Source of the DNA: Nocardioides iriomotensis
Lineage (GTDB): Bacteria > Actinomycetota > Actinomycetes > Propionibacteriales > Nocardioidaceae
Assembly: GCF_004168035.1 (NCBI RefSeq)
Contig: NZ_SDPU01000022.1
Location: 248,001-312,000 of the forward strand
Direction of reading: 5' to 3'
DNA: 64,000 nt
This document shows positions 1-64,000 of this stretch, piece by piece (the first letter of the stretch is position 1; every line of letters starts with the position of its first letter). The translations under genes were made by a program, and so were the position numbers. Under the pieces are notes generated by a model. That model searched no databases and was not told where the DNA came from. It saw only the letters and a list, made by a program, of their open reading frames with translations.

Positions 1-228
1 GACCGGGATTCGCGCGCTGCCGGCGGTGAACAGCCCGCCCTCGACGGTGACGCGCGCCCCGCCGTACGAGAGGAACACGGCGACGACCGCCGCCAGCATG
101 AGCCCGGTCGCGGCGAACGCCACCCACGCGGGCGTGGCCACGAGGAAGGCCAGGAGCACGGTGGCGAGGAACATCGTGGCCAGCGCCCACCAGCGCAGAG
201 GCACGTGCAGGCGCTCGGCGTAGTTCAT
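1..228 (-). CDS. DUF3093 family membrane protein (C-terminus beyond left edge)
   Basis: Reading leftward from the ATG at 226-228, the first 76 residues are visible. They begin [20 protein letters not shown] and contain two hydrophobic stretches (about residues 14-34 and 35-52), then a short beta-like segment ending [13 protein letters not shown]. This is the pattern of the actinobacterial DUF3093 family, small two-helix membrane proteins of unknown function usually encoded divergently from dut, as here. A GGAGG ribosome binding site lies 11 nt before the start. The rest of the gene lies outside the window. The family call is from remembered sequence pattern and gene order; no biochemical role is known to me. 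Confidence 0.8.
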
Positions 229-269
229 GTCGCGCACATCCTCCCAGTGGGGCACCGGCCCGGGCTGGG

Positions 270-275
270 TAGGGT
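270..275 (+). promoter_or_regulatory. -10 box of dut, probably leaderless
   Basis: TAGGGT lies 7 nt before the dut ATG, which would put transcription start at or very near the start codon. Confidence 0.5.
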
Positions 276-282
276 CCCCGCC

Positions 283-771
283 ATGGTCGAGATCCTGGTG
301 CAGCGCCTGGACGACGAGGTTCCGCTGCCGTCGTACGCCCATCCCGGCGACGCCGGCGCCGACCTCACCACCACCGTCGACGTCCGGCTGGAGCCGGGGG
401 AGCGGGCGATGGTGCCGACCGGCATCGCGATCTCCCTGCCCGCCGGGTACGTCGCGTTGGTGCACCCACGGTCGGGGCTGGCCGCCCGGTTCGGCCTGTC
501 GATCGTGAACAGTCCGGGCACGGTCGACGCGGGCTATCGCGGCGAGATCAAGGTGATGCTGGTGAACCTCGACCCGCGCTCGCCGGTCGAGCTGCGCAGG
601 GGCGACCGGATCGCGCAGCTGGTGATCCAGCAGGTGGAGCACGCGCGGTTCGTCGCGGTCGAGCGCCTGCCCGACTCGGTGCGCGGCGACGGCGGGTACG
701 GTTCGACGGGTGGGTTCCTGACGGTGGTGCCCGACCCTGAGCCCGAGCCGTCACCGTCCCCGAAGGAGTAG
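283..771 (+). CDS. dut: dUTP diphosphatase (dUTPase)
   Basis: Homotrimeric dUTPase of 162 residues that hydrolyses dUTP to dUMP and PPi, keeping uracil out of DNA and feeding dTMP synthesis. The five family motifs appear in order: HPGDAGADL (motif 1), [10 protein letters not shown] (2), [11 protein letters not shown] (3, with the catalytic Asp), RGDRIAQLV (4) and the C-terminal arm [12 protein letters not shown] (5), with Tyr where many homologues have Phe. A short Pro/Glu/Ser tail follows. The ATG at 283 was chosen because the protein then begins directly in the core fold, and a TANNNT box sits 7 nt upstream. A longer in-frame ORF from 205 has no support. Three downstream genes follow with 2-bp spacing or GTGA overlaps, making one operon. 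Confidence 0.97.
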
Positions 772-773
772 CA

Positions 774-1469
774 GTGAAGTTCCGCCGGAAGCAGTCGGAG
801 CCCGACGTCGAGGCCGCCGACGCGTCGTCGGAGCCGGCCCTCGAGGTCACCGGCGTCCGCGCCCGCGGTCCCTGGGATGCCGACGAGGTGACCCTCGACG
901 AGGACGACCCCGGCAAGCTCGACCTCGGCAGCCTGGTCGTGACGCCGCGCGAGGGCCTCGACCTCCAGCTGCAGGTCGACGAGCAGACCGGCCAGGTCGT
1001 CGCGGTCGTCCTGGCCGGCCAGGAGGGTGCCCTGGAGCTGCGCGCCTTCGCTGCCCCGCGCAACGGTGACATCTGGCCGGACGTGCGCAAGCAGATCGCG
1101 TCCGAGATCACCCGCCGCGGCGGCACCGCCACCGAGGCCGAGGGCCCCTACGGCCCCGAGCTCCGCGTGGTCCTCAACGTCACCGCGCCAGACGGCCGCA
1201 CCGGGCAGCAGCCGTCCCGCGTCTTCGGTATCACCGGCCCCCGCTGGCTGCTGCGCGCCACGCTGTTCGGCCAGCCGGCGCTCGACCCGTCCGACGACGG
1301 ACTCGTCGAGTCCGCCCTGCGCGACGTGGTCGTCCGCCGCGGCGGCGAGCCGCACGCCCCCGGCGAGGCGCTCCCGCTGACCGTCCCGCACGCCGTCGCG
1401 CAGCAGATGCAGGCGGCGCAGCAGCAGGCGCGTGAACAGGCCGACGCGCGCCGTACGATGGACTCGTGA
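774..1469 (+). CDS. DUF3710 domain-containing protein
   Basis: Soluble acidic protein of 231 residues matching DUF3710, which follows dut in many actinobacteria. An acidic N-terminus (residues 1-45) leads into the domain, with recognisable stretches such as WPDVRKQI, PSRVFGITGPRWLLRATLFG and a Gln/Ala-rich C-terminal helix (QQMQAAQQQAREQ). The start is 2 bp after the dut stop and the end overlaps the next gene by GTGA, so the genes are translationally coupled. No enzymatic motif is visible and function is unknown; the stable neighbourhood suggests a housekeeping role. Confidence 0.9.
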   Translation: MKFRRKQSEPDVEAADASSEPALEVTGVRARGPWDADEVTLDEDDPGKLDLGSLVVTPREGLDLQLQVDEQTGQVVAVVLAGQEGALELRAFAAPRNGDIWPDVRKQIASEITRRGGTATEAEGPYGPELRVVLNVTAPDGRTGQQPSRVFGITGPRWLLRATLFGQPALDPSDDGLVESALRDVVVRRGGEPHAPGEALPLTVPHAVAQQMQAAQQQAREQADARRTMDS

Positions 1470-1828
1470 CCGAGGTGACCAGCAGGCTGCGCCGCAGCCT
1501 GAGCCGTTGGGCGAACGCCCCCGAGCAGGAGGCCGTCGAGCTCCAGAAGGACGTCCACAAGGCGGGTTGCTGCCCGATCAGCGACGCCCAGGACCGACAG
1601 ATGGCCGACCTGCAGGGCAGCCTGCGCACGGTGACCCTCCGGCCGCGCGGCGGAGTGCCCGCGCTCGAGGCCGAGCTCTACGACGGCTCCGGCACGATCA
1701 CCGTGGTGTGGCTGGGCCGTCGGCGGATCGCCGGGATCGAGCCCGGCAAGCAGATCCGCGTGGTCGGCCGGATCGGCGTGCACGACAACCAGCGGCTGAT
1801 GTTCAACCCGCGCTACGAGCTGCGGTGA
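1466..1828 (+). CDS. OB-fold nucleic-acid-binding domain protein
   Basis: Small protein of 120 residues. Residues about 50-118 form a compact OB-fold pattern: beta strands around LRTVTLRPRGG, LEAELYDGSGTITVVWLGRR, and PGKQIRVVGRIGVHDNQRLM, resembling the anticodon-binding and RecG-like OB domains. The N-terminal 45 residues are helical and contain a CC pair (AGCCPIS). It starts with GTG overlapping the DUF3710 stop and ends in a GTGA overlap with the next gene. The family is a fixed companion of dut/DUF3710 in actinobacteria; binding to RNA or DNA is inferred from the fold only. Confidence 0.85.
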   Translation: MTEVTSRLRRSLSRWANAPEQEAVELQKDVHKAGCCPISDAQDRQMADLQGSLRTVTLRPRGGVPALEAELYDGSGTITVVWLGRRRIAGIEPGKQIRVVGRIGVHDNQRLMFNPRYELR

Positions 1829-2565
1829 CCTCTCCCGCACCGAGCGGACCGGTCGGCGCCGACACGGTCGAGGCGGTCGTCCGCTCCCAGTTGTCCAAGG
1901 CGCTCGGTGGCAAGCGCGGCATGCTCGAGGCCGCCGTACCCACCATCGCGTTCACGGTGACCTTCCTGACCACCGACTCCCTGCGCAACGCGCTGGTGCT
2001 GAGCGTCTCCACCGCGCTGGTGCTGCTCGTGATCCGGCTCGTGCAGCGCTCCACCGTGCAGTTCGTGGTCAACAGCCTGATCGGGATCGCGATCGGCGCG
2101 CTGTTCGCCTACCGCAGCCTGCAGGGCGGGGGAGACGCCGACGACAGCGCACTCGCCTACTTCCTGCCCGGCATCGTCTACAACGCCGGCTACGCCGTGG
2201 TCCTGCTGTTCTCGGTGGTGGTCGGCTGGCCGGTCGTGGGGTTCATGGTCGGCTCGGTCGCCGGCGACCCGACCGCGTGGCACGACGACCGGCAGGTGGT
2301 CCGGCTGTGCCGCAACCTCACCTTGATGCTGGTCCTGCCCTGCGTGATCCGGGTGGCGGTGCAGCTGCCGCTCTACCTCGCCGGCCAGGCCGCCGACGAC
2401 GCCGGCCGCATGATCGCCGCGCTCGGCGTCTCCAAGATCGTGATGGGCTGGCCGCTCCAGGTGGCCGCCCTGCTCGGCATGGTGTGGCTGCTCGCGCGCA
2501 ACCACACCCCCGTCGCGGAGGCCGCCGAGGGGTCAGGCCCGGTGCTGCTCCGGGGCGAGGAGTGA
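1825..2565 (+). CDS. DUF3159 integral membrane protein
   Basis: Membrane protein of 246 residues with about six hydrophobic segments and the family signature near the N-terminus (LSKALGGKRGMLEAAVPT). A GTG start at 1825 overlaps the upstream stop as GTGA; the reading frame is open further upstream but only as a shadow. It closes the dut operon. Its last 33 bp overlap, tail to tail, the convergent RCK gene that ends at 2533. DUF3159 proteins are actinobacterial membrane proteins of unknown function; the operon gives no direct clue beyond conservation with dut and DUF3710. Confidence 0.88.
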   Translation: MTSPAPSGPVGADTVEAVVRSQLSKALGGKRGMLEAAVPTIAFTVTFLTTDSLRNALVLSVSTALVLLVIRLVQRSTVQFVVNSLIGIAIGALFAYRSLQGGGDADDSALAYFLPGIVYNAGYAVVLLFSVVVGWPVVGFMVGSVAGDPTAWHDDRQVVRLCRNLTLMLVLPCVIRVAVQLPLYLAGQAADDAGRMIAALGVSKIVMGWPLQVAALLGMVWLLARNHTPVAEAAEGSGPVLLRGEE

Positions 2566-3204
2566 CTGGAGCTCCTGCTCAGAGTCGGCCGAGGCGACGA
2601 ACAGCAGCTCGTCGCCCGCCTCGATCGGCTGGTCGGCCTCGGGGGTGTAGACCTGCCCGTCGCGCAGGATCGTGACGATCGAGCAGTTGTCAGGGAAGGG
2701 GATCAGCCCGCACGGCTTCCCGACGTACGGCGAGTCGGCGGGGAGCGTCAGCTCGACCAGGTTGGCGTTGCCCTGGCGGAACGTGAACAGCCGGACCAGG
2801 TCGCCGATCGTCACGGCCTCCTCGACCAGCGCTGACATGATGCGCGGGGTCGACACGTTGACGTCGACGCCCCAGGCCTCGGTGAAGAGCCACTCGTTGT
2901 TGGGGTGGTTGACCCGGGCGACGGTGCGGGGGACGGCGAACTCCGTCTTGGCGAGCAGCGACGTCACGAGGTTGACCTTGTCGTCACCGGTCGCGGCGAT
3001 CACGACGTCGCAGGACTCCATCCGCGACTCCTCGAGCGAGGAGAGCTCGCAGGAGTCGGCCAGCAGCCACTCGGCGTCGGGCACCCGCTCCGGCTTGAGC
3101 GCGGTGGGGTCCTTGTCGATCAGCAGCACCTGGTGACCGTTGTGGATGAGCTCGCGGGCGATCGAGCGCCCCACGGCACCCGCCCCGGCGATGGCAACGC
3201 GCAT
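2533..3204 (-). CDS. TrkA-type RCK protein (TrkA-N/TrkA-C), distal gene
   Basis: Cytosolic regulator of 223 residues with a Rossmann TrkA-N domain (MRVAIAGAGAVGRSIARELI, a GxGxxG nucleotide-binding loop) and a TrkA-C (RCK_C) domain from about residue 140 to the end. Such proteins bind NAD(H) or ATP and gate K+ channels or transporters. The ATG shares one base with the stop of the upstream RCK gene (TGATG), so the pair is coupled and probably works as a heteromer, like mycobacterial CeoB/CeoC. The gene for a KimA-like K+ permease lies divergently upstream of the pair. No TrkH/KtrB channel subunit is present in the window. Confidence 0.9.
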   Translation of the reverse strand: MRVAIAGAGAVGRSIARELIHNGHQVLLIDKDPTALKPERVPDAEWLLADSCELSSLEESRMESCDVVIAATGDDKVNLVTSLLAKTEFAVPRTVARVNHPNNEWLFTEAWGVDVNVSTPRIMSALVEEAVTIGDLVRLFTFRQGNANLVELTLPADSPYVGKPCGLIPFPDNCSIVTILRDGQVYTPEADQPIEAGDELLFVASADSEQELQSLLAPEQHRA

Positions 3205-3866
3205 CAGTCGGCCTCCGGTCCCTCGTTGAAGACCTTGTAGACGTGGTCGGCGTTCTCCTCGCGCATGACGAGGTGGAGGAGGTCGCCCTCCTGGATGACG
3301 CTCTCGCGGGTGGGCAGCATGCCCTCGCCGAGCCGGTCGATCCAGGCGATCCGGGACCGGGACTGCTCCTGGAACTTCACCGTCCGCTGGCCGATCCAGG
3401 AGTCGTTGACCGGCACCTGGTCGAGCCGGATCGTGCCGGAGGGGTCGCGGAAGTCGGGCTCCGCGCCGGCCGGGAGCATCCGGCGGAGGATCTGGTCGGC
3501 GGTCCACTTCACCGTCGCGACGGTGGTGATGCCGAGCCGCTGGTAGACCTCCGCGCGTCCCGGGTCGTAGATGCGGGCGACGACCGACTGGATGCCGAAC
3601 GTCTCGCGCGCCACGCGGGCGGCGATGATGTTGGAGTTGTCGCCGCTGGACACGGCGGCGAACGCGTCGGCCTTCTCGATCCCGGCCCGGTCGAGCACGT
3701 CCTGGTCGAAGCCCACCCCGGTCACCTTCGTGCCGCGGAACGTCGGCCCGAGCCGGCGGAACGCGTCGGGGTTGCTGTCGATGATGGCGACGGTGTGGTT
3801 GCGGTCCTCGAGGCTCCGCGCGAGCGTCGAACCGACGCGGCCACAACCCATGATCACGACGTGCAC
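3204..3866 (-). CDS. TrkA-type RCK protein (TrkA-N/TrkA-C), proximal gene
   Basis: Cytosolic RCK protein of 220 residues: TrkA-N at residues 1-125 with the loop VVIMGCGRVGSTLARSL, and TrkA-C from about 140 (DFRDPSGTIRLDQVPV onward). The open frame runs further upstream, but the GTG at 3866 gives the canonical N-terminus (MHVVIMGCGRVG) and has a TAGCGT box 7 nt before it, so it is probably leaderless. It is the first gene of a two-gene unit with the RCK gene ending at 2533 and is divergent from the KimA-like permease. Likely role: ligand-sensing control of potassium transport; the transporter partner is inferred. Confidence 0.9.
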   Translation of the reverse strand: MHVVIMGCGRVGSTLARSLEDRNHTVAIIDSNPDAFRRLGPTFRGTKVTGVGFDQDVLDRAGIEKADAFAAVSSGDNSNIIAARVARETFGIQSVVARIYDPGRAEVYQRLGITTVATVKWTADQILRRMLPAGAEPDFRDPSGTIRLDQVPVNDSWIGQRTVKFQEQSRSRIAWIDRLGEGMLPTRESVIQEGDLLHLVMREENADHVYKVFNEGPEAD

Positions 3867-3873
3867 GGGGCAG

Positions 3874-3879
3874 ACGCTA
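3874..3879 (-). promoter_or_regulatory. -10 box of the RCK gene pair, probably leaderless
   Basis: On the minus strand TAGCGT lies 7 nt before the GTG at 3866. It is one half of a divergent promoter region whose other half serves the KimA-like gene. Confidence 0.5.
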
Positions 3880-3967
3880 CCGGACGCGTGCCCGCCCGTC
3901 CGGCACTCCTCCCGCGGCCCGCCGCACCGTCCTCCGGGGCTTGGGCACCGGCCGGTCGAACATGCCC

Positions 3968-3973
3968 TAGCCT
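3968..3973 (+). promoter_or_regulatory. -10 box of the KimA-like gene, probably leaderless
   Basis: TAGCCT lies 8 nt before the GTG at 3982. A start this close leaves no room for a leader riboswitch. Confidence 0.5.
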
Positions 3974-3981
3974 GGTACCTC

Positions 3982-6036
3982 GTGGGTGTCGGCGATGTCT
4001 CGAAGCGGATCCTCCTCGGCCGCAAGCTGAGGAGCACGCAACTCGGGGAGACTCTGCTTCCCAAGCGCATCGCCCTTCCGGTGTTCGCCTCCGACGCCCT
4101 GTCGTCGGTGGCCTACGCTCCTGACGAGATCTTCATCATGCTCGCGATCGCGGGCGCCAGCGCCTACGTCTGGACCTGGAAGATCGGGATCGCCGTCGCC
4201 GTCGTGATGCTCACGGTCGTCGCCTCCTACCGGCAGACGGTGCACGCCTACCCTTCCGGCGGTGGCGACTACGAGGTCGCCACCGTGAACCTCGGCCGCC
4301 GGGCCGGGGTGACGGTGGCCAGCGCCCTGCTCGTCGACTACATCCTCACGGTCGCCGTCTCGATCTCGTCGGCCTCGTCGTACGCCTCGGCCGCGATACC
4401 CGCTCTCAAGGAGCACGAGGTCACAGTCGCGGCGATCGCGGTGGCGGTGCTGGCCGCGCTGAACCTCCGGGGCGTGCGGGAGTCCGGGACGTTCTTCGCC
4501 ATCCCGACGTACCTCTTCATGTTCGCCATCCTCGGCATGTGCACCTGGGGCTTCATCCGGATGCTCAGCGGGACTCTGCCGCAGGCTGCGAGCGCGGACC
4601 TGATCATCGAGCCGGTCCCGGGCTGGGAGGGCGGGGCGCTCAACACCATCGCGCTGATCTTCCTGCTCGCCCGGGCGTTCTCCTCCGGCTGCGCCGCGCT
4701 GACCGGCGTCGAGGCCATCTCCAACGGCGTGCCGGCCTTCCAGAAGCCGAAGTCCCGGAACGCGGCCACCACGCTGCTTCTGCTCGGGCTGATCGCCATC
4801 ACGATGATGATGAGCGTCATCCTGCTCGCAGATCAGATGAACGTCCGGTACGTCGACCCGCACCACATCGAGCGGCTCCGGCTCCCGGACGGGTCGCCGA
4901 TGCCGCCGGGCTTCGACCAGGACGTGATCATCGCCCAGATCGCGCGGGCGGTCTTCGACCACTTCCCAGCGGGCTTCTACTTCGTCGTCACGATGACCGG
5001 GCTGATCCTGGTGCTGGCCGCGAACACCGCGTTCAACGGCTTCCCGGTGCTCGGCTCGATCCTGGCGAAGGACGGGCTGGCGCCGCGGCAGCTCGGCTCC
5101 CGCGGCGACCGGCTGGCCTACAGCAACGGCATCGTCTTCCTGGCGGTGCTCGCCATGATCCTGATCTGGGCATTCGACGCCGAGACCACCAAGCTGATCC
5201 AGCTCTACATCGTCGGGGTGTTCGTGTCCTTCACCCTGAGCCAGCTCGGCATGATCCGGCACTGGGGTAGACACCTGCGCACCGAGACTGACCCGGGGGT
5301 GCGTCGCCGGATGATGCGCTCGCGCGCGATCAACACCTTCGGTTTCGGCCTCACCGCGGTGGTCCTCGTGATCGTGCTGGTCACGAAGTTCCTCGCCGGC
5401 GCTTGGATCACGATCCTGGCGATGGCGACGTTCTTCGCGATCATGCAGGGCATCTCGAAGCACTACGACAAGGTCACCAGCGAGCTCCTCGTCGAGGAGG
5501 ACGACCAGGTGCTGCCCACGCGCGTGCACGCGGTCGTGCTCGTGTCGAAGGTGCACAAGCCGACGATGCGGGCGCTGGCCTACGCCAAGGCGGCCCGGCC
5601 CAACGTGCTCGAGGCGGTCATGGTCGACACCGACCACACCGTGACGGCCCGCGTCCTGGAGGACTGGGACACCCGGCGGATCGACGTACCGCTGAAGGTG
5701 CTGTACTCGCCGTACCGCGAGATCATCCGGCCGATCGTCGACTACACGCGCAGCATCCGCGACTCCAACCCGCGCGGCGTCGTGGCCGTCTACATCCCGG
5801 AGTACGTCGTCGGCCGGTGGTGGGAGCAGCTGCTGCACAACCAGACCGCGCTGCGGCTCAAGGGGCGGCTGCTGTTCACGCAGGGCGTCATGGTCATCTC
5901 CGTGCCCTACCAGCTGCGGTCGTCGCTGATCGCCAAGGAGCGCGCCGAGCGCGAGATGTCGAAGGCGCGGCCCGGCGACATCCGCCGCGGCGTGCTGCAC
6001 GACAAGCCCACCGGCCGTGCCGGCGACAAGCGGTGA
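3982..6036 (+). CDS. APC-superfamily permease, KimA-like potassium importer
   Basis: Integral membrane protein of 684 residues with about 12 transmembrane helices (residues 35-470) and a soluble C-terminal UspA-like domain. Motifs match Bacillus KimA (YdaO), a high-affinity K+/H+ symporter: SDALSSVAYAPDEI, YPSGGGDYEVA, LLVDYILTVAVSIS, SSGCAALTGVEAISNG, VLAANTAFNGFP, RGDRLAYSNGIVFL, and the C-terminal RWWEQLLHNQTALRLKGRLL followed by a VPYQL-type end. The start is the GTG at 3982, where the KimA-like N-terminus begins. Two RCK genes lie divergently upstream, which supports a potassium role. Automatic annotation would say amino acid permease; similarity over the full length including the tail argues for K+. 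Actual substrate is an inference. Confidence 0.8.
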   Translation: MGVGDVSKRILLGRKLRSTQLGETLLPKRIALPVFASDALSSVAYAPDEIFIMLAIAGASAYVWTWKIGIAVAVVMLTVVASYRQTVHAYPSGGGDYEVATVNLGRRAGVTVASALLVDYILTVAVSISSASSYASAAIPALKEHEVTVAAIAVAVLAALNLRGVRESGTFFAIPTYLFMFAILGMCTWGFIRMLSGTLPQAASADLIIEPVPGWEGGALNTIALIFLLARAFSSGCAALTGVEAISNGVPAFQKPKSRNAATTLLLLGLIAITMMMSVILLADQMNVRYVDPHHIERLRLPDGSPMPPGFDQDVIIAQIARAVFDHFPAGFYFVVTMTGLILVLAANTAFNGFPVLGSILAKDGLAPRQLGSRGDRLAYSNGIVFLAVLAMILIWAFDAETTKLIQLYIVGVFVSFTLSQLGMIRHWGRHLRTETDPGVRRRMMRSRAINTFGFGLTAVVLVIVLVTKFLAGAWITILAMATFFAIMQGISKHYDKVTSELLVEEDDQVLPTRVHAVVLVSKVHKPTMRALAYAKAARPNVLEAVMVDTDHTVTARVLEDWDTRRIDVPLKVLYSPYREIIRPIVDYTRSIRDSNPRGVVAVYIPEYVVGRWWEQLLHNQTALRLKGRLLFTQGVMVISVPYQLRSSLIAKERAEREMSKARPGDIRRGVLHDKPTGRAGDKR

Positions 6037-7181
6037 ACCGCCGGCCGAGGCAGAAGCAGTCGCACGGGCGCTCGCTCGTCGGGCAGACGTTCGACGTCGA
6101 GGTCGGGCCGGTCGCCCACGGCGGCCACTTCGTCGCGCGGCACGACGGGCGCGTGGTGTTCGTGCGGCACGCGCTGCCGGGGGAGCGGGTCACGGTCCGG
6201 GTGACCGAGGGCGACGAGGGGTCGCGCTTCCTGCGCGGCGACGCCGTCTCGGTCCTCGAGCCGTCGCCCGACCGGGTCGAGGCGCCGTGCCCCGTCGCCG
6301 GCCCCGGTCTCTGCGGCGGCTGCGACTTCCAGCACGTCGCGCTCCCGGCGCAGCGCGTGCTGAAGGCGGCGGTCGTCCGCGAGCAGCTGCAGCGGCTCGC
6401 GAAGCTCGACGTCCCGGTCGACGTCGAGGCCGTGCCCGGCGACGACGACGGCCTGCGGTGGCGCACCCGCGTCCAGGTCGCGCTCACCCCCGACGGCCGG
6501 CGCGGCTTCCGGGCACACCGGTCGCACCGCGTCGTACCCGTGGACGACTGCGTGATCACCCGGACCGACGCCCGTGTCGAGGTCGAGGGCGAACCCGTCG
6601 ACGAGGGCGTCGTGAGTGAGGCCGTCTCCACGTCGTACGGCGACCACACGTTCGACGTCGCCGCGGGCGGTTTCTGGCAGGTCCACCCGGGCGCGCCGCG
6701 GGTGCTCGTCGAGACCGTGCTCGACCAGCTCCGGCCGGAGCCGGGGGAGTCCTGCCTGGACCTCTACGCCGGCGTCGGGCTGTTCTCGGCCTTCCTCGCC
6801 GACGCCGTCGGACCGACCGGTTCCGTCCACGCCGTCGAGGGCGACCGCACCGCCTGCGAGCACGCCCGCGCCAACCTCGCGGCGTACCCGCACGCCGCCG
6901 TCACCCGCGGCTCCGTCGACCGCACCCTCGACCGCCTCGACCTAGAGCCCGTCGACCTGGTCGTCCTCGACCCGCCGCGCGAGGGCGCCCGGAAGCCGGT
7001 CGTCTCCGCCGTCGTCGCCCGCGCGCCCCGCGCCGTCGTGTACGTCGCCTGCGACCCCGCCGCGCTCGCCCGCGACGTCTCGCTGTTTACCGAGGGCGGC
7101 TACCGGCTCGACGCGCTCCGCGCCTTCGACCTCTTCCCGATGACGCACCACGTCGAGTGCGTCGCCCTCCTCACCCGCTGA
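6033..7181 (+). CDS. TRAM-domain 23S rRNA/tRNA uridine-C5 methyltransferase (RlmD/TrmA family)
   Basis: SAM-dependent RNA m5U methyltransferase of 382 residues. An N-terminal TRAM domain (about 14-70) is followed by four [4Fe-4S] ligands in RlmD-like spacing: Cys86, Cys94, Cys97 (LCGGCDFQH) and Cys173. A Rossmann methyltransferase domain follows, with CLDLYAGVGLFSAFL (SAM loop), VLDPPREG and the catalytic nucleophile Cys340 in YVACDPAALARD, then a C-terminal MTHHVECVALL. The GTG start overlaps the permease stop (GTGA), so translation is coupled. The exact target uridine (23S U1939-type or U747-type, or tRNA U54) cannot be decided from sequence alone. Confidence 0.9.
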   Translation: MNRRPRQKQSHGRSLVGQTFDVEVGPVAHGGHFVARHDGRVVFVRHALPGERVTVRVTEGDEGSRFLRGDAVSVLEPSPDRVEAPCPVAGPGLCGGCDFQHVALPAQRVLKAAVVREQLQRLAKLDVPVDVEAVPGDDDGLRWRTRVQVALTPDGRRGFRAHRSHRVVPVDDCVITRTDARVEVEGEPVDEGVVSEAVSTSYGDHTFDVAAGGFWQVHPGAPRVLVETVLDQLRPEPGESCLDLYAGVGLFSAFLADAVGPTGSVHAVEGDRTACEHARANLAAYPHAAVTRGSVDRTLDRLDLEPVDLVVLDPPREGARKPVVSAVVARAPRAVVYVACDPAALARDVSLFTEGGYRLDALRAFDLFPMTHHVECVALLTR

Positions 7182-7214
7182 CTCCACCGGGCACGCGCTG
7201 ACGCGGACTCCTGC

Positions 7215-7234
7215 CGAGTCGGCGCATCTTGCCC
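7215..7234 (-). repeat. dispersed 20-bp repeat, single inverted copy
   Basis: On the minus strand this is an exact copy of GGGCAAGATGCGCCGACTCG, the core found three times at 8781-8864 and twice at 48361-48412. It lies in the 80-bp gap after the RNA methyltransferase gene, in the opposite orientation to the other copies. Confidence 0.9.
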
Positions 7235-7248
7235 CTGAGGGGCTGAAC

Positions 7249-7254
7249 TAGGCT
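7249..7254 (+). promoter_or_regulatory. -10 box of the coiled-coil protein gene, probably leaderless
   Basis: TAGGCT lies 7 nt before the GTG at 7262. Confidence 0.5.
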
Positions 7255-7261
7255 CGCGCGG

Positions 7262-8764
7262 GTGCGCCTGGTCTCGGTGGTTCTCGGGTTCGCCCTCCGG
7301 AAGGTGGGCGTCCTCGGGGTGACGGTGCTCGGCCTCTTCCTCGGCTACCTCCTCATCCAGGTGTTCGTGCCCACCCTCCAGGAGGCCCTGGAGGGTCGCG
7401 ATCGACTGCCCCAGGTGACGGAGGAGCGGAAGGACCTGGAGTCGGACATCGAGGTGCTGGAGCGCGCCACCGCGGAAGGCCGGAGCCAGGCGATCGCGTC
7501 GCTGCGGAGCAGGGTCGCCGCGGAGGTGGCTGCGGCGAGCCAGCGCGTCGCCGACACGAAGGCGGACGTCGAGCGTCGGCGTGCGGAGCAGGACGAGGTC
7601 TGTGGCTTCTGGAAGGACCTGGTCTCGAGCGTCCTCCCGGGTGACCCGTGCGGGCTCGCCGAGAAGGCTGCGGAGACGGCGGAGCAGACGCTGGCAACGT
7701 TCGAGCGGAGTCTCGACCAGGCCAGAAGAAGAGCGGCCGTCCTGAGTGACCCCCAGCTGACCGACGAGCAGAAGCTGGACCAGCTCAGGGCGGACGGCGG
7801 CTTCTCCCAGTCCGAGCAGGAGCTCGCCACCAAGAAATCGGAGCTCAAGAAGAAGCGGGACGAGGAGCGGAGCCTGCGGGAGGCCCAGGAGTCCGGAGCC
7901 GGATGGGTCATCACTCAGTGGGAACGGTCCTGGCGGTGGTTGGCAGCAATCGCTCTGCTGGCTCTTCTCATCCCTCCGGTCCTCCGCACGGTCAGCTACT
8001 TCCTGCTGATGCCGCTGCTGCACCGGGCGCACCGGCCGATCCTGCTGGCGGACGGGTGCGAGAGGGCTTCGGCCAGCCTTCGCTCCATCGACGCCCAGCG
8101 GACCCTGACGATCCACCTTGCCCCCGGTGAGGTCTTGTCGGCACGCTCGGAGCACGTCCGACCCGTGCAGGGGACGGTCCGCGGCAGCCTCCTCTACGAC
8201 AGGAGCGCGCCGTTCGTCAGCTTCGCAGCCGGGCTCTACGGACTGAGTCGGGTCACGGGCGACGAGGCCGGCACCGCGGCGACGCTCGCGACACCGGATG
8301 ACCCGGACTCGTACCTGATGCGCATCGACTTCGAGGACCACCCGGGCGTGGTGATGCATCCCAAGCACGTCGTGGGCGTCATCGGTACGCCGGAGCTGGA
8401 GACGCGTTGGCGCTGGGGCATCCTGTCGCTGGCGACGTGGCAGGTGCGCTACATCATGTTCGCCGGCACGGGGAGCCTGATCGTCCAGGGCAGTGGCGAC
8501 GTCGTCGCGACCGACCCCGGCGGCAGGTCTACGAGGATGGAGCAGCACCTCGTGATGGGCTTCGACTCCCGCCTGGCCGTCGGCGTACGGCGGACGGAGG
8601 TGTTCTGGCCGTACCTGTGGGGCCGGACCTCCCTCGTCGACGACGAGTTCACTGGCCCCCATCCGCTGTTCTGGCAGAAGTCCACCTCCGACGGACCCAG
8701 CAACCCGGTCGCCAAGGCGTTCGACGCCGTCTTCTCCGCCCTCGGCAAGCTGCTGGGCTTCTGA
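7262..8764 (+). CDS. unrecognised membrane protein with long coiled coil and AIM24-like beta domain
   Basis: Protein of 500 residues that I do not recognise as a named family. Visible architecture: a transmembrane helix at about 15-36; a charged heptad-like coiled coil at about 40-215 (Glu/Lys/Arg-rich, with a short CGFWKDLVSSVLPGDPC segment containing two Cys); a second transmembrane region at about 225-258; then a beta-rich soluble domain to the end. That last domain, with FAGTGSLIVQGSGDVVATDP and LVMGFDSRLAVGVRRTE, resembles AIM24/TIGR00266 proteins, but only loosely. The coiled coil would lie outside the membrane between the two helices if the ends are cytoplasmic. Lys codons are denser than in neighbouring genes. 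Copies of a dispersed repeat bracket the gene in inverted orientation, which could mean acquisition as a unit. The start is GTG, with a TAGGCT box 7 nt upstream. Confidence 0.75.
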   Translation: MRLVSVVLGFALRKVGVLGVTVLGLFLGYLLIQVFVPTLQEALEGRDRLPQVTEERKDLESDIEVLERATAEGRSQAIASLRSRVAAEVAAASQRVADTKADVERRRAEQDEVCGFWKDLVSSVLPGDPCGLAEKAAETAEQTLATFERSLDQARRRAAVLSDPQLTDEQKLDQLRADGGFSQSEQELATKKSELKKKRDEERSLREAQESGAGWVITQWERSWRWLAAIALLALLIPPVLRTVSYFLLMPLLHRAHRPILLADGCERASASLRSIDAQRTLTIHLAPGEVLSARSEHVRPVQGTVRGSLLYDRSAPFVSFAAGLYGLSRVTGDEAGTAATLATPDDPDSYLMRIDFEDHPGVVMHPKHVVGVIGTPELETRWRWGILSLATWQVRYIMFAGTGSLIVQGSGDVVATDPGGRSTRMEQHLVMGFDSRLAVGVRRTEVFWPYLWGRTSLVDDEFTGPHPLFWQKSTSDGPSNPVAKAFDAVFSALGKLLGF

Positions 8765-8780
8765 GGCCCGCCAGGTCGAG

Positions 8781-8864
8781 GGGCAAGACGCGCCGACTCG
8801 AGCCTGTAGAGAGGGCAAGATGCGCCGACTCGGGACACCTGACAGGGCAAGATGCGCCGACTCG
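8781..8864 (+). repeat. array of three dispersed repeats with 32-bp period
   Basis: Three copies of GGGCAAGATGCGCCGACTCG start at 8781, 8813 and 8845, exactly 32 bp apart, separated by 12-bp non-identical spacers. The first copy has one change (GACGCGCC for GATGCGCC); the other two are identical to the core. The array follows the stop of the coiled-coil gene. The same 32-bp spacing recurs at 48361-48412. Confidence 0.93.
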
Positions 8865-8906
8865 CGGGAGTGGGGGTTGCCTGGTGGGGTCGCTCGACAT
8901 CATGTA

Positions 8907-8920
8907 TCTTGACGTCAAGA
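8907..8920 (+). promoter_or_regulatory. 14-bp palindrome in the aconitase promoter
   Basis: TCTTGACGTCAAGA is a perfect palindrome 121 bp upstream of the acnA start and contains a -35-like TTGACG at 8909-8914. A symmetric site overlapping a -35 element is the usual position for a dimeric repressor. The regulator is not identifiable from this window. The remainder of the 277-bp gap 8765-9041 holds the repeat array and no further gene. Confidence 0.6.
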
Positions 8921-9041
8921 GATTCGACCGGTTCCACGATCGACGTGAGATAAGGGTTGCCTCACTTCCGGGGTCCTCGCGCGCGTGGGCAAGATGGGTC
9001 GAAGCGACCGAAGACGTCACGCGCGATCACGAGGAGAGCTG

Positions 9042-11837
<2,796 letters not shown>

Positions 11838-11872
11838 CCCGGCTGAGTCCGCTCACCGAGATCGACCCGAGG

Positions 11873-12577
11873 GTGGTGGCCGTCCTGGCCACCACCCTCG
11901 TCGTCGGTGCGGCCGTGCAGGGGCTCGTCGGGCTGGGTCTCGGGCTGCTCGCCGCGCCGATGGCGATGCTGCTCCAGCCGCAGCTCATGCCCGACCTCGT
12001 GCTCTGGCTGATCATGGTGTTCCCCCTGGTCACGCTCGCCCGTGAGCGCCAGGAGATCGACTGGCGCGGCCTGCGCTGGTCGATCGGCGCCCGCATCCCC
12101 GGTACGGCGGCCGGAGTGGCGATCGTGACGGCGGTGTCCGTCGAGGTGCTCGGTGTCGTGGTCGGGCTCATCGTGCTCGTCAGCGTGCTGCTCACGTGGC
12201 GCGCCGTCGTCATCCCGGTCAACCGCGGCACGCTCGTCGCTGCGGGCCTGACGTCCGGCATCACCGGCACGGCCACCTCCATCGGCGGACCGCCGCTGGC
12301 GATCCTGCTGCAGCACCGGACGCCGCGACAGATCCGCACGACGCTCGCGGTGTACTTCATGGTCGGCGGCGCGCTCAGCCTGGTCGGCCTCTACCTCACC
12401 GGACGCGGCGAACCGAGCGCGCTCCTCGTGGCGGTCGCGCTGCTGCCGTTCCTCGCCGTGGGGCTGCTCGTGGCTCGGGTGCTGCGGGGGATGGTGCCAC
12501 GGGAGCAGGTGCGGCTCGCGATGCTCGCCGTGTGCGCCCTGTCGGCGGTCGTGCTCATCGCGCGGAGTATCTCCTAG
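11873..12577 (+). CDS. TauE/SafE family anion permease
   Basis: Integral membrane protein of about 234 residues with seven or eight hydrophobic segments and two copies of the Gly-rich TauE motif: AVQGLVGLGLGLLAAP near the N-terminus and SGITGTATSIGGPPLAILLQ near residue 130. The family exports sulfite, sulfoacetate or other organic anions. The open frame is continuous from far upstream as a shadow of aconitase; the GTG at 11873 is the first common start codon that leaves the first helix intact, but a CTG at 11843 is possible, so the start is uncertain. It lies 35 bp after acnA and overlaps the convergent yjbR-like gene by 23 bp. Substrate unknown. Confidence 0.85.
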   Translation: MVAVLATTLVVGAAVQGLVGLGLGLLAAPMAMLLQPQLMPDLVLWLIMVFPLVTLARERQEIDWRGLRWSIGARIPGTAAGVAIVTAVSVEVLGVVVGLIVLVSVLLTWRAVVIPVNRGTLVAAGLTSGITGTATSIGGPPLAILLQHRTPRQIRTTLAVYFMVGGALSLVGLYLTGRGEPSALLVAVALLPFLAVGLLVARVLRGMVPREQVRLAMLAVCALSAVVLIARSIS

Positions 12578-12857
12578 CCGCAGCGAGCACCGCGGCGAGC
12601 TCGGCCTCCGACACGGCGTCGAGGTCGACGAGCACCTTGCCGTGCGCGACCATCCGGGGCGCGACCGAGAACACCTCCGGCGCCGCCTCGACCAGTCGCG
12701 TCCGCTCGGCGACGTCGCACCGGGCCAGGAGCACCGTGGGCTCCTCCTGCCGCGCGACGAGCCGCCCGTCGACGTACCACCCGCGCCGGCCGCCCCGCAC
12801 CGACTCCCGCACGCCGTCGAGATCGGTCGCCAGCCGCGCCACGTCATCGAGGTTCAT
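12555..12857 (-). CDS. MmcQ/YjbR family protein
   Basis: Small soluble protein of 100 residues with the YjbR (CyaY-like fold) pattern: MNLDDVARLATDLDGVRES at the start, WYVDGRLVARQ in the middle and MVAHGKVLVDLDAVSEAELA near the end. YjbR proteins are thought to bind DNA or act as small adaptor domains; no enzymatic residues are known to me. The ATG at 12857 gives the usual family length; an open frame upstream is a shadow. The 3' end overlaps the TauE-family gene tail to tail by 23 bp. Confidence 0.85.
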   Translation of the reverse strand: MNLDDVARLATDLDGVRESVRGGRRGWYVDGRLVARQEEPTVLLARCDVAERTRLVEAAPEVFSVAPRMVAHGKVLVDLDAVSEAELAAVLAAARRYSAR

Positions 12858-12945
12858 GGAGAAAGCATGCGCGACGACCCCTCCGAATCGCGGCCTCCGC
12901 GCGTGGAAGGGGTGAGAGGGTGACGGCCGAGGAGGAGGACGACCG

Positions 12946-14265
12946 ATGAGCACCGACCTGCGCGAGCGGCTCGCCGACATCGCGGACCGGTCCGGCGGCG
13001 CACCGCCACCACCGGACCTGTGGCAGCGCGGCGTCCACCGGCGCCGCCGCACGCGGGTGGTCCAGGCTCTCGCGGCCGCCGTCGTCGTCGGCGTGGTCGC
13101 CCTGGTCCTGCCGCCGCCTGCCACCACCCCTGACCGGCCGGCCCCGGTCGACTCGCGTCCGCGCGGTCCGGCCATCCCCGATCGGCTCGTCACGCCGCCC
13201 ACCCGTCTCGACGGCACCGGCGGCGACCCGTTCGGCCCCCTGGCCGTCGTCGCCGGCGCCGGTCGGGCGAGCGGGTTCCTCGGCACGGACACCTCCAACG
13301 GCTGGGTCGGGGTGTCGGCAGCGACGGGGGAGTACCGCTTCCTCGACCTTCCGAGCCGCGTCGACCCCGGCGCGGAGGTCCCGTTCCTCCACGACGAGGT
13401 GGTCCTGTCCCCGGACGGCCGGTCGGTCGCCTACTGGTTGGACCACCCCGACGATCCCGGCCGGGTCGGTGGCTGGGCTGCCTACGACTCGGTCACGGGC
13501 GACGCGGTCGAGCACCGCGTGCGCAGCGACCTCGGCCTGGCCCCGGGCCTGCTGACATGGAGCAAGGACGACGAGCTCGTGGTGGGGTACGGCGTCGTGA
13601 CCGAGCGGGGCGGCAGCGGCTGGTCGTCCACGTCCGCGCCCCTGACCATCTGGGACGTCACGTCGCCGGACGATCCCAGGGAGCTGCCGCGTTCGTTCAT
13701 CGACGCCTCGTGGATCGTGCCGACGCGGGCCGGGTTCGCCGGCTTCGTCGACGGCGACGTCGTCCGGTGGTCGCGCGGCCGGACCCAGCCCGACTACCAG
13801 CGGCCGGTCACGGGCCAGGGTGACAACGCGAGCGAGGGCACCATCTCGCCCGCGGGCGACCGGCTCGTCATGGTGGAGCAGCTCGGCACCGGGATGGCCG
13901 AGCGACTGCTGGTGGGCGAGATCGGTCCGGCCGGCACGACGCTGGAGCCGCTGCCGCTCGACGTGGAGGTGTTCGACGTGGTCGGTTGGGCCGACGACGA
14001 GCACGTCGTGGTCCGCGGCGTCCTGGGCGGCTCCGCCGCGATCCTCTCCGTCGACGTACGCACCGGCGAGCACCGCCTGCTGGTGCGCGAGGAGCGGGAG
14101 AACTGGGTCGGGCGGCCCCAGTACGCCACGGATCTCTGGTCCCAGCCGACCGTGTCCCGACCCGAACCGGAGGCCCCGCCGCCCTGGTGGTTGTACGGCG
14201 CCGGCGCGGCCGTCCTCGGCCTCGGCGTGCTGGGCGCCCGGAGGTGGCGACGTGCCGGGGCTTGA
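12946..14265 (+). CDS. membrane-anchored propeller-like protein, putative anti-sigma partner
   Basis: Protein of 439 residues with a 38-residue cytoplasmic-type N-terminus ending in a basic patch (VHRRRRTR), a transmembrane helix at about 40-58, an extracellular domain of repeated beta strands suggesting a WD40/TolB-like propeller (for example VVLSPDGRSVAYWLD, GTISPAGDRLVMVEQ), and a second helix near 410-428 before a basic end. Start ATG with GGAGGAGG upstream. The next gene, a SigE-family sigma factor, begins 14 bp before this gene stops. A second such pair occurs at 37863-39532 with the reverse order. The genetic pairing suggests a membrane regulator of the sigma factor; no known anti-sigma domain is seen. 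Confidence 0.72.
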   Translation: MSTDLRERLADIADRSGGAPPPPDLWQRGVHRRRRTRVVQALAAAVVVGVVALVLPPPATTPDRPAPVDSRPRGPAIPDRLVTPPTRLDGTGGDPFGPLAVVAGAGRASGFLGTDTSNGWVGVSAATGEYRFLDLPSRVDPGAEVPFLHDEVVLSPDGRSVAYWLDHPDDPGRVGGWAAYDSVTGDAVEHRVRSDLGLAPGLLTWSKDDELVVGYGVVTERGGSGWSSTSAPLTIWDVTSPDDPRELPRSFIDASWIVPTRAGFAGFVDGDVVRWSRGRTQPDYQRPVTGQGDNASEGTISPAGDRLVMVEQLGTGMAERLLVGEIGPAGTTLEPLPLDVEVFDVVGWADDEHVVVRGVLGGSAAILSVDVRTGEHRLLVREERENWVGRPQYATDLWSQPTVSRPEPEAPPPWWLYGAGAAVLGLGVLGARRWRRAGA

Positions 14266-14776
14266 CCGGCGGGAGGTCGAGACGTCGTTCGACCAGTTCG
14301 TCGCGGCCCGCTACGCCGCGCTGCTCCGGTCGGCGACGCTGCTGTGCGGCGACCACCACGACGCCGAGGACCTCGTGCAGGGCGCGCTGGTCAAGGCGGT
14401 CGGCGTGTGGCAGCGGATCGGCGACGACCCGGAGCCGTACGTCCGCCGGATCATGGTCAACGACAACATCTCGCGCTGGCGCCGGCACAAGGGGCGCGTC
14501 GTGGTGCGCGAGGACGTGCCGGACCGTGCCGCCGACGGTCCCGACAGCGACACCCGGCTCGACCTCGAGGCCGCCCTCGCCGGCCTCGCGCCGCGGCAGC
14601 GGACCGTGGTCGTGCTGCGCTACTTCGAGGACCTCACCGAACGGCAGACCGCGGACCTGATGGGCACCAGCGTCGGCACGGTGAAGTCCCAGGCACGGGA
14701 GGCGCTCACCCGGCTGCGCACGCTCGTCCCTGGCTTGACCGTCGACGAGGGTGTTCCCGCCCGGGTGGCACGATGA
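14252..14776 (+). CDS. SigE-family (ECF-type) RNA polymerase sigma factor
   Basis: Sigma-70 family factor of 174 residues with region 2 (FDQFVAARYAALLRSATLLC, then DAEDLVQGALVKAV) and region 4 (LAPRQRTVVVLRYFEDLTER followed by QTADLMGTSVGTVKSQAREA helix-turn-helix). The compact form without a large linker is the actinobacterial SigE-like ECF type. GTG at 14252 is preceded by GGAGG at good spacing inside the upstream gene, so the two are translationally coupled. It probably directs transcription of a small regulon and may be held by the upstream membrane protein. Target promoters cannot be inferred. Confidence 0.92.
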   Translation: MPGLDRREVETSFDQFVAARYAALLRSATLLCGDHHDAEDLVQGALVKAVGVWQRIGDDPEPYVRRIMVNDNISRWRRHKGRVVVREDVPDRAADGPDSDTRLDLEAALAGLAPRQRTVVVLRYFEDLTERQTADLMGTSVGTVKSQAREALTRLRTLVPGLTVDEGVPARVAR

Positions 14777-14780
14777 GCCG

Positions 14781-15185
14781 ATGCGCAGCGAGACCAGGAG
14801 CTACCGCACCGGCGACCGCGACACCGTCCTCGACCTGACCCGCGACTGCGCGGCGTTCGTGGCCGACGAGCAGGACGGGCTGCTGCACGTCTTCGTCCCG
14901 CACGCGACCGCCGGGATCGCGATCATCGAGACGGGCGCCGGCAGCGACGACGACCTGCTCGCGGCGCTCGACGAGCTGCTGCCCGCCGACGACCGGTGGC
15001 GGCACCGCCACGGCACTCGCGGCCACGGCCGGTCCCACGTGATGCCCGGGCTGGTGCCGCCGTACGCCACCGTGCCCGTGGTCGGCGGCACGCTCGCGCT
15101 GGGCACCTGGCAGAGCATCTGCCTGGTCGACCTCAACGTCGACAACCCCGACCGCGAGGTGCGGTTCTCCTTCGTGGCCGGGTGA
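14781..15185 (+). CDS. YjbQ family (UPF0047) protein
   Basis: Soluble protein of 134 residues matching the YjbQ family: FVPHATAGIAIIETGAGSDDD, HRHGTRGHGRSHVMPGLVPP and LGTWQSICLVDLNVDNPDRE, with the conserved His and Glu residues. YjbQ of Escherichia coli has weak thiamine-phosphate synthase activity, and NCBI names the family on that basis; the physiological role is uncertain. ATG at 14781 lies 4 bp after the sigma factor stop, so it may be co-transcribed. It converges with the DUF6529 gene, with 10 bp between the ends. Confidence 0.9.
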   Translation: MRSETRSYRTGDRDTVLDLTRDCAAFVADEQDGLLHVFVPHATAGIAIIETGAGSDDDLLAALDELLPADDRWRHRHGTRGHGRSHVMPGLVPPYATVPVVGGTLALGTWQSICLVDLNVDNPDREVRFSFVAG

Positions 15186-15195
15186 CCGGCCGGGG

Positions 15196-15774
15196 TCAGT
15201 AGCCGGTCGAGGTCGGCACGCCCTGCGTCCCCAGGTACCAGACCGCCGACGTCATCACCACGAGCACCAGCGCCGTCAGCACCGCGCCGCCCGCGGCCGG
15301 AAGCAGCCACCCCGGCGTCGGCCGGCCGTGCAGCACCAGCACCTTGGTCACCAGCGCGCCGTACAGCAGGCAGCCCACCACCGAGTGCACGACCACCCGG
15401 GTGTCGTAGGACTGGAACCCCAGCGACCACAGGCAGGAGAACGCCACCGGCAGCGTGACGAGCACGGCCAGCGCGCCGGTCGCCCGGTGCAGCGGACCGA
15501 CGAAGCGTGGCGCGGACTTCGATCCGCCGACCAGGCCGTACATCCACGCCGCCGTCGCCGCCTGCGCCAGCGCGAGCATGCCGGCGACGACCGCCAGCCA
15601 GACCTTCATCGAGATCAGGCTCGAGAACCCCAGCGTGGTGAGCGTCCGTCCGGTCGGCTGGTGCACCGACCCGTAGACGCCGAGCAGCACGGCGACCACG
15701 GCTCCCGCCGCGAGGGCGAGGGCGGCGAACGTCGGGGCAGCGGCCGACGGGGCGCTGCGGATGGCTCGGGACAT
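15196..15774 (-). CDS. DUF6529 family membrane protein (cytochrome b561-like fold)
   Basis: Membrane protein of 192 residues with five hydrophobic helices and scattered His that could bind haem or quinone: SVHQPTG, LHRATGALAVLVTLPV, VVVHSVVGCLLYGALV and VLHGRPTPGW. The arrangement fits the DUF6529 family and is reminiscent of DUF420/cytochrome b561 proteins. The ATG at 15774 (MSRAIRS) is chosen over ATGs at 15795 and 15798 because a GGCGGAG site precedes it by about 6 nt. It ends with GTQGVPTSTGY. Function is unknown; the redox idea rests only on His placement. Confidence 0.75.
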   Translation of the reverse strand: MSRAIRSAPSAAAPTFAALALAAGAVVAVLLGVYGSVHQPTGRTLTTLGFSSLISMKVWLAVVAGMLALAQAATAAWMYGLVGGSKSAPRFVGPLHRATGALAVLVTLPVAFSCLWSLGFQSYDTRVVVHSVVGCLLYGALVTKVLVLHGRPTPGWLLPAAGGAVLTALVLVVMTSAVWYLGTQGVPTSTGY

Positions 15775-15833
15775 GGCGTGCTCCGCCTCGATCATCACGC
15801 CGTGGCCCTGCCGGCCGCCATGACCCGCCTGGG

Positions 15834-15854
15834 CTAGGGCGCGCCGCGCCCTAC
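15834..15854 (-). terminator. possible hairpin terminator at the monooxygenase stop
   Basis: TAGGGCG at 15835-15841 and CGCCCTA at 15847-15853 form a 7-bp stem with a 5-nt loop that includes the TAG stop of the monooxygenase gene. No T-tract follows. Confidence 0.35.
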
Positions 15855-16177
15855 CGCTCGACGCGCAGCTCGCCGAGCTCGTTCCAGCCGTCCTGGTCGA
15901 TCTCGGTCGAGACGATCTTCGGCGTCGCGACGAGGTACGGCGGCAGGCTCTGCTGCGCTTTCCGGAAGTGGTCGCTGTTGACGTGCGCGCCCCCGGCGTC
16001 GCCGTCGCGGAACGCCTCGGTCAGGACGTACTCCTCCGGGTCGTCGAGGCTGCGCGACCACTCGAACCACAGGCAGCCGTCCTCGGCGCGGGTCGCCTCG
16101 GTGAACTCCCGCGAGATCTCGGGCCACGCCTCCGCGTGCTCGGGCAGGACCTGGAACTTGGCGGTGATGAAGATCAT
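15851..16177 (-). CDS. antibiotic-biosynthesis monooxygenase (ABM) domain protein, putative quinol monooxygenase
   Basis: Small dimeric ferredoxin-like alpha/beta-barrel protein of 108 residues. Family features: MIFITAKFQVLPEHAEAWPE, the core strand CLWFEWSRSLDDPEEYVLTE and HVNSDHFRKAQQSLPPYLV. Relatives include YgiN-type quinol monooxygenases, which use no cofactor, and small haem-independent oxygenases; the substrate here is unknown. The start is ATG at 16177 with a TAGGCT box 6 nt upstream, so the mRNA is probably leaderless. It stands alone between the DUF6529 gene and the divergent MMPL transporter. Confidence 0.85.
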   Translation of the reverse strand: MIFITAKFQVLPEHAEAWPEISREFTEATRAEDGCLWFEWSRSLDDPEEYVLTEAFRDGDAGGAHVNSDHFRKAQQSLPPYLVATPKIVSTEIDQDGWNELGELRVER

Positions 16178-16183
16178 CGCTCC

Positions 16184-16189
16184 AGCCTA
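16184..16189 (-). promoter_or_regulatory. -10 box of the monooxygenase gene, probably leaderless
   Basis: On the minus strand TAGGCT lies 6 nt before the ATG at 16177. Confidence 0.5.
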
Positions 16190-16325
16190 GGAGGCGCCCG
16201 GCGCCGCTTGGAGGCCCGTCCCAGCGGGCCTCCAGTCGGCTCCCAGTCCGGCTCCAGCGCCTCCGGCGAGAGTCGTCGACGTCCGGCAACGACGCCGTGA
16301 CGTCCCGACTCGACGGAGTAGAACG

Positions 16326-18480
16326 ATGTCCCGCTTCCTGTACCGACTCGGCGGCTCGGCCGCCGCGCACCCCTGGCGCACCATCCTGGCCTGGGTCGTC
16401 ATCGCCGCCGCGGTGATGACCGCCGCGTCCGCGTTCGGCGGCACCACCCAGGACGACTACGACGTGCCGGACGCCCGGGCCCAGGTGGGCATCGAGCGGC
16501 TGCGCGACCACTTCCCGGCGATGGGCGGCGCGTCCGCCCAGGTCCTGCTGCACGACGCCGACGGCGACACCGTCCCCGAGGCGGTGCTCGGCGAGGTGTA
16601 CGAGGAGCTCGGCGCCCTCGCGCACGTCTCCACGGTGACGCCGCCCCGGATGTCCGCCGACGGCGACACCGCGATGTTCACCGTCCTGTACGACGTTCCC
16701 GTCACCGACCCCGACCTGATGGGCGACATGGAGCCGCTCGAGGGCGCGGTCGCGCCGGCCGAGGAGGCCGGGCTCGACGTCGCGCTCGGCGGCGAGCTGC
16801 CCGGCACCGCCGCCGCGCCGATGGACGGCCGCGGCGAGATCATCGGCATCGTCGCCGCCCTGGTCATCCTCGTGCTGGCGTTCGGCTCGGTCGTCGCCGC
16901 GGGGCTGCCGCTGGCGGTCGCGCTGACCGGCCTCGCGATCGGCTCCGCCGGTGTCACCCTGCTCGCCGCCACCATGGACGTGAGCACCGCGGCCCCGATG
17001 GTGGCCAGCATGGTCGGCCTCGGCGTCGGCATCGACTACGCGCTGCTGCTGGTGACCCGGCACGGCGAGTACCTCCGCCAGGGCCTGCCGGTCCGCGAGG
17101 CGGCCGGCCGTGCCACCGCGACGGCGGGACGCTCGGTCGTGTTCGCCTCCGCCACCGTTCTGGTCTCGCTGATGGGCCTGCGCCTCGCAGGTCTGTCGGT
17201 CTACGCGTCGTTCGGCTTCGCCACCGCGATCGCCGTCGTCTCGGTGATGGCCACCGCGGTCACCCTCGTCCCGGCGCTCGCCGGTCTCGCCGGCCACCGC
17301 GTGCTGTCCCGCAAGGTCCGCAAGCACCGCGACCGTGTCGAGCGCGAGCCGCTGACGGCCCGCTGGGCCGCCCGCGTCGGCCGCCGCCCGCTGCCCTGGG
17401 CGGTCGCCGCCGTGGTCCTGCTCGGCACCCTCGCCGCGCCGTCGCTCGCGATGCGCACCTGGCCCCAGGACGCCAGCAGCTCCTCGAAGGAGCTGACCAC
17501 CCGGCAGGCCTACGACCTCGTCGCCGCCGAGTACGGCGCCGGCGCCAACGGCCCGCTCTCCGTGGTCGTCGACCTCGACCGGATCCCGGCCGCCAACCTG
17601 GACGCGCTCGGCCGCACGGTCGCCGCGGTCGACGGCGTCGAGCGGGTCTTCCCGCCGGTCGTCTCCCCTGACGGATCCGTCGGCCTGCTCACCGCGGAGC
17701 CGTCGTTCGGCCCCACCGACGAGCGCGTCTCCGGCCTGGTCGACGACCTCCGCCGCGCGGTCCCCTCGGGCGTCGAGGTCACCGGCATGACACCGCTCTT
17801 CGCGGACATCGCGGACATGCTCGCCGGCCGGATCTGGCTGGTCATCGCCTTCGTCGTGGGCGTCTCGGTGCTGCTGCTGACGATGATGTTCCGCTCGGTG
17901 GTCGTCCCGCTCAAGGCGGCCGTGATGAACATGCTCTCCATCGGTGCGGCGTACGGCGTCCTGACGGCGGCGTTCCAGTGGGGCTGGGCCACCGAGCTGC
18001 TCGGTCTCGACCACGCGATGCCCGTGTCGAGCTGGGTGCCGATCCTGATGTTCGCGATCCTGTTCGGCCTGTCGATGGACTACGAGGTGTTCCTGCTCTC
18101 GCGGATCCGCGAGGACTGGCTCGCGACCGGCGACGCCCACGGCAGCGTGGTGCGCGGCCTGTCGTCGACCGGCCGGGTCATCTCCGCGGCCGCCGCGATC
18201 ATGGTCGCCGTCTTCCTCGGCTTCGCCACCGAGACGGAGACCGTGGTGAAGATGCTCGGCTTCGGCATGGCCGTCGCGATCCTGCTCGACGCGACCGTCG
18301 TCCGGATGGTGCTCGTGCCGGCCACGATGGCGATGCTGGGCCGCTGGAACTGGTGGCTGCCCGGATGGCTGGACCGCCCTGCTGCCGACCATCGACGCCG
18401 AGGTCCACGACCCCGTGCTCCCGGTCGCGTCGGCGACCACCCCCGACCGTCACCCCGCCCGTACCCCCGCCGGCGTCTGA
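16326..18480 (+). CDS. MMPL family RND transporter with apparent +1 frameshift near the 3' end
   Basis: MMPL/RND efflux protein with two six-helix halves, each preceded by an extracytoplasmic loop. Motifs: SMVGLGVGIDYALLLVTRHG in half one and FGLSMDYEVFLLSRIREDW in half two (the Asp-Tyr pairs of the proton relay). The family exports lipids, siderophores or drugs. The frame from 16326 is intact to WLPGWLDR at about 18377, then reads through into the hemerythrin gene. Dropping one C in the CCC at 18377-18379 restores the family-like tail LDRLLPTIDAEVHDPVLPV and a TGA at 18478-18480, just before the next gene's AGGAGG. The intended protein is about 717 residues. A sequencing error or real mutation cannot be told apart here. 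Confidence 0.88.
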
Positions 18481-18491
18481 GGAGGACTGCC

Positions 18492-19223
18492 ATGACCACC
18501 ACTACGACCACGCTGACGCAGCTGCGGCTGCCCGGCCAGACGGCCGCACCGGAAGGCCCGGTCGACATGCTGCTGATGTACGTGATGCACCACGCGTTCC
18601 GCCGCGACCTGGCCGCCTTCAGCCAGGCGGTCCGGCTCACGCCGAGCCACGACCGCGCCACCTGGCGGGCGCTGGCGGACCGCTGGACGCTCTTCGCCGA
18701 CGTGCTGCACCACCACCACAGCGGCGAGGACGCCGGCCTCTGGCCGGAGCTGCTGGAGCGGTCCGACGAGGCTGACCGCGCGACGCTGGAGGCGATGGAG
18801 GCGGAGCACGCCGAGATCGACCCGCTGCTCGAGGGCTGCGCGGCCGGGTTCGCGAGGCTCGCCGCGCACGACGACGAGGACGCCCGCCGGGCCCTGGCCG
18901 TCCGGGTCACCGCGACCCGCGAGAGCCTGGGCCGGCACCTGCGGCACGAGGAGTCCGACGCGATCGCGATCCTCCAGCGGGTGCTCACCCAGGCGGACTG
19001 GGACCGCATCGACGAGGAGCACTTCAAGAACGACGACATGCCGTTCTCGAAGATCGTCCGCATCGTCCCCTGGGTCGCGTACGGCGTCCCGCCGGAGCAC
19101 CATGCCCGCATCTTCGGCACCGTGGGCCGGGCGTTCTGGGTGGTCTGGCTGGCCACGCGGGGGAGGTTCGCGCGCGGCGAGCGGCGCGCGTTCCGCTACC
19201 TCGACGCGCCGATCGCGCTGTGA
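18492..19223 (+). CDS. hemerythrin-domain protein
   Basis: Soluble helical protein of 243 residues with hemerythrin HHE-domain metal ligands in four helices: MYVMHHAFRRD, LHHHHSGEDAGLWPEL, AEHAEIDPLLEG and LGRHLRHEESDAI. These would bind a di-iron centre that senses or carries O2 or handles reactive oxygen/nitrogen species. The C-terminal 80 residues are hydrophobic in places (IVPWVAYG, AFWVVWLATRG). The ATG at 18492 has GGAGG 6 nt upstream, right after the presumed stop of the MMPL gene. Because of the frameshift upstream, the raw frame is continuous with the transporter, but a separate gene is far more likely. Confidence 0.9.
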   Translation: MTTTTTTLTQLRLPGQTAAPEGPVDMLLMYVMHHAFRRDLAAFSQAVRLTPSHDRATWRALADRWTLFADVLHHHHSGEDAGLWPELLERSDEADRATLEAMEAEHAEIDPLLEGCAAGFARLAAHDDEDARRALAVRVTATRESLGRHLRHEESDAIAILQRVLTQADWDRIDEEHFKNDDMPFSKIVRIVPWVAYGVPPEHHARIFGTVGRAFWVVWLATRGRFARGERRAFRYLDAPIAL

Positions 19224-19306
19224 CACGGGGCGTGATCCTGACCTCCCGGGGAACAGGGAGGGTGCCACTTCGGGCCACGAGCCCGACAAAGCGGGAGGGA
19301 AGGGTC

Positions 19307-19627
19307 ATGATCGACCTGAAGAGTCCACTCAAGAGCGCGACCGACCGAGACGCCTGGGCATCGCGCGGGTCGACGTTCGTCGCCAAGGTGCACGCGACCA
19401 AGCTGGTGTGGTTCCCACCGGAGCCGATGGGCGCCGGGACGAAGGCCGCCACAAGGGCGACCAAGGCGACGAAGAAGGCGACCGGCAAGGCGGCCGGCAG
19501 CGCGAAGAAGACGGCGGGCAAGGCCACCGGCAAGACCACGGCCGCAGCGAAGAAGTCGTCCGGCGGCACCAAGAAGGCGACGGCGACCGCGAAGAAGGCG
19601 ACGGGCAGCCGGACGAAGAAGAGCTAG
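19307..19627 (+). CDS. histone H1-like Lys/Ala-rich protein
   Basis: Protein of 106 residues. Residues 1-45 are an ordinary soluble segment (MIDLKSPLKSATDRDAWASR to VWFPPEPMG) that I do not recognise. Residues 46-106 are made almost only of Lys, Ala, Thr, Gly and Ser in KKATGKAAGSAKKTAGK-type repeats, like the tails of bacterial H1/HU-type nucleoid proteins, so DNA or polyphosphate binding is plausible. The ATG at 19307 follows GGGAGGGAAGGG. It converges with the BTAD regulator gene, with 12 bp between stops. Confidence 0.75.
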   Translation: MIDLKSPLKSATDRDAWASRGSTFVAKVHATKLVWFPPEPMGAGTKAATRATKATKKATGKAAGSAKKTAGKATGKTTAAAKKSSGGTKKATATAKKATGSRTKKS

Positions 19628-19639
19628 CCCCGGCCGCAG

Positions 19640-22600
19640 TCAGAAGCCGTACCGCTCCCGCTGGTCGAGCAGCCACTGCTCGACCGGCGGGATCCGCCAG
19701 GCCCGGCACAGCGCCAGGGCGTCGTCGGCGTGCCGGGCGGCCAGCGCGTGCTCGCCGGTCACGTGCGCGGCCAGGGCGAGGAACGAGTCGACCGGGCCGA
19801 CCGCGCAGCCCGTGCCGCCGATCGCGAGCATGCCGGCCAGGGGCGTCAGCAGCTCGTAGGCCCGGGCGGCCAGGTCGCGGTCGTCGACGTAGGCGGCGGC
19901 CTCCGCGGCCAGCGCCCAGTTGAGCGAGGAGTACCAGCTCACGTCCGACAGGTCGGGCTCGTGCTCCGCGCGCCAGCGGCGGGCCTGGTCGAGGTCACCG
20001 GCGCGGCCGAGCAGGGAGATCGTGGCCGTGTCCGCCGGCAGCACGCCCTCGGTGGCGACGTACTCGATCAGCGGCACGATGGCGTCGTAGTCCCGCGCCC
20101 ACATGCCGACCGACACGTGCGCGCCGAGGAGACCGTCGGCGGCCTGCTCCAGGCGGAGCTTCTGGGTGATCCCGGTGAGGTGGGCGAGGCGCTCCTTGGC
20201 CAGCTCGATGTCGCCGCGCATCGTCAGCCACGACACGTCGAGGGTGTCGAGCACCATCAGGGTGTAGTGGTCGCGCCGGCTCTCGGCCTCGTCGCGCACC
20301 TGCGCGCTCAGGGCATCGAGCAGGTCGACGTCGCCGAACTCCGACGCCGACAGGGCGACCAGCAGCCGGACCGAGGAGAGCAGCGTGCCGAGGCCGAGCG
20401 ACTCGCCCAGGGTCAGCGCCTCGGTCCAGAGCTCGCGGCGTCGGACGGCCGTGCCGGGCCGCCACAGCGCCGTGCCCGCCTGGGTGAGGATCTGCACGAT
20501 CAGCAGCGGGTCGCCCAGGCGGCGCGCCATCGCGACCGCCTCGCCGACGAGGGCGTCGCGCTCGGCGGGTGCGTCCTTCGCGTAGTAGAGCTCGCCGGCC
20601 AGGGCGAGCATCAGGCGGCAGCGCAGCGGGTCGTCGTCGGAGGGCAGCGCGTCGAGCACGTCGCGGAGGGTCTGCACCGAGAACGCGTCCACGCCGCCGT
20701 GCCGCGACGGCTGCCAGAGCGCGTCGGTGCTGGTGACCATCGCGATCTCGGCGGTGGCGACCACGTCGTCGAGCCGCTGCCCGACGGTGATGCCGCGGTG
20801 GGCGACGTCACGCAGCCGCACCCAGTCCCCGGCGGCGCGGACGGCGCGGGCGAGGTCGAGCAGCAGGTCGTACTCGTCGCGGGGCGTGGCCGTCGGGTCG
20901 TCGGGCAGCGTGGCGAGCGCCGCGTCGAGTGCGGTGACGGCCTCGTCGAAGGCCAGCACGCCCATCGCGACGGAGGCCGCCGTCCGGTCGGCGCGCCAGG
21001 CGTCACCGGCGTGGCCTGGCCCGGCCGCGTGCCAGTGGAGCGCCACCTCGCCGGCGCGGTCGGTGCGGCCGGCCAGGGCGTCGGCGACCCGGGCGTGCCA
21101 ACGGGCGCGGCGGGTCCGGGACGTCCCGGCGTAGACGGTGTCGCGGACCAGGGCGTGCGCGAACCGGAAGCGTCCGACGCCGTCCTCGCGCACCAGGCCA
21201 GCCGAGATCGCCACGTCGAACGCGTCGAGCAGGTCGTCCTCGTCGTCGCCCGACGCGGCGCTCACCGTGGCCAGGTCGAAGTCGCGGCCCACGACGGCGG
21301 CCGTCACGAGCGCCTTCTGCGTGGCGTCGTCGAGCCGGGTGAGGCGACGGGACACGACGTCGGTGACGGCGTGCGGCGGGTCGGGCTCGGCGAGCAGCGT
21401 CGCGAGGTCGGCGTCCTCGTCGACGAGCCGGGCGTACTCGACCAGGAAGAACGGGTTGCCGTCGGTGCGCGCGCGCAACGCGTCGGCCTGGTCGGTCGAC
21501 GGGCGGTGCGCCGAGACGGCGGCAACGATCTCGCCGACGTCGGCGGTGGCGAGGCCCGCGAGCGCGACGCGGGCGGCGTGCCGGCGGGACAGCTGCTCGG
21601 CGACGGTGGCGAGCGCTCCCTCGGGTGCCGGCTTGTCGCGCCACGTCGACACGACGACCAACGGCCCGGACGTCACGGACTCCAGCAGCAGACCGAGCAC
21701 GCGCAACGACGACGCGTCCGCCCAGTGCAGGTCGTCGAGAAGCACCAGCAGCGGCCGAGCCGTCGCGGCGCCGGCGACCGCGCGCACGATGTCGTCCCAG
21801 ACCCGGAACTGCGCGCCGGCGTCGGCGTGCAGCTCGCGACTCGCGTCGGGTGGCTCGGCGCCGATCGTGGCGAGCACCGAGACCCACGGCCACAGCGGGG
21901 GAGCGCCGTCGTCCTGCGAGCAGCGGCCGACCGCGACGCCCCAGTCGCGGTCGCGCGCGACGCCGGTCAGCTCGGCGAGCAGCCGGCTCTTGCCGATGCC
22001 CGGGTCGCCGACCACCGCGGCGAACCGCGGCGTCCCCGAGGCAGCCGCCTCGTCCAGCAGCGTCACCAGCACGCCGAGCTCGGCGTCGCGCCCGACCATC
22101 GGCCAGGGGCTGGTCGCCGCGGGCACGGCCGGGGTCACCGCCGGGCGGGTCGGCCGCACCGGGACGACCGCCTCCAGCGACGGGTCCTGGCGGAGCACGG
22201 CGGTCTGGAGGTCGCGCAGCTCGGGACCGGGCTCCAGGCCGAGCTCCTCGGCCAGGAGCTCGCGCACCTGGCGCAGCACGTCGAGCGCGTCGGCCTGCCG
22301 GCCGGACCGGGTCAGCGCGAGGGCGCGGAGCGCCCAGAGCCGTTCGCGCAGCGGGTACGACGTGGTCAGGCCCTCGAGCTCGGCGGCGACCGTCGCGTGC
22401 CGGCCCAGCGCCAGCGCGGCGACGGCGCGGTCCTCGAGCGCGACCAGGCGCAGCTCCTCCAGCCGGACCCGCTCGGCCACCGCCGCGGGCGCGTCCTCCA
22501 GCTCGCCGTACGGGGTGCCGCGCCACAGGCCGAGCGCGTCGTCGAGGTCGTCGATCACGCCCTCGAGCTCGGCAGGGGAGCGGCCCCCGGGTGGTCCGGC

Positions 22601-22984
22601 CGTGACGAGCGCCGGCGCGCCGAGGCGCTGGTGGCAGGCCCCGACCGCGGTGTCGAACCGGGCGGCGTCGAGGTCGGCCGCGTCGACGTGCAGGGCGTAG
22701 CCACCCGGCGCGGTGACCAGCACCGTCGCGGGAGCGCGGGCCGGGCGGCCCGGCTCCAGCGCGCGGCGCAGGCCGGCGACGTACCCCTGGAGGGTCGTCG
22801 CCCACTGCGCCGGGGGCGTGTCCGCCCAGAGCAGGTCCACGAGCGCGTCGGTGCTCACCGCGCGGCCGCGGTGCAGCGCGAGCGCCGCCAGGAGGGCGCG
22901 CTGCTTGGGGCTGCCGAGGTCGACCGCCGCCGCGTCGAGGCGCGCCTCGACGCCCCCGAGGACGGAGACCCCCACGCGCGCCAC
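19640..22984 (-). CDS. BTAD/AAA ATPase transcriptional regulator (SARP-AfsR-like, 1114 residues)
   Basis: Large regulator with an N-terminal OmpR-type winged helix (about 1-95; SPKQRALLAALALHRGRAVS), a bacterial transcriptional activation domain (about 100-260), an AAA_16/STAND ATPase (Walker A GDPGIGKSR near 326, Walker B LLVLLDDLHWAD near 420), and about 500 residues of helical TPR-like repeats. No C-terminal LuxR helix-turn-helix is present. Such proteins activate secondary metabolism or stress genes in an ATP-dependent way. The start is GTG at 22984, 6 nt after a TAGGCT box (leaderless). No biosynthetic cluster lies beside it, so its target is unknown. Confidence 0.9.
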   Translation of the reverse strand: MARVGVSVLGGVEARLDAAAVDLGSPKQRALLAALALHRGRAVSTDALVDLLWADTPPAQWATTLQGYVAGLRRALEPGRPARAPATVLVTAPGGYALHVDAADLDAARFDTAVGACHQRLGAPALVTAGPPGGRSPAELEGVIDDLDDALGLWRGTPYGELEDAPAAVAERVRLEELRLVALEDRAVAALALGRHATVAAELEGLTTSYPLRERLWALRALALTRSGRQADALDVLRQVRELLAEELGLEPGPELRDLQTAVLRQDPSLEAVVPVRPTRPAVTPAVPAATSPWPMVGRDAELGVLVTLLDEAAASGTPRFAAVVGDPGIGKSRLLAELTGVARDRDWGVAVGRCSQDDGAPPLWPWVSVLATIGAEPPDASRELHADAGAQFRVWDDIVRAVAGAATARPLLVLLDDLHWADASSLRVLGLLLESVTSGPLVVVSTWRDKPAPEGALATVAEQLSRRHAARVALAGLATADVGEIVAAVSAHRPSTDQADALRARTDGNPFFLVEYARLVDEDADLATLLAEPDPPHAVTDVVSRRLTRLDDATQKALVTAAVVGRDFDLATVSAASGDDEDDLLDAFDVAISAGLVREDGVGRFRFAHALVRDTVYAGTSRTRRARWHARVADALAGRTDRAGEVALHWHAAGPGHAGDAWRADRTAASVAMGVLAFDEAVTALDAALATLPDDPTATPRDEYDLLLDLARAVRAAGDWVRLRDVAHRGITVGQRLDDVVATAEIAMVTSTDALWQPSRHGGVDAFSVQTLRDVLDALPSDDDPLRCRLMLALAGELYYAKDAPAERDALVGEAVAMARRLGDPLLIVQILTQAGTALWRPGTAVRRRELWTEALTLGESLGLGTLLSSVRLLVALSASEFGDVDLLDALSAQVRDEAESRRDHYTLMVLDTLDVSWLTMRGDIELAKERLAHLTGITQKLRLEQAADGLLGAHVSVGMWARDYDAIVPLIEYVATEGVLPADTATISLLGRAGDLDQARRWRAEHEPDLSDVSWYSSLNWALAAEAAAYVDDRDLAARAYELLTPLAGMLAIGGTGCAVGPVDSFLALAAHVTGEHALAARHADDALALCRAWRIPPVEQWLLDQRERYGF

Positions 22985-22990
22985 AGGCGC

Positions 22991-22996
22991 AGCCTA
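22991..22996 (-). promoter_or_regulatory. -10 box of the BTAD regulator, probably leaderless
   Basis: TAGGCT on the minus strand lies 6 nt before the GTG at 22984. Confidence 0.5.
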
Positions 22997-23033
22997 GGTG
23001 CGCCCGGCACTCCTCGCGTGGAAATCCGAACAG

Positions 23034-23049
23034 TCGAACAGATGTTCGA
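23034..23049 (+). promoter_or_regulatory. LexA (SOS) box
   Basis: TCGAACAGATGTTCGA matches the actinobacterial/Bacillus SOS consensus TCGAAC-N4-GTTCGA perfectly. It ends 9 bp before the -10 box of the 23071 gene, so LexA would block that promoter. Confidence 0.9.
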
Positions 23050-23058
23050 TTACCGACG

Positions 23059-23064
23059 TACACT
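23059..23064 (+). promoter_or_regulatory. -10 box of the LexA-box gene, probably leaderless
   Basis: TACACT lies 6 nt before the ATG at 23071 and just downstream of the LexA box. Confidence 0.55.
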
Positions 23065-23070
23065 GGGAGC

Positions 23071-23442
23071 ATGCCCGAGCTCGTCGCCCCGGCCGGCTGG
23101 CCGCGCCAGGTCCGGCCTCCCGGCGCTCCCGGCTGGGAGCACACCGCGGTCGCCTGGCTGCTGGACATCTGCCCGCCGGAGTTCCGGTCCTACCCGGTGC
23201 TGCGCCGGCACGACGTGGTCCTCGCGCGGTTCGCCGTGCTGCACGTCGAGGCCTGCCAGGCGGCGGTGCTGCGCGGGCTCAGCGAGGCGCGCGGGGTGCT
23301 GCGCGACGTGGCCGACCTCGACGCGGTCGAGGCGGCGGTCGAGACCTGGCAGACCGAGGCGGCGCGGCTCCTCGGCGAGCGCCGGGCGGTCGGCCTGGTC
23401 GAGGAGGCGCTGCGCGGGAAGCGGTTCGTCGCGCGGCTCTGA
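23071..23442 (+). CDS. conserved actinobacterial protein under SOS control, function unknown
   Basis: Soluble protein of 123 residues that I recognise only as a conserved hypothetical. It opens with a Pro/Arg-rich segment (GWPRQVRPPGAPGWEHTAV), followed by WLLDICPPEFRSYPVLRRHD and a long helical C-terminal half (residues 50-120) rich in Ala, Arg, Val and Glu with no transmembrane segment. No catalytic motif is visible. A perfect LexA box and a leaderless -10 lie immediately upstream, so expression should rise on DNA damage. Mostly helical structure and SOS control suggest a DNA-repair accessory or checkpoint role, which is inference. Confidence 0.85.
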   Translation: MPELVAPAGWPRQVRPPGAPGWEHTAVAWLLDICPPEFRSYPVLRRHDVVLARFAVLHVEACQAAVLRGLSEARGVLRDVADLDAVEAAVETWQTEAARLLGERRAVGLVEEALRGKRFVARL

Positions 23443-23484
23443 CGCCGACCGGCGCGCCTTCGGTCCCGCGACGCCGGGCCGATC

Positions 23485-23490
23485 TAGCGT
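23485..23490 (+). promoter_or_regulatory. -10 box before the mini-ORF/hairpin
   Basis: TAGCGT lies 4 nt before the ATG at 23495, so any transcript would begin at about the start codon. Confidence 0.4.
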
Positions 23491-23494
23491 GCGC

Positions 23495-23545
23495 ATGAAG
23501 AAACCCCCGGCACTAGTCCTGTCGGGGGTTCTTCACGTCGATTGA
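23495..23545 (+). ncRNA. putative leaderless mini-ORF or small RNA overlapping a strong hairpin
   Basis: An ATG at 23495 opens a 16-codon frame (MKKPPALVLSGVLHVD, stop at 23543-23545). The same bases form a long hairpin at 23497-23534: arms starting GAAGAA and ending TTCTTC, a CCCCCG/CGGGGG core, one bulged A, one G-T wobble and a 7-nt loop. A TAGCGT box precedes it. Alternatives are a small RNA, an attenuator peptide, or simply the terminator of the upstream SOS gene that ends at 23442. No T-tract follows the stem. Confidence 0.45.
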
Positions 23546-23578
23546 GGCTTCGACGAATACCTGGAGACTCCAGCGTAC

Positions 23579-23707
23579 TCAGCGTGTGGTACGCCGGCGA
23601 CCATTCGCGCCGAGCCTCGGCCCGGCGCGCTCCCGCCGGTCCGCCCGCGCCACGACCACGAACACCAGGGCCAGCACGAGCATCAGGACCAGCACGAGAG
23701 CGGTCAT
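23579..23707 (-). CDS. single-helix membrane miniprotein, 42 residues
   Basis: Short gene starting at ATG 23707 with a perfect GGAGGTGA ribosome binding site 5-7 nt upstream. The product has one hydrophobic helix (TALVLVLMLVLALVFVVVA, residues 2-20) followed by a strongly basic tail (RADRRERAGPRLGANGRRR). That is an inside-positive single-pass protein with the N-terminus outside. I do not recognise the family. It faces the hairpin/mini-ORF at 23495-23545 tail to tail. Confidence 0.65.
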   Translation of the reverse strand: MTALVLVLMLVLALVFVVVARADRRERAGPRLGANGRRRTTR

Positions 23708-23879
23708 GCGCTCACCTCCACATCCGGCACCTTAGGAAGGGCACGAAGCCGGCACATGGCCCGGACGGGTGGTCCTCGGCCGGTCGTCGCGCTGGTTCGC
23801 GAGGGTTGTCCGGATTGTCCGGCCGGCCGGTCACGGGACGGTCACGACCCGCGCCGCCCACGGCGCCCGCCGGATTGGC

Positions 23880-23885
23880 TAGCGT
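23880..23885 (+). promoter_or_regulatory. -10 box of the DUF1684 gene, probably leaderless
   Basis: TAGCGT lies 6 nt before the GTG at 23892. Confidence 0.5.
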
Positions 23886-23891
23886 GACGGT

Positions 23892-24476
23892 GTGGACGCC
23901 TTCGACATCGCCGACTGGAGACGTCGCGTCTTCGCCCTGTACTCCGCGGTCCGCGCTGCGCACGACCCCGCCGCCGGGCACGCGCTGTGGCGCGAGGGGC
24001 GCGACGCCCTGATGGCGACCCATCCCGCGTCGCCGCTGTCGGAGGAGGACCGGGCCGGGTTCGACGGGCTGCCGGTCGCCGACTACGACCCCGCGTGGCG
24101 CTTCGACGCCGAGGTGCGGCTCGGGGACGGCGAGGTCTGGGAGGCGACGACCGGCACCGACGGGACCGTGGTGTTCGAGCGCTTCGGCGTCGCCGAGCTC
24201 CCTGGTGTCGGGACCCTCGACGTGTGGCGGCTGACGTCGTACGCCGGCGGGCTGTTCGTGCCGGTGAAGGACCCGGGCCCGAGCTACGGCGGCGGACGGT
24301 ACGTCGTCGACACGGTCAAGGGTGCCGACCTCGGCCTCGGCGACGGGCGGCTCGTGATCGACCTGAACTTCGCCTACAACCCCTCGTGCGCCTACGACCC
24401 GATGTGGGCCTGCCCGCTCGCCCCGATCGGGAACCGGCTCGACGTGCCGGTGCCGGTGGGGGAGCTGGCACGCTGA
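23892..24476 (+). CDS. DUF1684 domain-containing protein
   Basis: Soluble protein of 194 residues with the DUF1684 pattern: WREGRDALMATHPASPL, YDPAWRFDAEV, the Tyr/Gly-rich GPSYGGGRYVVDTVKGAD and the Cys-containing end NFAYNPSCAYDPMWACPLAP. The last motif, with paired Cys and Asn-Phe-Ala-Tyr-Asn-Pro, is diagnostic. The family is widespread and uncharacterised; no catalytic assignment is possible. GTG at 23892 follows a TAGCGT box by 6 nt. It converges with the YcaQ-family gene, with 16 bp between stops. Confidence 0.9.
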   Translation: MDAFDIADWRRRVFALYSAVRAAHDPAAGHALWREGRDALMATHPASPLSEEDRAGFDGLPVADYDPAWRFDAEVRLGDGEVWEATTGTDGTVVFERFGVAELPGVGTLDVWRLTSYAGGLFVPVKDPGPSYGGGRYVVDTVKGADLGLGDGRLVIDLNFAYNPSCAYDPMWACPLAPIGNRLDVPVPVGELAR

Positions 24477-24492
24477 CCGCTCGTCCGTGTCG

Positions 24493-25614
24493 CTAGCCCG
24501 CCTCGACCAGCTCGAGGTCCAGCCAGCGGGCGAGGTCCTCGATCTCCCGGCGCACGTCGGCTCGCATCCGCTTGGTCCACGGCCCGTCCTCGTGGACCGC
24601 GTCGACCACGAGGACCCCGCCCTTGCGGTCGCTGGTGGCGTCGAGCTTCCCGACGAGCTGGTCGCCGTGCAGGATCGGCATGGCCCAGTAGCCCCAGCGC
24701 CGCTTGCTGACGGGCTTGTACATCTCGAGCTGGTAGTCGAACTCGAACAGCTCCTCCATCCGCCGGCGGTCGTAGACGAGCCGGTCGAGCGGCGAGAGCA
24801 GCGCTGCGCGCCCGATGAAGCCGTCGGGGCTGCCGAGGCCGTCGAGGTACGTCGGGTCGACGCGCCAGGTGCCCTTGACGCCCTCGACCACCGCCGGCTC
24901 GCCGGCCTCGCCCACGTCGTTGGGCTCGGCGGGGGCAGCGGGGGCGCGGCCGCGGGCGACGCCGAGGGCGCGCAGCCGCTTGCAGTCGCGAAGCCTCCGG
25001 GCCTCGTCCTCGTCCGGGGCGGGGTCGTCGGGGTAGATCCGCTCGGCGAGGTCCCACAGCCGCTCGCGGCCCTCGCGCCCGGATGCCGCGACCTCGCCGC
25101 GCTGCACCATGAAGCCGAGCAGCTTCTCGACGTTGCGGTTGTTGGTCCACCCGCTCGACCGCCACGGGCGGACCGTGGTGTCGGGCAGCGCCCGGAGGGG
25201 GAGCGGCCCGTCGGAGCGCAGCAGCTCGAGGATGTCGAGGCGGCAGGCGTCGTTGTCGTGCACCCAGGCCGCGATGTCGTGCTGCCACTCCTTGAGCCGG
25301 CCGCTGCCGGGCCAGGCCGCCATCTCGGCGCGGTACAGCGCGAGGTCCTCGGGCGGGCGGATCATCCCGTCGAGCTCGAGCAGCGCCTGGGTGTCGATCG
25401 CGTCGCGCAGCTCGGCGGCGTCGTAGCCCTGCCCGAGGCGGCACCAGAGCACGAGGTCGGCGCTCGGCGCCACCGCGGCCGTCGGGTCGTTCTGCACCAG
25501 CCCGAGATGCCGGACGACCTCGAACAGGTCCCCCGGACGGTCGGCGTCCAGCAGCTGCGCGCGCACGGCGACGCGACGCGCGTCCTGGCGGGACAGCTGG
25601 TGCGGGGTCGTCAC
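24493..25614 (-). CDS. YcaQ/AlkZ-family winged-helix DNA glycosylase-like protein
   Basis: Protein of 373 residues of the HTH_42 (YcaQ, AlkX/AlkZ) family. Tandem winged helices occupy most of the chain, with LSRQDARRVAVRAQLL at the start, VVRHLGLVQNDPTAAVAPSA (the QND loop sits where the catalytic Gln of interstrand-crosslink glycosylases lies), WGYWAMPILHGDQLVGKLDA and a C-terminal RREIEDLARWLDLE. Characterised members excise DNA crosslinks made by nitrogen mustards or azinomycin. An N in QND where many enzymes have S or D leaves activity uncertain. GTG start overlaps the upstream SRPBCC stop (GTGA), so the two genes form an operon. Confidence 0.85.
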   Translation of the reverse strand: MTTPHQLSRQDARRVAVRAQLLDADRPGDLFEVVRHLGLVQNDPTAAVAPSADLVLWCRLGQGYDAAELRDAIDTQALLELDGMIRPPEDLALYRAEMAAWPGSGRLKEWQHDIAAWVHDNDACRLDILELLRSDGPLPLRALPDTTVRPWRSSGWTNNRNVEKLLGFMVQRGEVAASGREGRERLWDLAERIYPDDPAPDEDEARRLRDCKRLRALGVARGRAPAAPAEPNDVGEAGEPAVVEGVKGTWRVDPTYLDGLGSPDGFIGRAALLSPLDRLVYDRRRMEELFEFDYQLEMYKPVSKRRWGYWAMPILHGDQLVGKLDATSDRKGGVLVVDAVHEDGPWTKRMRADVRREIEDLARWLDLELVEAG

Positions 25615-26087
25615 ACGGCGAGACTAGGGGTGCCAACCGACACCTCGTGCCGCAGCGCGCGGTCGAGGTCGCGGAAGAAGCAACCGGTGAAGTGCCCGCC
25701 GGCCACGGTCAGCGCGGCCCGCCCGAGCCGGCTCACCAACCCGCCGACCGTCGCCTCCGCGTCGTACCGGAGCGTGGTCGAGCAGTGGCCCGGCGTGTCC
25801 AGCAGCCGCACCCGGAGGTCGACGCTCAGCCGGCCGCAGCGGCCCTTGGCCTCGACGCGCACCCGCAGGTCGGAGCCGTCCCGGACGTCGGTGATGGAGA
25901 ACGTCCCGCGGTAGCTGTCGGCCATCGGCCCGACGCGGGCGGCCAGGGTGGCGGCGTAGACGCCACCCGTGAGCGGGCGCATGTCCTCGCAGCCGGTGAT
26001 GATCTCGCGCAGCACGTCCCGGTCGTGCAGTGCCGCCCAGACGCGGGTGGCCGGTGCCTGCACCTGGCGCTCTCCCTGGAACCGCAT
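25611..26087 (-). CDS. SRPBCC (CoxG-like) lipid/hydrophobe-binding protein
   Basis: Protein of 158 residues with the START/Bet v 1-like SRPBCC pattern of CoxG: MRFQGERQVQAPATRVWAAL, the loop ITGCEDMRPLTGGVYAA, LRYDAEATVGGLVSRLGRA and a C-terminal helix FFRDLDRALRHEV. CoxG-type proteins bind hydrophobic ligands (menaquinone in some CO dehydrogenase systems); no cox genes lie nearby. A GGGAGAGGGGGAG purine run precedes the ATG. It is the first gene of a two-gene unit with the YcaQ-like gene. The 207 bp upstream hold only promoters. Confidence 0.85.
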   Translation of the reverse strand: MRFQGERQVQAPATRVWAALHDRDVLREIITGCEDMRPLTGGVYAATLAARVGPMADSYRGTFSITDVRDGSDLRVRVEAKGRCGRLSVDLRVRLLDTPGHCSTTLRYDAEATVGGLVSRLGRAALTVAGGHFTGCFFRDLDRALRHEVSVGTPSLAV

Positions 26088-26235
26088 GGCCGTCTCCCCC
26101 TCTCCCGAGACTCGCGTCGATGAGTCCTAGGAGACCGCGGAGTGCAGGTTTGATACATCCCCCAGGCGACCGAGATCTGGGCGCGTCGCCTCCCCCGTAC
26201 GGAGGATCCCGCCTCAGCCCCTGCGCGGACGCGAC

Positions 26236-26241
26236 TAGCCT
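26236..26241 (+). promoter_or_regulatory. -10 box of the M20 hydrolase gene
   Basis: TAGCCT lies 54 nt before the ATG at 26295, which would give a leader of about 45 nt carrying the GCAGGGAG ribosome binding site. Confidence 0.35.
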
Positions 26242-26294
26242 CGCAAGGGGGCCGGACCGGACCGGGCGCCCGACTGAGCAGCAGGGAGCCGCGC

Positions 26295-27566
26295 ATGACG
26301 ACACCGGCGACGCACGCTGTGCTGGACGGGCTGGAGGCGGTCCGCGGCTGGCAGGAGGAGCTCTACCGCGACCTGCACGCCCACCCCGAGCTGTCGCACC
26401 GGGAGACGCGGACGGCTGCCCTGGTCGCGGAGCGGCTGCGCACCTTTGACTGCGAGGTCCACGAGGGCGTCGGGGGCACCGGGGTGGTCGCGGTGCTCCG
26501 CAACGGGGACGGCCCGACCGTCCTGCTGCGCGCCGACATGGACGCGCTGCCGGTGGCCGAGGCCACCGGCCTCCCGTACGCCAGCACCGTCACGACGGTC
26601 GACCCCGACGGGGCCGAGGTCCCGGTGATGCACGCCTGTGGTCACGACGTGCACGTGACCTGCCTGCTGGGGGCGGTCGGGCTCCTGGCCGACGCGCCGG
26701 GCGCCTGGCGCGGCACCCTGGTTGCCGTCTTCCAGCCCGGGGAGGAGGTCGGCGACGGTGCCCGCCGGATGGTCGACGACGGTCTCGTCGACCTGGTCGG
26801 CGGCGTCGACGTGGCGCTGTGCCAGCACGTCCTCCCGCTCCCGGCCGGCCGGGTCGGCACCCGCTCGGGGCCGGTGCTGACCGCCGCCGACAGCCTGCGC
26901 ATCACGGTGCACGGGCGGGGTGCGCACGGGTCGATGCCGCACGCCGCCGTCGACCCGGTCGTCCTCGCGGCGATGATCGTGGTCCGGCTGCAGACGGTCG
27001 TGTCCCGCGAGACCCGCCCGGGCGAGCCGACTGTGCTGACCGTCGGCAGCGTGCAGGCCGGCACGAAGAGCAACGTCATCCCCGACCGGGCGACCCTGCT
27101 GGTGAACGTGCGCACCTACGACGAGGGCACCCGTGCCGCGGTGCTGGGCGCGATCGAGCGCATCGTCCGCGCCGAGTGCGACGCGTCGGGCAGTCCCCGG
27201 CCCCCCGAGATCGAGCTGTTCGACCGCTTCCCCGTCACCGACAACGACCCCGCGGTCACCGAGCGGGTGGCCGCTGCGTTCACCGCTCACTTCGGTCAGG
27301 CGGCGGTCGAGCTGGCGCAGCAGTCGGCGAGCGAGGACTTCAGCGACCTCCCACGCGCGTTCGGCGTCCCGTACACCTACTGGGGGATCGGCGGCACCGA
27401 CCCCGTCCTGTACGGCGAGGCGGAGGCACGCGGCCGCGTGTCGCAGGAGGTCCCGGTGAACCACTCGGCGCTGTTCGCGCCCGTCCTGCAGCCCACCCTC
27501 GACACCGGGACCGCCGCGATGACGGTGGCGGCGCTGGCCTGGCTGGGGGAGTCTGCCGCCGGCTGA
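26295..27566 (+). CDS. M20 family amidohydrolase
   Basis: Zinc aminoacylase/amidohydrolase of 423 residues. Metal-site motifs of the M20D branch: [38 protein letters not shown] (catalytic His/Asp), [14 protein letters not shown] (catalytic Glu), a dimerisation lid with [15 protein letters not shown], then [15 protein letters not shown] and a final NHSALFAP (last metal His). Substrates of the family are N-acyl amino acids, hippurate-like compounds or indole-acetyl amino acids; the one used here is not clear. The start is ATG with GGGAG at good spacing. It stands alone and converges with the SnoaL-like gene. Confidence 0.92.
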
Positions 27567-27596
27567 CGGCACGAGCCGCCGGCTAGCCTTGCGACC

Positions 27597-28040
27597 TCAG
27601 GTCGTGGTGGTCCCGGCCGGCGCCTCCATGAGGCCCAGCTGGACGAGCAGGTCGAGCTGGTCGAAGTAGAAGTCGTGGCGCACGATGCGGCCGTCGCGGA
27701 CGGTGGCCACGTCCGCAGCGCGCACGCGCACCTGCTTGCCGGTCGGGGGAACCGTCTGGCCGTCGGGCAGTGTCATCGGCTCGGTGTTCGTGCCGACGAA
27801 GTCGCCCTGGTCGATGGCGCAGTCGGCCGTCTCGTGCTCGAGCAGCGGCACGTACTCCCGGTCCGTGAACGATCCGACGAACGACTGGTTCCACTCGATG
27901 AAGCGGTCGATGCCGTGCAGCTCCCCCTCGTCCGGCGTGGTCGCGACCACGTCCGGTGCGTAGATGTCTCGCAGCGCCGCGAGATCACCGGTGAGGACCG
28001 CTTCGGTCGCGCGGTTCATGAGGTCACGTGGCTGTCCCAT
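27597..28040 (-). CDS. SnoaL-like/NTF2-fold protein
   Basis: Soluble cone-shaped NTF2-fold protein of 147 residues: an N-terminal helix with LTGDLAALRDIYAPDVVATT, the loop HGIDRFIEWNQSF and a C-terminal sheet ending VRDGRIVRHDFYFDQLDLLV. These proteins act as polyketide cyclases, isomerases or ligand-binding modules; the pocket residues (His, Asp, Tyr) give no clear assignment. The ATG at 28040 is preceded by AGGAGGTG at ideal spacing. It appears monocistronic. The 170 bp upstream, to 28210, contain no gene I can support. Confidence 0.85.
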   Translation of the reverse strand: MGQPRDLMNRATEAVLTGDLAALRDIYAPDVVATTPDEGELHGIDRFIEWNQSFVGSFTDREYVPLLEHETADCAIDQGDFVGTNTEPMTLPDGQTVPPTGKQVRVRAADVATVRDGRIVRHDFYFDQLDLLVQLGLMEAPAGTTTT

Positions 28041-28210
28041 CGGACACCTCCTGGAAGGGTCGAGTCCGTAGGTCGACGTGGTTTCCGGTCGGACCTCGGT
28101 CAGAGCGACCGGTCGACCTGCTCCGAGTCAACGCTCCGGTCCTCTCGACGCCCATAGCCCGACCGGGTGGATCGCCGTCGCCGCTCCGAGCGCCGGGGTC
28201 GGAGCCGGGG

Positions 28211-28708
28211 TCAGCGCAGGGCCAGCGAGCCGGACACGTCGGGCTCCCACGGCAGGGTCGCGTCGTCGGCGATCCGCCGGTCGAGCGCGGCGGCCACGTC
28301 CTCGGGCCAGGGAGCGGTCCGGCGCGTCTCCATGTCGATGTGGAGGAGGATCTCCTCCATCACGAAGCTCAGCCGCCGGTGCGACTCGTCGAGCAGGTAG
28401 ACGAGGGCGTGCGCGGCCCGCTCGGCGCGGCCGAGGAGGCGGACGCGGGCGGACATCCGGTCGCCGGTGCGCAGCTCGGCGAGGTAGGTCAGGTGGTGCT
28501 CCGCGGAGAAGCACGCGTGCCCGCTGGCCGGCCAGTTCTGCGGGATCCCCACACCCACGAGCGCCTCGTCCAGCCCCTCGCTGGCGATGCCCGTGTAGTG
28601 ACGCACGTTGAGGTGCCCGTTGACGTCCTCGAACGCGATGGGCACGGGCTGCTCGGCGTACGCCGGCAGGGGAGCGAGCTGGTCGTAGGTCGGGTGGGGT
28701 GCAGTCAC
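28211..28708 (-). CDS. hotdog-fold thioesterase
   Basis: Protein of 165 residues with the 4-hydroxybenzoyl-CoA-type hotdog fold: IAFEDVNGHLNVRHYTG (the Asp-x-x-Gly-His-x-Asn active-site helix), YLAELRTGDRMSARVRLLG and HALVYLLDESHRRLSFVMEE. It should hydrolyse an acyl-CoA in the cytosol; chain length is unknown. GTG at 28708 follows a TAGGGT box by 7 nt on the minus strand. It is divergent from the arylamine N-acetyltransferase gene. Confidence 0.87.
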   Translation of the reverse strand: MTAPHPTYDQLAPLPAYAEQPVPIAFEDVNGHLNVRHYTGIASEGLDEALVGVGIPQNWPASGHACFSAEHHLTYLAELRTGDRMSARVRLLGRAERAAHALVYLLDESHRRLSFVMEEILLHIDMETRRTAPWPEDVAAALDRRIADDATLPWEPDVSGSLALR

Positions 28709-28715
28709 GGGCGTG

Positions 28716-28721
28716 ACCCTA
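28716..28721 (-). promoter_or_regulatory. -10 box of the thioesterase gene, probably leaderless
   Basis: On the minus strand TAGGGT lies 7 nt before the GTG at 28708. Confidence 0.5.
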
Positions 28722-28749
28722 CCGGGCGCTCCTGCGCTTGAATGTCGCC

Positions 28750-29580
28750 ATGTCCTCCGACGCGTGGCTCACCGACCGGCTCGACCTCGAGGGCTACCTC
28801 GGGCGGCTCGGCGTCGCCGCTCGGGAGCCGGGGCGCGCGGCGCTGGACGAGCTGCACGAGGCGCACGTCCGCGCGTTCACCTTCGACAACATCGACGTCC
28901 TGCTGGGCCGTCACCCGGGGGTCTCGCTCGACGCCGTCCAAGGGAAGTTCGTCGGGCGCGGGCGGGGCGGCTACTGCTTCGAGCACACGACGATCTTCTC
29001 CGCGGCCCTGCAGCGCCTCGGCTACGAGGTGCGCCGACACCTGGGCCGGGTCGGCGACCCCGACGCCGGCACCCAGCAGGGGCGGACGCACATGGTGGTG
29101 GAGGTGGTGCTGGACGGCCAGCGCCTCCTGTGCGACCCCGGCTTCGGGATGAGCCTGCTCCGGCCGATCCCGCTGGCGGACGGCGCCGAGGACGACTACC
29201 TGCCGGGCTGGCGCTACCGCCTCCGTCGTACGCCGGCCGGCGACTGGGCTCTCGACCGGCTCCGCGAGGACGGCTGGGAGGTCACGCACACCACCGACGA
29301 GCTGGAGGTGAAGCCGGTGGACGTGGTGATCGGCCACCACTACACGAGCACGTTCCCCGGCTCGCACTTCCGCAGCGGCCTGATCCTGACCAAGCACCTG
29401 CCCGGCCGTCACGTCACCGTCACGCACGAGGCGCTGACGGTCCGGGCGCCGGGGGAGCCGACCGAGCACCGGCCGCTGCGGGACGGGGAGGTCGAGGAGT
29501 GGCTCGACGTGCTCGACGTACCCCTGACGGACGACGAGCGCGCGCAGCTCCTCACGAAGCTGCGCGCGCTCGGTCAGTAG
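28750..29580 (+). CDS. arylamine N-acetyltransferase
   Basis: Acetyl-CoA-dependent N-acetyltransferase of about 276 residues. Catalytic triad visible: Cys76 in GRGRGGYCFEHTTIF, His114 in QQGRTHMVVEV and Asp129 in CDPGFGMSLLRPI. FTFDNIDVLLGRHPGVSLD precedes the Cys motif as in other bacterial NATs. In mycobacteria NAT sits with a sterol-degradation operon; no such genes are seen here. The ATG at 28750 is preferred; a TTG at 28738 (adding four residues) is also open. The gene is divergent from the thioesterase and faces the first phospholipase D-like gene, with a 1-bp gap between stops. Confidence 0.92.
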   Translation: MSSDAWLTDRLDLEGYLGRLGVAAREPGRAALDELHEAHVRAFTFDNIDVLLGRHPGVSLDAVQGKFVGRGRGGYCFEHTTIFSAALQRLGYEVRRHLGRVGDPDAGTQQGRTHMVVEVVLDGQRLLCDPGFGMSLLRPIPLADGAEDDYLPGWRYRLRRTPAGDWALDRLREDGWEVTHTTDELEVKPVDVVIGHHYTSTFPGSHFRSGLILTKHLPGRHVTVTHEALTVRAPGEPTEHRPLRDGEVEEWLDVLDVPLTDDERAQLLTKLRALGQ

Positions 29581-29581
29581 G

Positions 29582-30781
29582 TCAGTACGCCCGCGTGTGG
29601 TTGTTCCAGACGAAGTCGAAGTGCGCGTTGTACTGGGCCCAGATGTCGCCGCGCGGGATCTTGAGGGTGACCTCGTCGTTGAGGAACGACAGGCCGGACC
29701 AGTTCTCGGAGCCGGTCCAGACGATCTTCTGCGGCTGACCGTTCCAGGTGCCGTTGATGATCATCCACTTCTCGTGGGTGAAGCGCTCCCAGCGGGTCTC
29801 GCCGAAACCGGTGTCGGGGTTGTCGTCGAGGTCCATGTCGGCGGAGCGGATCGGGATGCCGGCGCCCTTGAGGGTCTGCTTCACGCCCTGGCTGGGCTGG
29901 GACAGGATGGCGCGGATGTCGCAGCCCTGCTTCTTCAGCTGGGCCATCTTCTTGGCGATGAACTTGCCGCGGTCGCCGACCCAGGCGTACATGATCACGC
30001 GGATCTGCGTGCCGCCCGCGCAGGACACCTTGTTGAGGCGGCGGTAGACCGGGTCCTGCTTGCCGCGGCGGACGACGGCGCCGAACTCGCTGACGATGTC
30101 GCCGTTGACGAACTTCCGGTAGACCCGCTTGACCCGCTTGTCCTCCGCGAGCTGGCGGTGGATGAGGGAGTAGTCGTGGAACATCCCCGAGCGGTTGGCC
30201 TGCGTGAACAGGTCGTTGAAGTGCGTGCGGGCGGCGTACCGCGAGATGTTCGTGGAGCCGACCATCACGACGTTCTTCGCCTCACCGGTGTCGGAGAAGA
30301 GGTAGAACTTCATGTGCTGGTTGCCGGCGCCCTTGCGGCACGACTGGAAGCACACCTTGAGGTAGCTCGGGTCGGGGTACTTCGTCTCGCCCTTCTCCTT
30401 GTTGCGCTTGTGGCAGGCGTCCTTGAAGTGCGGGTCGATGTTGCTGCCCAGGTAGTTGCGCAGCCGCTTGGTCGTCCTCGAGATGAAGTTGTCGTTGATG
30501 ACCATCTGCACGGCGACGCCGCGCTGGCAGGCGTCGATCAGGGCGTTGGTGATGTCCGCGCGGCTGTGGGAGTACGTCGCGATCCGGATGATCGAGCCCT
30601 TTTCGGCGGACTGGATCGACTTGCGGATGTGGACCATCGAGACGTTCTCGGCCGCCCGGTCGCCGTACGGGTCGTTGAAGCGGGCACCGGTGCCGGGCGT
30701 GTACGCGAACGCGGCGCCCACACCCAGCGTGGTCGTCGCGAGCAGCATGCTCAGCAGGACGATGATCGACTTCTTGGTCAC
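29582..30781 (-). CDS. secreted phospholipase D-like protein, paralogue 1
   Basis: Protein of 399 residues with a Sec signal (basic TKKS, hydrophobic core, cleavage near AFA-YTP at about 27). The mature part has two phospholipase D-type half-sites: GNQHMKFYLFSDT with GSTN after it, and THEKWMIINGT with GSENWS after it. In both, the Asp of the HxKx4D motif is replaced (Ser, then Asn), while His and Lys remain. The family cleaves or transfers phosphodiesters, so this may be an active variant with altered chemistry. The GTG at 30781 was chosen because GGGGGT precedes it and a proper signal peptide results. The next gene upstream is a clear paralogue. Confidence 0.87.
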   Translation of the reverse strand: MTKKSIIVLLSMLLATTTLGVGAAFAYTPGTGARFNDPYGDRAAENVSMVHIRKSIQSAEKGSIIRIATYSHSRADITNALIDACQRGVAVQMVINDNFISRTTKRLRNYLGSNIDPHFKDACHKRNKEKGETKYPDPSYLKVCFQSCRKGAGNQHMKFYLFSDTGEAKNVVMVGSTNISRYAARTHFNDLFTQANRSGMFHDYSLIHRQLAEDKRVKRVYRKFVNGDIVSEFGAVVRRGKQDPVYRRLNKVSCAGGTQIRVIMYAWVGDRGKFIAKKMAQLKKQGCDIRAILSQPSQGVKQTLKGAGIPIRSADMDLDDNPDTGFGETRWERFTHEKWMIINGTWNGQPQKIVWTGSENWSGLSFLNDEVTLKIPRGDIWAQYNAHFDFVWNNHTRAY

Positions 30782-30907
30782 GGAGCGACCCCCGGGATTG
30801 TTGGGCCCCGTACCGGGACCGGTCTGCACGATGACCGGTAGACCCTAACCGAAGCCCCGGACGGGCCCCGCATCGAGGAGGTCACATCCCGGTCACGGCG
30901 TCGTGCG

Positions 30908-32140
30908 TCAGAGGCGACGGGTGCGCTTCGTCCACAGGAACTCGAAGTGCCGGGCGTAGTCCTCGTGCGCCTTCTGGCGCGGGATCATGATCGTGACCTC
31001 GTCGTTCACCTCGGACTTGTCCGACCAGTTCTCCGAGCCGGTCCACACCACCCGCATGGGCACGCCGGCGTAGGTCCCGTTGAGCGTCATCCACTTCTCG
31101 TGGGTGAAGTGCTCCCAGGGCGTGTCGTCGAAGCCGGTCTCCTTGTCCTTGTCGGTGTCGAGGTCCGCGCTGCGCATGGCGACGCCGCCGCGCCGCAGGA
31201 TCCGCTTCACGACGGTGCCGGCCCCGCTGAGGATCGCCCGCACCTCGCAGCCGGCCCGGTCGAGCTGGGCGGCCTTCTGCGCGAGGTACTGGCCGCGCAC
31301 GCCGACCCAGGCGTACATCATCACGCGGATCACGGTGTGGCCGTTCTTGCCGTAGCCCGGCTGGGCGGCGCAGTCGACCTGGTTCAGCCGCAGCCAGATC
31401 GGGTCGTTCTCCTTCTGGATGCGCGGCACGATCGCGCCGAACTCCGAGACCAGGTTGCCGTCGACGACGACCACGTGCGGCTCGGCGACCGGGATGTCCT
31501 GCGCGAGCTGGTTGTGGATCATGCTGTACGCCTGGTATGTCGTCGGCTTGTCCACCATCGTGAACAGGTCGTTCCAGTGCGTGCGCGCGGCGAACCCGGT
31601 CAGGTTCGTCGAGCCCACCATCACGACGTTGCGCGCGGAGCCGGTCTGCGAGAACAGCAGGAACTTCATGTGCTGGTTGCCCAGCGGCCGGTTCAGCCGG
31701 CAGGCGCCCGCGCAGATCCGGACGAAGCTCGGGTACGCCCACGGCTGCGCGAACTTCTCGGGGTCCCGGGGGTTGCAGCCGTCGTCGAAGCGCGGCGCCA
31801 TGCTGGTGCCGAACTGCTTGCGCATCGTCCGGGTCTGGCCCGACGTCCAGTTGTCGTTGAGCACGATCTGGATGGCCACCTTGCGCTTGCACGCGGCGAG
31901 CAGCGACTTGGTGACGTCCGGCCGGTCGAGGGAGTACATCGCGATCCGGATCAGGGAGTGCTTCGGGGACTTGTTGATCGCCTTGATGATGTGCTTCATC
32001 GTGCGGTCCTGGGCCTCGCGCTGGCCCATCGGGTCGTTGAACATCGCCCCTGTGGGCGGCTCCCACGCGTTGGCAGCGGACAGCGTCCCGCCACCGACGA
32101 GCACGACCGCCGTCAGGACGACGGCAAGCAGCTTCTTCAC
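30908..32140 (-). CDS. secreted phospholipase D-like protein, paralogue 2
   Basis: Protein of 410 residues, paralogue of its downstream neighbour, with the same order: Sec signal (VKKLLAVVLTAVVLVGGGTL, cleavage near AANA-WEP), GAMFNDPMGQREAQDRTMKH, GNQHMKFLLFSQT followed by GSTNLT, MYAWVGVRGQYLAQKAAQLD, and THEKWMTLNGT followed by GSENWS. The HKD-type motifs again carry Ser and Asn in the Asp positions. GTG at 32140 follows GGGGGATC at good spacing. A 126-bp gap separates it from paralogue 1; they may be one transcript. The 230 bp upstream, to dxs, contain a divergent promoter region and no gene. Confidence 0.87.
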   Translation of the reverse strand: MKKLLAVVLTAVVLVGGGTLSAANAWEPPTGAMFNDPMGQREAQDRTMKHIIKAINKSPKHSLIRIAMYSLDRPDVTKSLLAACKRKVAIQIVLNDNWTSGQTRTMRKQFGTSMAPRFDDGCNPRDPEKFAQPWAYPSFVRICAGACRLNRPLGNQHMKFLLFSQTGSARNVVMVGSTNLTGFAARTHWNDLFTMVDKPTTYQAYSMIHNQLAQDIPVAEPHVVVVDGNLVSEFGAIVPRIQKENDPIWLRLNQVDCAAQPGYGKNGHTVIRVMMYAWVGVRGQYLAQKAAQLDRAGCEVRAILSGAGTVVKRILRRGGVAMRSADLDTDKDKETGFDDTPWEHFTHEKWMTLNGTYAGVPMRVVWTGSENWSDKSEVNDEVTIMIPRQKAHEDYARHFEFLWTKRTRRL

Positions 32141-32370
32141 GAAAGATCCCCCAGGAGCACGGTCAGCCAGAGCGGCACGGTTCAGCACCGGAACAAAGTA
32201 AAGGGTTTGCGCCCGGTTCGCGCGGAAATGCGCAAGACCCGCGTGTGACGTACCTGTCGCCGCGGCTCGAGAGCACCCCGGCGGCCTCGGCGGGTACGGC
32301 GGCCGCGAAGCACCCGTAGACTCGAACGCCGTACGACACCCTGACGCCCGACTCCCCGGGAGGCCCTCGG

Positions 32371-34269
32371 ATGGGACAGCTGGACCGGATCTCCGGCCCA
32401 CGTGACCTGCGCGACCTCGACGACGCCGAGCTCGACGAGCTGGCGAGCGAGATCCGCGACCGTCTGGTCACCACCTGCTCCCCGCGCGGCGGCCACCTCG
32501 GCCCCAACCTCGGCGTCGTCGAGCTCACCCTCGCGATCCACCGGGTGTTCGACTCCCCGCACGACCGCGTCCTCTTCGACACCGGCCACCAGGCCTACGT
32601 GCACAAGATGGTCACCGGTCGCGCCGGCCGGTTCGACACGCTGCGCACCGAGGGCGGCCTGTCCGGCTACCCGAGCCAGGCGGAGTCCGAGCACGACATC
32701 GTCGAGAACTCCCACGCCTCCACGGCGTTGTCCTACGCCGACGGCCTGGCCAAGGCGTACGCCATCCGCGGGGAGGACCGCTACGTCGTCGCCGTCGTCG
32801 GCGACGGCGCCCTGACGGGCGGGATGTCGTGGGAGGCCCTCAACAACATCGCCGCGGACGACACCCGCAAGCTCGTCATCGTCGTCAACGACAACGGTCG
32901 CTCCTACACCCCGACCGTCGGCGGTCTCGCCAAGCACCTCGCGACGCTGCGCACCAGCCCGCGCTACGAGCAGCTGCTCGACCTCGTGAAGAGGCGGCTG
33001 AACGGCGTCCGCGGCGTCGGCCCTGCGGTGTACGACGCCCTCCACGCGGTGAAGAAGGGCATGAAGGACGCGCTCGCGCCGCAGGGCCTGTTCGAGGACC
33101 TCGGCCTCAAGTACGTCGGCCCGATCGACGGCCACGACCGCGAGGCCGTCGAGCAGGCGCTCACCCAGGCGAGGCGGTTCGGCGGCCCGGTGATCGTGCA
33201 CGCCATGACCCGCAAGGGCTTCGGCTACGACGCCGCGGAGCGGCACGAGGCCGACCAGTTCCACTCGCCCGGGCCGTTCAACGTCGAGACGGGCGAGGAG
33301 TCGCCCAAGGGCCGGATCTGGACGGACGTGTTCGCCGACGAGATGGTCGAGCTCGGCCGCGAGCGCGAGGACGTCGTCGCGATCACCGCGGCGATGCTGC
33401 ACCCGGTCGGGCTGCACAAGTTCGCCGCGCAGCACCCCGAGCGCACCTTCGACGTGGGCATCGCCGAGCAGCACGCCGCCACCTCGGCCGCCGGCCTCGC
33501 CCTCGGCGGGCTGCACCCGGTGGTCGCGGTCTACGCGACGTTCCTCAACCGGGCCTTCGACCAGGTGCTGATGGACGTCGCGCTGCACAGGTGCGGCGTC
33601 ACGTTCGTGCTGGACCGCGCCGGCGTCACCGGCGACGACGGCGCCAGCCACAACGGCATGTGGGACATGTCGGTGCTCCAGGTCGTCCCCGGCCTGCGGA
33701 TCGCGGCCCCGCGCGACGCCACCCGGCTGCGCGAGGAGCTGCGCGAGGCGGTCCAGGTCGACGACGCTCCGACCGTCGTCCGGTTCCCCAAGGGACCGCC
33801 CAACGACGACGTGCCCGCGATCGACCGGGTCGGCGGCTGCGACGTCCTCGTCCGCAGGGGCGCCAAGGACGTGCTGGTCGTCGGGGTCGGCTCGATGGCG
33901 GCCACCTCGGTCGAGGTGGCCGAGCGGCTCGGCGACCAGGGCCTCGGCGTCACGGTCGTGGACCCCCGCTGGGTGAAGCCGGTCGACCCGGCGCTCGTCG
34001 ACCTCGCGCGCGAGCACCGGCTCGTCGTGTGCGTCGAGGACAACGGCGTCGTGGGGGGCGTGGGCTCGGTCCTGCTGCAGACGCTCAACGAGCAGGGCGT
34101 CACCACGCCGGTGCGGCTGTTCGGCATCCCGCAGCGCTTCCTCGAGCACGCCAAGCGCGCCGCGATCCTCGAGCAGACCGGGCTCACCGCGCAGTCGATC
34201 GCCCGCTCACTGATCGAGCAGCTCGCCGAGGGAGTGGACCGGTCCACGCGGGTTGGCTCGTCAAAGTAA
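32371..34269 (+). CDS. dxs: 1-deoxy-D-xylulose-5-phosphate synthase
   Basis: Thiamine-diphosphate enzyme of 632 residues condensing pyruvate with glyceraldehyde 3-phosphate at the entry of the MEP isoprenoid pathway. Features: [20 protein letters not shown] and [16 protein letters not shown] near the N-terminus, the ThDP/Mg motif [16 protein letters not shown], then [16 protein letters not shown] (catalytic Glu) and HNGMWDMS in the transketolase-like pyrimidine domain, and a C-terminal transketolase domain. Length is typical. ATG at 32371 has GGGAGG 8 nt upstream. It is followed by an amino-acid permease after 24 bp. Confidence 0.97.
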
Positions 34270-34293
34270 AGGTCACGTGGGAAGGTTCGACGC

Positions 34294-35796
34294 ATGAGCG
34301 TGTTCCGCACGAAGTCCGTCGAGCAGTCCATCGCCGACACCGACGAGCCCGACCACAGCCTCCGCAAGAGCCTCGGCGCTCTCGACCTCATCGTCTTCGG
34401 AGTCGGCGTCATCATCGGCGCCGGCATCTTCGTGCTCACGGGCACGGTCGCCGCGTCCAACTCCGGCCCCGCGATCGCGCTCTCGTTCGTGATCGCCGGC
34501 GTCGCCTGCGCGCTCGCGGCGCTCTGCTACGCGGAGTTCGCCTCGACCGTGCCGGTCGCGGGCAGCGCCTACACCTTCTCGTACGCGACGTTCGGCGAGC
34601 TGGTCGCCTGGATCATCGGGTGGGACCTGGCCCTGGAGTTCACGATCGGCTCGGCCGCGCTGGCCACCGGGTTCTCCGGCTACCTGCAGAAGCTGCTGGC
34701 AGGCACACCGTTCGAGGTCCCGACCGCGCTGGCGTCGGCCGAGGACGGACTGGTCAACCTCCCGGCCGTCGTGATCTCGCTGCTGGTCATGCTCGTGCTG
34801 ATCCTCGGCATCAAGCTCTCCAGCCGCATCAACCAGGTCGTCGTGGCGATCAAGCTCGTCGTCGTGGCGGCCGTCATCGTCGTCGGCGCCGCGCACGTGC
34901 AGGTCTCCAACTACTCGCCGTTCATCCCGCCGTCGAAGCCCGCCGAGGAGTCCTCCGGTGGCTGGACGTCGCTGCCGCTCATCACGACGCTGCTCGGGCT
35001 GGAGCCGGCCGTCTACGGCATCGCCGGCGTGATCGCCGGTGCGGCGGTGGTGTTCTTCGCGTTCATCGGCTTCGACGTCGTGGCCACCACGGCCGAGGAG
35101 GCCCGCAACCCGCAGAAGGACGTGCCGATCGGCATCCTCGGGTCGCTCGCCATCGTGACGTTCCTCTACATGGCGGTCAGCCTGGTGATCACCGGCATGC
35201 AGAGCTACACCGAGATCGACCCCAACGACGCGGCGCCCGTCGCGACCGCGTTCGAGTCGGTCGGGATCGACTGGATGGGCACCCTCGTCTCGGTCGGTGC
35301 CTGCATCGGTCTCACCGTCGTGGTGATGATCCTGATGCTGGGCCAGACCCGCGTCGCCTTCGCGATGTCGCGGGACGGCCTGCTGCCGTCCTCGCTGTCG
35401 AAGGTGCACCCTAAGTACGGCACGCCGGCCCGGATGACCGCCATCACGGGCGTCGCGGTCGCCGTGATCTCCGGCTTCGTCGGGCTGGAGACGCTGGCCC
35501 ACCTGGTCAGCATTGGCACGCTGTTCGCGTTCGTGCTGGTCAGCGTCGGCGTCCTCGTGCTCCGGCGCACCCGTCCCGACCTGCCGCGGTCGTTCCGCAC
35601 CCCGGCCGCCCCGCTGGTCGCGCTGCTCTCGGTCGTGATGTGCGTCTACCTGATGCTGAACCTCACGGGCGAGACGTGGGTGCGGTTCCTCATCTGGATG
35701 GTCATCGGGTTCGTCGTCTACTTCGGCTACAGCCGCCGCCACAGCCGCCTGGGTGAACGCCAGGCGGCCGGGGCCGAGCAGCCGCGGGGAACCTAG
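34294..35796 (+). CDS. APC family amino acid permease (cationic amino acid transporter type)
   Basis: Membrane protein of 500 residues with about 12-14 helices and the APC signatures GVGVIIGAGIFVLTG in helix 1, EFASTVPVAGSAYTFSYAT, FFAFIGFDVVATTAEEARNP in helix 6 region, and GQTRVAFAMSRDGLLP. The pattern resembles YfnA/CAT transporters, so import of an amino acid with protons is likely; the exact substrate is open. A GGGAAGG site precedes the ATG. Spacing of 24 bp suggests transcription with dxs. Unlike the APC protein at 3982, it lacks the C-terminal UspA-like domain and the KimA motifs. Confidence 0.92.
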   Translation: MSVFRTKSVEQSIADTDEPDHSLRKSLGALDLIVFGVGVIIGAGIFVLTGTVAASNSGPAIALSFVIAGVACALAALCYAEFASTVPVAGSAYTFSYATFGELVAWIIGWDLALEFTIGSAALATGFSGYLQKLLAGTPFEVPTALASAEDGLVNLPAVVISLLVMLVLILGIKLSSRINQVVVAIKLVVVAAVIVVGAAHVQVSNYSPFIPPSKPAEESSGGWTSLPLITTLLGLEPAVYGIAGVIAGAAVVFFAFIGFDVVATTAEEARNPQKDVPIGILGSLAIVTFLYMAVSLVITGMQSYTEIDPNDAAPVATAFESVGIDWMGTLVSVGACIGLTVVVMILMLGQTRVAFAMSRDGLLPSSLSKVHPKYGTPARMTAITGVAVAVISGFVGLETLAHLVSIGTLFAFVLVSVGVLVLRRTRPDLPRSFRTPAAPLVALLSVVMCVYLMLNLTGETWVRFLIWMVIGFVVYFGYSRRHSRLGERQAAGAEQPRGT

Positions 35797-35821
35797 CGGC
35801 ACATCCGGCGAGGGAGGGGCG

Positions 35822-36289
35822 ATGGCGCTCGAGCGCTTCACTCGATGGCTCTATCGCAACGGCCGACCGAACATCCTGGCGCGGGCCCTCAACGCCGTGT
35901 GGGCGCGTGTCTTCGCGACCGGCCGGACGCCCTGGCCGGTCGCGACCCTGGAGGTCCTGGGCCGCACGTCCGGCAGGCCGGTCAGGCTGCCGGTCGTCGT
36001 CGCCGACCTCGACGGCGAGCGGTACCTCGTGTCCATGCTGGGCGAGAACACCAACTGGGTCCGCAACGTCCGCGCTGCCGGCCACCGGGCCGTGCTGCTC
36101 CACGGTCGCCGCACGGACGTCCGCCTCGACGAGGTTCCGATTGAGGAGCGCGCGCCGATCATCAAGCGCTACTGCGAGGTCGCCACGAGTGGGCGGGTGC
36201 ACATCCCCGTCGACCCCCGCGCACCCGTCTCGGAGTTCGAGGAGATCGCGCCCCGCTACCCGGTCTTCCGCGTGGTCCCCCTGAGCTGA
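35822..36289 (+). CDS. DDN-family F420-dependent nitroreductase/oxidoreductase
   Basis: Protein of 155 residues with the split-beta-barrel pattern of deazaflavin (F420)-dependent nitroreductases: TLEVLGRTSGRPVRLPVVVA, RYLVSMLGENTNWVRNVRAA and VFRVVPLS at the end. These reduce quinones or nitro compounds with F420H2 in actinobacteria, which fits the host. ATG at 35822 is preceded by GAGGGAGG. It starts 25 bp after the permease and may belong to the dxs-permease transcript. The true physiological substrate is not evident. Confidence 0.88.
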   Translation: MALERFTRWLYRNGRPNILARALNAVWARVFATGRTPWPVATLEVLGRTSGRPVRLPVVVADLDGERYLVSMLGENTNWVRNVRAAGHRAVLLHGRRTDVRLDEVPIEERAPIIKRYCEVATSGRVHIPVDPRAPVSEFEEIAPRYPVFRVVPLS

Positions 36290-36357
36290 GCGGGGGGCGT
36301 CGGCATCCGACCGCCGCAGCAGGGGCGACCACGTCGGACCCCTCGGCCCGAGCCTCG

Positions 36358-37383
<1,026 letters not shown>

Positions 37384-37399
37384 GCCCTCCACCGTGCCC

Positions 37400-37421
37400 C
37401 TTCGAGCGCGCTCTAAGTCAA
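37400..37421 (-). promoter_or_regulatory. MerR-type operator/promoter of the aldo/keto reductase gene
   Basis: The dyad CTTCGAGCGCGCTCTAAG at 37400-37417 lies between the reductase start and the MerR gene, overlapping the end of the latter. The minus strand carries TTGACTT at 37415-37421 as a -35 element. It matches the dyad at 37839. Confidence 0.75.
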
Positions 37422-37823
37422 CCCGGCCTGGCCGATCTGCTCGAGCCGGTCGACGTAGATCCCGATCTTGCGGTCGATCGCGCCCAGGTGCTCCTGGGTC
37501 TGCGCGAGCTGGGCGAGCACCCGCTGCCGGTGGTCGCGCAGCAGGGTGAGCCGCTCGACCTCGTTGCCGTCACCCTCGCGGACCAGTGCGGCGTACCGCC
37601 GCACGTCGCGGATCGGCATGCCCGTCGCGCGGAGCCGGGTGATCAGGTCGATCCAGGTGAGGTCCCGGTCGGTGTAGCGGCGGTGGCCGCTGGCCGACCG
37701 GCCGACCTCGCGGAGCATCAGTCCGTCGCGCTCGTAGTAGCGGAGGGTGTGCGCGGTCAGCCCGGTCAGCTCGGCGGTCTCGGCGATGGAGTAGGTGCGC
37801 GGGGCGGTGTCGACGGAGCTCAC
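37413..37823 (-). CDS. MerR family transcriptional regulator
   Basis: Dimeric regulator of 136 residues: an N-terminal winged helix ([20 protein letters not shown], then [20 protein letters not shown]) and a C-terminal antiparallel coiled-coil helix (about 85-130). Cys residues are absent, so it is not a metal or SoxR-type sensor; effector unknown. Upstream at 37839-37860 and again at 37400-37421 are near-identical dyads overlapping -35-like TTGACTT, which predicts autoregulation and control of the downstream aldo/keto reductase. The gene order MerR-then-reductase is common in actinobacteria. Confidence 0.92.
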
Positions 37824-37838
37824 CGCACCATCCTCACC

Positions 37839-37860
37839 CTTGGAGTGCGCTCGAAGTCAA
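37839..37860 (-). promoter_or_regulatory. MerR-type operator/promoter of the MerR gene
   Basis: The dyad CTTGGAGTGCGCTCGAAG at 37839-37856 lies 16 bp before the MerR start, with TTGACTT at 37854-37860 on the minus strand. It shares 15 of 18 positions with the dyad at 37400. Confidence 0.75.
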
Positions 37861-37862
37861 GG

Positions 37863-38996
37863 TCAGTCGAGCGGTTCGCCCACCGGCAGCGCGAACGACC
37901 CCTCGGCGATCTCCTCCGACGCCTCCGTCGTACAGCCGCCCCCGACGTCGCAGGTCATCAGGTCGGCCGGGTAGGGGCCGTCGCCCTCGATGCTCGTGAG
38001 GCCGTAGACCATCAGCGTGTCGTCGTCCACCCAGGCGTAGCCGACGGCGTAGGGGTAGGAGCCCAGGCCGGGGGACAGGTCCTCCCCGGTCCGGGTGTCG
38101 TGCACCGCGATGAAGTCGTCGTTCTCGGAGGCCAGGTAGCGCCCGTCGGGCGAGAGCACACCGTGGCTCGCCGCCGAGAGGATCCGTGCGTCGGGCTCGA
38201 TCGTGTCTCCGACAGCCAGCCCCCACGCGTCGCCGCGCTGGACGTAGTAGGCGATCCGCCCGGCCGCCACGTCGACGATGTCCGTGATCGCGGGGTCCGC
38301 CTTGGTGGCCGGGTCCTCGAACGGCTCCTGGACCCAGAGGGTGCTCGCCCCACCGCCGCCGAGGTCCTGTCGCACGAACGTGTCGCCCTGCTTCCAGTAC
38401 GCCGCCGTACCGTCGAGACCCATCACCCGCTCCGTCTCCCAGCGGTTGTCGTCGGGGTCGGCGTCGACCCGGGTGACGACCTCGTCCGCCGCGGTGTCGT
38501 AGACGACGTACGCCGGGGACCGGCCGTCCTCCCGCGGCGTCGTCCAGGCGACCAAGGGGCCGCTGTCGTCGGCGACGAGGTAGCCGCCGTCGGCCCGCCC
38601 GATCTCGCGGTTGTTGCTGCCGTCGAACAGCCGGACGGTCCCGTCCGGCGAGGTCCACACGAAACCGTCGTCGGTCTGCAGATAGGAGCGCACCGTGCGG
38701 CCCATGTCGAACGTCTGCCCGCCCCAGTGGATCGTCGACCCCTGGGCCCAGGACAGCTCGCGTGCCGCGAACGGGTTCGTGGCGGGGGCGAGTGCCGGGT
38801 CGTCGCCCAGCAGCCGGGGGACGGCGAGCCCGGTGACGGCCACGGTGGCGGCCACGGCCGCGGCGGCCAGGCCGGCCAGTGTCCGGCCGCGGCGGACTCG
38901 TCGGTCGCCCCCGGCGATGATCGCGTCGACGTCGAGCTGCGGTGTGCCGGCGCGCTCGGCGCGCTCGTGCATCACGTCGTTCAGCAGACCGGTCAT
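37863..38996 (-). CDS. membrane-anchored propeller-like protein, second sigma partner
   Basis: Protein of 377 residues with a short N-terminal cytoplasmic segment ending in basic GGDRRVRRGR, a transmembrane helix (about 38-62) and an extracytoplasmic beta-repeat domain (for example VRLFDGSNNREIGRADGG, VLSPDGRYLASENDDFIAVH, and a short Cys pair in TCDVGGGC). It shares this architecture with the protein at 12946-14265 but has no C-terminal helix. It overlaps the stop of the sigma factor gene by ATGA, so the two are co-translated. I infer a membrane regulator or sensor for that sigma factor; no named anti-sigma domain is seen. Confidence 0.72.
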   Translation of the reverse strand: MTGLLNDVMHERAERAGTPQLDVDAIIAGGDRRVRRGRTLAGLAAAAVAATVAVTGLAVPRLLGDDPALAPATNPFAARELSWAQGSTIHWGGQTFDMGRTVRSYLQTDDGFVWTSPDGTVRLFDGSNNREIGRADGGYLVADDSGPLVAWTTPREDGRSPAYVVYDTAADEVVTRVDADPDDNRWETERVMGLDGTAAYWKQGDTFVRQDLGGGGASTLWVQEPFEDPATKADPAITDIVDVAAGRIAYYVQRGDAWGLAVGDTIEPDARILSAASHGVLSPDGRYLASENDDFIAVHDTRTGEDLSPGLGSYPYAVGYAWVDDDTLMVYGLTSIEGDGPYPADLMTCDVGGGCTTEASEEIAEGSFALPVGEPLD

Positions 38997-39532
38997 CGGG
39001 TCACCACCAGGGCGTCGAGGGGGAGGGGCTCGGACGTGCTGCCGAGCCGGGTGCGAAGGGTCTTGAGGGCCGTCGAGACCTGGCTCTTGACGGTGCCGAC
39101 CGCGCAGCCCATGGCCGCGGCGGTCTGTGCCTCGGTGAGGTCCTCGTAGTAGCGGAGCACGACGGCGGCGCGCTGGCGGGCCGGCAGCTGCTGCAGCGCC
39201 GCCCACACCCACGCGCGGGTGTCGTTGTCGCCGATGGGGTCGCCGTGGGCGGCGCGGTCGGGGAGTGTCTCGTGCGGCTGCTCGTGCCACGACCGCTTGC
39301 GCCGCCACGAGATGGCGGTGGTCGTGATCGCCTTGCGCGTGTAGGCCTCGGCGTTCGCGACCTCGCGCAGCCGCGGCCACGCGACGTACGTCTTGGTCAG
39401 CGCCTCCTGGAGCAGGTCCTGGGCCAGCGCGTGCTCGCCGACCATGAGGTAGGCCGTGCGGTGCAGCGCCGCGGACCGTGCCGCGACGAACTCGGCGAAG
39501 GCGTCGCGCCGCCCGGCGTCTCGCGCTGGCAT
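38993..39532 (-). CDS. SigE-family (ECF-type) RNA polymerase sigma factor, second copy
   Basis: Sigma factor of 179 residues: region 2 FAEFVAARSAALHRTAYLMV and ALAQDLLQEALTKTYVAWPR, region 4 LPARQRAAVVLRYYEDLTEA then QTAAAMGCAVGTVKSQVSTA. It is related to the factor at 14252-14776. The ATG at 39532 (MPARDAGR) has GGGGGACGG just upstream; the frame continues further but lacks a site. It is the first gene of the unit, followed by the propeller-like protein. The divergent neighbour is a histidine kinase. Confidence 0.92.
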   Translation of the reverse strand: MPARDAGRRDAFAEFVAARSAALHRTAYLMVGEHALAQDLLQEALTKTYVAWPRLREVANAEAYTRKAITTTAISWRRKRSWHEQPHETLPDRAAHGDPIGDNDTRAWVWAALQQLPARQRAAVVLRYYEDLTEAQTAAAMGCAVGTVKSQVSTALKTLRTRLGSTSEPLPLDALVVTR

Positions 39533-39659
39533 CCGTCCCCCTGTTCCCCGGGTCGCCCGTCGACCCGCCTGCACCCTAGACGCGGTGGGACCGCCGAATG
39601 GTTCGGACGACGCGGACGATCTCTGTCGCAAGACCGATGTGCGCGGCGCCGTGCTGACC

Positions 39660-39665
39660 TACCGT
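39660..39665 (+). promoter_or_regulatory. -10 box of the histidine kinase gene, probably leaderless
   Basis: TACCGT lies 7 nt before the GTG at 39673. Confidence 0.45.
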
Positions 39666-39672
39666 CGTCCCC

Positions 39673-40869
39673 GTGACCGTCACGGCCAGCCCGCGTACCG
39701 CCCCCGGAGCCCTCCCGGTGCGGCGGTGGAACGCGCCGCCGCGGCTCGACATCGCGATCGCCGCGGCCTTCGTCGTGCTGACGCTCGCGGAGGCCTTCTA
39801 CAACGACAGCATCGAGAGCCCGCTCCTGCACGTCCTCGTCGCCGGCGGCGCGATGGCGGCGGTGGCCTGGCGCCGGGTGTTCCCGATCCCGGTCGCCGTG
39901 ATCGCCGTGGTGGCGAACATCATCATCAACCCCGACTCGCAGTTCTCGACGCTGCTGTGCCTGGTGCTGCTGTCGTACACGATCGGCGTGGAGACCGTCC
40001 CGCCGAGGAGCTACGTCGGGCTGCTCATCATCTTCACGCCGTTCATGACCGCGATGATCCTCAAGGGCCTGGTGCCGAGCGACATCGCGGCCGCGTTGGT
40101 GTTCCTGATCGGCCCGTGGTCGGTCGGCACCGCCGTACGACAGCGCTCGGCCAAGGCCGCCGAGGCGATCGCCCGCGCCGAGCTGCTCGAGCGCGACCGC
40201 GAGCTCGCCGAGGAGCGCGCGGCGGTCGAGGAGCGCACCCGGATCGCCCGCGAGCTGCACGACATCGTGTCGCACTCGATCAGCGTCGTGACCATCCAGA
40301 CCCAGGCCGTGCGCCGCCGGCTCGGGCCCGACCACGCCGCCGAGGCCGCCGACCTGGCCGCGGTCGAGGCGACCGCCCGGGAGGCGCTGGTCGAGATGCG
40401 CCGGCTGTTCGGCGTGCTGCGTGCCGAGGGCGAGGCTGTCTCGCTCACCCCGCAGCCCGGGCTCGACCAGCTCCAGCGCCTCGTCGACCAGGCCCGCACG
40501 GACACCCTTGCCGTCGAGCTCGTCGTCGAGGGCGACCCCGTCGACCTGCCGCAGGGCGCCGACCTCACGGCGTACCGGATCGCCCAGGAGGGCCTGACCA
40601 ACGCGCTCCGGCACGCGCACCCGACCCGCGTCACCGTGCGGGTGGCGTACCGGCCGGACGCGCTCGTGGTGGAGGTCGAGGACGACGGCCAGGGTGTCGC
40701 GACCTCGACCGCCGACGGGCACACGCCCGGCCACGGCCTCGTCGGCGTGCGCGAGCGGGTGGCGCTGTACGACGGCACTGTCGACATGTCCCCACGTCCC
40801 GGCGGCGGCACGCGGCTGCGCGCCCGGCTCCCGCTGAACCTCTCACCCACCGGCAAGGAGAAGGCATGA
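39673..40869 (+). CDS. sensor histidine kinase (HisKA_3/DesK-NarX type)
   Basis: Membrane kinase of 398 residues: four or five N-terminal transmembrane helices (about 27-150), a coiled linker (ELLERDRELAEERAAVEERT), the dimerisation and phosphoacceptor helix RIARELHDIVSHSISVVTIQ with His196, and a C-terminal HATPase with YRIAQEGLTNALRHAHPTRV and GHGLVGVRERVALYDGTV. It lacks a large extracellular sensor, so an intramembrane or envelope signal is likely. The start is GTG. The response regulator gene overlaps its stop by ATGA. Confidence 0.93.
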   Translation: MTVTASPRTAPGALPVRRWNAPPRLDIAIAAAFVVLTLAEAFYNDSIESPLLHVLVAGGAMAAVAWRRVFPIPVAVIAVVANIIINPDSQFSTLLCLVLLSYTIGVETVPPRSYVGLLIIFTPFMTAMILKGLVPSDIAAALVFLIGPWSVGTAVRQRSAKAAEAIARAELLERDRELAEERAAVEERTRIARELHDIVSHSISVVTIQTQAVRRRLGPDHAAEAADLAAVEATAREALVEMRRLFGVLRAEGEAVSLTPQPGLDQLQRLVDQARTDTLAVELVVEGDPVDLPQGADLTAYRIAQEGLTNALRHAHPTRVTVRVAYRPDALVVEVEDDGQGVATSTADGHTPGHGLVGVRERVALYDGTVDMSPRPGGGTRLRARLPLNLSPTGKEKA

Positions 40870-41552
40870 CCTCGCTCGTGATCGTCGACGACCAGGGCAT
40901 GGTGCGGGCCGGGTTCCGCTCCCTGCTCGACAGCGAGCCCGACCTGGAGGTCGTGGGGGAGGCGTCCGACGGCGAGCAGGGTGTCTCGGTGGTGCGCCGG
41001 CTGCGGCCCGATGTGACGCTCATGGACATCCGGATGCCGGTCCTCGACGGGCTGGCCGCCACCCGGCAGATCGTCGAGGCGGGGCTGCCGACCAAGGTGC
41101 TCGTGCTGACCACGTTCGACCTCGACGAGTACGTCTTCGAGGCGCTGCGGGCCGGCGCCTCCGGCTTCCTGCTCAAGGACGCCCCCGCCGAGGAGCTCGC
41201 CGCCGCCATCCGCACCGTCGCCGCCGGCGACTCGCTGCTCGCGCCCGGCGTGACGCGGCGCGTGATCGACGCGTTCGTGCGCCGCGCCGCGCCCGCGACG
41301 CCCGGCCCGGACGCGCGACTGTCGCTGCTCACGCCGCGCGAGGTCGAGGTGCTCGGGCTGCTCGCCCGCGGCCTGTCGAACCTGGACATCGCCGAGCGGC
41401 TGTTCGTCTCCGAGGGGACCACCAAGACGCACGTCAGCAACGTGCTCGCCAAGCTCGGCCTGCGCGACCGCGTCCAGGCGGTGATCTTCGCCTACGAGAA
41501 CGGCGTCGTGGTCGCCGGCGAGCGCACCGCCGCAGATCCGTCGTACGGCTGA
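40866..41552 (+). CDS. NarL/LuxR-family response regulator
   Basis: Protein of 228 residues with a receiver domain (SLVIVDDQGMVRAGFRSLLD; phosphoacceptor Asp54 in VTLMDIRMPVLDG; Lys in GASGFLLKDAPAEELAAAI) and a LuxR-type helix-turn-helix (LTPREVEVLGLLARGLSNLD, then FVSEGTTKTHVSNVLAKLGL). It is coupled to the upstream kinase and surely its partner. The membrane protein gene at 41650 follows after 97 bp and may be a target; that is a guess from position. Confidence 0.95.
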   Translation: MTSLVIVDDQGMVRAGFRSLLDSEPDLEVVGEASDGEQGVSVVRRLRPDVTLMDIRMPVLDGLAATRQIVEAGLPTKVLVLTTFDLDEYVFEALRAGASGFLLKDAPAEELAAAIRTVAAGDSLLAPGVTRRVIDAFVRRAAPATPGPDARLSLLTPREVEVLGLLARGLSNLDIAERLFVSEGTTKTHVSNVLAKLGLRDRVQAVIFAYENGVVVAGERTAADPSYG

Positions 41553-41649
41553 CCCGGATCTCTGTCCCGCGCCGGATCCGGTCCAGGCCGCGCGGACCCA
41601 GTCTTGGAGTCACCGAGCCACCCGGCTCCGACCGACTCCAGGAGAAGCC

Positions 41650-42324
41650 ATGACCACCGTCCAGACCGCCCCGCCGTCCACGACCACCACCGCGACGACG
41701 AGCTCGTCCGCGCTGTCGGCCCGGCGCGCCTTCCTGGTCGCCGCGCCCGTCCTCGCCGGACTGTTCGCCATCGTCGGTGCCTACGCCGATCCCGGCGCCG
41801 GCGTGATGGGCCAGGAGATGTGGAAGATCTACGCCGCCAACCCCGACCCGCTCCAGTTCAAGTCACTCGGCTTCCACTGGTCGTACGCGTTCTGGATCGC
41901 GCCCGCGCTCCTCATCGCGCCGTACGTCCGCGGCCGCGGCGCCTGGCTCGCCAACGTCACGGCGCTCGTCGGCTTCGTCGGGATGACCACGCTGCCGGGC
42001 ATGCTGTTCATCGACTGGTACGACTCCGCGCTCGGCGCGATGTACGGCGTCGACGCCGTCCAGGCCGTGCAGGACACGATGATGAACGAGATGTGGGGCC
42101 CGCGGGTCTTCCAGCTCCCCGGCCTGGTCGGCTTCATGCTCTCGCTGCCGCTGGTCGCGCTCACCCTGTGGCGGGCCCGGCTGGTGAAGTGGTGGGCGAT
42201 CGTGCCCGTCGTCGCCGGCATCCTCGCCTTCATGCTGAGCAACGTCATGTGGTGGGGCTGCGCGATCACCACGGTCTGCTTCGCGGTGTTCTCGGTGATC
42301 CTCGCCAAGGCCACCCGCCCCTGA
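41650..42324 (+). CDS. polytopic membrane protein of unknown function
   Basis: Membrane protein of 224 residues that I do not recognise by family. A Thr/Ser-rich N-terminus (residues 2-22) precedes about six hydrophobic helices, with Trp-rich loops (MWKIYAANPDPLQFK, FHWSYAFWIAPALL, GMLFIDWYDSALGAMYG and LVKWWAIVPVVAG). ATG at 41650 has GGAGAAG 3-8 nt upstream. It lies downstream of the two-component system in the same direction, so it may be its target. A strong inverted repeat follows its stop at 42329-42389. Confidence 0.78.
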   Translation: MTTVQTAPPSTTTTATTSSSALSARRAFLVAAPVLAGLFAIVGAYADPGAGVMGQEMWKIYAANPDPLQFKSLGFHWSYAFWIAPALLIAPYVRGRGAWLANVTALVGFVGMTTLPGMLFIDWYDSALGAMYGVDAVQAVQDTMMNEMWGPRVFQLPGLVGFMLSLPLVALTLWRARLVKWWAIVPVVAGILAFMLSNVMWWGCAITTVCFAVFSVILAKATRP

Positions 42325-42328
42325 ACGC

Positions 42329-42389
42329 CGCGAGAGGCCACTTCCCCACCCGCTTTCGCGGCGTGTCGTGCGGGAAGTGGCCTCTCGCG
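42329..42389. terminator. bidirectional terminator, 18-bp perfect inverted repeat
   Basis: Arms 42329-42346 and 42372-42389 (CGCGAGAGGCCACTTCCC and its complement) pair perfectly over 18 bp around a 25-nt loop. It lies between two convergent genes (stops at 42324 and 42400) and fills the gap, so it should stop transcription from both sides. Confidence 0.85.
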
Positions 42390-42399
42390 CTGTCGTGCG

Positions 42400-44529
42400 T
42401 CAGTGGAAAGTCGCGCCGGTGACCTTCTCCGAGATGCCCTCACGATCGAGCAGCATGGTCAGGCCGCCGTTCCAGAACGAGAACCCGGCGCCGGTGATCA
42501 TCGCCAGGTCGATGTCCTCGGGAGCCGCGACGACGCCCTCGTCGAGCATCCGGCGGGCCTCGTCGGCGAGTGCGGAGAGCGTCCGCTCGCGGACGGCGGC
42601 CGGCTCGAGCGCCGTACCGTCGGCCGGCGCGGCGAAGATCTCGGCGACCTCCGGGTCGATGGAGAAGTCCGGCAGGTAGACGCTGGTCTTCCTGGCCGCC
42701 ACGAGCGCCTGCAGGTTGGGCGAGACGTAGAAGCGGTCGGGGAAGGCACCGTGCAGCGTCTCGTTGTTGTGCAGCGCGATCGCCGGTCCGACCAGCGACA
42801 GCAGGAAGAACGGCGGCATCGGCGCGACGCCCGCGAAGGCGCCGTCGGCAACCGCGAGCGGGGTGCCCTCGTCGACGATCTTTCCGACCTCGCCCATGAA
42901 CCGGCCGAGGAGCCGGTTGACGATGAACGACGGGCTGTCCTTGACCAGGATCGTGGTCTTCTTCAGCGCCTTGCCGGTTGCGAACGCCGTGGCCAGCGTC
43001 GCGTCGTCGGTCTGCTCGCCCTTCACGATCTCGAGCAGCGGCATGACCGCGACCGGGTTGAAGAAGTGGAAGCCGACGACCCGCTCGGGGTGCTCGAGGT
43101 CGGCCGCCATCTCGGTGATCGACAGGGAGGACGTGTTGGTGGCCAGGACGGCCTCGGGGGAGACCACCTTCTCGACGTCGGCGAAGACCTGCTTCTTGAT
43201 CTTCATCTCCTCGAACACCGCCTCGACGACGAAGTCGGCGTCCGCGAACACCTCCGCCTTGTCGACCGCGCCGGAGACGAGGGCCTTGAGCCGGTTGGCC
43301 TTGTCGGGGCCGACTCGGCCCTTGCCGAGCAGCTTGTCGATCTCGGCGTGCACGTAGCCGACGCCCTTGTCGACGCGCTCCTGGTCCAGGTCGGTGAGGA
43401 CCACCGGCACCTGGAGCCGACGGGCGAACAGCAGCGCGAGCTGGCTGGCCATCAGGCCGGCGCCGACGATGCCGACCTTCGTCACCGGCCGGGCCAGCGA
43501 CCTGTCGGGGGCACCGGCCGGACGCTTGGCCCGCTTCTGCACCAGGTCGAACGAGTAGAGCCCGGCCTTCAGCTCCGGCGTCATGACCAGGTCGGCGAGC
43601 GCCTCGTCCTCGGCGGCGAAGCCCTCGACCTTGGTGGAGGACTTGGCGGCGGCGATCAGGTCGACGGCGCGGTACGCCGCGGGGGAGGCGCCACCGGTCT
43701 TGGAGTCGGCGATGCCCTTGCCCTGGGCGACGGCCGCGTCCCACGCCTCGCCGCGGTCGACCTCGGGCCGCTCGACGGTGACGGCGCCGGTGAGCACCTT
43801 CGCCGCCCAGAGCAACGACTGCTCCAGGAAGTCGGCGCCGCCGAGCTCCGCGTCGGCCAGGCCGAGCTCGAAGGCCTGGTGGCCGGTGAGCGTCTTGCCC
43901 TGGTTGAGCGGGTTCTCGAGGATGAGCCTGACCGCGGTGTCGGCGCCGACGAGGTTCGGCACCAGCCAGGCACCGCCCCAGCCGGGGATCAGGCCGAGCA
44001 TGACCTCGGGCAGGCCGAGGGCCGGCGCGCTGTCCTGCACGGTGCGGTAGGTGCAGTTGAGGCCCACCTCGAGGCCACCGCCGAGCGCGAGACCGTTGAC
44101 GAACCCGAACGTCGGCTTGCCGCCGATCTCCCGGTCGAGCTTGGCGAACACGCCGTGGCCGATGCGCGCGATCATCTTCGCGTCGTCGCGGCTGGTGAGC
44201 CCGCCGAGGCCGGAGAGGTCCGCGCCGGCGGCGAGGATGAACGGCTTGCCGGTGACGCCGACCGCGACGACGTCCTCGCGGGCGAGGGCGGCGTCGAGCG
44301 CCTCGTTCAGGGAGCGGAGCGACCGGGGGCCGAACGTGTTGGGCCGGGTGTGGTCGTGGCCGTTGTCCAGCGTGACCAGCACCATCGTGCCGGCGCCGAG
44401 CGGCAGCGCGACGTCGCGTGCCTTGGCCTCGGTGACCACCTCGGCCTCCGACAGCGCGGAGGCGCGGTCGAGGAGCTCGCGGAGCTCTGCGTCGTCGATG
44501 TAGCGGTTGGTCGAGCTTGTCGAGACCAT
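42400..44529 (-). CDS. fadB: fatty-acid oxidation multifunctional enzyme (enoyl-CoA hydratase/3-hydroxyacyl-CoA dehydrogenase)
   Basis: Beta-oxidation enzyme of 709 residues. The N-terminal crotonase domain (about 40-300) has GKPFILAAGADLSGLGGL and NGLALGGGLEVGLNCTYRTV with the oxyanion-hole and catalytic Glu region; a linker follows, then the NAD-binding domain VTKVGIVGAGLMASQLALLF (about 345) and the C-terminal domains with FHFFNPVAVMPLLEIVKGEQ and KDSPSFIVNRLLG. It hydrates enoyl-CoA and oxidises 3-hydroxyacyl-CoA. ATG at 44529 shares a base with the thiolase stop, so fadA-fadB are coupled, with fadA first. Confidence 0.96.
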   Translation of the reverse strand: MVSTSSTNRYIDDAELRELLDRASALSEAEVVTEAKARDVALPLGAGTMVLVTLDNGHDHTRPNTFGPRSLRSLNEALDAALAREDVVAVGVTGKPFILAAGADLSGLGGLTSRDDAKMIARIGHGVFAKLDREIGGKPTFGFVNGLALGGGLEVGLNCTYRTVQDSAPALGLPEVMLGLIPGWGGAWLVPNLVGADTAVRLILENPLNQGKTLTGHQAFELGLADAELGGADFLEQSLLWAAKVLTGAVTVERPEVDRGEAWDAAVAQGKGIADSKTGGASPAAYRAVDLIAAAKSSTKVEGFAAEDEALADLVMTPELKAGLYSFDLVQKRAKRPAGAPDRSLARPVTKVGIVGAGLMASQLALLFARRLQVPVVLTDLDQERVDKGVGYVHAEIDKLLGKGRVGPDKANRLKALVSGAVDKAEVFADADFVVEAVFEEMKIKKQVFADVEKVVSPEAVLATNTSSLSITEMAADLEHPERVVGFHFFNPVAVMPLLEIVKGEQTDDATLATAFATGKALKKTTILVKDSPSFIVNRLLGRFMGEVGKIVDEGTPLAVADGAFAGVAPMPPFFLLSLVGPAIALHNNETLHGAFPDRFYVSPNLQALVAARKTSVYLPDFSIDPEVAEIFAAPADGTALEPAAVRERTLSALADEARRMLDEGVVAAPEDIDLAMITGAGFSFWNGGLTMLLDREGISEKVTGATFH

Positions 44530-45737
44530 CAGGCCACCTCGTCCTGCGTCGCGGAGTGGTGCGGGTTCTCCCAGATCACGGTGCCGCCCATCCCGATGCC
44601 GATGCACATCGTGGTGACGCCGTACCGGATCTCGGGGTGCTCGGCGAACGTCGCGGCGAGCTGGTTCATCAGGCGTACGCCGGACGATGCGAGGGGGTGG
44701 CCCATCGCGATCGCGCCGCCGAACGGGTTGACCCGCGGGTCGTCGTCGGCGATGCCGAAGTGCTCGAGGAACGCGAGCACCTGCACGGCGAACGCTTCGT
44801 TGACCTCGAACGCGCCGATGTCGTCGATGGTGAGGCCGGCCTGGGAGAGAGCCTTCTCGGTCGCCGGGATCGGGCCGGCGCCCATCACTTCGGGCTCGAC
44901 ACCGGTGAAGGAGTAGGACACCAGCCGCATCTTGACCGGCAGGCCGAGCTCGCGGGCGGTCTCCTCGTCGGCGAGCAGCGCGGCGGTGGCGCCGTCGTTG
45001 ATGCCGGCCGAGTTGCCGGCGGTGACGCGGCCGTGCGGACGGAACGGCGTCTTCAACGCGGCCAGGTCCTCGACGGTCGTGCCGGGGCGCGGCGGCTCGT
45101 CGGTGGTGGCCAGGCCCCAGCCGGCCTCGGCGCTGCGGGTCGCGACCGGGACGAGGTCGGGCTGGATCCTGCCGTCGGCGTACGCCTGCGCGGTCTTCTG
45201 CTGCGAGCGCACGGCGTAGGCGTCGGCGCGGTCCTTGGTGATGGTCGGGTAGCGGTCGTGCAGGTTCTCCGCGGTGTTGCCCATCGAGAGCGCCTCGGGG
45301 TCGACGATCTTCTCCGCGACGATGCGCGGGTTGGGGTCGACCTGCTCGCCCATCGGGTGCCGGCCCATGTGCTCGACGCCGCCGGCGATGACGACGTCGT
45401 ACGCACCGAACGCGATGCCCGACGCGGTCGTGGTCACCGCGGTCATGGCGCCAGCGCACATGCGGTCGATGGCGTAGCCGGGGACGCTGCGGGGGAGCCC
45501 GGCCAGCAGGGCGGCGGTGCGGCCGATGGTCAGGCCCTGGTCGCCGATCTGGGTGGTGGCCGCGATCGCCACCTCGTCGACGCGCTCCGGCGGCAGGTCG
45601 GGGTTGCGCCGCATGAGCTCGCGGATGCACTTGATCACCAGGTCGTCCGCACGCGTCTCGGCGTACTGGCCCTTGGCCTTGCCGAACGGGGTCCGCACCC
45701 CGTCGACGAAGACGACCTCTCGCAACTGTCGGGCCAC
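44529..45737 (-). CDS. fadA: acetyl-CoA C-acyltransferase (thiolase)
   Basis: Thiolase of 402 residues for the final step of beta-oxidation. The nucleophile is Cys94 in YAIDRMCAGAMTAVTT; NEAFAVQVLAFLEHFG carries the His/Asn loop; the second pair is GGAIAMGHPLASSGVR and TTMCIGIGMGGTVIWEN (general-acid Cys). The GTG at 45737 is chosen because AAGGAG precedes it by 6 nt and gives the usual N-terminus (RQLREVVFVDGVRTPFGKAK); ATG at 45767 is open but lacks a site. A palindromic site 44-59 bp upstream of the start suggests repression by an acyl-CoA-responsive regulator. Confidence 0.95.
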   Translation of the reverse strand: MARQLREVVFVDGVRTPFGKAKGQYAETRADDLVIKCIRELMRRNPDLPPERVDEVAIAATTQIGDQGLTIGRTAALLAGLPRSVPGYAIDRMCAGAMTAVTTTASGIAFGAYDVVIAGGVEHMGRHPMGEQVDPNPRIVAEKIVDPEALSMGNTAENLHDRYPTITKDRADAYAVRSQQKTAQAYADGRIQPDLVPVATRSAEAGWGLATTDEPPRPGTTVEDLAALKTPFRPHGRVTAGNSAGINDGATAALLADEETARELGLPVKMRLVSYSFTGVEPEVMGAGPIPATEKALSQAGLTIDDIGAFEVNEAFAVQVLAFLEHFGIADDDPRVNPFGGAIAMGHPLASSGVRLMNQLAATFAEHPEIRYGVTTMCIGIGMGGTVIWENPHHSATQDEVA

Positions 45738-45780
45738 GGGGGCTCCTTGTTGAAGTAGGGGAGTCATCAGACGGCATGAT

Positions 45781-45796
45781 GCTACCCGTCGGTAAC
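45781..45796. promoter_or_regulatory. palindromic operator candidate upstream of fadA
   Basis: GCTACCCGTCGGTAAC is a 16-bp near-perfect dyad (arms GCTACC and GGTAAC, one mismatch) 44 bp from the fadA start and 88 bp from the adenosine deaminase start. Its form resembles TetR-family sites in front of actinobacterial fatty-acid genes. Confidence 0.55.
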
Positions 45797-45883
45797 AAGA
45801 GCCACCACGGTGCCGCCGTGTGGGGCTGGTCACCACCCGAGCGGGTCTGGCGGCCCCGGGGGCGGCGGGCGGAGGATCCGGGC

Positions 45884-46927
45884 ATGGGTCCGCTCGCGGC
45901 CGCGCTCGACGCGCTCCCGAAGGTCGAGCTGCACTGCCACCTCGAGGGCACGATGCGCCCGTCGACGCTGGTCGAGCTCGCGGCGCGCAACGGGCTGCGG
46001 CTGCCCACGTCGGACCCGACCGAGCTGTACCGCTACGACTCCCTCGACGGGTTCCTGGAGGTCTTCTGGACGGTCCAGTCCGCGCTCGGCGGTCGCGACG
46101 ACTGGGCTCGGCTGGCCCACGAGAGCCTGCTCGACTCGGCGGCGCACGGCGTCGTGCACACCGAGGCGTTCTTCACCCCAGCCCGGCACCTCGCTGCCGG
46201 ACAGGACCTCGCGTCGGTCGTCGCGGGGCTCGACGAGGGGCTGGCGGCCGCCGAGGCCGAGACGGGGACGCGCTGCCTGCTGATCTGCGACATGGACCGG
46301 GCGTTCGGCCCCGAGGCGGGGCGACAGCTCGTGGAGGAGCTGGTGGCGCTGCGCCGGGCCGGATCGCCGGGCGTCGACCGGGTGGTGGGCGTCGGCATGG
46401 ACTCGACGGAGCTGGGCATCGACACGCGCACCTACCTCCCGGCGTACGACGTGGCGGGGGCCGCCGGCCTCCGGCTCACCGGCCACCAGGGCGAGAACTC
46501 CCCGGCGTCCGCGATCGCGGCCTGCCTCGACGTGCTCGGTCTCGAGCGGATCGACCACGGCGTCCCGGTGCTGGACGACCCGGAGCTGGTCGCCCGGATG
46601 GCGGGTGAGCGGGTCCCGATCACGGTGTGCCCGACCTCGAACGTGGTCATCGCCCACGTCGTCGAGCGGCTCGAGGAGCACCCGTACCCGCGCATGCGCG
46701 CCGCGGGGCTGCTCGCCACCGTCAACACCGACGACCCGGCCCTCAGCGACCTCGACCTCGGCAAGGAGTACGCCGCGGTGGCGGCCGCGTTCGGGTACGG
46801 CTGGGACGACATGGTGCGGATCGCGCTGGACGGTGTGGAGGCCTGCTGGCTCGACGACTCCGACAAGCGCCCGTTGCGGGAGCGGGTGCGGAGCACCGCG
46901 GCGCGGCTCGCGCCCGTCGAGGTCTGA
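45884..46927 (+). CDS. add: adenosine deaminase
   Basis: Zinc hydrolase of 347 residues converting adenosine to inosine (purine salvage). Motifs: PKVELHCHLEGTMRPSTLV (first two Zn His), RLTGHQGENSPASAI (catalytic Glu region, HQGE for the usual HAGE), ERIDHGVPVLDDPELV (His) and LATVNTDDPALSDLDLGKEY (Asp pair). The ATG at 45884 is preceded by GGAGG; a longer frame upstream is not needed. It is divergent from fadA. HAGE versus HQGE is a mild variation and could affect substrate choice. Confidence 0.93.
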   Translation: MGPLAAALDALPKVELHCHLEGTMRPSTLVELAARNGLRLPTSDPTELYRYDSLDGFLEVFWTVQSALGGRDDWARLAHESLLDSAAHGVVHTEAFFTPARHLAAGQDLASVVAGLDEGLAAAEAETGTRCLLICDMDRAFGPEAGRQLVEELVALRRAGSPGVDRVVGVGMDSTELGIDTRTYLPAYDVAGAAGLRLTGHQGENSPASAIAACLDVLGLERIDHGVPVLDDPELVARMAGERVPITVCPTSNVVIAHVVERLEEHPYPRMRAAGLLATVNTDDPALSDLDLGKEYAAVAAAFGYGWDDMVRIALDGVEACWLDDSDKRPLRERVRSTAARLAPVEV

Positions 46928-46992
46928 GCGGTGTCGCGCACCACCCGGTCGGGGTCTGGTGCGGCGCGGCGGGCCGGGCGGAGACTCGCGGG

Positions 46993-48390
46993 ATGGACCA
47001 GACCACCGCGGCCCTGGAACGGGCCCACGAGCTGACCCTCGACTGGCTGGCGACCCTGGACACCCGGCCCGTCCCGCCGCAGGAGTCGATCGAGCGGGTC
47101 GTCGGGGCGCTGGGGGACGCGCTGCCCGAGGAGGGGACCGACCCGGCCGAGGTCGTCGACCTGTTGGCCCGGGCGTGCGAGCCGGCGCTCGTCGCCTCGC
47201 CCTCGGGGCGCTTCTTCGGCTTCGTCATCGGCGGCACCCACCCCGCCGCCCTCGCGGCCGACTGGCTGGTCAGCGCCTGGGACCAGAACGCCGGCCTGCG
47301 CCAGCTCACGCCCGCGCACTCGGCGGTCGAGGACGTCGCGAGCGCGTGGCTGCTCCAGCTGCTCGGGCTGCCGTCGGGGTCGGCCGTCGGGTTCGTGACG
47401 GGCGGCACGATGGCGAACTTCACCTGCCTGGCCGCCGGCCGCGACGCGGTGCTGCGCGGGGCCGGCTGGGACGTCGCGACGCAGGGGCTGCACGGCGGAC
47501 CGCGGGTGCGGGTGCTCGCCGGCGAGGAGCGGCACGACACCGTCGACCTCGCGCTGCGCTACCTCGGGCTGGGCGAACCCGAACCGGTGGCGGCCGACGG
47601 CCAGGGGCGGATCGAGGTGCCGGCACTGGCCGCCGCGCTCCGCTCCGGGTCGGGCGAGCCGACGGTCGTCGTACTCCAGGCGGGGAACGTGCACTCGGGC
47701 GCCTTCGACAACTTCGAGGATGCCGTCCGGGTCGCGCACGAGCACGGCGCGTGGGTGCACGTCGACGGCGCCTTCGGCCTGTGGGCGGCGGCCTCCCCGA
47801 TGCACGCCCACTCGCTGTACGGCGTTGACGGCGCCGACTCGTGGGCGACCGACGCGCACAAGACCCTGAACGTGCCGTACGACTGCGGCCTCGCCGTCGT
47901 CCGCGACCCGGCGGCGCTGAAGGCGTCGATGGGCATGCGCGGCGACTACCTGATCCACGACGACGCGGGGGAGCCGTTCGACAAGGTGCCCGAGATCTCG
48001 CGCCGTGCCCGGGCGATCCCGGTCTGGGCCGTGCTGCGCTCGCTCGGGTCGTCGGGTGTGCGGGAGCTGGTGGAGCGGCTCGCCCGGCACGCGACGGCCT
48101 TCGCCGAGGGGCTCGCCGCGATCCCGGGTGTCGAGGTGCTGAACAACGTGGTGTTCACGCAGGTCTGCGCGTCGTTCGGGAGCGACGAGCGGACCGAGGA
48201 GGTCGTGCGGCGGATGCTCGCCGACGGCACCGCCTGGACGACCGGCTCGCGCTGGCGCGGTCGGAGCGTGCTGCGGATCTCGGTGAGCAACTGGGCGACC
48301 ACCGAGCGCGACGTGGAGCGGACGCTTGACGCCGTGCGCCGAGTCGTCGCGGGGTTGGAGGGGCAAGACGCGCCGACTCGAGCTGTGTGA
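46993..48390 (+). CDS. PLP-dependent group II decarboxylase/aminotransferase-like protein with repeat-encoded C-terminus
   Basis: Pyridoxal-phosphate fold type I enzyme of 465 residues. PLP-binding Lys290 lies in SWATDAHKTLNVPYDCG and the Asp in HVDGAFGLWAAASP. VGFVTGGTMANFTCLAAGRD is the phosphate loop. The pattern is of aromatic amino-acid decarboxylases (group II); the substrate is not clear. ATG at 46993. The last eleven codons, including QDAPTR, are read from the first copy of the 32-bp-period repeat at 48361, so the native end may have been replaced. The downstream alkylation-repair gene converges on it. Confidence 0.9.
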   Translation: MDQTTAALERAHELTLDWLATLDTRPVPPQESIERVVGALGDALPEEGTDPAEVVDLLARACEPALVASPSGRFFGFVIGGTHPAALAADWLVSAWDQNAGLRQLTPAHSAVEDVASAWLLQLLGLPSGSAVGFVTGGTMANFTCLAAGRDAVLRGAGWDVATQGLHGGPRVRVLAGEERHDTVDLALRYLGLGEPEPVAADGQGRIEVPALAAALRSGSGEPTVVVLQAGNVHSGAFDNFEDAVRVAHEHGAWVHVDGAFGLWAAASPMHAHSLYGVDGADSWATDAHKTLNVPYDCGLAVVRDPAALKASMGMRGDYLIHDDAGEPFDKVPEISRRARAIPVWAVLRSLGSSGVRELVERLARHATAFAEGLAAIPGVEVLNNVVFTQVCASFGSDERTEEVVRRMLADGTAWTTGSRWRGRSVLRISVSNWATTERDVERTLDAVRRVVAGLEGQDAPTRAV

Positions 48391-48412
48391 GAGGGCAAGA
48401 TGCGCCGACTCG
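48361..48412 (+). repeat. pair of dispersed repeats with 32-bp period
   Basis: Copies of the 20-bp core start at 48361 (with the GACGCGCC variant) and 48393, exactly 32 bp apart, with a 12-bp spacer similar to the first spacer at 8801. The first copy is part of the PLP enzyme coding sequence; the second ends 4 bp before the stop of the convergent gene. Confidence 0.93.
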
Positions 48413-48416
48413 GCGG

Positions 48417-49118
48417 TCAGAGGTGCTTGAGCGCCTCGCGGCGGGAGAGGCCGGACAGGTGGGCGGGGCCGGTCTCGTGCTCGGCGACGAACGCGCGCAC
48501 CCAGTCGGGGTCGGTGCGGGCGTGCTGGCGCAGCGCCCACCCGACGGCCTTGCGGATCCAGAACGTGCGGCCGTGCGGCGAGTCCTCGAGGTTCTGCTCC
48601 AGCGCGTGGCGCAGCAGGTCGAGGTCGGTGTCGTGCTTGTGGCCGACCTGGCAGATCACGGCGGTACGGCGTAGCCAGAGGTCGTCGTCGACGGCCCAGG
48701 CGCACAGCACCGGCGTGGCCTCCTCGCGGTGCGCGGCCAGGATGTCGCCGACGAGGTGGGTGGCGAGGTCGTCGACCACGTCCCACCAGGCGCCGTCGAC
48801 GACGAGGTCGCGGTACAGCCCGAGCGTCGCGACGTCCTGGTGGTCGCGGTAGAGCCGGTGCCGGGCGACGCCGAGGGCGGCGTACCACTCCTCCCGGTAC
48901 GTCGCGCCGGACCAGATGCCGCGCACGGCGGCCTCCCACGAACGCCGGTCCGGCAGCGGGTGCGCCGGGATCACCTCGCGCAGGATCGCCCGCAGCGGCA
49001 CGGACGTCACGCCGGCGTAGGGCAGGTCGGACTTCATGTAGGCCTGCATGTCCGGCGCCCGCCGCAGGTCGCCGGACGCCTCGATCCTGCGACGAAGCTC
49101 ACCGGCCAGATCGGGCAT
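48417..49118 (-). CDS. DNA alkylation repair (AlkD-like) protein
   Basis: HEAT-repeat glycosylase-like protein of 233 residues: MKSDLPYAGVTSVPLRAILR, RSWEAAVRGIWSGATYREEW, YRDLVVDGAWWDVVDDLATH and DPDWVRAFVAEHETGPAHLS. AlkD-type proteins remove 3-methyladenine and bulky 7-alkylguanine without flipping the base. The start is ATG at 49118, 7 nt after a TACCGT box on the minus strand, so probably leaderless. It faces the PLP enzyme gene across a repeat pair. Confidence 0.93.
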   Translation of the reverse strand: MPDLAGELRRRIEASGDLRRAPDMQAYMKSDLPYAGVTSVPLRAILREVIPAHPLPDRRSWEAAVRGIWSGATYREEWYAALGVARHRLYRDHQDVATLGLYRDLVVDGAWWDVVDDLATHLVGDILAAHREEATPVLCAWAVDDDLWLRRTAVICQVGHKHDTDLDLLRHALEQNLEDSPHGRTFWIRKAVGWALRQHARTDPDWVRAFVAEHETGPAHLSGLSRREALKHL

Positions 49119-49125
49119 AGTGAGC

Positions 49126-49131
49126 ACGGTA
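49126..49131 (-). promoter_or_regulatory. -10 box of the alkylation-repair gene, probably leaderless
   Basis: On the minus strand TACCGT lies 7 nt before the ATG at 49118. Confidence 0.5.
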
Positions 49132-49192
49132 GTGGTGTTGGGTTGGTGATGACGCAGCGCGACGAGGCGACGAGGACCGCAGGGGAGGTGGC

Positions 49193-50122
49193 ATGAGCAG
49201 CGTGCACATCGTGGACGAGGTTCCCGAGCTCGACGAGCTCTCGGGCGCCGGCGGTCCGGTGCTGCTCCACGCACTCGACGGCTTCCTCGACGCCGGCAAC
49301 GCCGGTGCCCTGGCCGTCGCCCACCTGCTCGACGGCGACGCCGGCCGGGTGGTGGCGAGCTTCGACGTCGACTCCTTCTACGACTACCGCGCGCGCCGCC
49401 CGCCGATGACGTTCGTGGAGGACCACTACCAGGACTACGCCGCGCCGCGCCTCGTCGTGCGGGTGCTGCGCGACTCCCTCGGCACGCCGTACCTCCTGCT
49501 GCACGGGCCGGAGCCCGACACCCGCTGGGAGGGTTTCGCCTCGGCGGTGCGCGACGTCGTCGAGCACTTCGGCGTCCGGCTGACCGTCGGGCTGGGGTCG
49601 GTGCCGATGGCCGTGCCGCACACGCGGCCGGTGATGCTGACCAACCACGGCACGTCGCCCGAGCTCCTCGTGCAGGAGAACGTCTGGGCCGGCAACATCC
49701 GGATCCCGTCCAGTGCGCAGGCACTGCTCGAGCTGCGGCTGGGGGAGTGGGGCCACCCCGCGATGGGCTTCGTGGCGCACATCCCGCACTACGTCGCGCA
49801 GCTCGACTACCCCGCCGCCGCCGTGACGATGCTGGAGTCGGTCGAGGTGGTCACCGGGCTCGAGTGGGACCTCGCCGCGCTCGACGCGGCCGGTGCCGAG
49901 CGGCTCGGGGAGATCGCGGCGCAGATCGCCGACTCCACGGAGGTCGCCGACGTGGTCGCCGGTCTCGAGCAGCAGTACGACAGCTTCCACCGCGCCGACA
50001 GCCCCGACGCCTCCGGCTCGACCCTGCCCCTGGCCGAGGAGCGCGACCTCCCGACCGGGGAGGAGCTCGGTGCGGAGTTCGAGCGTTTCCTGGCCGGCCT
50101 CGACCGGCGCGACGACGAGTAG
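49193..50122 (+). CDS. PAC2 family protein
   Basis: Cytosolic protein of 309 residues of the PAC2 (proteasome assembly chaperone 2) family, common in actinobacteria: VLLHALDGFLDAGNAGALAV, FDVDSFYDYRARRPPMTFVE, LLLHGPEPDTRWEGFASAV and MGFVAHIPHYVAQLDYPAAA. Its role in bacteria is unknown; in eukaryotes relatives assist proteasome assembly. ATG at 49193 has GGGGAGGTGGC directly upstream. The gene precedes tesB by 22 bp and may share its transcript. Confidence 0.93.
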   Translation: MSSVHIVDEVPELDELSGAGGPVLLHALDGFLDAGNAGALAVAHLLDGDAGRVVASFDVDSFYDYRARRPPMTFVEDHYQDYAAPRLVVRVLRDSLGTPYLLLHGPEPDTRWEGFASAVRDVVEHFGVRLTVGLGSVPMAVPHTRPVMLTNHGTSPELLVQENVWAGNIRIPSSAQALLELRLGEWGHPAMGFVAHIPHYVAQLDYPAAAVTMLESVEVVTGLEWDLAALDAAGAERLGEIAAQIADSTEVADVVAGLEQQYDSFHRADSPDASGSTLPLAEERDLPTGEELGAEFERFLAGLDRRDDE

Positions 50123-50144
50123 CCGAGAAGGAAGAGACCGCCGC

Positions 50145-51005
50145 GTGCCCAGCTCCGCCGAGGAGATCGTCGAGCTCCTCGACCTCGAGACCATCGACGT
50201 CAACCTGTTCCGCGGGATCCAGCCCGACACGATGCTGCAGCGCGTGTTCGGCGGGCAGGTCGCTGCGCAGGCCCTGGTCGCCGGCGCCCGCACCGTCGAG
50301 GAGCCGCGCAGCGTGCACTCGCTGCACAGCTACTTCTTGCGGCCGGGCGACCCCGCCGTCCCGATCGTGTACGACGTCGAACGGATCCGCGACGGCCGGT
50401 CGTTCTCGACCCGGCGCGTCGTGGCCCGCCAGCACGGCCGGCCGATCTACTACATGACGCTGTCGAGCCAGGTGCCCGAGGGCGGCTACGACCACCAGGA
50501 CCGGATGCCCGACGTACCCGCGCCGGACGAGACGCCCGAGCTCGGCGCGCTGCTCCGCAAGGCCCGCGGCGAGCGGGCGAGTGCCTGGCTCGAGGAGTGG
50601 GCCAGCCTGGAGCTGCGCTGGATCGGCGACACCCGCCAAGGCGGCCTCCCGGCCTCCGACGACCACCCCGCCCAGGTGCGGCTCTGGATCCGCACCAACG
50701 GCAAGCTCGGCGACGACCCGCTCGTGCACCAGGCGGCGTTCACCTACCTGAGCGACCTGACGTTGCTCGGCTCCGCGCTGGTGCCGCACGAGGTCGACCT
50801 CGGCAGCAAGCACGTGCAGAGCGCGTCGCTCGACCACACGATCTGGTTCCACCGGCCGTTCCGCGCCGACGAGTGGCTGCTCTACGACCAGACCTCGCCG
50901 TCCGCCTCCGGTGCCCGCGGGCTCGGGATCGGCCGGGTCTTCCGCGAGGACGGCACCCTGGTCGCGACCGTCGCCCAGGAGGGGCTCATCCGCAAGCTCG
51001 ACTGA
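50145..51005 (+). CDS. tesB: acyl-CoA thioesterase II
   Basis: Double-hotdog thioesterase of 286 residues hydrolysing medium- and long-chain acyl-CoA. Two hotdog halves are visible: MLQRVFGGQVAAQALVAGAR, SLHSYFLRPGDPAVPIVYDV and DGRSFSTRRVVARQHGRPIY in the first; YLSDLTLLGSALVPHEV, ASLDHTIWFHRPFRADEWLL and SGARGLGIGRVFREDGTLVA in the second, with the Asp, Ser/Thr and Gln active-site positions. The start is GTG at 50145 after AGGAAGAG. It sits near fadA-fadB, but on the other strand. Confidence 0.93.
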   Translation: MPSSAEEIVELLDLETIDVNLFRGIQPDTMLQRVFGGQVAAQALVAGARTVEEPRSVHSLHSYFLRPGDPAVPIVYDVERIRDGRSFSTRRVVARQHGRPIYYMTLSSQVPEGGYDHQDRMPDVPAPDETPELGALLRKARGERASAWLEEWASLELRWIGDTRQGGLPASDDHPAQVRLWIRTNGKLGDDPLVHQAAFTYLSDLTLLGSALVPHEVDLGSKHVQSASLDHTIWFHRPFRADEWLLYDQTSPSASGARGLGIGRVFREDGTLVATVAQEGLIRKLD

Positions 51006-51123
51006 GCCCCAGCCCCGCTGAATCACAGCGCTGTAACACACCAATCCCTCAATAACGCTCACCGACACGCCGATGTTCTGGTTGCATCTGAGCGTTTCTG
51101 TGACTCGAGGGAAGTAGTGAGAC

Positions 51124-52344
51124 ATGCGTGAACGGGTAGGCACCGCACTGCGACGAGGCGGCGTCCTGCTCCTCACCCTCGGCGCGAGCGTCGCGGTGGC
51201 CGGACCCGCGCAGGCCGTTCCGGTCCCCGACTACGAGATGCCGTTCTCCTGCGGCCAGGTCTGGGAGGGCAGCACCCGCCCGAGCCACAGCCCCAGCGCG
51301 TACTCGGCCGACTTCAACCGGGTCCCCGACCTCGGCGAGCCGGCCCTCGCGGCCGCGGCCGGCGTGGTGACCACGGTCACCGACCTCGGCAACCGCAGCT
51401 ACGGCAAGTACGTCGTCGTCGACCACGGCAACGGCGACACCACGCTCTACGCCCACCTCGACGCGCTCTGGGCGGTGCCCGGACAGCGCGTCGACCAGGG
51501 CACGGTGCTCGGCCGGGTCGGCACCAGCGGCGGCTCGTCCGGCCCGCACCTCCACTTCGAGGAGCGGCTCAACGGCAAGGTCCAGAAGCCGTGGTTCCAC
51601 CAGGTCGAGTTCGTCATGCCGCGCTCGCAGGCGTCGCAGAACTGCTCCGACGTCCCCGTCGTCGGGGACTGGAACGGCGACGGCGTCGACGAGCCCGCGG
51701 TCTACCGGCGTACGGCGGCCTCGAAGTTCCGGCTCTCGCTCACCGGTGCCCCCGCGACGGTCGTCGGCTGGGGGCTGCCCACCGACCAGCCCGTCGTCGG
51801 CGACTGGGACGGCAACGGCACCGCCGACCTCGGGGTGCGCCGGCAGACCGGCAACCGCTTCTGGCTGCGCCACGCCGACGGCTCGGCCCAGGTCGTGCGG
51901 TTCGGCTCCCGCCCCGACCTGCCGGTCACCGGCGACTGGGACGGCAACGGCACCAGCGACCTCGGCGTGTGGAAGCAGAAGACCGCGAAGTTCGTGCTCC
52001 GCAACGCCGACGGCACCAAGACCAAGGTCGTGCTGGGCGACGTCAACGACCTGCCGGTCAAGGGTGACTGGAACGGGGACCGCGTCAGCGACCTCGGCGT
52101 CTACGACAGCGCCACCGCCACGTTCGTGCTGCGCACCGTCGGCCCCGACGGGCTCCCCGTGCTCACCAGCGTCCCCTTCGGCGCGCCGGGCGACCTGCCG
52201 GTCACCGGCGACTGGGAGGGCGACGGCCTCACCGACCTCGGCGTGTGGCGGCCGGCGGAGGGCGTGTTCTACCAGCGCGTGTCGCCGCCGGCGGCCCGCG
52301 GCGTCGCCACCGTCGCGTCGAAGAAGTTCGGCCGGGCGCGCTGA
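51124..52344 (+). CDS. secreted M23 (LytM-like) peptidase with FG-GAP/VCBS-type repeats
   Basis: Protein of 406 residues: a Sec signal (cleavage near AQA-VPV, about 32), an M23 domain (about 45-155) with zinc ligands in SHSPSAYSADFNR (His and Asp), HLDALW and SSGPHLHFEERL (HxH), and five C-terminal repeats such as DVPVVGDWNGDGVDEPAVYR and LPVTGDWDGNGTSDLGVWKQ. The repeats are a calcium-binding, propeller-like FG-GAP type, probably for wall or surface attachment. The enzyme would cut peptidoglycan cross-bridges. ATG at 51124; GAGGGAAG lies 9 nt upstream. A 10-bp palindrome ACAGCGCTGT lies at 51025 in the 118-bp leader region. Confidence 0.9.
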   Translation: MRERVGTALRRGGVLLLTLGASVAVAGPAQAVPVPDYEMPFSCGQVWEGSTRPSHSPSAYSADFNRVPDLGEPALAAAAGVVTTVTDLGNRSYGKYVVVDHGNGDTTLYAHLDALWAVPGQRVDQGTVLGRVGTSGGSSGPHLHFEERLNGKVQKPWFHQVEFVMPRSQASQNCSDVPVVGDWNGDGVDEPAVYRRTAASKFRLSLTGAPATVVGWGLPTDQPVVGDWDGNGTADLGVRRQTGNRFWLRHADGSAQVVRFGSRPDLPVTGDWDGNGTSDLGVWKQKTAKFVLRNADGTKTKVVLGDVNDLPVKGDWNGDRVSDLGVYDSATATFVLRTVGPDGLPVLTSVPFGAPGDLPVTGDWEGDGLTDLGVWRPAEGVFYQRVSPPAARGVATVASKKFGRAR

Positions 52345-52516
52345 GCCGTCGCGGCCGCTCGTAGGTATTACGTCATTCGGTCGGTGACGCCCCGACACCG
52401 GGAGTCGTAGATTGACCGACATCCGCACCGCCGACGAACAGTCACGACTGTCGCCCCGACCGACCGTGACGACAGCCTGAGGAGCCGCCACCCGAGCCGG
52501 CCCGACCGGCCTTCGC

Positions 52517-54916
52517 GTGGAAGTGATGCACGTGGCCGTCTCCGGCCCCAGCCGTGCCCGCCGGCGGGTCGTCGTGCGCGGGGTCGTCCAGGGCGTCGGC
52601 TTCCGGCCCTTCGTCTACGCCCTCGCGCGCAGCCTCGGCCTGAGCGGCGGCGTCTGGAACACCGGCGACGGCGTCGTCGCCGAGGTCGAGGGCGACCCGC
52701 GCTCGGTCGCGACGTTCGTCGCCCGGCTCGCCCCCGACGCGCCTCCGCTCGCGGTCGTCGTGGACGTCACCGACACCGCCGTCCCCGTCCAGGGCGGCAC
52801 CACCTTCACGATCGCGCCGTCACGAGGCGGTCCGGGACGCACCTTCGTCAGCCCCGACGTCAGCGTCTGCGACGACTGCCTCGCGGAGCTGCGCGACCCG
52901 GCCGACCGCCGGTACCGGCACCCGTTCATCACCTGCACCAGCTGCGGTCCCCGGTTCACCGTCACCACCGGTCTGCCTTACGACCGCGAGCACACCACGA
53001 TGACCGGGTTCCCGCTGTGCGACGCCTGCGCCCGTGAGTACGGCGACCCGGCCGACCGGCGCTTCCACGCCCAGACCGTCTGCTGCCGGGAGTGCGGCCC
53101 GCGGCTGCATCTCGCCGTGCCGGGCCGCCCGACCCTCGTGGGCGAGACCGCGCTCGCCGAGGCGCGCGGCCTGCTGCGCGACGGAGCCGTCGTCGCAGTC
53201 AAGGGGATCGGTGGCTACCACCTCGCCTGCGACGCCACCGCTCCCGACGCGGTGGAGACCCTGCGCAAGCGCAAGCGGCGCGGCGACAAGCCGTTCGCGC
53301 TGATGGTGGCCGACGCCGCCGCCGCGGACCGGCTCGTGCACCTGGACGACGCCGAGCGTGCTCTGCTCACCGCCCGCAGCCGGCCGGTCGTGCTGGCCCG
53401 CCGCCGCACGCGTGGCCCGGCGGCGGACGCGGTCGCGCCCGGCAACGACGACCTCGGCGTGATGCTCGCCTACACCCCGTTGCACCACCTCCTCCTCGGG
53501 CTGCCCGGCGACGACCACCTGCCGGTCCTGGTGATGACCAGCGGCAACCTCACCGGCGAGCCGATCGTCACCGACGACACCGACGCCCGCACCCGGCTGG
53601 GCGGCCTGGCGGACGCGTGGCTCTACGGCGACCGCCCCATCCACGTCCCGTGCGACGACACCGTGACCCGCGCCGTCGACGGCGCCGAGGCACCGGTGCG
53701 CCGGTCGCGCGGGCAGGCGCCGCTGCCGATCGCGCTCCCGTTCGACAGCCCGCCCTTGCTCGGCGTGGGCGGCGACCTCAAGAACACCCTGTGCCTGGCC
53801 GAGGGGCGGCTCGCCTGGATGTCCGCGCACGTCGGCGACATGGACGACCTCGCCACCCTCGCGGCGTTCACGACCGCCGAGGCGCACCTCGAGCTGCTCA
53901 CCGGCGTCGCTCCGACGGCTCTTGCCACGGACCGGCACCCGGCGTACCGCTCGCGCCGCTGGGCCCTCGACCACGCCGACGGCCGCCCGGTCGAGGGCGT
54001 GCAGCACCACCACGCGCACGTCGCGTCCACGATGGTCGAGCACGGCCTCGGGCCCGAGGCGACCGTCCTCGGCGTCGTGTTCGACGGCACCGGCTACGGC
54101 GACGACGGCGCAGTCTGGGGCGGTGAGCTCCTGGTCGCGGGGTACGGCGACTTCGACCGGGCCGCGCACCTGGCGTACGTCGCCCTGCCCGGTGGCGACG
54201 CCGGCGTTCGCAACCCGTGCCGGATGGCCCTCTCGCACTTGCGCAGCGCCGGCGTCGCGTGGGACGACGCGCTGCCGTGCGTCCGGGCCTGCGCGGACGA
54301 CGAGCTCGCTCTGCTCGACCGGCAGCTCGACACCGGGCTCGGCTGCGCGCCGACGTCGAGCATGGGCCGGTTGTTCGACGCCGTCGCCTCGATCGCCGGG
54401 ATCTGCCACCGGGCCGGGTATGACGCCCAGGCGGCGATGGAGCTCGAGGCGCGGGCACGCTCCGCCGGCTCCGTCGACGGCTACCGGTTCGCGGTGCAGG
54501 GGGAGCTGCTCGACGCGGCACCCGTGGTCGCGGCCGCCGCCGACGACGTGCGCACCGGTGTGCCGCCGGCCGTGGTCGCGGCCCGGTTCCAGCGTGCGGT
54601 CGTCGACCTGGTCGTCGCGGTCACGGAGCGGCTGCGCGACGAGACCGGGCTGCGCGTCGCCACCCTGAGCGGCGGCGTCTTCCTCAACGCGTACCTCACC
54701 TCGGCCTGCGCCGCCGCGCTGACCGCCCGCCGGTTCGAGGTGCTCCGCCACCACGCGGTCCCGGCCAGCGACGCCGGCATCGCCCTCGGACAGGTCGCGG
54801 TGCTCGCGCACCGACACAACCGCGACGCAGGACGTGCACGACACGACGTACGACGAGAAGGGAGCAGCCATGTGCCTAGCGGTTCCGGGCCGGGTCCTGG
54901 ACATCAGCGAGCGTGA
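52517..54916 (+). CDS. hypF: hydrogenase maturation carbamoyltransferase HypF
   Basis: Enzyme of 799 residues that makes the carbamoyl group (from carbamoyl phosphate) for HypE, the source of the CN ligands. Domain order: acylphosphatase (VRGVVQGVGFRPFVYALARS), two zinc fingers with CxxC pairs (CDDCLAEL, CTSCGPRF, CDACAREY, CRECGPRL), a YrdC-like domain (KGIGGYHLACDA) and a Kae1-like C-terminal domain (VQHHHAHVASTMVEHGLG). The start may be GTG at 52517 or ATG at 52526 (both give MHV-like starts); the longer one is used. It ends 47 bp into hypC, so the two are coupled. The 170-bp gap before it holds a TAGATT -10-like sequence at 52408 and nothing else I can assign. Confidence 0.95.
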   Translation: MEVMHVAVSGPSRARRRVVVRGVVQGVGFRPFVYALARSLGLSGGVWNTGDGVVAEVEGDPRSVATFVARLAPDAPPLAVVVDVTDTAVPVQGGTTFTIAPSRGGPGRTFVSPDVSVCDDCLAELRDPADRRYRHPFITCTSCGPRFTVTTGLPYDREHTTMTGFPLCDACAREYGDPADRRFHAQTVCCRECGPRLHLAVPGRPTLVGETALAEARGLLRDGAVVAVKGIGGYHLACDATAPDAVETLRKRKRRGDKPFALMVADAAAADRLVHLDDAERALLTARSRPVVLARRRTRGPAADAVAPGNDDLGVMLAYTPLHHLLLGLPGDDHLPVLVMTSGNLTGEPIVTDDTDARTRLGGLADAWLYGDRPIHVPCDDTVTRAVDGAEAPVRRSRGQAPLPIALPFDSPPLLGVGGDLKNTLCLAEGRLAWMSAHVGDMDDLATLAAFTTAEAHLELLTGVAPTALATDRHPAYRSRRWALDHADGRPVEGVQHHHAHVASTMVEHGLGPEATVLGVVFDGTGYGDDGAVWGGELLVAGYGDFDRAAHLAYVALPGGDAGVRNPCRMALSHLRSAGVAWDDALPCVRACADDELALLDRQLDTGLGCAPTSSMGRLFDAVASIAGICHRAGYDAQAAMELEARARSAGSVDGYRFAVQGELLDAAPVVAAAADDVRTGVPPAVVAARFQRAVVDLVVAVTERLRDETGLRVATLSGGVFLNAYLTSACAAALTARRFEVLRHHAVPASDAGIALGQVAVLAHRHNRDAGRARHDVRREGSSHVPSGSGPGPGHQRA

Positions 54917-55223
54917 CGGGACGCGCATCGCCCAGGTCGACTTCGGCGGGGTGACCAAGGAGGTGTGCCTGGAGTACGTCCCGGACCTCCAGGTCGGCGA
55001 GTACACGATCGTGCACGTCGGCTTCGCCCTCCAGCGCCTGGACGAGCAGTCGGCGCTGGAGACCCTCGAGCTGTTCCGGCAGATGGGCGAGCTCGAGGCC
55101 GAGTTCGGCGACCAGTGGGGACGCGCGGCCGAGCAGGCCGGCCTGCCGCGCCCCGACCTGGCGCCCGAGATGCAGACCGTCGACGGCCCGGGCGCACCGG
55201 GCGGAGAGGCAGGCGAGCGATGA
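54870..55223 (+). CDS. hypC: hydrogenase assembly chaperone HypC
   Basis: Protein of 117 residues, longer than the usual 75-95. It starts with the essential [10 protein letters not shown] (Cys2 carries the Fe ligand precursor), continues with the OB-like barrel ([20 protein letters not shown]) and ends in a Gly/Glu-rich tail. HypC binds HypD and transfers the Fe(CN)2CO unit to the large subunit. ATG at 54870 has GGAG 5 nt upstream; 47 bp of the coding sequence lie inside hypF, and the stop overlaps hypD by ATGA. The extra tail of about 25 residues ([18 protein letters not shown] onward) is unusual. Confidence 0.95.
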
Positions 55224-56359
55224 AGTACCTCGACGAGTTCCAGGACCCCGAGCTGGCCAAGCGGCTGCTCGACGACATCCATGCCACGGCCACCCATCCG
55301 TGGGCGATGATGGAGGTCTGCGGCGGACAGACCCACTCGATCATCCGGCACGGCCTCGACCAGCTGCTGCCCGACGGCATCGAGCTGATCCACGGACCCG
55401 GCTGCCCGGTCTGCGTGACACCGCTCGAGGTGATCGACAAGGCGTTGGAGATCGCGTCGCGGCCCGACGTCGTGTTCTGCTCCTTCGGCGACATGCTCCG
55501 GGTGCCCGGCAGCGAGAAGGACCTGTTCCGGGTCAAGAGCGCCGGCGGGGACGTGCGGGTCGTCTACTCGCCGCTCGACGCGCTCCAGCTCGCCCGGACC
55601 AACCCCGACAAGCAGGTGGTCTTCTTCGGCATCGGCTTCGAGACGACCGCGCCGCCCAACGCGATGACGGTCTACCAGGCCAAGAAGCTCGGGATCGACA
55701 ACTTCACCCTGCTGGTCAGCCACGTCCGGGTGCCGCCCGCCATCGAGGCGATCATGACCTCGCCCGACTGCCGCGTGCAGGCGTTCCTGGCCGCCGGTCA
55801 CGTCTGCACCGTGATGGGCACGGCGGAGTACCCGCCGCTCGCCGAGCGGTTCCACGTGCCGATCGTGGTCACCGGCTTCGAGCCGCTCGACATCCTCGAG
55901 GGCATCCGCCGGGCCGTCCACCAGCTCGAGGACGGCCGGGCGGAGGTGGAGAACGCCTACCGGCGCGTCGTCCTCCCGGAGGGCAACCCCGTCGCGATCC
56001 GGATGCTCGAGGACGTGTTCGAGGTCGTCGACCGGTCCTGGCGCGGGATCGGGATGATCCCGCAGAGCGGCTGGCGGCTCTCCGACGCCTACCGCGAGTA
56101 CGACGCCGAGCGGCGCTTCGAGGTCGGCGACATCCACACCCAGGAGTCGACCGTGTGCCGCAGCGGCGAGGTGCTGCAGGGGCTGATCAAGCCGCACGAG
56201 TGCTCCGCGTTCGGCACGCTCTGCACGCCGCGCAACCCGCTCGGCGCCACGATGGTGTCGAGTGAGGGCGCCTGCGCGGCGTACTACCTCTACCGACGGA
56301 TGCAGGTGCCGGCCCAGCCCGGTCCCGGCGAGACCCGGGAGGTGACCTCCGTTGGCTGA
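55220..56359 (+). CDS. hypD: hydrogenase formation protein HypD
   Basis: Fe-S scaffold of 379 residues on which the Fe(CN)2CO group is built together with HypC and HypE. Conserved motifs: [69 protein letters not shown] and [20 protein letters not shown] followed by [14 protein letters not shown] (cluster Cys). ATG overlaps the hypC stop; the gene overlaps hypE by 8 bp. Confidence 0.97.
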
Positions 56360-57437
56360 GCCGATCACGCTCGCCGCTCCCACCGAGCCGGTGAGCTTCG
56401 AGGGCTGGACCTGCCCGCTCCCGCTCCGCGACAGCCCCACGATCGTGATGGGTCACGGCGGCGGCGGGGCGATGTCCGGTGAGCTGGTGGAGCACGTGTT
56501 CCTGCCGGCGTTCGCCGACGATGACCTGGCCCGGCTGGCCGACTCGGCGGTGCTCCCGCTGCTCGGCGGCCGGGTGGCGTTCTCGACCGACTCGTTCGTG
56601 GTCCGGCCGCTGTTCTTCCCCGGCGGCAGCATCGGCGACCTCGCGGTGAACGGGACGGTGAACGACCTGGCGATGAGCGGCGCGGAGCCGCTGTTCCTGT
56701 CGGCGGCCTTCATCCTCGAGGAGGGCACCGACGTGACGAAGGTCGGCGCCGTCGCCCAGCGCCTCGGCGAGGCGGCCGAGCGCGCCGGGGTCCGCGTGGT
56801 CACCGGCGACACCAAGGTGGTGGAGACCGGCCACGGCGACGGCGTGTACGTCAACACCGCCGGCGTGGGCGTCGTGCCCGAGGGCGTGGACCTGCGTCCC
56901 GACCGGGCCCGACCGGGTGACGTGGTCATCGTCAGCGGAGACATCGGCGTGCACGGCGTGGCGATCATGAGCGTCCGCGAGGGCCTCCAGTTCGGCGCCG
57001 AGGTCGAGTCCGACTGCCAGCCGCTCCACCGCCTGGTCTCCGCGATGCTCGACGTCACCCGGGACCTGCACGTGCTGCGCGACCCGACCCGCGGCGGCGT
57101 CGCCACGGCGCTCAACGAGATCGCCCGCGCCTCCGGCGTCGGGGTCGAGGTCGTCGAGCGGTCCCTGCCGATCCCCGAGGTCGTCGCCAACGCGTGCGCG
57201 TTCCTCGGTCTCGACCCGCTCCAGGTCGCCAACGAGGGCAAGCTGCTCGCCTTCGTCGACCGCGACCACGCGGACGAGGTGCTGGCGGCGATGCGGGCGC
57301 ACCCGGCCGGCGCGGGCTCCGCCGTCATCGGCGAGTGCGTGGAGGCGCATCCCGGCATGGTGGCCGCGACCACCGGCTTCGGGGCCTCCCGCGTGGTGGA
57401 CCTGCCCCTCGGCGAGCAGCTGCCGCGGATCTGCTGA
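56352..57437 (+). CDS. hypE: hydrogenase expression/formation protein HypE
   Basis: ATP-dependent enzyme of 361 residues related to PurM that dehydrates the S-carbamoylated C-terminal Cys to a thiocyanate, supplying CN. Features: [100 protein letters not shown] and the C-terminal Pro-Arg-Ile-Cys whose Cys is the carbamoyl acceptor. The start is TTG at 56352 after GGAGGTG, overlapping hypD by 8 bp. Confidence 0.97.
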
Positions 57438-57441
57438 CCCG

Positions 57442-57720
57442 ATGAAGTTCCTCGTGCTGTGGAGCCTCGAGCAGAATCTGCTGTCCGACGCGATGGTGCG
57501 GGCCATCGCCCGGATGCCGGAGTACGGCCACCGGATGGAGCAGGAGGGCAAGGTCCTGATGCGCTACCACGTCGTCGGCGCGCACGGCGGTGCGTGGCTG
57601 TACGACGTGGCCGACCACGAGGAGTTCGAGCGGCTCCTCGCCCTCGCGCCGGTGTTCAACTTCGCGCGCTACACGATCCACCCGCTGGCCGACATGACCG
57701 GGAGGCCCGATGACGACTGA
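57442..57720 (+). CDS. muconolactone delta-isomerase-like protein in the hydrogenase locus
   Basis: Small protein of 92 residues (MKFLVLWSLEQNLLSDAMVR, then MRYHVVGAHGGAWLYDVADH and LALAPVFNFARYTIHPLAD) matching the ferredoxin-like fold of muconolactone delta-isomerases. No aromatic-degradation genes lie nearby; such genes recur in actinobacterial hydrogenase operons, so an assembly or ligand-binding role is more likely than catechol catabolism. ATG 4 bp after hypE. The next gene begins 11 bp before its stop. Confidence 0.75.
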   Translation: MKFLVLWSLEQNLLSDAMVRAIARMPEYGHRMEQEGKVLMRYHVVGAHGGAWLYDVADHEEFERLLALAPVFNFARYTIHPLADMTGRPDDD

Positions 57721-58126
57721 GCTGACCCACCGCACGCCGTACGACGAGCTCGGGACGCACCGGCACCTGCTCATCAGCGAGCGGCTCCGCCAGCGTCGCC
57801 GTGCGCTCGGGCTCACCCAGAAGGAGGTGGTCGCGCGGCTGCGCCGGCTCGGCGTGGTGACGACCAACAAGGCGCTGAGCAGCCTGGAGCACGGTGCCGG
57901 CCTCGACGTGTGCAAGCTGCCGGAGATCGCGCGGGCGCTCGACTGCTCGCTGACCTACCTGGTCGGCCTGACCGACGACCCCGGCAGCTGGGAGCCGGAC
58001 GCGCGGCACTGGCCGGCGTCGTCGGAGCGGCAGGACGCGACCCCGCCCTCGCCCGCGCGGCTGCCGGCGCAGCGCGAGCAGCCGCTGCCGGCCGCGGTCC
58101 CGCACATCCTGGGGCCGATGCCCTGA
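57710..58126 (+). CDS. XRE-family helix-turn-helix regulator
   Basis: DNA-binding protein of 138 residues with an XRE HTH at about 22-80: LISERLRQRRRALGLTQKEV, VVTTNKALSSLEHGAGLDVC and KLPEIARALDCSLTYLVGLT. It has an N-terminal extension of about 20 residues and a Pro-rich C-terminal tail. It is the last gene of the hypFCDE run, coupled to the upstream gene by an 11-bp overlap, and sits between the two hydrogenase operons. Control of the hydrogenase operons is plausible from position only. Confidence 0.88.
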   Translation: MTTELTHRTPYDELGTHRHLLISERLRQRRRALGLTQKEVVARLRRLGVVTTNKALSSLEHGAGLDVCKLPEIARALDCSLTYLVGLTDDPGSWEPDARHWPASSERQDATPPSPARLPAQREQPLPAAVPHILGPMP

Positions 58127-58136
58127 CGAGGGACGG

Positions 58137-58235
58137 CTACATGCGGCGCATGTCGAGGTAGCGCTTGATGTCCTCCTTCGAGGCGACCGCGACCGCGGCG
58201 ACCGCGGCGACGACCAGCAACAGGAGCTTCTTCAC
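58137..58235 (-). CDS. DUF6893-family miniprotein
   Basis: Short gene of 32 codons starting at GTG 58235, with GGAGG about 8 nt upstream. The product is a single hydrophobic helix with an N-terminal KK (KKLLLLVVAAVAAVAVASKE), followed by DIKRYLDMRRM. Basic, hydrophobic, then basic again is the hallmark of the tiny actinobacterial DUF6893 proteins. The start is 1 bp after the protease stop (TGAGGTG), so it ends the leftward hydrogenase operon. Its role is unknown. Confidence 0.7.
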   Translation of the reverse strand: MKKLLLLVVAAVAAVAVASKEDIKRYLDMRRM

Positions 58236-58236
58236 C

Positions 58237-58764
58237 TCATCCACCTCCTCCGGGCACGCGTGCCCCCGCGTGCAGACGGGCCAGCTCGTGGTCGACGACC
58301 TCCCGGACCAGCGCGGCCGCGGGCTCGACGGCCTCCCGCACGGGGGCCGACAGGCCGATGCCCTCGTCGAGGACGGCGGGTCGGCAGCCGACGACGAGGA
58401 TCCGGCCGACGACGCCGCCGAGTGTGGGGAGCAGCTCCATCACGCCGCCGGGCGACAGGTCGTGCGGGTCGAGCAGCACCTCGGGCAACGCGTCGACCGG
58501 TGCGCTCCCGCGCTCGGGTACGTCGGGCTCGATCACGTGCAGCGAGCCGGGCGGCCCCTCCTGCCGCGCCACCGTGTCGACGACCAGGAGGACGTCGTAC
58601 CCCTCCAACAGCTCGTAGACCAGGTGCACCGACCGGATGCCGAAGTCGACGAGCTTCGCTTCCGGTGGCAACGGCTCCCGGGCGAGCGTGGCGGCCACCT
58701 CCACGCCGAAGCCGTCGTCGGAGAGGAAGATGTTGCCGACGCAGGCGACCAGGAGGCGGGCCAT
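58237..58764 (-). CDS. hydrogenase maturation protease
   Basis: Endopeptidase of 175 residues that removes the C-terminal extension of the large subunit after nickel insertion. The nickel-binding motifs: CVGNIFLSDDGFGVEVAATL at the N-terminus (Asp17), VVDTVARQEGPPGSLHVIEP in the middle and DPHDLSPGGVMELLPTLGG with the metal His. ATG at 58764 shares a base with the upstream stop. It would act on the partial large subunit at 63209-64000. Confidence 0.93.
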   Translation of the reverse strand: MARLLVACVGNIFLSDDGFGVEVAATLAREPLPPEAKLVDFGIRSVHLVYELLEGYDVLLVVDTVARQEGPPGSLHVIEPDVPERGSAPVDALPEVLLDPHDLSPGGVMELLPTLGGVVGRILVVGCRPAVLDEGIGLSAPVREAVEPAAALVREVVDHELARLHAGARVPGGGG

Positions 58765-60098
58765 CACGCACCCGCCCTCGTCAAGGGCTCCACCTCGTCG
58801 GGCGCGAAGTAGAGGTAGCGGCCGTGCGCGGCCTTCAGCTCCGCGCCCGGGTCGTCGTCCACCGACACGGCGAGGTGCTCGTGGCCGTCCACGTCGCGCA
58901 GCACCGCGGCCACCGTCGCCTCGCGCCCGGCGAGGAACAGGTCGTAGGCGTCGGCCCGTCGGGGACCGGGGCGCAGGATGACCCGGCTGCCGCGCCGCAC
59001 CGTCGTGCCGCCGATCTCGACCGTGTCGTGGTCGGGGTCGGCCTGCGCGTCGGCACCCGGGTCCCACCAGGGCACGTCGAGCGCGGCCGGCGGCTCGGGC
59101 GGCGGCGCGAGCGAGGTGGTCATCGCGTCGACGTACCGCACGGTCCCGTGCAGCCGCTCCCACAGGTCGGGCGGCATGCCCTCGACCTCCCGCAGCAGCG
59201 CCGCGGTGCGCGGGTCCGTGCCGCGCACCTCGCGCTTCTCGTCGTCGGACAGCGTGGCGGTGCGCAGGCTGAGCAGCTCGTCGATCTCCAGGGCGTCGAA
59301 GAACGCGGTCTCGCTCTGCGGCGCGAGCCGGGGGTGGTCGTACAGGATGATCGGCGAGCTCAGGACGACCGCGGCCTGGTCGTCGGGCCCGGCCAGGACC
59401 GGGAAGACCCCGTCGTTGAGGCAGCCCGCGACGAACCCCGACGCCCACTGCGGCGGGTCGAGCTGGGAGACGAACGACGCGCCCTCCACCTCGACGAGCA
59501 CGTGGCAGGCGACCAGGGCTCGGCGCAGCCAGTCCGGCCGTCGCGCGCCGACGTCGCCGGAGGCGGTGGCGTTCTCGACCTCGATCCTGAGCAGGGTCAC
59601 GGCGTACGGCGACACCGGCCGGTGCACCCGGGTCGTGACGCGCACGGCGAGCGGCTCGCGGACGCGCACCAGCCGGCCGCCTGGCACCTGCTCGGCCTCG
59701 GTGCCGCCCTCGACCGGCACGGTCACGGCGAGGTCCTCGTCGAGCGGCAGGTCGAGCGGGACCTCCCGCTCGACGGCCTCGTCCCACGGGACGTAGCGGG
59801 TGTCGCCGACGTCGAGCCTGTCGACCGGCGAGCCGGCGGCGTCCTCGACGCCGCGGCGCTGCACCTGGAGGAAGCGCACGGTCGCCCGCAGCGCGGTGGC
59901 GTCGCCGTCCACGACCAGGTCGGTCCGGGTCGCCGCGCGCTCGGAACCGTCGAGCGCGACGACGTCGTGCGGCATCAGGACGCCCCACTGCCAGCGGACC
60001 TGGTTCTTCGCGGCACCCGCCCGGTAGGGGTAGAGCACGTAGCCCTCGTAGAGCACGGCGTCGGCGACCGCGCGGGCGTCCTCCCGGGCCGTCGTCAT
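58764..60098 (-). CDS. hydrogenase-locus protein of unknown function, 444 residues
   Basis: Protein of 444 residues that I do not recognise by domain name; homologues accompany group 1h hydrogenases. No signal peptide or transmembrane helix is visible, and there are only two Cys, at about residues 198 and 229 (LVACHVLVEVEG, VAGCLNDGVFPV). Notable stretches: AVLYEGYVLYPYRAGAAKNQVRWQWGV (residues 14-40), SFVSQLDPPQWASGF and GRYLYFAPDEVEP at the end. ATG overlaps the DUF6084 stop (ATGA). A structural or targeting factor for the hydrogenase is an inference from the operon. Confidence 0.72.
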   Translation of the reverse strand: MTTAREDARAVADAVLYEGYVLYPYRAGAAKNQVRWQWGVLMPHDVVALDGSERAATRTDLVVDGDATALRATVRFLQVQRRGVEDAAGSPVDRLDVGDTRYVPWDEAVEREVPLDLPLDEDLAVTVPVEGGTEAEQVPGGRLVRVREPLAVRVTTRVHRPVSPYAVTLLRIEVENATASGDVGARRPDWLRRALVACHVLVEVEGASFVSQLDPPQWASGFVAGCLNDGVFPVLAGPDDQAAVVLSSPIILYDHPRLAPQSETAFFDALEIDELLSLRTATLSDDEKREVRGTDPRTAALLREVEGMPPDLWERLHGTVRYVDAMTTSLAPPPEPPAALDVPWWDPGADAQADPDHDTVEIGGTTVRRGSRVILRPGPRRADAYDLFLAGREATVAAVLRDVDGHEHLAVSVDDDPGAELKAAHGRYLYFAPDEVEPLTRAGA

Positions 60099-60760
60099 CG
60101 CTCGGCCTCACCGAGCAGCCGGTCCAGGGCCGCGTCGAACGACGTCAGCCCGAGGCGGCCGCGGTACACCGAGAGCCGGTTGAAGGTCTCCCGGTCGACC
60201 CGGAGCCAGGCCTGTCCGGGGAAGTGCGCGTCCACGGCCTCGCGCCACACCGCCACGGGCAGTCGCGCGGTCGTCTCCTTGTGCCACGGGACCGGCTGGA
60301 CGGCGATCGCGCCGGCGGTGCCGGTGAACACCTGGCCGCTGAACAGCAGCAGCAGGGGTACGACGCCGTCCTCGAGCGCGGCGAGGTACTTGTGGGCCGC
60401 GACGTCGACGTCGTAGCTCACCGGGAGGGCCAGGTCGAAGGTGCACTCACCGGTGAAGCCGGGGAGCACCTGGGACAGGAAGGCGAGCTGCAGCGGCTGC
60501 ATCGTGGCGCCCCAGCGCCCCCGTGTGCCGAACAGGTCGACGACCTTGGTCGCCTCGCCGTCGTTGTACGGCCGGCGGACCGGCTCGATCCGCACCTGGC
60601 AGCGCAGGGCGAGGGCGTGCACGCGGAGGCCCGACGCGTCCCGGGCCCGCATCCTCAGCACGACGGTGGGGGACGCGGCGTACCGGTCGGCGACCGCCTC
60701 GTCGCAGCTGAAGTCGAGGTCGACGGTGGCACCGGGGAGGGCCGCGTCCGACGCGCTCAT
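60095..60760 (-). CDS. DUF6084 family protein (hydrogenase-associated)
   Basis: Protein of 221 residues, beta-rich, of the DUF6084 family, which is found with group 1h hydrogenases. Recognisable stretches: LDFSCDEAVADRYAASPTVV, ALRCQVRIEPVRRPYND, TFDLALPVSYDVDVAAHKYL and VPLLLLFSGQVFTG. No signal peptide or metal motif is visible. The ATG at 60760 overlaps the DUF5947 stop and the stop overlaps the next gene, so the operon is tightly coupled. Function unknown. Confidence 0.82.
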   Translation of the reverse strand: MSASDAALPGATVDLDFSCDEAVADRYAASPTVVLRMRARDASGLRVHALALRCQVRIEPVRRPYNDGEATKVVDLFGTRGRWGATMQPLQLAFLSQVLPGFTGECTFDLALPVSYDVDVAAHKYLAALEDGVVPLLLLFSGQVFTGTAGAIAVQPVPWHKETTARLPVAVWREAVDAHFPGQAWLRVDRETFNRLSVYRGRLGLTSFDAALDRLLGEAER

Positions 60761-61395
60761 GCGGCACCACCGGTTCGCGGCACCGAGCGGGCGCGACGGT
60801 CCAGGTCGGCGAACCAGGCGTCGATCCGCCGCCACACCTCGGTGCCGCCACCGAGCCCGGTCCACGACGAGCGGACCACGCCCACGAGCTCGTAGCAGAG
60901 GTCGATCGGCACGAGGTAGCACGCGAAGCCGTCGCCCAGACGGCGCAGCAGCACCGCCTCGACGTCCTCCATGGTGGTGCCGAGCACCGGGTGGTCGGCG
61001 ACCAGGTCGTCCCAGGCGACCAGGTCCAGCAGCGACTCCGTCGCGCCGCCCGGGCCGGGGTAGAACGCGAGCAGGTGCTCGATCCCGGACTGCCGGAAGA
61101 AGAAGACCAGGTCGACGGGGATCCGGAGCGCGTCCCACTGGCTCTCGGTGACGCGTGGGTCGGCCACGCGGCGCACGTCCTCGCCGACGCCGCGGTAGCG
61201 GCCGCCGCCGGCACCCTGCGGCGCGAACAGCAGGTAGCAGGGCCGGCAGACGCACAGCAGGCGGTGCTGCGCGACGTCGGCGACGTGCCCGTGCCGGTCG
61301 CCGATGCTGACGCCGCAGAACTCGCACCGCTCCTCCACCGGGGCGGCCGATGGCGCGGGAGCGGCGATCCGCCGCAGCGAGCCCAGGCCGCTCAT
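60757..61395 (-). CDS. DUF5947 family protein with Cys motif (hydrogenase-associated)
   Basis: Protein of 212 residues with a Cys/His cluster near the N-terminus: EERCEFCGVSIGDRHGHVAD, then LLCVCRPCYLLFAP, giving two CxxC-type pairs able to bind zinc or an Fe-S cluster. The remainder is mixed alpha/beta (DALRIPVDLVFFFRQSGIEH; EHLLAFYPGPGGATESLL). It fits DUF5947, a companion of actinobacterial hydrogenases. ATG at 61395 (MSGLGSL) overlaps the upstream stop. Role unknown; rubredoxin-like electron transfer is one possibility. Confidence 0.82.
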   Translation of the reverse strand: MSGLGSLRRIAAPAPSAAPVEERCEFCGVSIGDRHGHVADVAQHRLLCVCRPCYLLFAPQGAGGGRYRGVGEDVRRVADPRVTESQWDALRIPVDLVFFFRQSGIEHLLAFYPGPGGATESLLDLVAWDDLVADHPVLGTTMEDVEAVLLRRLGDGFACYLVPIDLCYELVGVVRSSWTGLGGGTEVWRRIDAWFADLDRRARSVPRTGGAA

Positions 61396-62249
61396 ACCGC
61401 CTCCCGGCGCGGCAGCGCCATCTTCCACGCGCCGTGCTCGGGGAGCAGCGGGACGGGGGAGAGCGGAGTCGCGTCGGCGTCGAGCGCGCGACCGGCCAGC
61501 CGTACGTCGTACCCGTGCCCGCAGCGGCAGCGCAGCGCGTCACCCTCGAGCGTGCCCTCCGCCAGTGAGCCGAGGCAGGCCGGGCAGCGGTCGAGGTAGG
61601 CGAGGAGCGTGCCGTCGAGGTTCGCGACGAGGACGGACTCCCCGGCGACGTCGACGCGCCGCAGCGTCCGCGGTGGCACGTCCAGGTCGAGGTGCTCCCA
61701 GCCGGCGGACGGTCCGGCCGCGGGGACGGGGTCGTGCGGGCTGAACGGCGCGATCTGCAGGAGCGCCGGACCCGCGTCCACCATGCCCTCGGCCTCGACG
61801 GCGACGACGTCCGGCGCGGCGACCAGGATCGCGTCCTCGATGGCCGACCTCACGGTGAGGGACGAGGACGGGCAGCCGTCGCAGCTGCCCTCCAGCCGCA
61901 GGTGCACCACGCCCGCGGCGTCGACCTCGGACAGCGACACGCCTCCGGCGTGCGACCCCAGGTACGGGCGCACCTGCTCCAGCGCGCGCTGCACCCGGGT
62001 GTCGACGTCGTCGGGGTGCAGGTCGTGCAGCACCAGCAGGTTGCCGACCACGTCGTCGTCGGCCAGGCGGCGCAGGACCTCGGGCGTGACCTCCTCGACG
62101 AGCCGGGCCAGCCCGGCGCCGTACAGGCTCATCACCGCCTGCAGCAGTCCCTCGACGCGCTCGAGCACCGCGGGCGGGCTGCTCTGCCCGAGCTCGTCGA
62201 GCAGGGTCTCGATGCGCTCGCTGACCTCACGTACCGACACGGGCTCCAT
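61392..62249 (-). CDS. NifU C-terminal/Rieske-like fusion protein (hydrogenase electron-transfer or Fe-S protein)
   Basis: Protein of 285 residues. A helical N-terminus (1-85) is followed by a NifU C-terminal domain (about 90-165) with the CxxC of Fe-S scaffolds in LRLEGSCDGCPSSSLTVRSA. A Rieske-like C-terminal domain (about 195-275) has CPACLGSLAEGTLEG and LRCRCGHGYDVRLAGRALD; only one His replaces the usual two, so the cluster may differ from a classical [2Fe-2S] Rieske site. It lies in the position of the NifU/Rieske genes of group 1h hydrogenase operons. ATG at 62249 follows GAGGAG; it overlaps hypB by 23 bp. Confidence 0.88.
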   Translation of the reverse strand: MEPVSVREVSERIETLLDELGQSSPPAVLERVEGLLQAVMSLYGAGLARLVEEVTPEVLRRLADDDVVGNLLVLHDLHPDDVDTRVQRALEQVRPYLGSHAGGVSLSEVDAAGVVHLRLEGSCDGCPSSSLTVRSAIEDAILVAAPDVVAVEAEGMVDAGPALLQIAPFSPHDPVPAAGPSAGWEHLDLDVPPRTLRRVDVAGESVLVANLDGTLLAYLDRCPACLGSLAEGTLEGDALRCRCGHGYDVRLAGRALDADATPLSPVPLLPEHGAWKMALPRREAV

Positions 62250-62958
62250 GCGCGGCTCCTCCTCGTTCGGCGGCGACGTCCTCCAGGAACGCGTACCAGT
62301 GCTCGACGTTCTCCCCGGTCCGCACCGACAGCGGCAGCACCTCGACGCCGGGGCGCAGGGCACGGGCCTGCTCCTCGAACCGGGCCAGGTCGAAGTCGAC
62401 GTACGGCAGGAGGTCCGTCTTGTTGACCACGACGAGGTCGGCGACGCCGAACATGTGCGGGTACTTCAGCGGCTTGTCGTCGCCCTCGGTGACCGACACG
62501 ACCACGACCTTGGCGCGCTCGCCGAGGTCGAAGAGGGCCGGGCAGACCAGGTTGCCGACGTTCTCCACGAACAGCAGCGCGCCGGTCGGCGGGTCGAGCT
62601 CGTGCAGGGCCCGGTGCACCATCGCGGCGTCGAGGTGGCAGCCCGCCCCGGTGTTGACCTGGACCGCGCGCGCACCCGCGCGGCGGATCCGGTCGGCGTC
62701 GAACGACGTCTCCTGGTCGCCCTCGATGACGCAGACGGTGTGCCGCCACGCGAGGTCCGCGACCGTGCGCTCGAGCAGGCTGGTCTTGCCCGCCCCGGGC
62801 GAGCTCATCAGGTTGAGCGCCGTGATCTCCCGCGCGGCCAGCGAGTCCCGGACGTGCTCGGCGAGCCGGTCGTTCTTGGCGAGGAGGCGCTCCTCGACGA
62901 GCACCGTCTCGGTGGTCTCGGTGGCCGGGGCGTCACCGCAGCCGCAGGTCAGGCACAC
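62227..62958 (-). CDS. hypB: hydrogenase nickel-incorporation GTPase HypB
   Basis: GTPase of 243 residues that helps load nickel. The N-terminus MCLTCGCGDAPATE carries the CxxCGC high-affinity nickel site; there is no His-rich stretch. G motifs: LMSSPGAGKTSLLERTVADL (P-loop), EGDQETSFDADRIRRAGARA, NTGAGCHLDAAMVHRAL (metal site Cys/His), ENVGNLVCPALFDLGERAKV and VVNKTDLLPYVDFDLARFEE. GTG at 62958 follows GGAGGAG; it overlaps the hypA stop by 10 bp. Confidence 0.95.
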   Translation of the reverse strand: MCLTCGCGDAPATETTETVLVEERLLAKNDRLAEHVRDSLAAREITALNLMSSPGAGKTSLLERTVADLAWRHTVCVIEGDQETSFDADRIRRAGARAVQVNTGAGCHLDAAMVHRALHELDPPTGALLFVENVGNLVCPALFDLGERAKVVVVSVTEGDDKPLKYPHMFGVADLVVVNKTDLLPYVDFDLARFEEQARALRPGVEVLPLSVRTGENVEHWYAFLEDVAAERGGAAHGARVGT

Positions 62959-63200
62959 GACTCCTCCCGGACCAGCTCGACGCTGACCAGGGCGAGGTCG
63001 TCGCCCGCGCACTCCTCGACAACCAGCGCGGCGCCGGCCAGCGGCGTCTCCGCGGCCACGACGTCGAAGCAGAACGCCATCGCCTCCGGCACGACGCCCG
63101 ACGCGTCCCCGACCCGGACCGTGACCGCCACGACCCGGCGCCCGACGGTGCGCTCGGCCACCAGGTCCACCAGGCTCTCCGTGATCGCCAGCTCGTGCAC
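62949..63200 (-). CDS. hypA: shortened hydrogenase nickel chaperone HypA lacking the zinc finger
   Basis: Protein of 83 residues, against about 110-115 for the family. It starts MHELAITESLVDLVAER (His2 is the nickel ligand), continues VTVRVGDASGVVPEAMAFCF and ALVVEE, then goes straight to CAGDDLALVSVELVREESCA. The loop that normally bears two CxxC zinc-binding motifs is missing; only two isolated Cys remain. No frameshift can restore it in the sequence present. GTG at 63200, 8 bp after the large-subunit stop, overlaps hypB by 10 bp. A HypA without zinc finger may work with the CxxCGC-type HypB, or another protein may supply the function. Confidence 0.85.
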   Translation of the reverse strand: MHELAITESLVDLVAERTVGRRVVAVTVRVGDASGVVPEAMAFCFDVVAAETPLAGAALVVEECAGDDLALVSVELVREESCA

Positions 63201-63208
63201 GGCGCGAC

Positions 63209-64000
63209 CTAGTAGGGCTTTACCGGGACGCTCGGCGTGTGCAGGTGCTCCACCACCCGGCCGCGGCCGGTGAACATGTGGACGCCGCACGGCAGGCAGG
63301 GGTCGAACGAGCGGACCGCCCGCATCACGTCGATGCCCTTGAAGGTCTCCGGCGGGTTCTCCTCGAAGATCGGCGTGTTCTGGACGGCGTCCTCGTAGGG
63401 ACCGGGGGTCCCGTAGGTGTCGCGGACGCTGCCGTTCCACGGGGTCGGCGGGTAGGGGTGGTAGTTCGCGATCTTCCCGTCGCGGATGACCATGTGGTGG
63501 CTGAGCACGCCGCGGACCGCCTCGGTGAATCCGACGGACACGGCCTGGTCGGGCACCTCGAACCTCGTCCAGGTGTCCGTGCGGCCGGCCCGGACCTCCT
63601 CCAGCGCCTTCTCGGTGAAGTGCAGGGCGAGCGCGGCGGAGTACGCCTGGAAGTAGGTGCGGGCGCGGTTGCGCTCGATCGCGTTGCTCCAGCGCGGGAT
63701 CTTCCACTCGAAGGTGACCTCGGGCTTCAGCGCCGTGCGGGGCAGGTTGATGACCACGCTGCTGCCGGTCGCCTTCACGTAGCCGCAGTCGACGAGGCCG
63801 CTGAGCGCGGTCGACCAGAGCCGGGCGATCGGCCCGCCGCCGGTGTCGAGGGCGAGGTGGTCGGTGCCGTCGAACCAGCGCGGCGACATCGTCCAGGAGT
63901 AGGCGTTGTCCCAGTCGCGCTTGGCCGGCTTGGGGATCGTGTGCTGGTTCCACGGGTGCCGCTCGTCGACCGGGTTGCCGAGCGGGTCGCGGGTCACGAA
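63209..64000 (-). CDS. [NiFe]-hydrogenase large subunit, group 1h-like (N-terminus beyond right edge)
   Basis: The visible 263 C-terminal residues contain the second nickel motif SFDPCLPCGVHMFTGRGR (DPCxxCxxH, Cys bridging Ni and Fe) and a 22-residue tail after the His that the maturation protease would remove. Other typical stretches: LWSTALSGLVDCGYVKATGS, RGVLSHHMVIRDGKIANYHP, PTPWNGSVRDTYGTPGPYED and QNTPIFEENPPETFKGIDVM. The tail and the accessory genes fit the actinobacterial high-affinity group 1h (group 5, Hhy) enzyme that oxidises atmospheric H2. The first nickel motif and the small subunit lie outside the window. Confidence 0.92.
   Translation of the reverse strand, partial: FVTRDPLGNPVDERHPWNQHTIPKPAKRDWDNAYSWTMSPRWFDGTDHLALDTGGGPIARLWSTALSGLVDCGYVKATGSSVVINLPRTALKPEVTFEWKIPRWSNAIERNRARTYFQAYSAALALHFTEKALEEVRAGRTDTWTRFEVPDQAVSVGFTEAVRGVLSHHMVIRDGKIANYHPYPPTPWNGSVRDTYGTPGPYEDAVQNTPIFEENPPETFKGIDVMRAVRSFDPCLPCGVHMFTGRGRVVEHLHTPSVPVKPY

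Follow-up and report, generated by a model that had tools for sequence, protein, structure and literature searches.

The short tandem repeats found at two places in a 64-kb window of the Nocardioides iriomotensis genome (the window being the whole stretch of DNA that was analysed) are probably binding sites, set in phase with the double helix, of a protein of the AbiEi_4 and DUF559/MTES_1575 type whose gene such repeats bracket in six relatives, and the arrays that hold no gene would be derivatives of this protein's repeats. A broader proposal is put forward more tentatively, with somewhat less than even confidence, namely that these sequences belong to an undescribed Actinomycetes-wide repeat system, in which the gene of a winged-helix/Vsr-like nuclease, lying within phased inverted arrays of its own sites, may seed non-autonomous arrays at the ends of genes through site-directed cutting and copying repair. 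The spacing rules, the location at the 3' ends of genes, the presence or absence of elements between relatives, the bracketing of the gene and the co-variation of protein and repeat are established by computation.

The original prediction described six core copies with a 32-bp period in the window, and these are real, given that all six match GGGCAAGAYGCGCCGACTCG exactly (at 7215 on the minus strand, and at 8781, 8813, 8845, 48361 and 48393 on the plus strand), against a mean of 0.12 core matches in shuffled windows, none of 100 of which reached six. The period is 32 bp in both arrays, and the first copy of each has the GACGCGCC form. The features of the window are as follows.

7215..7234, minus strand: single inverted core copy, GGGCAAGATGCGCCGACTCG on the minus strand; exact match, 27 bp before the gene 7262-8764
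7262..8764, plus strand: gene of a 500-aa protein between the inverted copy and the direct array, from a codon-based gene caller
8781..8800, plus strand: core copy 1 of array 1, GACGCGCC form; exact, 16 bp behind the stop codon of 7262-8764
8801..8812, plus strand: 12-bp spacer of array 1; across the family, its length is kept and its sequence is variable
8813..8832, plus strand: core copy 2 of array 1; exact match
8833..8844, plus strand: 12-bp spacer of array 1, read from the sequence
8845..8864, plus strand: core copy 3 of array 1; exact match
48361..48380, plus strand: core copy 1 of array 2, GACGCGCC form; exact, within the 3' end of the decarboxylase ORF 46993-48390
48381..48392, plus strand: 12-bp spacer of array 2, which provides the decarboxylase stop codon (ORF end 48390)
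48393..48412, plus strand: core copy 2 of array 2; exact, the convergent DNA-alkylation-repair gene 48417-49127 having its stop codon 4 bp away

It had also been suggested, from the shared GACGCGCC form of the first copy and the similar first spacers, that the arrays spread as units. The likeness of the two first spacers, which are identical at 7 of 12 bases (by eye), is no more than is usual in this genome, where 45 spacers have a mean pairwise identity of 0.51, and it is thus no proof by itself of such a spread. The decarboxylase homologue of one relative from the same genus (G005) has no array at the end of the gene, and behind that of another (G006) there is no more than a single degenerate stretch resembling the core (both by eye). 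No empty site corresponding to the 48361 array was seen, as the two neighbouring genes never occur together in the stretches of same-genus relatives that were compared.

The gene 7262-8764 is enclosed by an exact 21-bp inverted repeat made up of the 7215 copy and a copy of array 1 (bracket score 21), and its protein has no match in Pfam, NCBIfam or PADLOC. Its GC content is 0.691, against 0.724 for the window, and that of the neighbouring aconitase gene is 0.688. This gene may be a passenger, in the place that is held in relatives by the winged-helix/nuclease-like gene described below.

In the whole genome of N. iriomotensis (G000; 4.71 Mb in 47 contigs), 78 matches to the core were found at up to three mismatches, some of the isolated three-mismatch ones being possibly due to chance (e.g., L088), against four for a reversed-pattern control, and of 44 distances between neighbouring cores on the same strand all but one are 32 bp. 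The claim of a dispersed family with a strict period is borne out by these counts: the copies go well beyond those of the window, and their spacing is fixed. Most arrays of this genome consist of direct repeats only. A second core type, GGGAGGTTCGAGCCGGGTCG, is present in 30 copies at the array loci of the same genome (L085-L112), where it often continues the register of the first, all 18 of its same-strand spacings below 100 bp being 32 bp, as are 11 of the 12 steps from the first core type to the second; there is no copy of it in the window.

Of the 28 stretches retrieved around core matches in this genome, 17 (L087, L089, L092, L094-L096, L100-L103 and L105-L111) have a conserved leader of about 110 bp, starting with GCTGTAACGCGGGGTTATGGACGC, in front of the array; neither of the window arrays has one. 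The leader contains a GGACGCTTC/GAAGCGTCC hairpin, and it also occurs without such arrays beside it in G104, G191, G246, G002 and other genomes. At L105 and L106, its 5' end is TTGCCACGGCCAA instead of CTGTAACGCGGGGTTAT, and small hairpins are possible from both ends. Arrays also lie at the ends of contigs of the same genome (C5:129, C18:118037 and C28:304), where the assembly may have broken.

Among the relatives, the core is found at one mismatch in 24 of 341 Nocardioidaceae genomes, the exact core being patchy, and in one of the seven genomes of its own genus, and a scan of one genome per species found two tandem core copies only in records of Nocardioides and other Nocardioidaceae (39 stretches). 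The constant part of the repeats is the 11-mer GCGCCGACTCG, while the nine bases 5' of it vary by genome, as in GGGCAAGAY, CGTGCACAA, CGGACACAA and TGTGCAGAT. Inverted pairs of this 11-mer are present in 86 of the 341 family genomes, in 3 of 26 genera and in four of the seven genomes of the own genus, with none for the control, and in none of 219 genomes from three other families of the order. In G001, a genome of the same genus, the core takes a form of its own. The GGGCAAGAY core type is shared by N. iriomotensis with G114, G221 and G296, and this sequence pattern suggests that a core type may have passed between genera by horizontal transfer.

The spacing of the sites was analysed in samples, made up of the pairs among the matches listed for each genome. 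Direct neighbours comprise 298 distinct same-strand pairs from 23 genomes, and their spacings are 22 bp (20 pairs), 30 bp (3), 31 bp (15), 32 bp (252), 33 bp (2) and 34 bp (1), with rare cases at 42 bp (1), 63 bp (1) and 64 bp (3); not one of the 298 falls at 23-29 or 35-41 bp. The sequence identity of the spacers is 31-55% in 13 of the 14 genomes measured (0.74 in G001), from which it follows that their length is kept while the sequence drifts.

Inverted pairs obey a rule of their own. In a set of 88 (the innermost among those listed), a free scan over 6-16 bp gave a best period of 10.5 bp (R 0.70), and when lengths were jittered by up to 6 bp none of 2000 trials was as good; a second set, of 50 pairs listed from 14 further genomes, gave 10.6 bp (R 0.64), with a phase of 5.7, against 6.2 in the first. 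A third set (66 listed pairs from G182, G246 and G320) had R 0.56 at 10.5 bp and its peak at 9.8 bp, perhaps due to eleven 30-bp palindromes with two overlapping sites. As the copies within a genome are related, the Rayleigh values are no strict probabilities, and when each length is counted once per genome R is 0.66 (n=59), 0.58 (n=38) and 0.43 (n=29). Given the fixed direct spacings and the inverted steps of about 10.5 bp, the sites look as though built for a protein on duplex DNA. The earlier idea that a 32-bp spacing would put a bound protein on one face of the helix agrees with the direct spacings of 22 and about 32 bp and with the periods of 10.5 and 10.6 bp of the inverted pairs.

The two arms of an inverted pair are slightly alike, with an identity of 0.696 against 0.645 for shuffled arms (n=134; none of 2000 shuffles as high), an agreement that is below what a selected hairpin would need. 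Some classes of inverted pairs recur, such as those at L260-L266 (G320 and G182), where a 69-bp class with the common centre form CTCGCTTCGCTTCGCGAG and a 30-bp palindrome class are both repeated several times. At L185-L195 (G149), several centres have an inner inverted repeat like TTCTCCACAG...CTGTGGAGAA.

In all, 111 genes were listed that have an element directly at their 3' end; 107 of these were scanned (all but three of L147 and one of L224), and most are ordinary. Five of the 107 are close homologues of one another, with phmmer E values of 7e-67 to 2e-128 (L145 in G320, L148 in G001, L056 in G114, L062 in G252 and L081 in G296), and a sixth, L147 in G182, is the counterpart of L145. These six genes, which code for proteins of 319-334 aa, have arrays on both sides that are mostly directed away from the gene. 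The winged-helix family AbiEi_4 is matched over its cut-off in L148, L145, L056 and L081, and the same four have a below-cut-off match to the nuclease domain MTES_1575, which we take to be Vsr-like; the L062 protein has no Pfam match and an altered nuclease motif.

PADLOC models of AbiEi match the wider set of homologues with E values down to 1e-22 (L325), and the residues E...D...E-x-D-G...H, as in PD-(D/E)XK/Vsr-like nucleases, are kept in most of 34 aligned proteins (by eye), L062 and L126 being the ones that deviate. A profile match to the 3r3p chain ("Mobile intron protein", presumably the Vsr-like homing endonuclease I-Bth0305I) is non-significant (E 0.74). The AlphaFold model has a mean pLDDT of 39.7 and is poor past about residue 60, with all residues beyond 74 below 50, so that the winged-helix end is the usable part. 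Where the bracketed nuclease-like genes are named, their annotation is "DUF559 domain-containing protein".

All six of these partner genes bracketed by the 11-mer (G001, G114, G182, G252, G296 and G320) were found via the arrays. Twenty matches to PF18741 were then chosen without a view of their flanks, 19 of them from genomes with 11-mer pairs, and the 11-mer array stands at none of the 20, the flanks of which have other repeats or none. When seven further PF18741 matches were added, inverted repeats at both ends of the gene, with a score of at least 20, were found for 13 of the 27 homologues and for none of 166 other genes used as controls. In either orientation, the same score was reached by 15 of the 27 homologues and by one control (Fisher p 3e-14), the two additional homologues (L315 and L320) and the control all being direct, and therefore no support for inverted bracketing. 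Two of the 14 homologues that have no inverted bracket at score 20 had miscalled starts, and score 29 and 33 in inverted orientation.

The bracketing repeats themselves differ from one homologue to another. Arrays of GTTGAGTTGGG with a 22-bp period lie on either side of the gene at L323, L324 and L334, and other genes are bracketed by GTTGAGTCGGGCC (L336) or CGAGCAGTCACTT (L325 and L327). At L126, a locus found via the leader, the gene is bracketed by the leader element itself, so that the leader seen in N. iriomotensis is possibly the repeat of a further member. The more alike two proteins are, the more alike their repeats tend to be among the 24 of 34 loci that are bracketed with a score of at least 14 (Mantel rho 0.46, reached in none of 5000 permutations), and this still holds when relatives more than 60% identical are removed (rho 0.38; 20 of 5000). 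The presence of PF18741 is useless as a predictor of the repeats, given that 306 of the 341 family genomes have a match at E 0.001, of which 72 exceed the curated cut-off. No PF18741 match is listed for G137, a genome that has 18 inverted pairs among the 11-mer matches listed.

For N. iriomotensis, about 0.78 Mb (overlaps included) of 4.7 Mb was searched, made up of the window, the surroundings of the arrays and 40 contigs, each taken whole or up to its first 20 kb, and no bracketed homologue was found in it; two homologues, L322 and L342, are unbracketed, and none lies near the arrays (about 3 kb per side, less at contig ends). What had been suggested as a nearby transposase or RAYT has a counterpart of another kind: no RAYT was found in 40 genomes, a winged-helix/nuclease-like gene is bracketed in six relatives, and the N. 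iriomotensis DNA that was searched contains no such bracketed gene. In this species the arrays are perhaps relics, or perhaps dependent on a gene elsewhere in the genome.

Homologues also exist outside the family. Six plasmid records hold one, and three of the four loci viewed there are bracketed by inverted repeats; two DUF559 genes of Tsukamurella tyrosinosolvens (scores 44 and 25) and an Arthrobacter homologue (22) are bracketed, and a Nonomuraea homologue (score 12) is not. Among 72,556 records, the 65-bp Tsukamurella repeat was found at 20 places in 8 records, although it is a palindrome and one copy may count on both strands, and the 34-bp repeat at 5 places in 3 records; all records with either repeat are T. 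tyrosinosolvens of the same sample. For each of the seven dispersed Tsukamurella copies viewed, an annotated stop codon is no more than 30 bp away, and four of these copies are between convergent genes.

A similar location is found in the Nocardioidaceae. After three elements at contig edges were left out, 150 elements from at least 28 genomes were placed, with the codon-based gene caller, in 74 convergent, 69 tandem and 6 divergent gaps and one intragenic position, against 27 convergent, 163 tandem and 116 divergent background gaps (n=306) from the same stretches. This background consists of element-free gaps of at least 30 bp, in which short convergent gaps are under-counted, and the convergent excess is smaller, and still there, when every pair of adjacent genes in the window serves as the background instead (12 of 61 convergent). 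A stop codon lies within 30 bp of 123 of the 150 elements, and 58 of the 69 elements in tandem gaps are closer to the upstream stop than to the downstream start.

Two related genomes, G246 and G191, were compared at five G246 sites, with a flank identity of 86-98%. At the one clean site, where the flanks are 94-96% identical, G246 has about 137 bp, including an element with a period of 22 bp, that G191 lacks, and no target-site duplication was seen; as the G191 allele retains CGAGCGG, loss is as possible as gain. At the second site, the element faces other DNA, at the third an element-like stretch is present in both genomes and rearranged, and the other two have no long counterpart in the G191 stretches compared.

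These observations may be brought together in one mechanism. Each core, of about 20 bp, would be the binding site of one monomer of the winged-helix protein (AbiEi_4 plus a DUF559/MTES_1575, Vsr-like nuclease), and monomers at adjacent sites would share one face of the double-stranded DNA, because the sites are whole helical turns apart, with 22 bp corresponding to two turns and 32 bp to three in direct arrays, and with steps of about 10.5 bp in inverted pairs. AbiEi and Rv2827c, as presented in parts of PMC7319586, bind as monomers to 23-bp inverted repeats with gaps of 3 and 13 bp, a difference of 10 bp, and the simplest reading, by analogy, would have a winged helix of this kind sit on the present sites, which are about 20 bp long and stepped by 10.5 bp.

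The autonomous unit would be the protein's gene with the repeats inverted around it (<<< gene >>>), as in the six relatives, and the gene-free dispersed arrays, those of the window among them, would have arisen as its non-autonomous derivatives, by copying to gene 3' ends as the least harmful place. Paired nuclease domains may cut or nick at the phased sites, and the subsequent repair would copy the array sequence to a new place. That the protein binds these sites, cuts the DNA and causes the spread is what we infer.

Other explanations share part of this evidence. The arrays might serve the host as a roadblock or insulator, with a protein bound there to halt transcription or keep convergent genes apart, and the bracketed gene would be a mere regulator with extra copies at its own locus; a position behind stop codons, with 74 of 150 elements in convergent gaps, and a strict phasing would fit such a nucleoprotein block equally well. 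This is nevertheless unlikely, as the patchy occurrence (86 of 341 genomes, and four of seven in the own genus), the genome-specific 9-mers, the presence and absence of an element between flanks that are 94-96% identical and the inverted repeats at both ends of the gene suit a spreading element better. It is quite improbable that the repeats are the operator of an autoregulated AbiEi-like protein, of the type IV toxin-antitoxin kind, with the dispersed copies as its regulon. The winged-helix part does match AbiEi models, and AbiEi proteins bind 23-bp inverted repeats of their own promoter, as described in passages of PMC7319586; however, the inverted repeats also lie behind the gene, the dispersed copies shun gaps between divergent genes, where only promoters lie (6 of 150 elements, as opposed to 116 of 306 background gaps), and no AbiEii toxin is present in the 25 commonest families of the 107 adjoining genes scanned.

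A role in RNA, with hairpins that act as bidirectional terminators or as 3' stabilisers of mRNA, would draw on the many inverted pairs that are long GC-rich palindromes behind genes and on the slight excess of arm identity over shuffled arms. Such hairpins have no need of 10.5-bp helical steps or fixed spacer lengths, the arms of a pair differ at 30% of the 9-mer positions, and most N. iriomotensis arrays have no inverted copy, so that, above all given the phasing, this is very unlikely to be the main function; Rfam has no match in the window at gathering scores, and L094 has two weak, sub-threshold miRNA matches. A classical REP/BIME family moved by a RAYT of the IS200/IS605 type would account for the same genomic location and for the inverted bracketing of a protein gene, as portrayed in sections of PMC2817692 and PMC3733652. 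Given that no Y1 transposase was found, PF01797 being matched in none of 40 genomes (20 repeat-rich and 20 repeat-poor) and in five of 14 control genomes, this candidate is refuted at this sensitivity and is barely credible. The reading of the cores as sites of the bracketed protein is thus the one that is retained here.

The assertion that these repeats are no CRISPR holds, as 12-base spacers are too short for one; CRISPR spacers are unique and of about 25-40 bp, and some of those found here recur within an array. The further assertion that they are no palindromic REP holds for the protein, which is not a RAYT, and fails for the repeats of many relatives, which are inverted pairs, often long palindromes, behind stop codons, and hence REP/BIME-like. 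In the REP/RAYT (TnpA-REP) system, as described in portions of PMC2817692 and PMC3733652, the gene is bracketed by two inverted copies of the repeat, and gene and repeat co-vary. The present family resembles it, as far as those portions go, in its short high-copy repeats behind stop codons and between convergent genes, in the protein gene flanked by inverted copies and in the co-variation of gene and repeat. It differs from it in having no Y1 transposase, with a bracketed protein that is winged-helix and DUF559/MTES_1575-like, and in sites that are whole helical turns of duplex DNA apart. By analogy, RAYT-REP offers the closest working model.

The CGTC-tagged REPs are REP-like repeats with no known dedicated transposase in the account given in parts of PMC3733652, and the present repeats differ from those so described in their sequence and hosts, and in that a candidate protein is at hand. 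The operators of AbiEi and Rv2827c are alike in the winged helix, in repeats of 20-23 bp and in gaps that differ by about one turn, according to excerpts of PMC7319586; here, unlike there, repeats lie on both sides of the gene and are dispersed at 3' ends, and the protein has a nuclease-like domain. Vsr-like homing endonucleases (I-Bth0305I, 3r3p) possibly belong to one nuclease superfamily with this protein, by a match that is non-significant (E 0.74), and are unlike it in being intron-borne, whereas arrays flank the gene in the present case. MITEs are non-autonomous repeats that are moved in trans by a related autonomous unit, as the present repeats possibly are; these differ in having no target-site duplication at the one clean site, and tandem phased sites in place of a single terminal repeat.

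No literature on these repeats, or on repeat-bracketed DUF559/AbiEi-like genes, was found among open-licence PMC papers, which were the scope of the search, subscription papers and preprints lying outside it; the three papers in which the 11-mer itself occurs have unrelated titles. No system that was tested accommodates this protein, its sites phased on duplex DNA and the bracketed unit, while the genomic behaviour of the family is REP-like.

REP-like repeats are common, and some families, e.g., the CGTC REPs, have no known mover in the parts of PMC3733652 that deal with them. If the present reading is true, a nuclease-like DNA-binding protein that makes and spreads phased arrays would be a route separate from RAYT, using duplex DNA and a nuclease in place of the single-stranded hairpins of RAYT, and a large group of unnamed DUF559/AbiEi-like genes would gain a role. 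Every bracketed gene carries its predicted binding sites together with a spacing rule (22 or 32 bp for direct sites, steps of about 10.5 bp for inverted ones). The family may represent an undescribed way for bacterial repeats to arise and spread.
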